Positions 1 through 33,619 of a stretch of 33,619 nucleotides of DNA are shown in pieces (position 1 is the first letter of the stretch; every line of letters begins with the position of its first letter). This stretch comes from an uncultured Flavobacteriales bacterium. GTDB lineage: Bacteria; Bacteroidota; Bacteroidia; Flavobacteriales_G; Salibacteraceae. Position numbers and translations under genes: made by a program. Where the stretch lies: assembly GCA_913020435.1 (NCBI GenBank), contig CAJVZZ010000027.1, positions 1-33,619 of the forward strand, read 5' to 3'. A model generated the notes under the pieces. That model made no database searches. It worked only from the letters and a program-made list of their open reading frames with translations, and was not told the origin of the DNA.

Positions 1-312
1 CCCAACTACATGAAATTTCCAATCTGGATGTTTTTTAGTAAGCATCATTGCACTGAATAAAAATTCATTTATTCCTTTTTCAATCAAAACCCTTGCCGGA
101 AATAAGATAATTTTTTTTTTCTTATTATCTATATTAAATTTTTTTAAATCTACTCCTGCTCCATTAAATAATAATATTTTAGAACCTTTTATTTTAACTT
201 TATCTATAAAAAATTTTTTATCAGTTTGATTTTCAAGTATTAACAGAGTGTTTTTTGATTTTAAAGAGAACTTAAAGAAAACAGATAAGGCAATAAAGAT
301 TGCTAATAGTCC
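1..312 (-). pseudogene. Glycosyltransferase family 4 fragment, 5' end missing, continues off the left edge
   Basis: The minus-strand frame open from 312 to 1 reads as the middle of a GT-B family 4 glycosyltransferase. It has an 'LILENQTDKKFF' stretch (the usual 'vifqN.dD..lF'), then 'NGAGVDLKKF', then 'LFPARVLIEKGINEF' and 'WKFHVVG' at the window edge. These match the inter-domain region and start of the nucleotide-sugar-binding domain in enzymes that build surface polysaccharides. The frame is closed by a stop at 313-315. No ATG, GTG or TTG lies between that stop and the conserved part, and no other minus frame upstream looks like the missing acceptor domain. The gene is therefore truncated at its 5' end. 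The family call is firm; the pseudogene call is inferred from the missing N-terminal half. The 3' part cannot be seen. Confidence 0.72.
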
Positions 313-430
313 TTATAAGACCAGGAAGAAAGTTCAACTGATTAAAGAACTTATGCCTAAGGAATCAGTGCAATTTATTGCAGATATACTTCAGATAACA
401 AGACAGGCTGTCTATAAATCGTTGAGATAA
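248..430 (+). pseudogene. Orphan helix-turn-helix C-terminal fragment
   Basis: A 60-codon plus-strand frame starts at a GTG and ends in a convincing helix-turn-helix: 'LIKELMPKESVQFIADILQ' followed by 'ITRQAVYKSLR', in which 'TRQAVYKSL' looks like a recognition helix. The first 20 or so codons overlap the glycosyltransferase fragment on the other strand and are probably only its shadow, so the real remnant is about 290-430. The frame has no obvious start of its own. It may be the tail of a regulator or a transposase-like DNA-binding protein whose front was lost at the same junction that cut the glycosyltransferase. I do not recognise a family. Confidence 0.4.
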
Positions 431-846
431 CACAAGTTAAATTCACCATATTAAGTGTCTCATAATTAATAGCAATAAGGCATCGACAATTTAAGAAAGT
501 GATGAACCGTTTAGAGGGTTAGGGTTAGGTACTGTGGTTATGCGACTGTCTGAAAACACCCTGTTTTAGGGTATAAAAAGGAGATAATTAGTGTTAATAG
601 TGTGATATGTAGATGTTTGATTTAATATCGATGACAAATATTTAACTGTCTCACAACTGTCTGAAAGTAGCTTAAAAGCTAAAATTTAGTATTTTCGGAA
701 TTGTATAATGCGTTACTTCTATTTTGATTATAGCCCTTTTTTGCGAAGTTAAAGGGTAGAGCATTAAGGAAAACGATTTTTTGTAAAACAATCGTTTTTC
801 GTGGTCGCATCGGGGTTTCATGAATAATAAACGACCTCTGACTCCT
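431..846. other. Gene-free stretch with short inverted and direct repeats
   Basis: I see no convincing gene here. Visible structure: an 'actgtctgaaa' 11-mer at about 544-554 and again at about 656-666; a small hairpin 'accct-gtttt-agggt' near 562-576; a perfect 9-bp inverted repeat, aaaacgatt (770-778) against aatcgtttt (790-798), with an 11-nt loop and a short T run; and a GGTCG/CGACC pair spanning about 802-835. The minus-strand open frame at 672-863 contains these hairpins and has no protein character. The stretch lies between the gene fragments at the left edge and the tRNA, which fits a decayed island boundary (inference). Confidence 0.45.
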
Positions 847-888
847 AAAAAAAAGTCCTCCAACTTATGAGTTAAAGGACTTTTTTAA
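847..888 (-). terminator. Intrinsic terminator after the CAU tRNA
   Basis: The stem aaaagtcct (851-859) pairs with aggactttt (876-884), with a further aact/agtt pair inside the loop. A/T runs flank both sides, so it can work in both directions. It lies directly 3' of the minus-strand tRNA. Confidence 0.85.
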
Positions 889-891
889 TAG

Positions 892-965
892 TGGGCCCAG
901 CAGGGCTCGAACCTGCGACCCTCTGATTATGAGTCAGATGCTCTAACCAACTGAGCTATGGGCCC
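892..965 (-). tRNA. tRNA with CAU anticodon (elongator Met or Ile2)
   Basis: A complete 74-nt cloverleaf is visible: acceptor GGGCCCA/TGGGCCC with discriminator A, D stem GCTC/GAGC, anticodon stem TCTGA/TCAGA around the loop CTCATAA, and T arm GCAGG-TTCGAGC-CCTGC. CCA is not encoded. The CAT anticodon fits elongator tRNA-Met, or tRNA-Ile2, whose C34 is modified to lysidine by TilS. There is no initiator-type mismatch at the first base pair. Positions 4 and 5 are C paired with G; from memory these are features TilS favours in Ile2, so Ile2 is a real possibility. Sequence alone does not settle the identity here. Confidence 0.96.
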
Positions 966-1015
966 TGTTCTTGAAAAGAAAATGGTTGAGACCTCCCTCT
1001 CTTGAACCGAGACTG

Positions 1016-1045
1016 CAAATTTATTTTTTCTTTACATACGTGCAA
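1016..1045 (-). promoter_or_regulatory. Bacteroidota-type promoter of the CAU tRNA
   Basis: Read on the minus strand, a TTG (1043-1045), 19 nt of spacer and TAAATTTG (1016-1023) match the Bacteroidota primary sigma consensus, TTTG at -33 and TAnnTTTG at -7. The box lies about 50 nt upstream of the mature tRNA 5' end, leaving a leader for RNase P removal. Confidence 0.7.
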
Positions 1046-1079
1046 CAAACCAATGGGTCAAACTTTCTTTATTTGTTGA

Positions 1080-1694
1080 ATGAATTTAAATGGAATAAAA
1101 AACATCATTTTTGACCTTGGTGGAGTGATCTTAGATATTGACTATAATCTAACAGTAAAAGCTTTTGAGGCACTAGGAATTCCTAACTTTAAAGAGCAGT
1201 ACTCGAAAATGAGTCAATCCAATTTATTTGACGACATTGAAACTGGAAAAATAAGTCCCGAAGAGTTCTACAATTTAATTAGAGCAGTTTCAAAGAAAGA
1301 CTTTAGTAATAATCAAATTAACACAGCTTGGAATGCTCTTCTACTTCATTTACCTCAACACAGAATAGACCTATTGAAAGAACTAAACGGTAAATTTCGT
1401 CTGTTTCTACTTTCCAATACGAATGCAATTCATTATGAAGATTATACGAAAATCATAAAACGTGAAAATGGACTCGAGGGACTTGAATCTTTATTCGAGA
1501 AAACCTACTTATCATACGAAATGGGACTAAGGAAACCTGATCCTGAAATATTTCAAGTAGTATTAAATGAAAATAACTTAGTTCCGAAAGAGACCTTGTT
1601 TATTGACGATTCCCCACAGCATATTAAATCGGCAAAGTCTTTGGGAATTGTTGCTTATCATTTGGAGGTTGAGGATATAAACGAATTGTTTTGA
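1080..1694 (+). CDS. HAD-superfamily phosphatase, YihX-like
   Basis: This 204-aa cytoplasmic haloacid dehalogenase-fold hydrolase probably dephosphorylates a small phosphometabolite. Motif I is 'FDLGGVILDID' with nucleophile Asp12; the residue two further on is Gly, as in the YihX/epoxide-hydrolase N-terminal branch, not the Asp of classical phosphatases. Motif II is the Ser of 'FLLSNTN', motif III the Lys of 'LRKPDPEIF', and motif IV 'FIDDSPQHI'. An alpha-helical cap lies between motifs I and II (about residues 20-90). Length is normal for the branch. The ATG is the only good start and the leader is short. It converges on the radical SAM gene with a 41-nt gap and no clear terminator. Substrate unknown; the homologous E. 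coli protein YihX acts on glucose-1-phosphate. Confidence 0.9.
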   Translation: MNLNGIKNIIFDLGGVILDIDYNLTVKAFEALGIPNFKEQYSKMSQSNLFDDIETGKISPEEFYNLIRAVSKKDFSNNQINTAWNALLLHLPQHRIDLLKELNGKFRLFLLSNTNAIHYEDYTKIIKRENGLEGLESLFEKTYLSYEMGLRKPDPEIFQVVLNENNLVPKETLFIDDSPQHIKSAKSLGIVAYHLEVEDINELF

Positions 1695-1735
1695 GCTACT
1701 GAAATAGATTCAGCATGACTATCTAATTAATCAAC

Positions 1736-2758
1736 CTACGTCCAAACCTGAGTTCCCTCAGTACAATTTGTACAAATATCTATTTGATCTCGAGCTGTGA
1801 GCACCGATTCTCTGAAATTGTCGTAAGGTTCAGACTTCCAAAGTGTGTTGAACGCAGTCGAATTTAAATCTCCCAACTGATGTGTCGCATCTTTATCAAA
1901 ACAACAAGGCACTACTTTTCCATCCCAAGTTACTACACAACCCTGCCACATCCGCCAGCAATGATTGAGCATCTTGTTTTTTAATCGAAACTTTCCGTCT
2001 TTTCCTTTTCGGTAACGAGAATACTCTTCATTATCTGGCAACAAAGGATTTCCATTCTCATAATCGTAAACCTGAGCTGTTTTAAAGCGAACCTCATCTA
2101 CTCCCAATTCATTTCCCAATTTCACAACATCTTCTATCTGATGTTCATTAGGCTTTACCACCAAAAACTGAAAAATGATATGTGGGGTGCTACTTTTTAA
2201 ACGCTTTCGTACCTCAATTAAGTTTTTTGTTCCTTCTAGAACTTTTTCTAATTTCCCTCTTTTACGGTATTGCTCATAGACTTCTTGAGTAGTCCCGTCG
2301 ATAGAAATTATAATTCTTGACAGACCACTTTTAACCGTTTCTTCCGACTTCTCTTTAGTCAAGTAATGAGCATTTGTAGACGTTGCAGTGTACATGCCTT
2401 TTTCAGAAGCATAACTCACCATTTTCAGAAAATCACGGTTCAAATACGGTTCACCTTGAAAATAAAAGGTCAGATACCAAAGCTTTGAAGTCACTTGGTT
2501 TATCCAACCTTTAAACTGTTCATTTTGAGCATTTCCTGTATCTCTAGAAAACTGCCTTAATCCACTAGGACATTCAGGACAACCTAAATTGCAAGTGGTG
2601 GTTGGTTCGAATGAAAGACTAAATGGTTGACCCCAATGCACAACCTTGCCTAACAATCGACTGATTCGAAATGAGACAAGAAGCAAAAAAAAATTCCATA
2701 CTTTAAGTATAGAACCTCTTTTTAATATTTCAAATACATCTTTCAGTTGAACATTCAC
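1736..2758 (-). CDS. Radical SAM protein with SPASM-type C-terminus
   Basis: A 340-aa radical S-adenosylmethionine enzyme. The 4Fe-4S/SAM motif CxxxCxxC is at Cys56, Cys60 and Cys63 ('TTTCNLGCPECPSG'). The core barrel follows, with 'TFYFQGEPYLN', 'TATSTNAHYL' and 'IIISIDGTT'. The last 80 residues form a Cys-rich SPASM-like region ('CWRMWQGCVV', 'VPCCFD', 'ICTNC') that would hold one or two extra Fe-S clusters. SPASM proteins modify peptides or act in cofactor and glycan pathways; no peptide substrate gene is visible beside this one, so the reaction is unknown. The start is GTG, with no nearby ATG. A perfect TAGTTTTG -7 box at 2763-2770 puts transcription start at or next to the GTG, so the mRNA is probably leaderless. 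Transcribed alone. Confidence 0.9.
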   Translation of the reverse strand: MNVQLKDVFEILKRGSILKVWNFFLLLVSFRISRLLGKVVHWGQPFSLSFEPTTTCNLGCPECPSGLRQFSRDTGNAQNEQFKGWINQVTSKLWYLTFYFQGEPYLNRDFLKMVSYASEKGMYTATSTNAHYLTKEKSEETVKSGLSRIIISIDGTTQEVYEQYRKRGKLEKVLEGTKNLIEVRKRLKSSTPHIIFQFLVVKPNEHQIEDVVKLGNELGVDEVRFKTAQVYDYENGNPLLPDNEEYSRYRKGKDGKFRLKNKMLNHCWRMWQGCVVTWDGKVVPCCFDKDATHQLGDLNSTAFNTLWKSEPYDNFRESVLTARDQIDICTNCTEGTQVWT

Positions 2759-2762
2759 AAAG

Positions 2763-2770
2763 CAAAACTA
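2763..2770 (-). promoter_or_regulatory. -7 box immediately upstream of the radical SAM gene
   Basis: TAGTTTTG on the minus strand matches TAnnTTTG exactly. It ends 4 nt before the GTG start, which predicts a leaderless transcript. No clear TTTG lies at the expected -33 distance. Confidence 0.5.
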
Positions 2771-2928
2771 ACCACTCTAACTGAATAAAGTAACTAACTA
2801 CTTTTAGTTTGATTGCTCTATTCTTTAAATACTAAATGCCAAAATCTAATTTAATATTTTTGTTCAGTATTAATTATTCTCTTTCAATTTGAGCTTTAAA
2901 ATAGTTTCTTTAAAAGTCCGTTTATGGT

Positions 2929-3807
2929 TTAATTCAATTCCTCTTCAAATTTATTGTGAATTATTAAAATAACTAGACCGAATACGATTGCACCAACAAT
3001 TAGCACTGTATTTAATAAACCACTTACTGAAAAAGAAAGGCGAATAAGAATAGTAGAGATAATGAATCCAGAATTACGGATTACTTTATGAAATTTATCA
3101 GTGTAATAAAAAGAAGCCAACAATAAAATTACGTCTACTAAAATTAAGAGTGTGAAAAACTCATCAAAAAATATATTATTTATATTTTTAAATGAAGCTC
3201 CTATCATAATCTCTGGATTAATAAGCGCGGAAATCCAATTTGAAAAACTATAAACAGCGATAATGATGAGCACTGGCACTAAGCAAGTAGCAACCGCTTT
3301 TTTAAAAGTTATGAAACTATTGATATTACTATCTATCATTTTTAGCGGGACCTCTTGCTTTTTTCTGCTTTGTTTGTAAAACAGAAAAAGCAGGTAAAAT
3401 AAAATAATCGAGGCAATGATGTCATAAGTAAATTGCAAATCATTTTTAATTTCAAACCAATTTGAGGATAACTTTAAATCGGATAAATCTTTGAAAATTC
3501 GCCTTATGATGATTAGTGTGATGATCTCATATTGCTTACCAATATATGTGGTGATAGATTTTGGTAAATAATATATTACGAGATATACTTCATACAACAA
3601 AATAAATGAGAAGGGAGTGTAAATAGCTGCTATTGGGCTGTCAAAAAGACTTGACTCTAAGTAAATTAATTTAGAGTTAACTAAAAAAATAAGAATTAAA
3701 TGAATAACAAAACTGGCAATAGCGATGCTCAATATAATTTTTTCACTTCTTTTTTTCGTTATTTCAGAAAGAAAAAAAGCAAATATGTCGCGAGTAATAT
3801 TTTTCAA
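2929..3807 (-). CDS. Polytopic membrane protein of unknown function
   Basis: 292 aa with about six or seven hydrophobic spans, near residues 24-44, 57-82, 128-147, 172-192, 215-235 and 245-285. There is no signal peptide and a basic N-terminus, so it should sit in the inner membrane. A charged stretch between spans two and three ('YIGKQYEIITLIIIRRIFKD') is the most distinctive part and could be an amphipathic helix; I do not recognise the family. The start is TTG: no ATG occurs until about residue 155, and an in-frame stop lies only five codons upstream of the TTG, so the start is well bounded. It lies 67 nt downstream of the ferritin gene on the same strand and may be cotranscribed, but nothing in the protein suggests iron handling. 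Confidence 0.75.
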   Translation of the reverse strand: MKNITRDIFAFFLSEITKKRSEKIILSIAIASFVIHLILIFLVNSKLIYLESSLFDSPIAAIYTPFSFILLYEVYLVIYYLPKSITTYIGKQYEIITLIIIRRIFKDLSDLKLSSNWFEIKNDLQFTYDIIASIILFYLLFLFYKQSRKKQEVPLKMIDSNINSFITFKKAVATCLVPVLIIIAVYSFSNWISALINPEIMIGASFKNINNIFFDEFFTLLILVDVILLLASFYYTDKFHKVIRNSGFIISTILIRLSFSVSGLLNTVLIVGAIVFGLVILIIHNKFEEELN

Positions 3808-3874
3808 CTTTACATTTAACTAATTATGTTGGCTTATGCCTAAATATTTAAGCCATTCACTCCCCTTTAAACGC

Positions 3875-4390
3875 TTAAGCTGGATTATTTGCCGCACTTT
3901 GCACTTTTATACTTTTTACATCTCTATCAAAAAGATACAATCCACCTTTATCGTTTCCAATCAAGTTCAGCTTGTCCAATATAGTTCTAGCAAGCGCTTC
4001 TTCTTCAATTTGCTCAGCAACATACCATTGTAAGAAGTTGTGCGTAGTATAATCCCTCAACTCCAAACATCTAAAAACTAATTCGTTGATACTGTTAGTT
4101 ATTAATTCTTCGTGCTTCAACAAATCATCAAAAATAGCTTGTAACGAATCAAATACCGTTGCTGGTTTTGATAGTTCCGGAACTATAGAGGTGCCTCCAC
4201 GTTCATTAATATAGCGTAAAATTTTCATCATGTGCGCGCGCTCTTCTTCACTGTGCATGTATAAAAACTCTGCTGTCCCACTGTATCCTTTACCTTCTGC
4301 CCAAGAGGCCATCGCTAAATAATATTGAGAACTTTCTGCTTCCATTCTTAACTGTTCATTGAGCTGCTTCTCTATGTCTGCTGAAATCAT
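3875..4390 (-). CDS. ftnA: Ferritin, FtnA type (non-haem iron storage)
   Basis: This 171-aa four-helix ferritin oxidises Fe(II) and stores iron as a ferric mineral inside a 24-subunit cytoplasmic shell. The ferroxidase residues fall at the same numbers as in E. coli FtnA: Glu17, Tyr24, Glu50, His53, Glu94, Gln127 and Glu130 ('MEAESSQYY', 'SEEERAHMM', 'KHEELI', 'AEQIEEEA'). There is no Met haem ligand of the bacterioferritin kind. Start is ATG. It is divergent from RNase R, with a 141-nt gap holding a TAATTTTG -7 box for ferritin. The unknown membrane gene follows on the same strand. Confidence 0.96.
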   Translation of the reverse strand: MISADIEKQLNEQLRMEAESSQYYLAMASWAEGKGYSGTAEFLYMHSEEERAHMMKILRYINERGGTSIVPELSKPATVFDSLQAIFDDLLKHEELITNSINELVFRCLELRDYTTHNFLQWYVAEQIEEEALARTILDKLNLIGNDKGGLYLFDRDVKSIKVQSAANNPA

Positions 4391-4445
4391 GTTAATATAC
4401 CTTTAAATTGTTAGTGAAAAATTGGACTTTCCAACTTTTCTTCGT

Positions 4446-4476
4446 CAAAATTACGTTTCCTTCGCTAATAAGAAAA
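4446..4476 (-). promoter_or_regulatory. Probable ferritin promoter
   Basis: Minus-strand TAATTTTG (4446-4453) is an exact TAnnTTTG box. A TTTT (4473-4476) lies 19 nt upstream at the -33 position, one base off TTTG. The predicted leader is about 50 nt. Confidence 0.5.
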
Positions 4477-4531
4477 CTGAACCAGTAAAATGGTTTTAAT
4501 AATACTCAATTTAGAATTAATCTAATTACCC

Positions 4532-6700
4532 TTGGGAAGAAAAAGACGTAACGAACGCATTGGAAAACGAAACGGGTCTGCGGGCCAGTCAAGTTCAATA
4601 AAAAAACTGATTTTAGATGCCTTTCAGGAACATCCAAAACGGATTTTCAACTATAAACAAGTTGCCCGAAGAATTAGCTTGAATACTAGTAAAGGCAAAG
4701 AACAGGTGCAAAACGCATTATTCAAACTTGTAGAAGAAGGTGCATTATTGGAAAATGATCCTGGACAGTTCCAATTGCATGAAATTTCTAAAATTGTAAT
4801 TGGAGTAATCGATATTACTCAAAAAGGTTCCGGATTCGTAATTGTTGAAGGAATGGAAAATGATATTTTTATTCCCTCTTCAGAGACTAATCGTGCATTA
4901 AACGGTGATACTGTAGAAGTTAAAGTAGTTCCTGAAAAGAAAGGAAAACTAAAGGGTCGCGTCATTAATGTATTAGAACGCAAGAAAATTCAGTTTGTAG
5001 GTTCACTTGAAGTAAGTGAAAAATTTGCTTTTTTCACTGCCTCCAGTACAAAAATGAATCAGGATATTTTCATTCCTAAAAATAAATTAAACAATGCAAC
5101 ACACCGACAAAAAGTCGTTGTAAAGTTGACCGAATGGCCAGTTGGAGCAAATTCTCCGTTTGGAGAAGTGGTTGAAATACTCGGGAACCCTGGAGAAAAT
5201 GATACTGAAATGAACAGTATTCTTGCAGACTATGGTTTCCCATTAAACTTTCCAGAACGAGTAGAAGAAGCTGCGTCGAAAATTGATACTACTATTACGG
5301 AGGAAGAGATCGCTAAACGTGAAGACTTTAGAAAAGTAACCACCTTTACTATCGATCCGCATGATGCAAAAGACTTTGACGATGCGCTTTCTATAAGAAA
5401 TTTAGAAAATGATAAATTAGAAATTGGAGTTCATATTGCTGATGTAACGCATTATGTACAGCCAAAATCAATTATTGAAAAAGAAGCTGTTTCAAGAGCA
5501 ACTTCAGTTTATTTGGTGGATAGGGTTATCCCAATGCTACCTGAGGTTTTATCAAATGGGGTGTGTAGCCTTCGTCCTAACGAAGACAAACTTTGCTACA
5601 GTTGCATCTTTACTTTCGATAAGAATCATAAAATCATAAATCATAGAATTACGCGAAGTGTAATTCATTCTGACCGTCGATTTACTTACGAAGATGTTCA
5701 AGAAATTTTGGAAGGAAAAGTCGGTGACTTTGAAAAAGAACTCCATACACTGAACACTATTGCAAAAGAAAAGCGCGCAATTAGGCTTAAAGAAGGTTCA
5801 ATTGCCTTTGACAAGGTGGAGGTTCGATTTAACTTAGACGAAGAAAAGAAGCCGGTTGGAGTGCTGCTGAAAGTGCAAAAAGATGCGCACAAACTAATTG
5901 AGGAGTTCATGTTATTAGCTAATAAAACAGTTGCTTCTGATATTGGTAATCCAAAAGAGAAATTCCAAAAACCAAGAACTTTTGTATACCGTATACACGA
6001 TACTCCTGATCCAGAAAAACTTAAAACGTTCTCTCATTTTATCAAACGTTTTGGATATGATTATGCCTTTGGGGAAGGCAATGTTGCTCAAAACCTAAAT
6101 GCTTTATTACAAGAAGTTCAAGGAAAAGGCGAAGAAAATACAATTGAAAACCTCGCTATTCGAACCATGGCAAAGGCCGTATATACAACTGAAAATATAG
6201 GCCATTACGGATTAGGATTTTCTCATTATAGTCACTTTACATCTCCAATTAGGCGATACCCAGATATGATGGTTCACCGATTATTAACTCAATATTTAGC
6301 AGGTCAAAATGAAGTAGACCAAGAGTGGTTGGAAGGTCTTTGTAAACATTCTAGCGAGATGGAGCAGCTAGCCACTAATGCTGAACGAGAATCTACAAAG
6401 TATTTTCAAGTATTGTTTATGCAAGGCACCGAAGGTCAGGAATTCACAGGCATTGTTAGTGGGATGAGTGAGTGGGGTATGTATGTTGAATTAGAGGAAA
6501 GTAAGTGCGAAGGAATGATCCGGTTGCGTGACATTAGCGGCGACTATTTTACTTATGATGAAGAAAATTACCAAGTGGTGGGCAACAACACAAAAACGAT
6601 AATCAATCTAGGGCAAAAACTGATTATTAAGGTAAAGGAAGCTGATTTAGTTCGCAAACGTTTGGACTTTGAATTGATAGATTTTGCGGACGGGAATTAG
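4532..6700 (+). CDS. rnr: Ribonuclease R (3'-5' exoribonuclease)
   Basis: A 722-aa RNase II/R-family processive exoribonuclease that degrades structured RNA in the cytoplasm. Domains in order: basic N-terminus, winged helix (about 25-85), two cold-shock OB domains (about 86-150 and 150-235), catalytic RNB domain (about 265-590), S1 domain (about 635-718). The RNB motif 'IDPHDAKDFDDA' supplies the metal-binding Asp275, Asp281, Asp283 and Asp284 with the family spacing. The winged helix and S1 domain set it apart from RNase II. The start is TTG; the next Met is at residue 107, inside the first OB fold, so no ATG start fits. The stop overlaps by 4 nt the stop of the convergent deacetylase gene. 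Confidence 0.95.
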   Translation: MGRKRRNERIGKRNGSAGQSSSIKKLILDAFQEHPKRIFNYKQVARRISLNTSKGKEQVQNALFKLVEEGALLENDPGQFQLHEISKIVIGVIDITQKGSGFVIVEGMENDIFIPSSETNRALNGDTVEVKVVPEKKGKLKGRVINVLERKKIQFVGSLEVSEKFAFFTASSTKMNQDIFIPKNKLNNATHRQKVVVKLTEWPVGANSPFGEVVEILGNPGENDTEMNSILADYGFPLNFPERVEEAASKIDTTITEEEIAKREDFRKVTTFTIDPHDAKDFDDALSIRNLENDKLEIGVHIADVTHYVQPKSIIEKEAVSRATSVYLVDRVIPMLPEVLSNGVCSLRPNEDKLCYSCIFTFDKNHKIINHRITRSVIHSDRRFTYEDVQEILEGKVGDFEKELHTLNTIAKEKRAIRLKEGSIAFDKVEVRFNLDEEKKPVGVLLKVQKDAHKLIEEFMLLANKTVASDIGNPKEKFQKPRTFVYRIHDTPDPEKLKTFSHFIKRFGYDYAFGEGNVAQNLNALLQEVQGKGEENTIENLAIRTMAKAVYTTENIGHYGLGFSHYSHFTSPIRRYPDMMVHRLLTQYLAGQNEVDQEWLEGLCKHSSEMEQLATNAERESTKYFQVLFMQGTEGQEFTGIVSGMSEWGMYVELEESKCEGMIRLRDISGDYFTYDEENYQVVGNNTKTIINLGQKLIIKVKEADLVRKRLDFELIDFADGN

Positions 6701-7314
6701 ATTTCATCTATCCTACCAAACTCGAAACCTTTCTGTTTAATCGTTTCCAAAACTTTTGGCAGTGCCATCAAAACATTTTTTTCTGCCTTCAAACTGTCGT
6801 GCATTAAAATAATACTACCCTTTTGAAGATTGTTTACGACATTATCTAGGCACTCTTCTGGAGTAACGGTCTTGTCGTAATCCTTGCTCAAAATGTCCCA
6901 GTAGACAACCTTATAACCCGCCACTTTTAAGCGCTTAAATTGCTTCGGGGTCATTCTGCCATATGGAGGTCTAAAATATGCGCTCTTGATTAGCCCATTA
7001 GCCGTCTCGATATTACTTAAATACTCTTTTGATTTCGTTTTCCAGCCACTCAAATGGTTGTAAGTATGGTTTGCCACCATATGTCCTTCGTCCAGAATTC
7101 GTTGATGAACTGTTGGATTCTTTAAAACATTCTCTCCTACCTCAAAAAAGGTCGCAACTGCCTTATGTTTTTTAAGCAAATCAAGAATAGGAAGAGTAAC
7201 CTCAGGAATAGGCCCGTCGTCAAAAGTTAGATAAACTTTATTAATGGTTCTGTCTCCTGAAAAAACAACTCCAGGAAAAAGCTTTTGGGCGCTATCTGGT
7301 AATGAAACTATCAA
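6697..7314 (-). CDS. Polysaccharide deacetylase (NodB domain)
   Basis: A 205-aa carbohydrate esterase family 4 protein, likely to remove N-acetyl groups from peptidoglycan or another amino-sugar polymer. The five NodB motifs are present: 'TFDDGP' (Asp32 base, Asp33 metal), His83 and His87 ('NHTYNH'), 'RPPYG' (115-119), the 'VVYWDI' strand near 137, and 'ILMHDS' with His172. No signal peptide or lipobox is visible; related short Bacteroidota proteins begin the same way with a 'QKLFPG' segment. The start is TTG and the frame is closed 12-15 nt upstream, inside a terminator hairpin, so there is no room for a private promoter. Its 3' end overlaps RNase R by 4 nt. Confidence 0.9.
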   Translation of the reverse strand: MIVSLPDSAQKLFPGVVFSGDRTINKVYLTFDDGPIPEVTLPILDLLKKHKAVATFFEVGENVLKNPTVHQRILDEGHMVANHTYNHLSGWKTKSKEYLSNIETANGLIKSAYFRPPYGRMTPKQFKRLKVAGYKVVYWDILSKDYDKTVTPEECLDNVVNNLQKGSIILMHDSLKAEKNVLMALPKVLETIKQKGFEFGRIDEI

Positions 7315-7315
7315 A

Positions 7316-7354
7316 TAAAAAAGGTCTCATCCCAAAAGCTATCGGGACGAGACT
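7316..7354 (-). terminator. Strong intrinsic terminator of the DUF2723 gene
   Basis: Minus-strand RNA would fold aagtctcgtccc against gggatgagacctt (G-U tolerated) around an AU-rich loop, followed by a six-U run at 7322-7317. It lies just after the stop of the 1070-aa gene and only a few nucleotides before the TTG start of the deacetylase. Confidence 0.85.
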
Positions 7355-7360
7355 TTAAAT

Positions 7361-10300
7361 TTATGATTTAGCTGTGAACTCTCTTTCTAGGCGCTCAAAC
7401 ACTTCTTTAGAATAAGTATTCATTTCGCCGTTTGGATTGTATTTATTAATCATTGTGTTGATTTGATAAATGATACTTATGTTTTGCTGTGGCGTTTGAC
7501 CCAGTCTCTTATAGAAACCTGTTTTAAGACCTAGGTAATAATCCAATTCCGATTCATATTTATCCAACATTACCTTAGCAATTGCTTCGCCTTTTTCTGA
7601 ATTACCTGTTTTGTAATACAACTCAATTAATGGCAACATGAAATAATTAAATGGAACTTGATGGTCTGGCATTTCCAATACTGCCTTATCCAACAAGGCT
7701 ACTGCTTTATCTATTTCATTTCTTCGTAACATTTCATCAGCACAGCGAGCAAAATTGTTTCTTAGGTTCATACACATTCTTAAAATGTTGTGATCCACAT
7801 AAACATTGTCCTCTTTTACGTTTCCATAGCTAAACTTATTCATCAGGTTGTCATACATTTTATCTGCATTAACGTAACCTGTCTGACCATCTGGGCTAGA
7901 ACCTTTAAATGGCACTAAACGGTAAGTAAGACCCTCCAACTGAAAGTGACCTTGCAAACCGATATAAGCATCAGCTCCTGTTGTAATCGCAAAATAAATT
8001 GGTCGATCCCAATTGAAATGAGCTAATAAATCCAGCATCATAATATCCTTTTTCAAAAGGTAATTTTTACCAACTTTCCATTTGATTTCACTTAAAACTT
8101 CGCCCGCTTTTTCCGGGGGAACAGTTCCATTAGCCAATACTTTAGCCGTATCAACTGGTAAACTGTAAAGTTTAGTAGGAGAATAGTTCATTTTACGATT
8201 ATTCCCCATAGAAGCTTGGTTTTTATCGTCAGAGAAAAACTCTACTATCTGCTTAACATCTAAATACTTTTCCGTTTTATTTCTATCAATAACCGGAATA
8301 TAATCTCGCGTTCCTTGACGATATTGATGTGGCTTCAATGTGAATGGTGTTGGCTTACTGTCATAAGCGGCTCTACTCATTTGATCAATGTACCAATCCG
8401 TGTTTAGTAAACTTAAATTCACTACGCGAACATCGGTTCTGTAACCCTCAACTTCTTGCACATACCATAGCGGGAATGTATCGTTATCACCGTTGGTAAA
8501 CAATACTGCATCTGGATCGCAAGAATCTAAATACATTTTAGCAAAATGTAATGCTGTGTATCTATTTGATCTGTTGTGATCGTCCCAGCCCTCTTTTGCC
8601 ATAATTCCAGGAACTGCAGCAAGGCATATAACAGTTGCCAGGCCTCCTGCTACTGCTCGATTTATTTTTACTTTATTCGCCAATAAATCAATAATCCCGA
8701 GCACTCCCAGCCCTATCCAAATTGTAAAAGCATAAAATGAACCTGCATAGGCGTAATCTCGCTCACGCGGTTGGAAAGGATACTGATTCAAGTAAACAAT
8801 AATTGCCAAACCGGTAAATACGAATAACATGGTAACTAAGGCAAAGTCTCTTTTTGAAGAGTTGAATTGAAAGAAAATTCCAATCAATCCTAATATTAAA
8901 GGAAGAAAGAAATATGTATTTCTTGCTTTGTGATCCCCAATACTTGGTGGCAGATTGGACTGATCGCCTAAGCGCAAGTTATCAATTGCATCAATTCCAC
9001 TTAACCAGTTTCCATCAACGATCCCATTATGTCCTTGAACATCATTTTGTCTTCCTGCAAAATTCCAAAGAAAATACCTCCAGTACATCCACATGACTTG
9101 ATGTTTGACAAAGAACTGAATGTTTTCGCCAAAAGTTGGCTTATAAATAGTTTCCATTTTACCGCCATATACCTTATAACGCATTGGTTTTCCTTTAAAG
9201 TCTGACCATGTTTTATAAGCTTTAATATGTCGTGCTTCTTGACTCCACATGCGTGGAAATACCGTCATAAATTCAGAAGCGTAATTCGGTTGTGTTTTTT
9301 TATGGTGGGTAGATTTTTTATACTCGCCTTTATCAAACTCTTGAAAATAAGTTGGAGAACCATCAGTATATGGGTTCTTATTATCCAGTGGAGTATTAAA
9401 ATACTGTCCGTATGCAATTGGTTGAGAACCGTATTGTTCACGATTCAAGTAACTCAGCAGTGAAAACATGTTTTCTGGATTATTCTCATCCATCGGTGGA
9501 TTGGCGTTTGACCTAACCAAAACCAAGGTGTAAGAAGAATACCCAATAAGAATAACAGAAATACAAAGCAATCCTGTATTAACAGCACGATCTGAAACAT
9601 TTGGAACCATAACAAAAATTCCAACTATAACTCCTGCTACAACTAACCCTAACGTAGAGAAGGAAGCAACCAATAGAGCGATTACAACCAAAATCCCCAT
9701 TAATTTCCATTTTCTATCACCTGATTGGTGTGTTAACATTATTCCGTAAACAACTGCAGCTAATAATAATATTACGTGGATAAAAGCACCTGTATTAAAT
9801 GGTAATCCAAAGCTATTGACAAATAACAATTCAAATTTCCCAGACATTGTAACGAGACCTGGAATAACTCCTTTTTGTACAAATCCTAAAATTAGAATAG
9901 ACGCAGCAGCGGTTACACCAATACCTTTTGGTGTTGGTTTGAATTTTTTAAAGTAGAAAACGAAAGCAATTGCTGGTATAGCAAGTAAGTTAAGAAGGTG
10001 AACCCCAATTGAAAGACCCATCAAATAAGCGATAAAAATCAACCAGCGGTCTGCACCCGGTTCCTCTGAAACTCTTTCCCATCGAAGTATCGCCCAAAAA
10101 ACGATAGCTGTAAACAAAGAGGACATTGCATAAACCTCAGCTTCTACAGCCGAAAACCAGAACGTATCACTGAATGTGTAAGCCAAAGCTCCTACCATAG
10201 AACTGCCGACTACGGCTATGGTTTTACCCATATTCCATTCAGAATTTGTTTTATTCAATATTTTTCTTGCCAAAGCAGAAATAGTCCAGAATAAAAACAA

Positions 10301-10573
10301 AATAGTAAAAGACGACGATAGTGCTGAAATTAAATTCACCATGTATGCTGCTTGATCAGGTGCTGTCCACATAGAGAAAAAGCGACCAATCATTAAAAAT
10401 AATGGTGCCCCAGGGGGATGCCCTACTTGAAGCTTGTATGCACAAGCAATAAATTCGCCACAATCCCAAAAACTAACAGTGGGTTCCATGGTTGAGACAT
10501 AGGTAAACGTTGCGATAATAAAAGCTATCCAACCACCTGCGATATCTAAGGTTTTAAAATTCATGTTATTCAT
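7361..10573 (-). CDS. DUF2723 membrane protein, GT-C-type glycosyltransferase family with TPR-like tail
   Basis: 1070 aa: many membrane spans in roughly the first 630 residues, then a long non-membrane C-terminal part. The N-terminus holds the family signature 'SFWDCGEFIACA' (Asp37, Glu40) in the first loop, followed by 'GHPPGAPLF', typical of GT-C enzymes whose first loop carries the catalytic acid. DUF2723 is the family of eukaryotic TMEM260, an O-mannosyltransferase, so this is probably a lipid-linked-sugar-dependent protein glycosyltransferase acting outside the inner membrane (inference). 'LFTNGDNDTFPLWYVQ' near residue 690 is another conserved family block. Residues about 965-1050 look like two or three TPR-like helical repeats. 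Two ATGs (10573 and 10564) are both possible starts. It is divergent from tRNA-Gln. Confidence 0.85.
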   Translation of the reverse strand: MNNMNFKTLDIAGGWIAFIIATFTYVSTMEPTVSFWDCGEFIACAYKLQVGHPPGAPLFLMIGRFFSMWTAPDQAAYMVNLISALSSSFTILFLFWTISALARKILNKTNSEWNMGKTIAVVGSSMVGALAYTFSDTFWFSAVEAEVYAMSSLFTAIVFWAILRWERVSEEPGADRWLIFIAYLMGLSIGVHLLNLLAIPAIAFVFYFKKFKPTPKGIGVTAAASILILGFVQKGVIPGLVTMSGKFELLFVNSFGLPFNTGAFIHVILLLAAVVYGIMLTHQSGDRKWKLMGILVVIALLVASFSTLGLVVAGVIVGIFVMVPNVSDRAVNTGLLCISVILIGYSSYTLVLVRSNANPPMDENNPENMFSLLSYLNREQYGSQPIAYGQYFNTPLDNKNPYTDGSPTYFQEFDKGEYKKSTHHKKTQPNYASEFMTVFPRMWSQEARHIKAYKTWSDFKGKPMRYKVYGGKMETIYKPTFGENIQFFVKHQVMWMYWRYFLWNFAGRQNDVQGHNGIVDGNWLSGIDAIDNLRLGDQSNLPPSIGDHKARNTYFFLPLILGLIGIFFQFNSSKRDFALVTMLFVFTGLAIIVYLNQYPFQPRERDYAYAGSFYAFTIWIGLGVLGIIDLLANKVKINRAVAGGLATVICLAAVPGIMAKEGWDDHNRSNRYTALHFAKMYLDSCDPDAVLFTNGDNDTFPLWYVQEVEGYRTDVRVVNLSLLNTDWYIDQMSRAAYDSKPTPFTLKPHQYRQGTRDYIPVIDRNKTEKYLDVKQIVEFFSDDKNQASMGNNRKMNYSPTKLYSLPVDTAKVLANGTVPPEKAGEVLSEIKWKVGKNYLLKKDIMMLDLLAHFNWDRPIYFAITTGADAYIGLQGHFQLEGLTYRLVPFKGSSPDGQTGYVNADKMYDNLMNKFSYGNVKEDNVYVDHNILRMCMNLRNNFARCADEMLRRNEIDKAVALLDKAVLEMPDHQVPFNYFMLPLIELYYKTGNSEKGEAIAKVMLDKYESELDYYLGLKTGFYKRLGQTPQQNISIIYQINTMINKYNPNGEMNTYSKEVFERLEREFTAKS

Positions 10574-10618
10574 AATTTGCCGCGAATTTAAGTAAAGTGG
10601 ACTACAAGAATAAAAATG

Positions 10619-10648
10619 TTTGTTTTACTTCATTTTTTTTTAGTTTTG
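10619..10648 (+). promoter_or_regulatory. Promoter of tRNA-Gln
   Basis: TTTG (10619-10622), 18 nt, then TAGTTTTG (10641-10648) fits the Bacteroidota -33/-7 consensus. The tRNA begins 27 nt after the -7 box. Confidence 0.75.
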
Positions 10649-10675
10649 CCGCGCCTGAAAAAAGGCATTTGTTCC

Positions 10676-10748
10676 TGTCCCATAGTGTAATTGGCAACAC
10701 GTCTGTTTTTGGTACAGAAGAGTCTAGGTTCGAGCCCTAGTGGGACAA
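10676..10748 (+). tRNA. tRNA-Gln (UUG anticodon)
   Basis: A 73-nt cloverleaf: acceptor TGTCCCA/TGGGACA with discriminator A, D stem GTGT/ACAC, anticodon stem TCTGT/ACAGA with loop TTTTGGT (anticodon TTG), and T arm CTAGG-TTCGAGC-CCTAG. The weak U1-A72 pair is a known glutaminyl identity feature. CCA is not encoded. Confidence 0.97.
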
Positions 10749-10763
10749 CAAAACAATTTTATC

Positions 10764-10797
10764 AAACCCTTAATTCATAACGAATTAGGGGTTTTTT
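10764..10797 (+). terminator. Terminator after tRNA-Gln
   Basis: aaaccct-taattc (10764-10776) pairs with gaatta-ggggttt (from 10782), followed by a T run to 10797. The hairpin starts 16 nt after the tRNA. From here to 11006 I see nothing else. Confidence 0.85.
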
Positions 10798-11006
10798 ATT
10801 TCTAGTAAATATTGATTTAAGTCGGAGATTAATCTCGTTTAGTTCTAAGAAGTTCATTTTTATTTGTTTTCCTAAAATAAAACTGAACAAAATAAAAGTT
10901 CAATTCTAATACTCGGGCCAAAGAATTCATCGTAACAATCGATAACACAATTTAAAAACAGTGAAATAACAGGAAATGACCACCATTCTTGCAATAATTA
11001 AATAGT

Positions 11007-11831
11007 CTAATCCAAATTTTGTTCTAATATGTTTTCTAATACTGCATAATACCGACTCGCTAAAAAATCAGCACCTAATTCATTATAGTGCACATCATCT
11101 GCCAAAAAGTCATCTGTGAAACCAGTATACATATCTACAGGAATAATTTGAGATGTCGACGTAGATTTATTTGCCGCGATAATTAATACTTCGCCATGCA
11201 AACTGTTAATGTAGTCCGTAAGTGTTGCAGTCATAATATCAGATCGAGCAGGCGCCATTTGCTCTATTAAAATCTTCACATTTGGATTATTTGATTGAAG
11301 CACATCTATGATGGAATTAATATTTGAAATAGTTTCATCAATAGGATAGTTTTTCAGAGCATCATTTCCTCCTGGTGAACTAAATAAAATAATGTCAGGC
11401 GAGTTTATCTGACTTAATGAAGTTGCAATCCCATTAAGTATTTCAGCGCTTGTCCAGCCACTATTTCCTTCATGATCAGTATCAAAATCAAGGCCATTAA
11501 AAAGAGGGTAAGATGCGGGATCAGATTCCATTCCAACAAAATCAAAAACTAAATTATTTTCTTTTAAATCTTTCCAAAGTTCATATCTAAAACTTTCAAA
11601 ATTTGGACGATCTCCCTCTACCCTCGATGCGCCTAAGGGCATTATCCTATTGTACTTTAATCCAGCAGGCAGCGGCTCAGCAATTAACAAACACGTTCCA
11701 TTATCTTTCTTCGCTTTTTGACTATAGTTGCTAGCCATTTCATCTGTGCACCCTTTTTTGCAAGAGGTTGTTGCTGCGCTTACGGTTAAAAAAACCAATG
11801 CAACTATTATTGTATAGTTTGTTATTCTCAT
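11007..11831 (-). CDS. SGNH/GDSL-type hydrolase lipoprotein with N-terminal GCTD module
   Basis: A 274-aa probable lipoprotein. Residues 1-23 are a signal peptide and Cys24 in 'TTSCKK' is the likely lipidation site; the residues before it are a weak lipobox. A short Cys-bounded module follows ('GCTDEMASNYSQKAKKDNGTC', residues 27-47), which the next gene shares. The SGNH esterase domain runs from about 60 to 270: block I 'PLGASRVEG' with nucleophile Ser69, block II 'DHEGNSGWT' (about 119-127), block III 'GGND' with Asn156, and block V 'DDVHYN' near 250 with the catalytic Asp and His. It should remove acyl or acetyl groups from an extracellular carbohydrate or lipid substrate, identity unknown. 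Start is ATG. The gap to the upstream lipoprotein gene contains that gene's own terminator, so the two are probably separate transcripts. Confidence 0.88.
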   Translation of the reverse strand: MRITNYTIIVALVFLTVSAATTSCKKGCTDEMASNYSQKAKKDNGTCLLIAEPLPAGLKYNRIMPLGASRVEGDRPNFESFRYELWKDLKENNLVFDFVGMESDPASYPLFNGLDFDTDHEGNSGWTSAEILNGIATSLSQINSPDIILFSSPGGNDALKNYPIDETISNINSIIDVLQSNNPNVKILIEQMAPARSDIMTATLTDYINSLHGEVLIIAANKSTSTSQIIPVDMYTGFTDDFLADDVHYNELGADFLASRYYAVLENILEQNLD

Positions 11832-11972
11832 ATTTTTTCTTAAATAATTGTTTTTAGTTTAGAATTCGATTGTTTAATGTTATCGATTTTAAAATAATTT
11901 CAGTTTTAATTTTTTGACGACAATTTTAACTGATATAAATACATTTAAAATAGATAAAGTCTGATTTTTGAG

Positions 11973-12008
11973 TAAAAAAAACACCTCAAAATGAAGTGTT
12001 TTTTTTAA
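11973..12008 (-). terminator. Terminator of the Ig-like lipoprotein gene
   Basis: aaaaaaaacacctca (11974-11988) faces tgaagtgttttttttt (11992 onward) with one C-A mismatch and a 3-nt loop. A runs and T runs on both sides make it usable in both directions. It lies just beyond the stop of the minus-strand gene. Confidence 0.8.
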
Positions 12009-12020
12009 ATTTTTCTAAAA

Positions 12021-12851
12021 TTATAAACCAAAAGTTAATACTTTACTTCCAGTTACAGTAGACTCATTGCCAGCCTTGTCTTGACAAACAATTTTAATTG
12101 CTCCGTTTTGACTATTTGCTTCTGTTCTAGGGTAAGTAAACTTATGATTCGTTTTACTCCATGATTGTCCGGTAATTCCAGTTTCAACCAAACTATCTAT
12201 AGCAACACTGTTATCTGTATCGTATAGGTATGCTTTAACCCATGACAACTCTACCTCATCAGAAACTACAAGAGTTACTTTAACGCCATCAGTACCACCG
12301 GTTCCACTGCTCATTGTTCCACCGGTAGGAAAAGTAACATCCGGCTCAGTAATTTCTGGTTTTTCAGTGTCAGTAGGAGCAGCCGCATCAATAGTGAATG
12401 CTAATGTAGCAGCTGTACTTGCATTTCCAGCGGCATCAGTTGCTGCTATTGTTAGTATATAACTCCCCGCAGCAACAGTTGTAGCAATCACTGTACTTGC
12501 AGCTACATCTTGAATTAAACCACCACTGATGTTAGCAACTGTTAACCCATATACAACTCCAGATTCGCCTTTGTAAGAAAACTCCCAAGACGTTGCTGCT
12601 GTATTGTCTGAAATAGTCGCCGTGATGTCAAGACTTTCGCCTGCTATCACTGTAAAATCCATAGGCATTGTTATAACCACTGTTGGTGCCTCCGTATCTG
12701 CTGGAACTACTATCGCTGGATAAACACAAGAACCATCATTATCCTTTGCTTTATCGTCATAATTAGTAGCGGCAGCATCAGTACAGCCTTCTTTTTTACA
12801 GCTTCCTAGCACCAATGAGCCCGCGAGGATTAAAAACATTACTTTTTTCAT
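12021..12851 (-). CDS. Secreted lipoprotein with GCTD module and Ig-like/bacterial cadherin-like repeats
   Basis: 276 aa from the ATG at 12851; a TTG two codons earlier is in frame but less likely because 'ATG AAA AAA' is the usual start of such signal peptides. The lipobox is 'LGSC' with Cys18. The module 'GCTDAAATNYDDKAKDNDGSC' occupies residues 22-42. Two beta-sandwich repeats follow: about 50-150, 'DTEAPTVVITMP' ... 'YILTIAATDAAGNAS', and about 158-274, 'DTEKPEITEP' ... 'IKIVCQDKAGNES'. The 'DTExP' opening and 'DxAGN' ending of each repeat are typical of calcium-dependent Ig/cadherin-like modules. No catalytic motif is seen, so a structural or binding role at the cell surface is likely. 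Followed by its own terminator. Confidence 0.8.
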   Translation of the reverse strand: MKKVMFLILAGSLVLGSCKKEGCTDAAATNYDDKAKDNDGSCVYPAIVVPADTEAPTVVITMPMDFTVIAGESLDITATISDNTAATSWEFSYKGESGVVYGLTVANISGGLIQDVAASTVIATTVAAGSYILTIAATDAAGNASTAATLAFTIDAAAPTDTEKPEITEPDVTFPTGGTMSSGTGGTDGVKVTLVVSDEVELSWVKAYLYDTDNSVAIDSLVETGITGQSWSKTNHKFTYPRTEANSQNGAIKIVCQDKAGNESTVTGSKVLTFGL

Positions 12852-13075
12852 AATCAAGTTTTTTTTTAGTTAAGCCTAATTTCAGGGCCAATTTTTAAAT
12901 TCAATAAACGAATATAGTGAATCTTATTCTTGAACCTTAAATTTTTACATTGGAATAGTCGCACAGCCATTCCCTTAAAAATGCAGAATATCATTTATTA
13001 TTGTGACAAAACTGTGACAAAAACCTTACTTACAAGAAGCACTTTTGCAAAGTAAATTACTTTTATAAGTTAGAA

Positions 13076-14305
13076 TTGGAATTATTACACTCTATAGCCT
13101 TAACGCATCACAATATTGGTGTTGATCAGTTGGGTGAATTCCATATTTCAGAAGAATTTCAAGCCTCAAGGCTTACTCCTTTAAAATCATTGGGTATTGA
13201 TGAGCTGATCTTTCTTACAACTTGCAACCGTGTTGAGCTGTTAATTCGTTCCAACAAAGAGCTTTCTAAGGATTTTCTGACTAAAATATTCCAGTGTGTT
13301 TATCCAAAATTAGGTTACGATAAGTTAGACCTAGCAGTTAATAACGCAAGTACTTTTTCAAATATAGAAGCTGTCCTTCATTGGTTTAGAGTTTCAAGCT
13401 CTTTAGATTCGCTTGTTATTGGTGAGCGTGAGATTTTGGGTCAAATGCGGAATGCTTATAACCTTTGCAAAGGTTATAAGCTTAATGGCGATTTTATGCG
13501 CATTTTGATGAAGAAGACCATCGAAACTGGGAAACTGATTTATACGGAAACTGAAATTGCTAATAATCCTGTTTCGGTTGTTAACCTTGCCTATAAAAAA
13601 TTAGAAGCATTAACTAACCTCAAAAAGAGCAAAATTCTAGTTATAGGGGCTGGAAAAACGAATACGGCCCTAATCAGAAAAATGAAGAAACACGGTGCAA
13701 CGGACTTTACTATCTTTAATAGAACTCTGACTAAAGCACAAACCCTAGCTGAAAATTTTGGCGGTAAGGCTTTCGATCTAAAAGACTTGGGTAGTAGTGA
13801 AATTGAATTTAATGTACTAATCACATGTACAGGTTCTGATAGTCACATTATTGACCACCTAACCTACGAAAAAATTAAAATCAATATTGAGGAGCCTACA
13901 GTAGTAGTAGATTTAGCTATTCCTAATGATGTTTCTAAAGAAACAAGAGAGAACTATCCGATTCATTACATATCAGTAGATGGCCTAAGAGATGTAGCAG
14001 CAAAAAACATGGAAAAGAGACGGGCACATCTTTCTCAATGTGAAGAAATTATTGCCACGCAAGTGAATAATTTTGCTGTTCTTTATAAAACTCGCCAGGT
14101 AGAGATTGCTATGCGAAAAGTACCTGAACAGGTAAAAGAAATAAGGCGGAAAGCCGTAGAAGAGATTTTTGCAAAAGACATAGAAGCTCTAGACAGCGAT
14201 TCAAAGGAAGTCTTGGATAAGGTGATGTTGTATCTAGAAAAAAAATATATCAGTACACCCATGCTAATGGCAAAAGAAATTCTGCTTAACGAAAACATTC
14301 GATAA
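13076..14305 (+). CDS. hemA: Glutamyl-tRNA reductase
   Basis: A 409-aa enzyme that reduces glutamyl-tRNA(Glu) to glutamate-1-semialdehyde with NADPH, the first step of tetrapyrrole synthesis by the C5 route. The catalytic domain has 'TTCNRVE' with the nucleophile Cys50, and 'SSLDSLVIGEREILGQMRNAY' (about 108-128). The Rossmann domain starts at 'ILVIGAGKTN' (about 185), and a C-terminal helical dimerisation domain follows (about 310-409). The start is TTG; no ATG precedes the conserved 'SIALTHHNIGVD' segment in frame, and homologues begin at the same point. hemC follows after 10 nt, then hemD, forming one operon. Confidence 0.96.
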   Translation: MELLHSIALTHHNIGVDQLGEFHISEEFQASRLTPLKSLGIDELIFLTTCNRVELLIRSNKELSKDFLTKIFQCVYPKLGYDKLDLAVNNASTFSNIEAVLHWFRVSSSLDSLVIGEREILGQMRNAYNLCKGYKLNGDFMRILMKKTIETGKLIYTETEIANNPVSVVNLAYKKLEALTNLKKSKILVIGAGKTNTALIRKMKKHGATDFTIFNRTLTKAQTLAENFGGKAFDLKDLGSSEIEFNVLITCTGSDSHIIDHLTYEKIKINIEEPTVVVDLAIPNDVSKETRENYPIHYISVDGLRDVAAKNMEKRRAHLSQCEEIIATQVNNFAVLYKTRQVEIAMRKVPEQVKEIRRKAVEEIFAKDIEALDSDSKEVLDKVMLYLEKKYISTPMLMAKEILLNENIR

Positions 14306-14315
14306 CTGCTTATTA

Positions 14316-15203
14316 ATGTCAATAATTAGAATCGGCTCACGTGGAAGTGACTTAGCATTGTGGCAAGCCAACTTTGTAAAAAATGAATTAGAGAAACTGG
14401 GTCATCAAGTTTCAATAACCATAATAACAACCAAGGGAGACGCAATTCAGCACTTGAGCTTTGACAAAATTGAAGGAAAAGGGTTTTTTACAAAAGAAAT
14501 TGAAGAACAACTTCTAAAAAATACTGTTGATTTAGCCGTTCACTCTCACAAAGATTTAGAAACCACACAACCTGAAGGACTCGCGATTGGAGCTGTTTCT
14601 CATCGAGCAAATCCTGCTGATGTAATATTAGTGCGCAAAGAGCGGTCTGATGCAAGTAAGAAATTTAAGTTGAGTCAGAATTCCATTGTAGGAACTAGCT
14701 CAGCTAGACGGCATGTGCAGCTAACGCATTTTAGACCTGACTTATCAATTAAAGATATACGTGGAAATGTTCCAACTCGAATTCAGAAATTACGAAATGG
14801 TGATTTTGATGCGATAATCCTAGCTTATGCTGGTATTTCAAGGTTGAAGCTTGATGTTTCTGACCTCGAGTTAGTAGAAATGGATATTAAAGAATTTATC
14901 CCTGCTCCAGCCCAAGGCGTTCTTGCCCTTCAAATTAGAGAAGGTGACCATGAACTGAAAAAGATTTTACAAAAAATCAATCACCCGGAAGTTGCCAATG
15001 CAATTTCTATTGAACGAAATATCTTAAAAGGATGCAACGGTGGGTGTCAACTTCCTCTTGGTGCTTATGCCGAAAAAGAAGGAAAAGGGTTCAATGTTTG
15101 GGTCTCTTTCGCAAAAACTGTTAAGGAATCACCAAATCAATCTCATTTTTTTGACACAAACCCTGATAAATTGGTTCAAAAAGTTTTGAATCATTTAATT
15201 TAG
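14316..15203 (+). CDS. hemC: Porphobilinogen deaminase (hydroxymethylbilane synthase)
   Basis: A 295-aa cytoplasmic enzyme that joins four porphobilinogen units into hydroxymethylbilane. Visible landmarks: 'GSRGSDLALWQ' at the N-terminus, 'HSHKDLETTQPEGL' with the active-site Asp, 'GTSSARRHVQL' and 'DIRGNVPTRIQKL' with the substrate-binding Args, 'PAPAQGVLALQIR', and the cofactor-attachment loop 'GCNGGCQLPLGA', where Cys244 should carry the dipyrromethane. Length is normal. ATG start 10 nt after the hemA stop; hemD starts 5 nt after its own stop. Confidence 0.97.
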   Translation: MSIIRIGSRGSDLALWQANFVKNELEKLGHQVSITIITTKGDAIQHLSFDKIEGKGFFTKEIEEQLLKNTVDLAVHSHKDLETTQPEGLAIGAVSHRANPADVILVRKERSDASKKFKLSQNSIVGTSSARRHVQLTHFRPDLSIKDIRGNVPTRIQKLRNGDFDAIILAYAGISRLKLDVSDLELVEMDIKEFIPAPAQGVLALQIREGDHELKKILQKINHPEVANAISIERNILKGCNGGCQLPLGAYAEKEGKGFNVWVSFAKTVKESPNQSHFFDTNPDKLVQKVLNHLI

Positions 15204-15208
15204 CCGCT

Positions 15209-15883
15209 ATGAAGAGTATACTTATAACACGAGAACCGATTGAATGTGGATGGCTGGTAAGAAGTTTATTGGCTGAAGGCTTTGATGTTGTTGCATCATC
15301 CCAAATTATGTTAGAGGCAATTGAGCCTTTACCAAGTATGCCAAAAACAGACTGGATCTTTTTCAATTCGCCTAAAAGCGCGAAATTGTTTTTTCAGACG
15401 TACATAGATTTAAGTTTAGACGACTATAAATTCGCAGGTTTGAGCACTGGAACTTCGAAAGAAGTAAAAAAGTGGACTAATCGTGTTGATTACACTGGAT
15501 CAAGTAGCCTTAAAACTGAAGACATCAGTCTAGACTTTCTTTCAATTGTTGCTAACGGAGACAATGTGCTTATTCCTTGTGGAAGTCAAACACTTGGAAC
15601 ACTTAAGAAGGCAGATGAAAAAAAGCAAGTAACTGAAGTTGAGTTTTACAATACACTTCCAAACAATTGGGTTGCTCCAACTGACTTTGATTTGATATTG
15701 TTTACGAGTCCAAGTAATGTTGACTCTTACATTCAAACTCACGAAATTAGACCGGATACAATTTGTCTAGCCATTGGCGATAAAACTTCTGAGGCGATTG
15801 AAAAACATGGTTTTACTGCAACAATTTCTGAAGGATATTTAGAAACTGATTTGTACAAAATGATTATGAGCTTAGCTCGCTAA
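15209..15883 (+). CDS. hemD: Uroporphyrinogen-III synthase
   Basis: 224 aa, third gene of the hemACD operon. HemD inverts ring D and closes hydroxymethylbilane to uroporphyrinogen III. The family is poorly conserved, but the two-domain pattern is visible: 'DWIFFNSPKSAKLFF' (about 49-63) in the first lobe and 'LILFTSPSNVDSYI' (about 160-175) in the second, then 'CLAIGDKTSEAIEKHG', where an 'aIG..Ta.al...G' motif is expected. Position directly after hemC supports the call strongly. Its last 12 nt overlap the end of the convergent aro gene. Confidence 0.88.
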   Translation: MKSILITREPIECGWLVRSLLAEGFDVVASSQIMLEAIEPLPSMPKTDWIFFNSPKSAKLFFQTYIDLSLDDYKFAGLSTGTSKEVKKWTNRVDYTGSSSLKTEDISLDFLSIVANGDNVLIPCGSQTLGTLKKADEKKQVTEVEFYNTLPNNWVAPTDFDLILFTSPSNVDSYIQTHEIRPDTICLAIGDKTSEAIEKHGFTATISEGYLETDLYKMIMSLAR

Positions 15884-16939
15884 ATCATTTTCTATTACTT
15901 CTGTTTGAATACGAATCGATTCTGAATGAATCGTTTCGTATAATCTATGAATAAACTCTTTTCGAAGATGTAATCTATCTCCTGTTAGGCCTCGAGTTTG
16001 AAGAATTTCGTTCCATCTTTCTAATTGAAAAACGGTTACGTTATTGTCTTTTTTATACGATCCAATTTCTTTGGTTAGCTCTAGCCTAGAGGAAATTGCT
16101 TGTAGAATATCTTCATCGATTTTATCTATCTGAGCTCTTAATTCTTCCAGTTGATCAATAAATACTTGGCTTCCAGCAGAACTAGACTTTAAAACCAGTT
16201 GCTTTATAATCAACCCTAGACTCTGTGAAGTAACTTGTTGTTTTGCATCACTTAAAGCCTGATCGGGGTTTGGGTGTGTTTCAATCATTAAGCCCGTAAT
16301 ACCTAGGTCGATAGATTTTTGAGCAACCTCAGCAATCAGGTTCCTGTCTCCTGCAATGTGACTAGCATCACACATAATAAATAATTCTGGAAAACGCCTT
16401 TTTAGTTCTATAGGAATCTCCCATCTAGGAATGTTACGATACTTTGATGTTTGAAGCGAAGAAAAACCACGGTGTATAGCACCGACCTCTTCACCACTAA
16501 CTTTTTGAAATCGCTCAACGGCTCCTGTCCAGAGTTCTATATCTGGATGAATAGGATTCTTGACTAAAACTGAAGCATTTGTGCCGACAAGTGCATCTGC
16601 AATTTCTTGCACATAAAATGGGTTTACGGTTGTCCTTGCTCCTATCCAAAAATTGGTAATGTTGTTTTTTAGCGCCAACTCAACATGAGAAGAATTAGCT
16701 ACTTCAATACAAACTGGAAGGTTTAACCTTGTTGAAATTGCGCTTAACCAAGGTAGCGCTTTTTCGCCTAAACCTTCAAAAGAGCCGGGTCTAGTTCTAG
16801 GTTTCCATATTCCCGCTCGGAGCATATCCACTAGGTGGTCTTCAACCAATTGATTGGCAATCGTATTAAGCTGTTCTTCGCTTTCTGCACTGCAGGGACC
16901 GGTAATTAAATACGGTCTGTTTTTTTCTGTCTTCCACAT
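15872..16939 (-). CDS. Bifunctional DAHP synthase / chorismate mutase (AroQ type)
   Basis: 355 aa carrying the first and a branch-point step of aromatic amino acid synthesis. Residues about 1-250 are a type I-beta DAHP synthase (KDO8P-synthase-like barrel): 'LITGPCSAES', 'RAGIWKPRTRPGSFEGLG', 'IGARTTVNPF', 'LVKNPIHPD', 'IMCDASHIAG', 'LMIETHPNPD'. Residues about 262-345 are an AroQ chorismate mutase helix bundle: 'LEELRAQIDKIDEDILQAISSR', then 'IGSYKKDNNVTVFQ'. The fusion is common in Bacteroidota and lets the mutase domain act in prephenate-dependent regulation of DAHP synthase (known for related fusions). Its ATG lies about 9 nt behind a TACTTTTG -7 box at 16949-16956. Convergent overlap of 12 nt with hemD. 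Confidence 0.94.
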   Translation of the reverse strand: MWKTEKNRPYLITGPCSAESEEQLNTIANQLVEDHLVDMLRAGIWKPRTRPGSFEGLGEKALPWLSAISTRLNLPVCIEVANSSHVELALKNNITNFWIGARTTVNPFYVQEIADALVGTNASVLVKNPIHPDIELWTGAVERFQKVSGEEVGAIHRGFSSLQTSKYRNIPRWEIPIELKRRFPELFIMCDASHIAGDRNLIAEVAQKSIDLGITGLMIETHPNPDQALSDAKQQVTSQSLGLIIKQLVLKSSSAGSQVFIDQLEELRAQIDKIDEDILQAISSRLELTKEIGSYKKDNNVTVFQLERWNEILQTRGLTGDRLHLRKEFIHRLYETIHSESIRIQTEVIENDLAS

Positions 16940-16948
16940 GGTATCTTA

Positions 16949-16956
16949 CAAAAGTA
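16949..16956 (-). promoter_or_regulatory. -7 box of the DAHP synthase/chorismate mutase gene
   Basis: TACTTTTG on the minus strand, exact to TAnnTTTG, 9 nt before the ATG; predicts a leader of only a few nucleotides. No good -33 TTTG is seen. Confidence 0.5.
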
Positions 16957-17012
16957 GACACTAATAGAAGCCTTTAGGTTTAGCGGAAAGAAATAATAAA
17001 ACTTATTTCCCT

Positions 17013-19334
17013 TTATTGCTTGACAATTTTTATCATCTCAATTCCAGCTTCTGATTTTACTTGAAGAAAGTAGATTCCATTAGATAGGTTTTCTATGGAA
17101 ACCTCAGTATTATTTACAACTTCAGCTTCTATCTCCAACCTACCATTTATTCCAAAAAGTTGAAGTTGAGCTGAATTGTTATCACCTCTTATTCCATGAA
17201 TCGTAAATGAGTTATTTGTTGGGTTTGGATAAATCTGAATGTTTCCGATCTCATCTTTAATTATTTGAACTGATAACGTATCCTCTTTTGCCTTTACGGG
17301 AGGCTGAACAATGATATTACCACCATCTTTCAGTAAAACAGACAATCCGCCTGTCTTATGCCCAAAAGTGAAGTCTAATTTAGCATCTCCAGTTAAATCC
17401 CCTCCAGCGATGCTAACATTTCTTGTATAAACGTAAAAACTGTCTATAATAGTTGAAGTGGTTCTGGTAGTTGAATCAATATCACTCAGAACATATATAT
17501 AACCCGTTCCTGTTCCAACAAACAAATACTCCTTTCCGTTTGAATCAAACTTGCCATTGCTGTCCAATTTTGCCATATATGGTGATAGGTTTCCTGTTCC
17601 CCAAAGGTCTTTTGACGATATTCCACCATAATTGTAAAGAGCAGTAGAAGGTAAAAAATCTGGGGTTGAGGTTGTTCCAACATTTTCGTAGTAGGTCAAC
17701 TCAGCCGTTTGGTCTCCGCAAACAACATCTAGCATTCCGTCTCTATTAACATCATACAAAGTTGGTTTAAGCGACTTTCCAAATATTAAATTGCTAAATG
17801 AAGTCGTTCGAATTACAAACTGGCAAGAATCTGCTGATGATGCCGCAATATTTTCATAAAAATACAAGTGCCCTTTTTCAGTCCCCACTAGCAAATCTAA
17901 ATCACCATCATTATCCAAGTCACCAGCAGTAGGGTATAGGCCTGTATCAACTGCATTAGGCAGGTTAAGAAAGTCTCTTGTAATTAATTTGAAAGAAGGG
18001 TTTGTTTTCGTTCCTACATTCTTATAATAAGCTATTCGACTTTCATAAATTCCAATGGAAGAGAATACACCGCGATTGCCTACAATAAGGTCTAAAAGTG
18101 TATCGCCATCAATATCTATCAAAAGCGGATGAGCATCTGAACCTAAATCAATCATATCATTCACAAGAAAATCATTGCCTTTAAAATCTAAAACAGGTGC
18201 GGTATTTTTATTTGTATTCTCATAATAATGAACCTGATCTATGTTGGAGAATAATTCTGTCGAATTGGGGGCAGCAACAAAATCTTTTTTTCCATCATTA
18301 TTAAAATCGAAATAGAACGCAGCGGGAAACATTTGAACATCAACTGGCTTATTATAACGAGGGAAAGCGGTGTCTTGTGCCGTCATTCTTGCATCTGCCT
18401 TGGTTCCGTTGTTAAATGCCAGCAACAAGCTATTGAATGAAACATCTCCTAATACCAGGTCTTTTAATCCATTATCATCAAAATCATGAACTAAAATAGT
18501 GGATCCAGTGTGACGACTACCTCTTTGGCGGGTAACCGGATTTGAAGCAGTTACTGAACTGCCGCTAGATTTACATGATCCAAAATACAAACGAAACGAG
18601 TTATTATCTTCTGCAAAATGCCCCCAACAGCCGTCCTCCCACCTGAAATCAAGACTATCTGGTCGCCCATAAGTTTCTTGTGACATGTTTCTGTACAAGG
18701 AAATACTATTAGCATTGTTTCCAAAAGCAAGAATATCCATATCGCCATCATCATCAATATCAACTAAACCCGGAATATCTGCATTTGTATTAAACACGTT
18801 AGTATAAATGTATCGATTGGCACTTAAATAATATTTATGCGAAAGGAAGTCCACATATTTAGTAGAATCAAATGGACTTTTATATTTCTGTAATTTAAAC
18901 GCCTGGTCTTCTGGTTCTGGCCCAGTCGAAACATTTTTATAAACCATAAAGTCACCATTAAATGAGGTAAAAACATCTGTTTTTCCATCATTATCATAGT
19001 CATAACCTAGAGCATAATCCTTCATAAGTGGGAAGGCGCTCTCATATTCTGCATTATAAGTGTAATCAATAGTGTTTGGGGTTCCTTGGTTTAAGAAAGT
19101 TTTTACAACATAACCATCGCGATCAAAAACAAAAAGATCTTTGATATTATCACCATTCAAATCCATTGTTGAAAATTGCGGTGTATTAAACCCTCCTACC
19201 CAGGGAAACTTATAATTTTTTCCAAATGCCTCAACTTGAATGGAATCATAACGGCCAAAAGACATTGGATCTAGGTATTGACCAAAGCTTGTGAGATAGC
19301 CTATTGTGAAAATTAAAAAATATATTGTCTTCAT
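17013..19334 (-). CDS. T9SS-sorted FG-GAP/VCBS repeat surface protein
   Basis: 773 aa. Residues 1-18 are a signal peptide ending in 'TSFGQ'. The body is a chain of at least nine FG-GAP/VCBS-type repeats, each with a calcium-binding-like loop ('DLNGDNIKDLFVFD', 'DYDNDGKTDVFTS', 'DIDDDGDMDILAFG', 'DFDDNGLKDLVLGD', 'DFNNDGKKDFVAAP', 'DIDGDTLLDLIVGN', 'DLDNDGDLDLLVGT', 'DVNRDGMLDVVCGD'), predicting a beta-propeller. The last 75 or so residues are a type A T9SS sorting domain ('IQIYPNPTNNSFTIHG' ... 'GIYFLQVKSEAG' ... 'IKIVKQ'), so it should cross the outer membrane by the gliding/Por secretion system and be attached or released outside. Function likely adhesion or carbohydrate binding; no enzyme domain seen. 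Divergent from the barrel protein at 19489. Confidence 0.92.
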   Translation of the reverse strand: MKTIYFLIFTIGYLTSFGQYLDPMSFGRYDSIQVEAFGKNYKFPWVGGFNTPQFSTMDLNGDNIKDLFVFDRDGYVVKTFLNQGTPNTIDYTYNAEYESAFPLMKDYALGYDYDNDGKTDVFTSFNGDFMVYKNVSTGPEPEDQAFKLQKYKSPFDSTKYVDFLSHKYYLSANRYIYTNVFNTNADIPGLVDIDDDGDMDILAFGNNANSISLYRNMSQETYGRPDSLDFRWEDGCWGHFAEDNNSFRLYFGSCKSSGSSVTASNPVTRQRGSRHTGSTILVHDFDDNGLKDLVLGDVSFNSLLLAFNNGTKADARMTAQDTAFPRYNKPVDVQMFPAAFYFDFNNDGKKDFVAAPNSTELFSNIDQVHYYENTNKNTAPVLDFKGNDFLVNDMIDLGSDAHPLLIDIDGDTLLDLIVGNRGVFSSIGIYESRIAYYKNVGTKTNPSFKLITRDFLNLPNAVDTGLYPTAGDLDNDGDLDLLVGTEKGHLYFYENIAASSADSCQFVIRTTSFSNLIFGKSLKPTLYDVNRDGMLDVVCGDQTAELTYYENVGTTSTPDFLPSTALYNYGGISSKDLWGTGNLSPYMAKLDSNGKFDSNGKEYLFVGTGTGYIYVLSDIDSTTRTTSTIIDSFYVYTRNVSIAGGDLTGDAKLDFTFGHKTGGLSVLLKDGGNIIVQPPVKAKEDTLSVQIIKDEIGNIQIYPNPTNNSFTIHGIRGDNNSAQLQLFGINGRLEIEAEVVNNTEVSIENLSNGIYFLQVKSEAGIEMIKIVKQ

Positions 19335-19356
19335 GGGAAAGTAATTACAAGTTACT

Positions 19357-19364
19357 CAAAAGTA
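19357..19364 (-). promoter_or_regulatory. -7 box of the T9SS FG-GAP protein gene
   Basis: Minus-strand TACTTTTG, 22 nt before the ATG. It is embedded in a GTTACT...AGTAAC inverted repeat, which could be a binding site but may be chance. Confidence 0.45.
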
Positions 19365-19470
19365 ACGTCTTATACTGAGGTTGTAACGTTTTAGACTAAG
19401 GAAAGGTTGCTTCCATTTACCAATTCAATCTTTCAATTCGTTAAGTCATTAAGACACATCATAAAAACGT

Positions 19471-19478
19471 TACTTTTG
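19471..19478 (+). promoter_or_regulatory. -7 box of the outer-membrane barrel gene
   Basis: TACTTTTG, exact to TAnnTTTG, ending 10 nt before the ATG at 19489. The -33 region ('ttaag') is weak. Confidence 0.5.
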
Positions 19479-19488
19479 CTGCCTGATT

Positions 19489-20196
19489 ATGACAAAAAGC
19501 TTAATTCTATCCTTATTTTTTATAGGTTTTGTAAACTGTTTTCTTTTTTCTCAAGAAATAGATACTGAACTTTCTAAATCTAAAAATCGTCCAATAAAAA
19601 AAGACAATTTTTTGATAGATATTTCCTTTGACAATTTAGCTAATGCACCAAATGGAGTAAGCTTTAAATATGGGTATGGAAATAATATTCAACTATTCTA
19701 CGATCACCAATTTAAAGCAAAGGTTTTGAGTGGTGCTATAGGTTTGGGATATTCACATTCAAAATACTTTACTGACGGATTCATTACTCATACTGATACT
19801 GCATCTGGAGCCGATTACTCAACTTTCCAAACTATTAATTCAGTAAAGGCAGATTCATCTTTTAAAAGAAACTCCTACACCACGAATTATTTTGACATTC
19901 CTTTTGAATTAAGATTCAGATCAACACCAAATGAAAAAGGACATAGTTGGAAGGCCTCTCTTGGATTTAAAGTTGGTTTTAGGATAGGATCTTATACTAC
20001 TACAAGAACAGAAGCTGGACGTTTTAGTGATTTTATTCAACCCAACCTTACCAAGACTCGATACGGTATCACTGCTAGATTTGGCTATGGGCGATTGGGT
20101 CTAATGGGTTATTGCGGATTAACTCAGTTGTTCGAAGCGAATAAAGGCCATGAAATAATTCCTTACTCAATAGGATTTACAATTTCTCCTTTCTAA
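19489..20196 (+). CDS. Outer-membrane beta-barrel protein, unknown function
   Basis: 235 aa with a signal peptide (about 1-21, ending 'FLFSQ'). The rest shows alternating aromatic/polar beta strands ('NIQLFYDHQFKAKVL', 'SGAIGLGYSHSKYF', 'TNYFDIPFELRFRS', 'WKASLGFKVGFRIGSYTT', 'YGITARFGYGRLGLMGYCGL') and ends in 'YSIGFTISPF', with the C-terminal Phe expected of a BAM-inserted barrel. It resembles the PorT-like small barrels common in Bacteroidota, but I cannot assign it to a named family. Its TAA stop overlaps by 4 nt the stop of the convergent receiver gene. Confidence 0.75.
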   Translation: MTKSLILSLFFIGFVNCFLFSQEIDTELSKSKNRPIKKDNFLIDISFDNLANAPNGVSFKYGYGNNIQLFYDHQFKAKVLSGAIGLGYSHSKYFTDGFITHTDTASGADYSTFQTINSVKADSSFKRNSYTTNYFDIPFELRFRSTPNEKGHSWKASLGFKVGFRIGSYTTTRTEAGRFSDFIQPNLTKTRYGITARFGYGRLGLMGYCGLTQLFEANKGHEIIPYSIGFTISPF

Positions 20197-20597
20197 ACCT
20201 TAATAGAATTTACTCTTTCTGGAAGTGCTTCTAGAATTAAGTTTACCAATTCTGTATAATTTATTGGCTTTTTGAAGAATCGATCAAATCCTAATTCTTT
20301 AAAATAAGGTTCATCTTTACCAAATGCTACTCCTGTGAACGCCCAAATTTGGGCTAAATGGTAAATAGAATCTTTTCTTAATTCTTCCATTACCTCGATT
20401 CCATCCATATTATGGCTCAATCGAATCTCTATAAGCACCGCATCAAAAATTTCGCGCTTTGCAAGATGAAGCGCTTCAACTCCATTTCTTGCAACAGTTA
20501 AATGAAACTTCTTGCCTAAAATCTTCTCCATGACAAAAATGCTTATCTCATCACTTTCTACAAGTAAAACTCTTACGTTGGGATACTCTGCCATCAT
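20193..20597 (-). CDS. Stand-alone response-regulator receiver domain, degenerate phospho-acceptor site
   Basis: 134 aa from the ATG at 20597 (a second ATG follows at 20594); a TTG at 20621 is in frame, but it forms part of a TAGATTTG promoter box, so the ATG start is preferred. The whole protein is one CheY-like fold with no output domain. Compared with canonical receivers, the acid pocket reads 'LLVESDE': Glu14 keeps the first acid but Ser15 replaces the Mg-binding Asp, and the phospho-acceptor position in 'AVLIEIRL' is Glu57, not Asp. The switch Thr88 ('AFTG') and Lys110 ('FFKKP') remain. It is therefore probably not phosphorylated in the normal way and may sit in a permanently active-like or scaffold state (inference). 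No histidine kinase is nearby. Confidence 0.88.
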   Translation of the reverse strand: MMAEYPNVRVLLVESDEISIFVMEKILGKKFHLTVARNGVEALHLAKREIFDAVLIEIRLSHNMDGIEVMEELRKDSIYHLAQIWAFTGVAFGKDEPYFKELGFDRFFKKPINYTELVNLILEALPERVNSIKV

Positions 20598-20618
20598 ACC
20601 TCTTTTTTGAGCGGTACT

Positions 20619-20626
20619 CAAATCTA
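20619..20626 (-). promoter_or_regulatory. -7 box of the receiver gene
   Basis: Minus-strand TAGATTTG, exact to TAnnTTTG. It overlaps the in-frame TTG codon and so argues for translation from the ATG about 20 nt further on. Confidence 0.5.
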
Positions 20627-20692
20627 GCTTATAAATCGATTAAACCACTGCAGTTGAATAATATAATATTCACTAGGTAATGTTTATCGGGA

Positions 20693-21208
20693 CTAAATTC
20701 TTCCCATTTGCCCTTTGAGCATTTTTATTTGGTCACTTAACAGTTTAGCCTTATCGAATTTCTTAGCTTGAGCCATGTAGTTCATTGCCTCTCGCTTACG
20801 TCTTCTTGCCATTGCTATTCCAGCCAAATTAAGGTTAGCCATTGCTTTGTCGTGATCCATGCTTAGACCCGTATTTAAAGCTTTTTTGAAGTGTTTTTCA
20901 GATTTCGTCATTGAATTGTTTTGGCTCTCAATCAATCCATTCAAAAAATAAAAATACGCTTGTTGCTTTATTGGCATTTGTTCTGGCTTTTTAACCCAAC
21001 TCATTATTTTTCTTGCGCTATCGAACTTGCTTCTTCGAATCTGTAAAAATGCAAGCAAGTTTATTTCGTGTTTAAAAAGTAAAAGAACAATTATGCCATC
21101 CAAAAGAAGGTACATAATTCCATTGCCAATGTTTACTTGAAAAAACTCGTAAACCATTGCTGCAGAAACAATTGCAATAAGAGTAAATTTTATAATTCGA
21201 TTAAGCAT
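20693..21208 (-). CDS. Small membrane-anchored TPR-like protein
   Basis: 171 aa from the ATG at 21208. An in-frame TTG at 21232 lies inside the promoter box and is rejected as the start. Two hydrophobic segments at the N-terminus (about 6-25 and 30-45) form a membrane hairpin. After it comes a cytoplasmic helical part (about 55-170) with TPR-like periodicity ('QAYFYFLNGLIESQNNSMTKSEKHFKKAL', 'KAMANLNLAGIAMARRRKREAMNYMAQAKKFD'). It probably acts as a protein-protein adaptor at the inner membrane; no specific partner can be named. It has its own promoter in the 35-nt gap after the GH3 gene. Confidence 0.75.
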   Translation of the reverse strand: MLNRIIKFTLIAIVSAAMVYEFFQVNIGNGIMYLLLDGIIVLLLFKHEINLLAFLQIRRSKFDSARKIMSWVKKPEQMPIKQQAYFYFLNGLIESQNNSMTKSEKHFKKALNTGLSMDHDKAMANLNLAGIAMARRRKREAMNYMAQAKKFDKAKLLSDQIKMLKGQMGRI

Positions 21209-21229
21209 TCTGTAAGTTTTTGTAGGCTG

Positions 21230-21260
21230 CAAAAGTAGAAGGAATCAAAGCAACCACAAA
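21230..21260 (-). promoter_or_regulatory. Promoter of the TPR-like gene
   Basis: Minus strand: TTTG (21257-21260), 19 nt, TACTTTTG (21230-21237), a full match to the Bacteroidota consensus. It gives a leader of about 15-20 nt to the ATG at 21208. Confidence 0.75.
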
Positions 21261-21267
21261 TGGAAAG

Positions 21268-22764
21268 CTACTTTTTATATTTTTCCAGTTCTTGAGCAAA
21301 TTGACGGTCATTAGCTAATCTCGGAATTTTATTCTGCCCGCCTAATTTTCCTTTTGACTTCATTGCATTCATAAATGCTTCTTTATTTAATTCATTTATC
21401 ACCAGTGGCCGAAGCACTTTTCCGGTAATTAAATCTTTGTAATAAACATTCTGATCTTGCAATGCATGATCTATTTCATTAGCAAATTGAATTATATCTT
21501 TTGGTTGCTCTTCAAACTCAATAAACCATTCGTGATAGGGTAACCCATCAAAAGGCTTTATTTGAGGCGCGACGTGAAACTCTTTGATCGATCCCCCTTG
21601 TTTTTGCATTCCCACCTTAAGAGCCTTTTCTACCTCTTCGCCAATTACGTGTTCCCCAAATGCAGAAGTAAAATGTTTGATTCTTCCTGAAACAACAATT
21701 CGATAGGGCTGTTTAGAAACAAACTTGACGGTGTCACCAATTACATAGCCCCATAGTCCAGCATTGGTGTTTAGTACAATAGCATAGTTTACACCTAGTT
21801 TCACTTGTGCTAAACTTAGTCGAGTTGGATTTTCTGAGCCGTATTCACTTGTCGGGATAAACTCAAAGAAAATACCGTCATTAACAACAAGCAATAATCC
21901 TTCTGAATTTTGCTCGTCCTGAAATGCAATAAATCCTTCTGAAGCAGGATAGGTTTCTACAGATGGGATGCTTTTTCCAATTAATTTCTGGAATACGGGC
22001 CGGTATGGTTCAAAGTTTACGCCGCCATAAACAAACAATGAAAAATTCGGAAAAATAGATTTGATATTTGGCTGATCTGCACTCTTAATTAATCGCTCAA
22101 AATACATTTGAACCCATGAGGGAATTCCACTAATGAGTCTCAAGTCTTCCGCTTTCGTTTCCTTTACAATTTCATCAACTTTGGTTTCCCAATCTTCAAT
22201 GCAATTAGTTTTCATACTTGGAAGTCGATTCTTTTGCAAGTATTTAGGTACGTGATTCGCTACAATTCCACTTAACCGACCAAGCTTAATTTTTCCTTTA
22301 ATATCCAATAAGGGACTACCCTGAAGAAAGATCATTTTTCCATCCACAAAATCAGATTTACCTGTACTATGGATGTAATACAAAAGAGCAAGTTTCGCTG
22401 AATTTATATGATTGCTAATGGACTCTTTTGAAATAGGAATAAACTTAGCACCAGAGGTTGTACCTGATGTTTTACATATATAAATTGGAAAACCAGGCCA
22501 AAGCACGTTCTCTTCTTCATTCATCATTGCGTCTATGTAAATTTTAAAATCTTCATATTCACGCAATGGAACGTTTTTCTTGAAAGATTCGTAATCTGAA
22601 ATCAAACTAAATTGGTGGTCTTTGCCAAATTTAGTATCAAGAGCTCTTGAAATCAAATCATTAAAGACCCTTAGCTGGGCATCAATAGGATGCAAAACAG
22701 TCTTCTTAGATTTATTAACCAAGAAGGCTGCATAATGTTTTGCTATATATGATTTAATGCCCAT
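21268..22764 (-). CDS. GH3-family acyl-adenylate/amido synthetase-like enzyme
   Basis: A 498-aa member of the GH3 (auxin-responsive promoter) branch of the ANL adenylating superfamily. The phosphate-binding loop 'CKTSGTTSGAKFIP' lies near residues 95-108. 'YPASEGFIAFQD' (about 267-278) and 'NTNAGLWGYVIGDTVKFV' (about 330-348) supply the adenine/ribose-binding motifs, and the C-terminal lid begins near 'VVSGRIKHFTSAFGEHV'. Plant GH3 enzymes join acyl acids such as jasmonate or auxin to amino acids; the bacterial substrate is not established. Cytoplasmic, full length, ATG start. The DUF3078 gene ends 19 nt upstream on the same strand, so cotranscription is likely. Confidence 0.9.
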   Translation of the reverse strand: MGIKSYIAKHYAAFLVNKSKKTVLHPIDAQLRVFNDLISRALDTKFGKDHQFSLISDYESFKKNVPLREYEDFKIYIDAMMNEEENVLWPGFPIYICKTSGTTSGAKFIPISKESISNHINSAKLALLYYIHSTGKSDFVDGKMIFLQGSPLLDIKGKIKLGRLSGIVANHVPKYLQKNRLPSMKTNCIEDWETKVDEIVKETKAEDLRLISGIPSWVQMYFERLIKSADQPNIKSIFPNFSLFVYGGVNFEPYRPVFQKLIGKSIPSVETYPASEGFIAFQDEQNSEGLLLVVNDGIFFEFIPTSEYGSENPTRLSLAQVKLGVNYAIVLNTNAGLWGYVIGDTVKFVSKQPYRIVVSGRIKHFTSAFGEHVIGEEVEKALKVGMQKQGGSIKEFHVAPQIKPFDGLPYHEWFIEFEEQPKDIIQFANEIDHALQDQNVYYKDLITGKVLRPLVINELNKEAFMNAMKSKGKLGGQNKIPRLANDRQFAQELEKYKK

Positions 22765-22783
22765 AAGAGCACCAAATGTAATC

Positions 22784-23743
22784 CTAAAACTTCATGTTGA
22801 TGCCAACACCTAAAACCTCTTTAAATTGAGTTCTTGGTCCAGATCCTTCTATCACGCCATCATTATTATCATCTACCGCTATATCAATATCATGATCGTA
22901 AATTAAATTACAAATTAAGCTTGCACTTAACCACTCATTCACTTTCATGTTTAATAGCAAATCCCAGTTTACATCAATATTTCCCGGCTCCTCTAAGTAG
23001 TTTGAGAAAAGATTCAGCTTAGTATCCAACTCAACGTTTTTAACAATCTCTTTTTTAAATTGCATGCTGATGTGCCCTCCTAACTCAAAACGAGAAGACT
23101 CTCCATTACTGATTTTTTCACCTGTAAACTCATCATAGACAGCTGCAGTAACTCCAAAAGCACCAGCATTTGCTAAATTAGTGTTAGACACAAAAGTGAA
23201 TTTCCCTGCAACTGGTGAAATGTTTGCCGAGAAAAACTCGTTTGGTGAATAATCCATACCTAGACCAAAAGTTAAGTACCCCGGAGCCATCCATGTTGAT
23301 ATAATATTTGAATCATTAGGAAGCTTAAGTCCGTCCATAAACTGAGTTCTAAAGTTCAAAAAAGCTGAATAAGCCCAATCACTTTCTTCAGCACTATTTC
23401 TAATGACTTTAGAATTAAGTTCTAATCTATCATCCGTTTTTTGCCACGGAATATCTCCTTGTGCCAATCCACCATAACCCAACATGATGTCATTTTTCCA
23501 TTTCCAAAGTCCTTTTTTATAGTTCGCCGAATACTTCAATAAAGCATTTCCAGAATATGAATTTTGTCCCCCAGCAGCCCAGTTGATTAATGCTGTTTGA
23601 GAGATAGAAATGTTAAATAATCCCTCTCTTATCCAAGGACTTATTTCGTCAGCAGCAGTTTCAGCTGCTGGTGCTGTTTCATCTTGAGCGTTTAAAGTAA
23701 ATGCAAAAGAAAATATAACAATTGCTAATAATAGTTTTTTCAT
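22784..23743 (-). CDS. DUF3078 outer-membrane-type protein
   Basis: 319 aa with a signal peptide (1-19, 'FTLNAQ'). The conserved DUF3078 opening is clear: 'FNISISQTALINWAAGGQNSYSGNALLKY' split around residues 44-72, then 'WKWKNDIMLGYGG'. Alternating beta strands follow and the protein ends in '...VGINMKF', with the terminal Phe of an outer-membrane barrel. The family is widespread in Bacteroidota and has no established function. It has an ATG start and is separated by 18-19 nt from both the mscS gene upstream and the GH3 gene downstream. Confidence 0.88.
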   Translation of the reverse strand: MKKLLLAIVIFSFAFTLNAQDETAPAAETAADEISPWIREGLFNISISQTALINWAAGGQNSYSGNALLKYSANYKKGLWKWKNDIMLGYGGLAQGDIPWQKTDDRLELNSKVIRNSAEESDWAYSAFLNFRTQFMDGLKLPNDSNIISTWMAPGYLTFGLGMDYSPNEFFSANISPVAGKFTFVSNTNLANAGAFGVTAAVYDEFTGEKISNGESSRFELGGHISMQFKKEIVKNVELDTKLNLFSNYLEEPGNIDVNWDLLLNMKVNEWLSASLICNLIYDHDIDIAVDDNNDGVIEGSGPRTQFKEVLGVGINMKF

Positions 23744-23761
23744 GTTCTTAAGTTGAATTTT

Positions 23762-24580
23762 TTATGAATTGTGAACGTGAACGTCTATTTGTGGAAAAGG
23801 AATGTTTAGACCTTCAATGCCAAAATTCTTGTATATTTTTTCATTCATTTGGAAATATACACCCCAATAATCTGGAGCATTTACCCAAGCTCTTACTGTA
23901 ATGTTTACAGAGCTCTCCGCTAGTGTATGCAGCGCAATAAAGTGGGTCGGGTCTTTTAAGATTCTAGCATCTTCAGCAATAAATTTATCTAATACTGCTT
24001 TTGCTTTATCGTAATCGTCTCCATACCCAATACCAACTATCCAATCAACCCTTCGTGTAGGTTCCGTTGAATAATTCACCATTGAACCTGAGGATAATCC
24101 ACCGTTAGGAACAACAATCGTTTTATTATCAGGAGTGTTCATAATGGTATTAAAAACACCTATTTCCTTGACCGATCCTGAATATCCTTGAGCTTCTATA
24201 TAATCGCCAACTTTAAATGGATGAAAAATTAAAATCATAACACCGCCGGCAAAATTGCTCAACGTACCAGATAGAGCCATTCCCACGGCCAAACCAGCTG
24301 CTCCAAGAATAGCAATAAATGAAGTCATTTCAATTCCCAAAACACCCAGCGCACTGATAACTATAAGCACCTTTAATAATGAACTAATAATTCCAAGTAA
24401 AAAAGGATTTAAAGACTCATCAATACCTCTTTTATCAAAGCCTTTTTTAATCACTTTCATCATACTTCCAACTAGCCAAAAGCCAATCACAAGCACCGCA
24501 GCGCAGGCCACTATTTTAGTTCCGAATTGAATTCCCATTTCATAAATGGTATCCGAAAGGTTAGATAAGTTTAAATCCAT
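23762..24580 (-). CDS. mscS: Small-conductance mechanosensitive channel, MscS family
   Basis: A 272-aa inner-membrane channel that opens on membrane tension to release solutes on hypo-osmotic shock. Three membrane spans (about 16-40, 60-82, 88-112) precede the beta and alpha/beta cytoplasmic domain. TM3 contains the Gly/Ala-rich pore helix 'AAGLAVGMALSGTLSNFAGG', followed by 'HPFKVGDYIEAQGYSGSVKEIG' and 'TIVVPNG', the family's most conserved blocks. Length matches minimal MscS. ATG start; the DUF3078 gene begins 18 nt after its stop. Regulation is expected to be mechanical, not transcriptional. Confidence 0.94.
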   Translation of the reverse strand: MDLNLSNLSDTIYEMGIQFGTKIVACAAVLVIGFWLVGSMMKVIKKGFDKRGIDESLNPFLLGIISSLLKVLIVISALGVLGIEMTSFIAILGAAGLAVGMALSGTLSNFAGGVMILIFHPFKVGDYIEAQGYSGSVKEIGVFNTIMNTPDNKTIVVPNGGLSSGSMVNYSTEPTRRVDWIVGIGYGDDYDKAKAVLDKFIAEDARILKDPTHFIALHTLAESSVNITVRAWVNAPDYWGVYFQMNEKIYKNFGIEGLNIPFPQIDVHVHNS

Positions 24581-24655
24581 AGTTTTATTTATTCCTTTTT
24601 ATAAATGTCCTGCCTTTAATATGCGCGTATAGCTTTTCGGTAATTCGTATATCAA

Positions 24656-25240
24656 TTAATCAAGCCTCTCATAGTATTGATTGATGTAACCTTCGATCAC
24701 ATTTGCATATTCCTCATGCTCTACCTTAAGAACCTCTGCTGCAATTTGTTCTGTTGTATGGCTAATTGTTATTGGTATCTTTTTCTGAAAAAGTATTCGA
24801 CCTTTATCGTACTCTTCACTTACCAAATGAATGGTCGGACCGCTAATTAAATCTTTATTCAGCTTAACAGCCTTATGAACAGTTATCCCATACATTCCTT
24901 TTCCTCCATATTTTGGTAATAAAGAGGGGTGGATGTTTAAGATTCTATCTGGATAAGTTTGAATTAGCTCTAGAGGAATCTTTTTTAAATATCCTGCCAA
25001 AACAATTACGTCGATGTTGTTTTCGTCTAGTAATTCTAAGATTTCAGTAGGGTTTATAATTTGGGATTTCGATAGTAATATACTGTGTACTTGAAAGTTT
25101 TTAGCATGCTCAAAAACACCCGCATTTACTTTGTTGCTTAGAACCAATCCAACCTCAATTGTTTTATGACCCCTAAAATATTGCAGGATTTTTTGGGCAT
25201 TACTACCGCCCCCTGATGCAAAAACGGCAATCCTTTTCAT
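24656..25240 (-). CDS. purN: Phosphoribosylglycinamide formyltransferase (PurN)
   Basis: A 194-aa enzyme of purine synthesis that transfers formyl from 10-formyl-tetrahydrofolate to GAR. Motifs: 'AVFASGGGSNAQKI' at the N-terminus (phosphate loop, 'GGGSN' at about 10-14), 'VIVLAGYLKKIP' (about 78-90), the catalytic 'NIHPSLLPKYGGKGMYG' (Asn and His near 102-104), 'VHKAV', and 'VSEEYDKGRILFQ' with the catalytic Asp. Size is normal for PurN. ATG start. It diverges from the nitroreductase pseudogene with only 32 nt between the starts, so its promoter overlaps decaying sequence. mscS follows after 75 nt. Confidence 0.96.
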   Translation of the reverse strand: MKRIAVFASGGGSNAQKILQYFRGHKTIEVGLVLSNKVNAGVFEHAKNFQVHSILLSKSQIINPTEILELLDENNIDVIVLAGYLKKIPLELIQTYPDRILNIHPSLLPKYGGKGMYGITVHKAVKLNKDLISGPTIHLVSEEYDKGRILFQKKIPITISHTTEQIAAEVLKVEHEEYANVIEGYINQYYERLD

Positions 25241-25272
25241 ATAATGAATTAGTGCTTATTTTACCTACAAAA

Positions 25273-25845
25273 ATGCAACAATCCAAATCCTTTATACCTC
25301 TTCAACACAAAGAATTGAGCAAAGATGAGTTTGAAAGTGCCCTCAATGACTTTTTTGAGCTTTGCAATAGTAGAAGATCGGTTAGGACATTTTCGAACAA
25401 AGAGGTTCCGCAAAAAATAGTGGAGGCGATTATTAAAACCGCAGGCACTGCGCCTAGCGGCGCACACAAACAACCTTAGCATTTTTGTGCGATTAAAAGC
25501 TCTTCAATAAAATCAAAGATTAGAGCAGCAGCAGAAAAGGGAGAATACGAAAATTACCATGGCAGAATGAGCGTAGCTTAATTAGATGATCTTAAAAAAT
25601 TTGGTGCCAATCACATAAAGCCCTTTTTAGAAATTGCTGCAGGAATACTTCTAAACGTTATCACTGCTGCGGGTTTAGTTTCGTTAACTCATACACCAAG
25701 TCCAATGAACTTTCTAGCTGAATTGCTCAACCGACCAAAAAACAAGTGAGCATATCTTCTTATACCAATAGGATATCCAGCCAAAGAAACTTTAATGCCA
25801 CTCATTAAACGCAAAGATCTTTCGGATATTATGACCATATACTAA
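25273..25845 (+). pseudogene. Nitroreductase-family pseudogene (iodotyrosine-deiodinase/BluB-like branch)
   Basis: One reading frame runs from the ATG at 25273 to the TAA at 25843-25845 and reads as an FMN nitroreductase: 'FYxLCN.RRSVRxFS' type start ('ELCNSRRSVRTFSN'), 'IIKTAGTAPSGAHKQP', 'YENYHGRM', 'KPFLEIA', 'AGLVSLTHTPSPMNFL', 'LNRPKNK', 'YLLIPIGYPA'. It is interrupted by TAG (25477-25479, where the family has Trp after HKQP), TAA (25579-25581, probably another Trp) and TGA (25747-25749). About 30-45 residues are missing between 'LEIA' and 'AGILLNV', including part of the central FMN/dimer region. All three stop codons are used, so recoding is not the explanation. The frame is otherwise kept, which suggests recent decay. 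Confidence 0.92.
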
Positions 25846-25913
25846 GCTTTGTGACCCTCGTTACTCATTTTCAAAAGCTATAATTCGTACAATTGCATTA
25901 AATAAAAAACTTT

Positions 25914-26309
25914 ATGAAAACTGTATTTACTTTATTAATGAGCAGCTTATTTTTTATTGCTTGCGGAAACAATCAAAGCCAAAACCAAAAACGGATTAAT
26001 GATGTTGAAACTGAACAAATGAAACAGCTGATAGCTGATCAGTCTGGAGTACTTTTAGACGTTAGAACAGCAGATGAAGTTAGAGAAGGTTTTATAAAGG
26101 GTGCTCAAAATATTGACATTACTCAACCGGATTTTTTAGAAAAAATAAAGTCTCTCGATAAAGATGACCCTGTCTATGTTTACTGCAAAAAAGGTGGCCG
26201 CAGCGCAAATGCATCTGAAAAACTTGCAAAAGCCGGATTTACTAAAGTCTATAATATGATGGGCGGATTCGACAGTTGGAAAGATGCTGGCTATCCAGTA
26301 GAAAAGTAA
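25914..26309 (+). CDS. Rhodanese-domain lipoprotein
   Basis: 131 aa. Signal peptide with lipobox 'FIAC' (Cys17), so probably a periplasm-facing lipoprotein. The single rhodanese domain (about 30-130) has 'VLLDVRTADEVREGFIKGA' and the active-site loop 'YCKKGGRS' with Cys91, followed by 'GFTKVYNMMGGFDSWKDAGYPV'. The catalytic Cys is intact, so sulfur transfer or thiol chemistry in the envelope is plausible; the physiological donor is unknown. Its TAA overlaps the ATG of the next (broken) lipoprotein gene by one base ('TAATG'), showing they were once an operon with thioredoxin further down. A TACAATTG at 25888-25895 is a one-mismatch -7 box. Confidence 0.9.
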   Translation: MKTVFTLLMSSLFFIACGNNQSQNQKRINDVETEQMKQLIADQSGVLLDVRTADEVREGFIKGAQNIDITQPDFLEKIKSLDKDDPVYVYCKKGGRSANASEKLAKAGFTKVYNMMGGFDSWKDAGYPVEK

Positions 26310-26730
26310 TGAGTCGTGATTTAATCGTGATCCTTATTTTCATGATTTTGAGTTGCGGAAACGATAAAGAAAACCTACTTCCTTTAATTTCCGGAACTAA
26401 TGGATTATCGGCATCTTAAATAGAGGAGTCAGTTATAAAATCCGGTTTTGGATCACTTTCAAATTAACTAAATACTCAATTTTCCGTCAAAGGCATAGAC
26501 AGTGCTGTTGCTGCGGTCAATAATGTCTCTGTTCAGCGTGTTTCACTGAAAAAGAGAAACCCTCTTAACAAACTAAGCAAGGAGAAAAGCAGCTTAATAA
26601 GTTAATGGTAAAAGCGAAAAAAGCACTTATTACAATAAACTCAGACCTAATGGATAAAGTCATTAATTATAAATTGAATGACTTGCGCAGACTATCGGCT
26701 GTGAAATTCAGCACCTATAAACTCAAGTAA
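26309..26730 (+). pseudogene. Decayed lipoprotein gene between rhodanese and thioredoxin
   Basis: It starts at the ATG overlapping the rhodanese stop and encodes a good lipoprotein signal ('MSRDLIVILIFMILSCGNDK', lipobox 'ILSC') for 36 codons, then hits TAA at 26417-26419. The same frame reads on with protein-like sequence ('FSVKGIDSAVAAVNNVSVQRV') through further stops. Near 26587 a different frame becomes the plausible one ('KQLNKLMVKAKKALITINSD' and on to 'FSTYKLK', stop at 26728-26730). So the gene has at least two nonsense codons and a frameshift. I do not recognise the family. It ends 2 nt before the thioredoxin ATG. Confidence 0.6.
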
Positions 26731-26732
26731 TT

Positions 26733-27029
26733 ATGGCGTCTTTTACTGAAATAATAAATGGAGATAAGCCTGTATTAATTGACTTTCACGCAGATTGGTG
26801 TGGACCTTGTAGAGTGCTCTCGCCCATTATTCAAGAAGTTGCGAAAGCATTCGATGGTAAAGTGCGAGTGATAAAAATTGACGTGGATAAAAACGCCACT
26901 TTAGCGGATAAGTTTCAAATTCAAGGAGTACCAACAATGATGCTTTTCAAAGACGGAAAGTCAGTTTGGAGGCAGTCGGGAGTTTTACAGAAAGATGAAA
27001 TAATTAAACAAATAGGGTCATTTTCTTAG
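26733..27029 (+). CDS. Thioredoxin
   Basis: 98 aa, a minimal thioredoxin fold without signal peptide, so cytoplasmic. The redox motif 'WCGPC' lies at residues 22-26, with the preceding 'PVLIDFHAD' strand, the 'KIDVDKN' strand, the cis-proline loop 'QGVPTMMLFKDG' and the final helix all present. It reduces protein disulfides using NADPH/thioredoxin reductase; no reductase gene lies in the window. It is the last gene of a run with the rhodanese lipoprotein and the decayed lipoprotein, and it is intact while its neighbours are broken, which suggests it is still under selection. Confidence 0.95.
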   Translation: MASFTEIINGDKPVLIDFHADWCGPCRVLSPIIQEVAKAFDGKVRVIKIDVDKNATLADKFQIQGVPTMMLFKDGKSVWRQSGVLQKDEIIKQIGSFS

Positions 27030-27134
27030 ATAATGCACCTTGGCGACAATCTTAAAAAGATCAGACTTTGCAATTGGCAGATAGTTTTCCATCGCAGGGT
27101 TAAAAAAACTATACGTTATTGGAATCAGTTCCAT

Positions 27135-28830
27135 TTAGCGATCTTGTTCCGTACCTAACTTCCGTATCAGCTCATTTGAAATTAACTCATCAAAACACCC
27201 AAGTTCCATGCGCAATAAATACACACCTGGCAAAAAGATTTCTGGGTCGCCTTTTCGTCTCCACATACTACTGGTTAAAAACGCGGCTGCCGATAACTCA
27301 AACTCTTCAGGTATATCGTTGAATCCTACTTTAGCTTTACTTTTGTGTTGTTGAAAACGATATTCTGTCTCGACCGAAGGTATTGGCAAAAGACTTCGTT
27401 GGTCTGTTTTTTTGTACGAATAAAAACTACGTCCAAGTAAATTGTAATGCATTGATAACCCTGCTGTTCCCAACTTAGAATCATCATTATAGTATGCTTG
27501 TTCGTGTGCAGCACCAATTTCAGATACTTGCTCTAGATAATTATCATTTACCAAAATGTTCTCTGAATAACTTTCGGTATAAACCACTTTATTATTGTTG
27601 TTGTAATAATTCCAATTACCCGTTTTAATACCAGCTGTATAGTAACCTTTTGATTCTAGAGCTCCTACTGACCTGTGGGTTATCGATAACCCATTTCGAA
27701 AACCATAATTATAATTATGCTCCGCTATCTTTTGGTCGTAAACATTAAATAGAACCCAATTTCGTTCTTTTTTTTCGTGCAGAAAATACCCCTCCCACTT
27801 TCTCGAATTATTTGAACCATGGTAGACCATTTTTACTACTGAATCTGATTTGAACTCATATTCAATTTGAGGTTTAGGTTTATTGATTTTTGAATTGAAA
27901 TATACCCATTTACCGTATCTCTTACCTTTTAGAAAACCACCTTCGGCCCATTTGAATTGCTCATTATAATAAACTGCAGGTCCATGTACGAGTCCATTTT
28001 TATAATTAACCATTGATTTAAGCTTACCATCAAAATCATAAAGAGAATAGTTCTCCATTTCCTTCTTTAAAGTTACCGTTATCCTGCTGCGCACCTGTAC
28101 TACCATTATAGGCTGCTATTTTAAGGAGTGTATCACTCTGGTATAACATGTTAGACCATAAGTCACCGTTTTTGTACCAAATCACCTCATTACTATCTCT
28201 TTGTTCGTTCACCAACTTAGTTACAAAAAATGGATTTCCGTTTTCATAGTATATATTCACTCTATGTATCGTATCCGCACCAGAAAGTTGATACTGGATT
28301 CGTTCAATTAATATGGCTGGGATAGAATCACTTCCAAATGGATAATAAACGCTTTGCTCAATTAAGGTATCTGCTTCATAAATATATTCGCTGCATAAAT
28401 TGCCATTAGGATAAAAACCCCTCCATGTATTTACTCTTTTACCTCTTTCAAAATATATTTTTAACATTCTAGCGCCATTACGATGGTAAAAGATTCATTT
28501 ACCATGAGATACATCCATAAGGTAGGTGGCAACAATATGTGGCTTTCCGGTGCTATAATATCTAACCCAGAGTCCATGTTTTCTATTTGCATGAAAGTTC
28601 CCTTCAACCAAAACCTTATCCATGTAAATTTGAGAGAATGCTCCTTATTTTACAATTGGAGATTCACCCTGAATAAAGGAAATTTTATAGGTTAAATTAG
28701 TTGTCGCTTGTATTTCAGTTTCCACTAATTTCTGACCATATATTGTTGCAAAAAAGAGTGTAAGGTTGAATATGATTAAAAATATTAGCATTAAAGCAAT
28801 GATAAATAAATGAATTGTATCTTGAACCAC
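27135..28830 (-). pseudogene. YwqK/MORN-repeat protein pseudogene with N-terminal membrane anchor
   Basis: Read on the minus strand from a GTG at 28830, the frame gives a single membrane span (about residues 8-32) and then MORN/YwqK-type repeats ('GNFHANRKHGLWVRYYSTGKP', 'GKRVNTWRGFYPNGNL', 'NIYYENGNPFF', 'MVNYKNGLVHGPAVYYN', 'LKGKRYGKWVYFNS', 'IKTGNWNYYN'). It is broken by TAA at 28645-28647, by TGA at 28495-28497 (in 'HGK*IFYHRNG', where Trp is expected) and by a frameshift at about 28036-28042. There the first frame ends in 'GELFSL*' and the next continues as 'YDFDGKLKS'; removing one A from the AAA at 28040-28042 joins them as 'GELFSYDFDG'. Three separate lesions make an error in the read unlikely. 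The intact form would be about 560 aa. YwqK-type proteins are often labelled antitoxins without proof. Confidence 0.85.
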
Positions 28831-29015
28831 ACGAGTCTATATAAAGCATAGTGCTTTTTGAAAAACGTGAAAAGGATAAGAAAACATTTGTAGAAGTCAG
28901 GCAACATCTAAATTCTATTTTAAAACTTCCTTCTCAAGTTGTAAGGTTTAGTTTCCAACAATTGAACTAAAGCTTGTATCGAATTGTTATTATATTCCAA
29001 TGGAAGTCTAAATCG

Positions 29016-29023
29016 TATATTTG
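29016..29023 (+). promoter_or_regulatory. -7 box of dxs
   Basis: TATATTTG, exact to TAnnTTTG, 23 nt before the ATG at 29047. It predicts a leader of about 20 nt and rules out the upstream in-frame TTG at 28984 as the start. No good -33 TTTG is visible. Confidence 0.5.
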
Positions 29024-29046
29024 CATTGACGAATACTCTAGATACT

Positions 29047-30978
29047 ATGGAAACAATACCAGGCCCACTTCTGAGTCAGATTAATTCTCCTGACGACCTA
29101 AAGAAATTCAAAGAGGAAGAACTTCCTCAAATTGCGTTTGAATTAAGAGATTACATAATTGATTTAGTATCAAAGCGAGGTGGTCACTTTGGTGCTAGCT
29201 TAGGGGTTGTTGAATTAACTGTTGCACTGCACTACGTTTTTAATACGCCCAAAGATCAACTGGTTTGGGATGTTGGACACCAAGCTTATGGCCATAAAAT
29301 CCTAACTGGTCGAAGAGAAACTTTTCATACTAACCGAATTTATAACGGTTTGAGCGGATTCCCTAAAAGAAAAGAAAGTAATTATGATGCAATGGGTGTT
29401 GGGCACTCTAGTACATCTATTTCGGCCGCTTTGGGAATGGCAGTTGCTAACAAGCATAAAGGAGAGTTAGATACTCAGCACATTGCTGTCATTGGCGATG
29501 GAGCCATGACTGCAGGTTTAGCATTTGAAGGTCTGAATCATGGTGGAGTTGCTAACACCAATATGATTGTGGTGTTGAACGATAACTGTATGTCGATCGA
29601 TCCAAATGTTGGTGCTCTAAAAGAATACTTAACCGATATAAGTACTTCTCATACTTACAATAAAGTAAAAGATGAATTATGGCATTTACTAGGGAAAATC
29701 TCCAAGTTCGGCCCTAATGCACAGGAAATTGCCGCTAGAGTAGAAAATGCTGTAAAGCATTCATTATTAGAGAACTCTAATTACTTCGAGTCACTCAAAT
29801 GGCGGTATTTTGGCCCAATTGATGGCCATGATACGATAAGAGTAAAAAAGGTTTTAGAAGATTTAAAAGATATACCAGGCCCGAAAATTTTACATTGCCT
29901 AACCACCAAAGGGAAAGGGTACGTGCCTGCAGAAGAAGGAAGTCCAACTACATGGCATGCTCCGGGATTATTCAATAAAGAGACCGGTGAAATTGTAAAA
30001 GTGGTTCCTAAAAACCCGCAGCCACCAAAATACCAAGACGTTTTTGGCCATACGATTATTGAGTTGGCAGAAAAAAACGATAAAATAATGGGAGTTACTC
30101 CTGCTATGCCTTCAGGGTCATCACTCAAGTTTATGATGGAAGCAATGCCTGATAGAGCATTTGATGTAGGTATCGCTGAGCAACATGCGGTTACATTTTC
30201 AGCAGGAATGGCAACTCAAGGCTTAATTCCGTTTTGCAACATCTACAGTTCATTCATGCAGCGTGCATACGATTCTGTCGTTCATGATGTCGCTATTCAA
30301 GATTTACACGTTGTCTTTTGTTTAGATAGAGCGGGTTTAGTTGGTGCAGATGGTCCTACGCACCACGGAAACTATGATATTCCATTTATGCGTTGTATTC
30401 CAAATATGATTGTATCCTCTCCCATGAATGAAGTGGAATTACGAAATCTTATGTATACTGGTCAATTGGATAAAAACGCTGCTCCATGGGTAATTCGTTA
30501 CCCAAGAGGAAATGGTGTTATGACTGATTGGAAAAAACCACTTAAAGAAATAAAGGTTGGAACTGGAAGAAAAGTTAAATCTGGCGAAGACTTAGCCATC
30601 TTATCTTTTGGCCCAATTGGAAATTTAGCATCTGACGCGTGTAAAACACTAGAAGAAAAAGGAATCTCTACAGCGCATTATGATATGCGATTTGCAAAAC
30701 CTTTGGATGAGGTTATGCTGCATGAGGTATTTGGAAAGTTCAATAAAATTATTACTGTTGAGGATGGTTGTCTTGACGGTGGAATTGGCAGTGCTATAGT
30801 TGAATTTATGGCAGATCACGGTTATTTTTCTAAAATCAAAAGACTAGGAATCCCAGATCGTATTGTAGAACATGGTACACAAAAAGAACTTTACCGTGAG
30901 TGTAATTATGATGCTCAGGCAATGGTAGAATCTGCAGAAGCACTTCTATCCAAAAAAGCACATACTTTAGCGGGCTAA
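29047..30978 (+). CDS. dxs: 1-deoxy-D-xylulose-5-phosphate synthase
   Basis: A 643-aa thiamine-diphosphate enzyme that condenses pyruvate with glyceraldehyde-3-phosphate, the entry step of the MEP isoprenoid pathway. The N-terminal ThDP domain has 'GGHFGASLGVVELTVALH', 'WDVGHQAYGHKILTGRR', 'GVGHSSTSIS' and the metal/ThDP motif 'GDGAMTAGLAFEGLNH' ... 'NDNCMSID'. The transketolase pyrimidine domain has 'GIAEQHAVTFSAGMA' and 'DRAGLVGADGPTHHG', and a C-terminal domain completes it. The chosen ATG begins 'METIPGPLLSQINSPDDL', as in Bacteroidota homologues. It is followed in the same frame, straight after its TAA, by RNase HI. Confidence 0.97.
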   Translation: METIPGPLLSQINSPDDLKKFKEEELPQIAFELRDYIIDLVSKRGGHFGASLGVVELTVALHYVFNTPKDQLVWDVGHQAYGHKILTGRRETFHTNRIYNGLSGFPKRKESNYDAMGVGHSSTSISAALGMAVANKHKGELDTQHIAVIGDGAMTAGLAFEGLNHGGVANTNMIVVLNDNCMSIDPNVGALKEYLTDISTSHTYNKVKDELWHLLGKISKFGPNAQEIAARVENAVKHSLLENSNYFESLKWRYFGPIDGHDTIRVKKVLEDLKDIPGPKILHCLTTKGKGYVPAEEGSPTTWHAPGLFNKETGEIVKVVPKNPQPPKYQDVFGHTIIELAEKNDKIMGVTPAMPSGSSLKFMMEAMPDRAFDVGIAEQHAVTFSAGMATQGLIPFCNIYSSFMQRAYDSVVHDVAIQDLHVVFCLDRAGLVGADGPTHHGNYDIPFMRCIPNMIVSSPMNEVELRNLMYTGQLDKNAAPWVIRYPRGNGVMTDWKKPLKEIKVGTGRKVKSGEDLAILSFGPIGNLASDACKTLEEKGISTAHYDMRFAKPLDEVMLHEVFGKFNKIITVEDGCLDGGIGSAIVEFMADHGYFSKIKRLGIPDRIVEHGTQKELYRECNYDAQAMVESAEALLSKKAHTLAG

Positions 30979-31458
30979 GCTAAAGTTATCGCAACAATTA
31001 CAGTATATACAGACGGAGCCGCCAAAGGAAACCCCGGAAATGGTGGTTATGGTGTTGTTCTATTGTCAGGAACACATCGTCGAGAAATCTCTGGTGGATT
31101 CCGGCATACCACCAATAATCGAATGGAACTATTGGGGGTTATTATTGCGCTAGAATCACTAAAAGGTGAACTGCATGATGTTACAGTCTATTCAGATTCA
31201 AAATATGTGGTTGACGCAGTTGAAAAAAAATGGGTCTGGAATTGGCAAAAAAAAGGATTCAAACAAAAGAAAAATGTCGATTTGTGGAGACGTTTTCTTA
31301 GAATCTATCCAGCACACAACGTAAAATTCGTTTGGGTAAAAGGTCATGCAAATATTCCTGAAAATGAACGCTGTGATGAACTTGCGGTTACAGCAGCATT
31401 ATTGGAAAATCTTCCGGCTGACGTAGGTTACGAAGCAGAAGCGCCTACATTACTTTAG
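30979..31458 (+). CDS. rnhA: Ribonuclease HI, no conventional start codon visible
   Basis: The open frame after the dxs stop encodes a complete RNase HI domain, which cuts the RNA strand of RNA-DNA hybrids. All four carboxylates are present: Asp in 'VYTDGAAKGNPGNGGYG', Glu in 'NNRMELLGVIIALE', Asp in 'VYSDSKYVVDAV' and Asp in 'GHANIPENERCDELA', plus the His of 'VKGHAN'. The only standard start, TTG at 31063, would remove the first catalytic Asp and the glycine-rich loop, so it cannot give an active enzyme. Codons between the dxs TAA (30976-30978) and the first Asp are GCT AAA GTT ATC GCA ACA ATT ACA GTA TAT ACA, with no ATG, GTG or TTG. Expression would need an ATT (30997) or ATC (30988) start, readthrough from dxs, or the gene has lost its start. 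Confidence 0.85.
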   Translation, partial: AKVIATITVYTDGAAKGNPGNGGYGVVLLSGTHRREISGGFRHTTNNRMELLGVIIALESLKGELHDVTVYSDSKYVVDAVEKKWVWNWQKKGFKQKKNVDLWRRFLRIYPAHNVKFVWVKGHANIPENERCDELAVTAALLENLPADVGYEAEAPTLL

Positions 31459-31718
31459 CTTTCTAAGGCAATATTACACCGAGCTATAAAAATAAATTCT
31501 TCTAGAAATTTATCCAAATAGGCCTAATTGAGCCATCTAACGACTTTCCGCACTAAAATTCTTAATTCAAAAAGAAGCACACCATCGGTGCTTAAATTCT
31601 AGAAATAAAATACTCAAAATTACCTTTTTCTGAATGATAAAGGTTTAGGTAACCCTTTTGATAATCTACGTGGCGTTATCAGCGGATACTCTTCCAATAA
31701 TGGCAATTACACCACGCT
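31459..31718. other. Gap between convergent rnhA and the PfkB kinase, with an orphan peptide tail
   Basis: No full gene. Plus-strand codons 31603-31725 read as a protein-like tail ('LFLNDKGLGNPFDNLRGVIS', then 'GYSSNNGNYTTLY' and stop) with no start, possibly the last piece of a lost gene; its stop overlaps the kinase gene end. An imperfect hairpin AGC-ACC-atc-GGT-GCT lies near 31576-31592. Otherwise nothing recognisable. Confidence 0.3.
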
Positions 31719-32723
31719 CTATTGAGCAGGTTGCAATTGATTTACAATATCTTGAGCTTGCTGCGATTCCAACCTAGGGCCAAACTGAGAAACTACCTTA
31801 GAGGACGCTAGGGAGGCTAACCTTCCCGCATCAGCGTAACTTCTTCCATTGGTAATTCCGTAGAGGAAAGCCCCTGCAAATAGATCGCCTGCTCCGTTTG
31901 TGTCTTTAGCACTTACTTTATAAGGTTCAATATCGATAAAGGTGTCACCGTCATAAATCATCGCTCCGTTTTCACCCTGTGTTATAACGAAGCGCTTTGC
32001 ATCTCTTTTTAATGCTTCTCGCGCTTCTTCAAGATTATCTGTTCCAGTATATAGCAACGCTTCTTCTTCATTACAAAACAAAAGATCAACGCCTGCACCA
32101 ACAACAGATTCCATTTGGTCCCTGAAATACTTAACCATAGACGGGTCAGAGAATGTTAATGCTGTCTTTACACCATTTTCTTCTGCTAATTTCTTGGCAT
32201 ATCTCATTGCATCTTGACCATTTTCAGACGTTACAAGGTAGCCCTCGATATATAGATACTGGCTATCTTTAAGTGCTTCCTCGGCAATCTCAGATCTAGA
32301 ATAATCAGATGTAATCCCTAAAAAAGTATTCATCGTTCTAGAAGCATCTGTAGAAGTCATAACCAAACATTTCCCTGTAATACCTGACTCCAACTCTTGG
32401 TGATCAAGATTGGAATGAACTCCGTTCGATTTTAAGTCTTTTCTATAGAAATCTCCCAATTCATCATTTGCAACTTTACAGGAATAGTAACTAGATCCGC
32501 CGAATTGTGCAACACCAATAATTGAATTGGCGGCCGAACCACCACATTTCATGTTGCTCGAACCCATATTTATAGCATTTGAAATTCGAATTTGATTTTC
32601 TTCATCCACAAGTGTCATCAACCCTTTTTCAATATTGTGATCCTCTAAAAATTGATCATCAACTTCAGTTACGATATCCACTAAGGCGTTGCCTATTCCA
32701 AACACATTATACTTCTTGCTCAT
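31719..32723 (-). CDS. Adenosine kinase-like PfkB sugar kinase
   Basis: A 334-aa ribokinase-family (PfkB) kinase. N-terminal 'VFGIGNALVDIV' and 'KCGGSAANSIIGVAQFGG' (about 58-76) bind the sugar, and 'CNEEEALLYTG' (about 217-227) marks the middle. The C-terminal signature 'DTNGAGDLFAGAFLYGI' (about 272-288) holds the catalytic Asp and the anion hole. The sequence pattern, especially 'GSSNMKCGGSAANS' and 'GITGKCLVMTSTDASRTMNTFLG', is that of the bacterial adenosine kinase-like group, which would phosphorylate adenosine or a related nucleoside in salvage; the exact substrate cannot be fixed from sequence. ATG start, single transcription unit, normal length. Confidence 0.9.
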   Translation of the reverse strand: MSKKYNVFGIGNALVDIVTEVDDQFLEDHNIEKGLMTLVDEENQIRISNAINMGSSNMKCGGSAANSIIGVAQFGGSSYYSCKVANDELGDFYRKDLKSNGVHSNLDHQELESGITGKCLVMTSTDASRTMNTFLGITSDYSRSEIAEEALKDSQYLYIEGYLVTSENGQDAMRYAKKLAEENGVKTALTFSDPSMVKYFRDQMESVVGAGVDLLFCNEEEALLYTGTDNLEEAREALKRDAKRFVITQGENGAMIYDGDTFIDIEPYKVSAKDTNGAGDLFAGAFLYGITNGRSYADAGRLASLASSKVVSQFGPRLESQQAQDIVNQLQPAQ

Positions 32724-32885
32724 TCTTCAATAATTTACGAGTGCATTAATTTTTATCAATGGTATCATCAAAACGAATCAACAATTAATAAACTCCAATC
32801 AACTTTTTTTTAGGGTTAAATACGGCTGCAAATATACCGCTTGCTAGAAAGCTTGAAAAAGCAAACGCATTTTTTTTAAAAAAGA

Positions 32886-32915
32886 TTTGTCGATATATAA
32901 AAACCATTACTTTTG
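32886..32915 (+). promoter_or_regulatory. Promoter of tRNA-Asn
   Basis: TTTG (32886-32889), 18 nt, TACTTTTG (32908-32915). The tRNA begins 13 nt further on. This is one of the three best full promoters in the window. Confidence 0.78.
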
Positions 32916-32928
32916 CCGCTCAGAAAAT

Positions 32929-33002
32929 TCCTCCTTAGCTCAGTTGGTTAGAGCATCTGACTGTTAATCAGAGGGTCCTTGGTTCGAGTCCAAGAGGAGG
33001 AG
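32929..33002 (+). tRNA. tRNA-Asn (GUU anticodon)
   Basis: A 74-nt cloverleaf: acceptor TCCTCCT/AGGAGGA with discriminator G, D stem GCTC/GAGC, anticodon stem TCTGA/TCAGA with loop CTGTTAA (anticodon GTT), and T arm CTTGG-TTCGAGT-CCAAG. CCA is not encoded. The D arm, anticodon stem and variable loop are identical to those of the CAU tRNA at 892-965. Confidence 0.97.
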
Positions 33003-33010
33003 CAATAACA

Positions 33011-33042
33011 AAGGGGGCTGCAGCAATGCAGCCCCCTTTTTG
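33011..33042 (+). terminator. Strong terminator after tRNA-Asn
   Basis: aagggggctgca (33011-33022) pairs perfectly with tgcagccccctt (33027-33038) around a 4-nt loop, followed by T residues. It is the most GC-rich hairpin in the window. Confidence 0.93.
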
Positions 33043-33553
33043 GTTTTAAATTGTAACACACAGATCAATTAAGAGGCACTGTTTATAGGGGTTCAATAAA
33101 ATAAAAATTCAATTTATTAATTCACGAACTTACGCGAGTGACTGTCAACAATTGCTTTTGTTTGCGGTAGGTTTTGCCTCATGCCCGCTTGTTGACCTCC
33201 AAAAAACCTTGTTTTCGTTGAAGTTTCTGGATTTAGGTTTATGGTTGCTTATTGCACGAAAAGCACAACTAAAACAAATGTTTACTTTCATCCAATAATC
33301 GGGGTATACGAATACAACCTTCTGTCGATTGATGAATAAGCTCAATTATTATGAAATTTAGGTGAATTTATATTTTCAAATAAAACCACCAATGCCGCAT
33401 CTAATTTATATTCCCTTTCTAGTTTTTTTTTGAAGTAATCTATAGCAATGAACTCAATGAAATAATCGACATAAAGACGTTTAATAGCCGTCCTCATTTT
33501 GAACCATATCTTGACTTAATTGATGTGTCTAAGCTTCTAAAATAAGGCCTAAT
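33043..33553. other. Gene-free stretch before the right-edge gene
   Basis: I see no gene. A minus-strand open frame at 33145-33345 has no recognisable protein pattern and is probably not coding. The main visible structure is the nested inverted repeat at 33144-33196, listed separately. No clear TAnnTTTG promoter box was found directly upstream of the gene that begins at 33554. Confidence 0.5.
33144..33196. repeat. Nested imperfect inverted repeat (long hairpin)
   Basis: The outer arms gtcaacaa (33144-33151) and ttgttgac (33189-33196) are perfect 8-bp complements. Inside, gcgg (33164-33167) pairs with ccgc (33085 offset excluded; the partner is 33185-33188), and agg (33169-33171) pairs with cct (33177-33179) around a ttttg loop. 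The left side carries an unpaired stretch of about 12 nt. The fold resembles a mobile-repeat (REP) hairpin or an integron attC site, but the ends do not fit the attC core consensus GTTRRRY. Confidence 0.5.
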
Positions 33554-33619
33554 ATGAAAATAACAACAATTACAATATGTCTATTATGTTCTATCCTTTT
33601 GCAAGGACAAGACTATTAT
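33554..33619 (+). CDS. Start of a secreted protein, cut by the window edge
   Basis: An ATG at 33554 opens a frame of 22 codons to the window end: 'MKITTITICLLCSILLQGQD' and then Tyr-Tyr. This is a typical Sec signal peptide for Bacteroidota, with a Lys at position 2, a hydrophobic core and a 'LQGQ' cleavage region that predicts cleavage near Gln19, so an exported protein is encoded. The two Cys in the core are not in a lipobox setting followed by a linker, so a lipoprotein is less likely. The product cannot be identified. Confidence 0.6.
   Translation, partial: MKITTITICLLCSILLQGQDYY

Follow-up and report, generated by a model that had tools for sequence, protein, structure and literature searches.

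A stand-alone receiver with Glu at the phospho-acceptor position in an uncultured Flavobacteriales bacterium: a probable pseudo-receiver whose phosphorylation site was apparently lost in steps

The window, i.e. the whole stretch of 33,619 nt that was analysed, corresponds to contig 27 in a draft genome of 2.95 Mb and 98% completeness, and the nearest named relative that we found for it is a MAG labelled Flavobacteriales bacterium UBA6770 (L009). It carries a gene for a small receiver protein, whose features and direct neighbours are given here (the names DD1, DD2, D, T and K for receiver positions follow PMC12632262):

20597 (ATG) to 20193 (stop), minus strand: predicted single-domain pseudo-receiver, 134 aa (ORF, Pfam and AlphaFold2 model)
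20553..20558, minus strand: codons of Glu14 (DD1, kept) and Ser15 (DD2, direct metal ligand, lost), by sequence count
20427..20429, minus strand: codon GAG of Glu57, the phospho-acceptor position (D), by sequence and alignment
20421..20423, minus strand: codon of Arg59 (D+2), from the table of relatives
20334..20336, minus strand: codon of Thr88 (switch Thr, kept), by sequence and alignment
20268..20270, minus strand: codon of Lys110 (active-site Lys, kept), by sequence and alignment
19489..20196, plus strand: outer-membrane beta-barrel gene (PF13568), convergent with the receiver gene and its neighbour in 7/7 orthologue genomes (Pfam and synteny)
20693..21232, minus strand: upstream neighbour, a small, mostly helical protein with a hydrophobic N-terminal part, adjoining the receiver gene in 7/7 orthologue genomes

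The receiver could start with ATG at 20597 or 20594 or with an in-frame TTG upstream at 20621; because Met occupies the equivalent first column in the five other intact orthologues (5/5), we favour ATG over TTG and number the residues from the ATG at 20597. A plus-strand gene at 20193-20597 was rejected, since the plus strand is full of stops there. Scanning 20100-20800 for promoters yielded 3 where 2.9 were expected, and no terminator was found. A preliminary description of this DNA, made from the sequence alone and giving no strand, had placed the receiver beside an outer-membrane barrel gene and a TPR membrane protein. The barrel gene and a helical, membrane-protein-like gene do flank it, but the repeat (TPR) assignment of the latter stays under the curated cut-offs in Pfam and NCBIfam; its single-sequence structure model is poor (pLDDT 58). 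Two-component linkage was not seen in the window: of 32 listed ORFs, 29 were scanned with Pfam and none of these has a histidine-kinase domain (the other three, of 81, 91 and 115 aa, overlap longer ones), a result that covers a linked kinase only.

In the 142-aa form that starts at the TTG, residues 18-129 score 50.4 bits against PF00072 (Pfam cut-off 30.2), and a match to PF23198 over the same residues stays below its cut-off. The AlphaFold2 model, made from a four-sequence alignment, is a standard receiver (mean pLDDT 84.9) with beta1 at 9-13, beta3 at 53-57, beta4 at 83-88 and beta5 at 106-109, in which Glu57 ends beta3, Ser15 follows beta1, Thr88 ends beta4 and Lys110 follows beta5. With a profile match over the cut-off and a (beta-alpha)5 fold in the model, the protein belongs to the receiver domain superfamily (PF00072). 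In a Foldseek search of the PDB there are 571 matches at E 0.001, and the 50 of them that are listed can all be recognised from title or known family as ordinary receivers, with TM-scores by query length of 0.71-0.83. Searching the PDB sequences with a profile of the orthologues gives the receiver of histidine kinase 8phn first (E 5.6e-15) and DivK (1m5t) second (E 3.9e-14, 116 positions). DivK shares the fold with the window protein; it has the acceptor Asp and the acidic pair, whereas the window protein is without the acceptor Asp. DivK has known kinases. The earlier proposal of a stand-alone receiver fold with its chemistry removed is thus borne out at the level of sequence and model (Pfam, AlphaFold2, Foldseek).

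The active-site residues are as first noted: 'LLVESDE' (Glu14-Ser15-Asp16) places Ser at the metal site, 'AVLIEIRL' places Glu57 at the acceptor, and Thr88 and Lys110 are kept. The aromatic residue at K-3 (Phe107) is retained too. With Glu57 in the acceptor column the protein is an aspartate-less receiver (ALR), and Glu57 and Ser15 set it apart from canonical single-domain response regulators of the CheY/DivK kind. An alignment slip hiding an Asp at the end of beta3, one of the two observations named beforehand as speaking against the assignment, was rejected, as the window protein has no Asp there in the alignment of column 57. The residues at the Ser15 and Glu57 positions agree in four genomes of the genus, which likewise led us to reject an artefact of sequencing or reading frame. 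Outside the genus, column 57 is Asp in all 42 aligned rows (three of them duplicates, and with hybrid kinases and DNA-binding regulators included), and Asp is also found in L028 and L039, two loci missed by automatic placement. Beyond this table, L010 has Asp, L011 (part of a large protein, with 27% identity over the domain) has Asn, and so do two f29 proteins (L096, L098). In a class sample of 395 genomes, with at most 10 candidates scored per genome, 21 contain a profile match at E 1e-20 or better; besides G000 (the window's genome) and G009, all 19 matches (L095-L113) have the acceptor Asp.

Within the window's own genome PF00072 matches at 30 places, all of which were aligned: the acceptor is Asp in 29/30 and Glu in the window protein only, and all five active-site positions are intact in 26/30 (Thr or Ser accepted at T). 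Three other receiver-like regions, L082, L083 and L084, have a non-acidic DD2 (Asn, Ala and Thr, respectively) and keep the acceptor Asp; L083 additionally has Asn at DD1 and Arg replacing the conserved Lys.

A match at E 1e-8 or better occurs in 23 of the 35 genomes of the family, most of them to other receivers. Orthologues were assigned by their surroundings, which identified seven genomes, the window's own included. Identity to the window protein is 86% (over 95 residues) for G033, 71% for G032 and 65% for G034, all of the same genus, and 58% for G008, 53% for G027 and 50% for G009, which represent three sister genera. One flank (the upstream helical protein, GH3, DUF3078 and MscS genes) and the other (the convergent barrel, FG-GAP and DAHP-synthase genes) are present in 7/7; the variations are one additional gene separating GH3 from the helical protein and additional FG-GAP genes in G027 and G009. 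The conserved surroundings span about 15-19 kb. The upstream helical protein is also found in eight other genomes of the family without an adjacent receiver, thus its pairing with the receiver is seen only in the seven-genome group. This conserved context names no partner or pathway for the receiver. When the surroundings of nine f1 relatives (L047-L055) were compared, eight had none of the window's neighbours. The ninth, in G028 (L052:9528-13212; L023 with DD2 Asn, D Asp, D+2 Asn), adjoins RNase R and ferritin homologues. The window has its copies of these two genes side by side at 3875-6700, at a distance of 13-16 kb from the receiver. The G028 relative is possibly a displaced orthologue, its place being left unsettled by the 28-row tree described below.

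The orthologues differ in a graded manner at DD2, D and D+2. These positions are Ser/Glu/Arg in 4/4 genomes of the window's genus, a count that includes the frameshifted G033, whose front piece holds the three residues, and Asn/Asp/acid in the sister genera (3/3; Glu, Asp and Glu at D+2). Among 24 other tabulated single-domain relatives DD2 is Asp in 23 and D is Asp in 24, with Asn (20), Asp (two) or Ser (two) at D+2. Conservation of Glu57 and Ser15 among orthologues, the check proposed in the preliminary description, therefore holds within the genus and ends at its border. Close orthologues with canonical Asp residues had been named there as the other observation against the assignment: the sister genera do have the acceptor Asp, but their metal site is not canonical. 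Two receivers count against a general rule of Asn at DD2 together with an acid at D+2: L023, the one row with Asn at DD2 among the 24 relatives, has Asn at D+2, and L082, the Asn-DD2 receiver of G000, has Lys there.

In a maximum-likelihood tree of 28 rows, calculated without G033, the three intact Glu rows group together (99/99) within the clade of the six orthologue rows (100/99), and the acceptor changes state once. A second tree that includes the f29 proteins keeps the Glu clade (98/99), and a close kinship with the Asn-type pseudo-receivers of f29 (L096, L098) was rejected because these sit on a long branch of their own. The direction of the change cannot be read from the tree by itself; Asp-to-Glu is the simple reading, since Asp is found in every other row of the 28-row tree. 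By parsimony we infer that the acidic metal ligand was probably lost before the split from the sister genera and that the acceptor Asp would have changed to Glu later, once, on the stem of the genus. The phosphorylation site was thus apparently lost in steps that are still visible in living relatives. The branching among the sister genera is not settled by the tree, therefore DD2 could also have changed twice, with the sisters acquiring Asn and the genus acquiring Ser independently.

With moderate confidence we read the window protein as a stand-alone pseudo-receiver, descended from a single-domain receiver of the CheY/DivK kind, that would serve as a phosphorylation-independent interaction module. 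As both the direct metal ligand and the acceptor are gone, phosphorylation at the usual site is not expected and, judging by the chemistry of the family, would be absent; the residue changes alone do not prove its loss. If the receiver acts at all, it would then do so by using its retained surface to bind a partner, and the amount of protein or competition, not phosphorylation, would determine its output. The retained Thr88, Phe107 (K-3) and Lys110, together with the modelled fold, would fit a protein that still binds partners, and a scaffold role, as suggested earlier, is possible.

The receivers of the two Glu-bearing genomes G032 and G034 share 75% protein identity with synonymous sites saturated, and the neighbours share 70% (barrel), 74% (GH3), 80% (DUF3078), 83% (helical protein) and 86% (MscS). 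An identity within the range of the neighbours at saturated synonymous sites argues that constraint continued after the loss of the acceptor, and between G032 and G034 the receiver looks constrained. The window's own branch leaves more room for plain decay, in which the receiver would have become dispensable once phosphorylation was lost, the window copy being intact but drifting. In G033 (L043, near 9581-9980) a one-base deletion relative to the window breaks the gene in the beta4 region; it lies inside a cluster of substitutions, which makes its exact place uncertain, and the aligned gap is not next to a long homopolymer. When six genes were compared between G000 and G033, dN/dS was highest for the receiver, at about 0.37 versus 0.13 for five neighbours pooled (Fisher p 0.027 in one uncorrected test with 16 differences). 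This value does not differ significantly from the neutral expectation (p 0.11); for the pair G000 and G032 the receiver has 0.16 versus 0.03-0.07. A relative-rate test of the receiver gave 18 vs 5 (p 0.011) with one outgroup and 7 vs 7 with another, and DUF3078 gave 26:11 in the same test, hence the receiver is not alone in showing this on the branch. The same window also contains a nitroreductase gene interrupted by in-frame stops, which speaks for decay. However, the receiver is intact in 6/7 orthologue genomes, the window copy included, the shift in G033 could be an assembly error, and the first 258 bases of the receiver diverge less between G000 and G033 than the adjacent spacer (4.3%, 11/258, versus 11.7%, 11/94). 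We regard decay as doubtful, even if the gene may be close to the end of its usefulness in the window's species.

It is also unlikely, in our view, that Glu57 works as a phosphomimetic lock, pairing with Thr88 and Lys110 and holding the active conformation, which would make the protein constitutive where its ancestor was switchable. All three intact genus proteins retain Thr88, Lys110 and an aromatic residue at K-3. Glu is the commonest replacement at the acceptor (26% of ALR substitutions; Maule et al. 2015, PMC4395418), and canonical receivers can be activated by it (PMC4395418, PMC12632262). By itself, however, an Asp-to-Glu exchange is often insufficient according to the same two papers, and in some pseudo-receivers replacing the residue at D disproved it as the source of activity (PMC12632262), which also bears on the word 'constitutive' in the preliminary description. 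At K+2, where Ile or Val is described in this literature as favouring the active conformations of CheY, 2/3 intact genus proteins have one of the two; yet the third has Thr, and the three Asp-bearing sister orthologues have Leu, Val or Ile there as well. If the metal ligand went before the Asp, as seems likely, Glu may postdate the importance of phosphorylation; this order suggests an Asp-to-Glu change at an already disused site and makes a phosphomimetic role less likely.

What is most unusual in the series is D+2, which goes from Asn to an acid and then to Arg. Although this change rests on seven sequences of one clade, it supports a reading that we hold to be quite unlikely overall, namely a replacement of the metal by arginine in steps. 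The acid would first have moved from DD2 to D+2 (Asp/Asn to Asn/acid) in the ancestor of the four genera, possibly with a redrawn metal site; Arg59 would then have replaced the metal and paired with Glu14 and Glu57, the resulting fixed salt-bridge network giving an always-on, metal-free receiver. Maule et al. proposed that a positive charge at DD2 may replace the metal in ALRs (PMC4395418), and this reading, if true, would extend to D+2 their idea of a positive pocket charge in place of Mg2+. Literature on acid swaps at D+2 contained no N59D or D13N among the matches listed. Finally, a switch by other means (modification of Glu57, Ser15 or another residue, or a small ligand in the old pocket) is highly improbable: other modifications were raised for ALRs by Maule et al. 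(PMC4395418), but nothing in the sequence of the window protein points to one, and Ser15 is restricted to the four genus members among the seven orthologues.

As a pseudo-receiver the window protein fits a known kind, judging by the literature on ALRs, pseudo-receivers and Rim15. According to Bourret et al. 2025 (PMC12632262), about 6% of the receivers in bacteria are pseudo-receivers, and 'stand alone' ALRs are mentioned by Maule et al. (PMC4395418). An acidic DD2 is kept in only 29% of ALRs (PMC4395418), and about 80% of pseudo-receivers have a non-acidic DD2 (PMC4395418, PMC12632262). Both Asn at DD2 and Glu at D occur commonly among them, and their activation mechanisms are called a mystery (PMC12632262). 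The window protein shares with those described PF00072, Glu at the acceptor, a non-acidic DD2, the acid at DD1 and the retained T and K. Unlike them, as far as the available text of the two surveys goes, its locus shows Asp-bearing orthologues and an apparent order of losses; nor does a protein of the window's lineage appear in that text (PMC4395418, PMC12632262). The Rim15 receivers of fungi likewise have Asp or Glu at the acceptor depending on lineage, with Glu in most Ascomycota entries, but there the receiver is a domain of a large eukaryotic protein kinase and here a stand-alone bacterial protein of 134 aa (PMC8510515). Nearer at hand are the Bacteroidia single-domain receivers with 'LMDINLG'-like motifs (e.g. 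L018-L027, L095-L110), which also stand alone and belong to the same family tree; those of family f1 share 32-40% identity with the window protein, and the tabulated ones differ from it in having the acceptor Asp (24/24) and Asp at DD2 (23/24).

Judged by the titles and the beginnings of abstracts of the papers listed, no earlier description of such a case was found. The kind is already known, and the useful part is the natural series at one locus: the locus and its relatives preserve three stages in living proteins, of which Asp/Asp/Asn is found in the more distant relatives and the other two are Asn/Asp/acid and Ser/Glu/Arg. All are proteins of ~120-150 aa without an output domain, and their side-by-side expression could date the loss of phosphorylation and probe the activity of Glu; the series thus makes the loss of the phosphorylation site testable.

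Three further observations were made along the way. The nitroreductase-family gene at 25216-25845 (plus strand) of the window has several in-frame stops, and the other three genomes of the genus have a 228-aa ORF at this place, thus gene decay does occur in the stretch. A homologue of a 600-aa ORF of G034 lies at 27024-28815 (minus strand) in two different frames that meet near 28040-28048, so that the gene looks frameshifted in the window; in G033 only pieces of this ORF match. Lastly, in two genomes of another family the gene directly upstream of a canonical single receiver encodes a second receiver-like protein (L096:1921-2322, minus strand; L098:941-1351, plus strand), which carries Gly at DD2 and has Asn as its acceptor residue, an independent pseudo-receiver in tandem with a canonical one.
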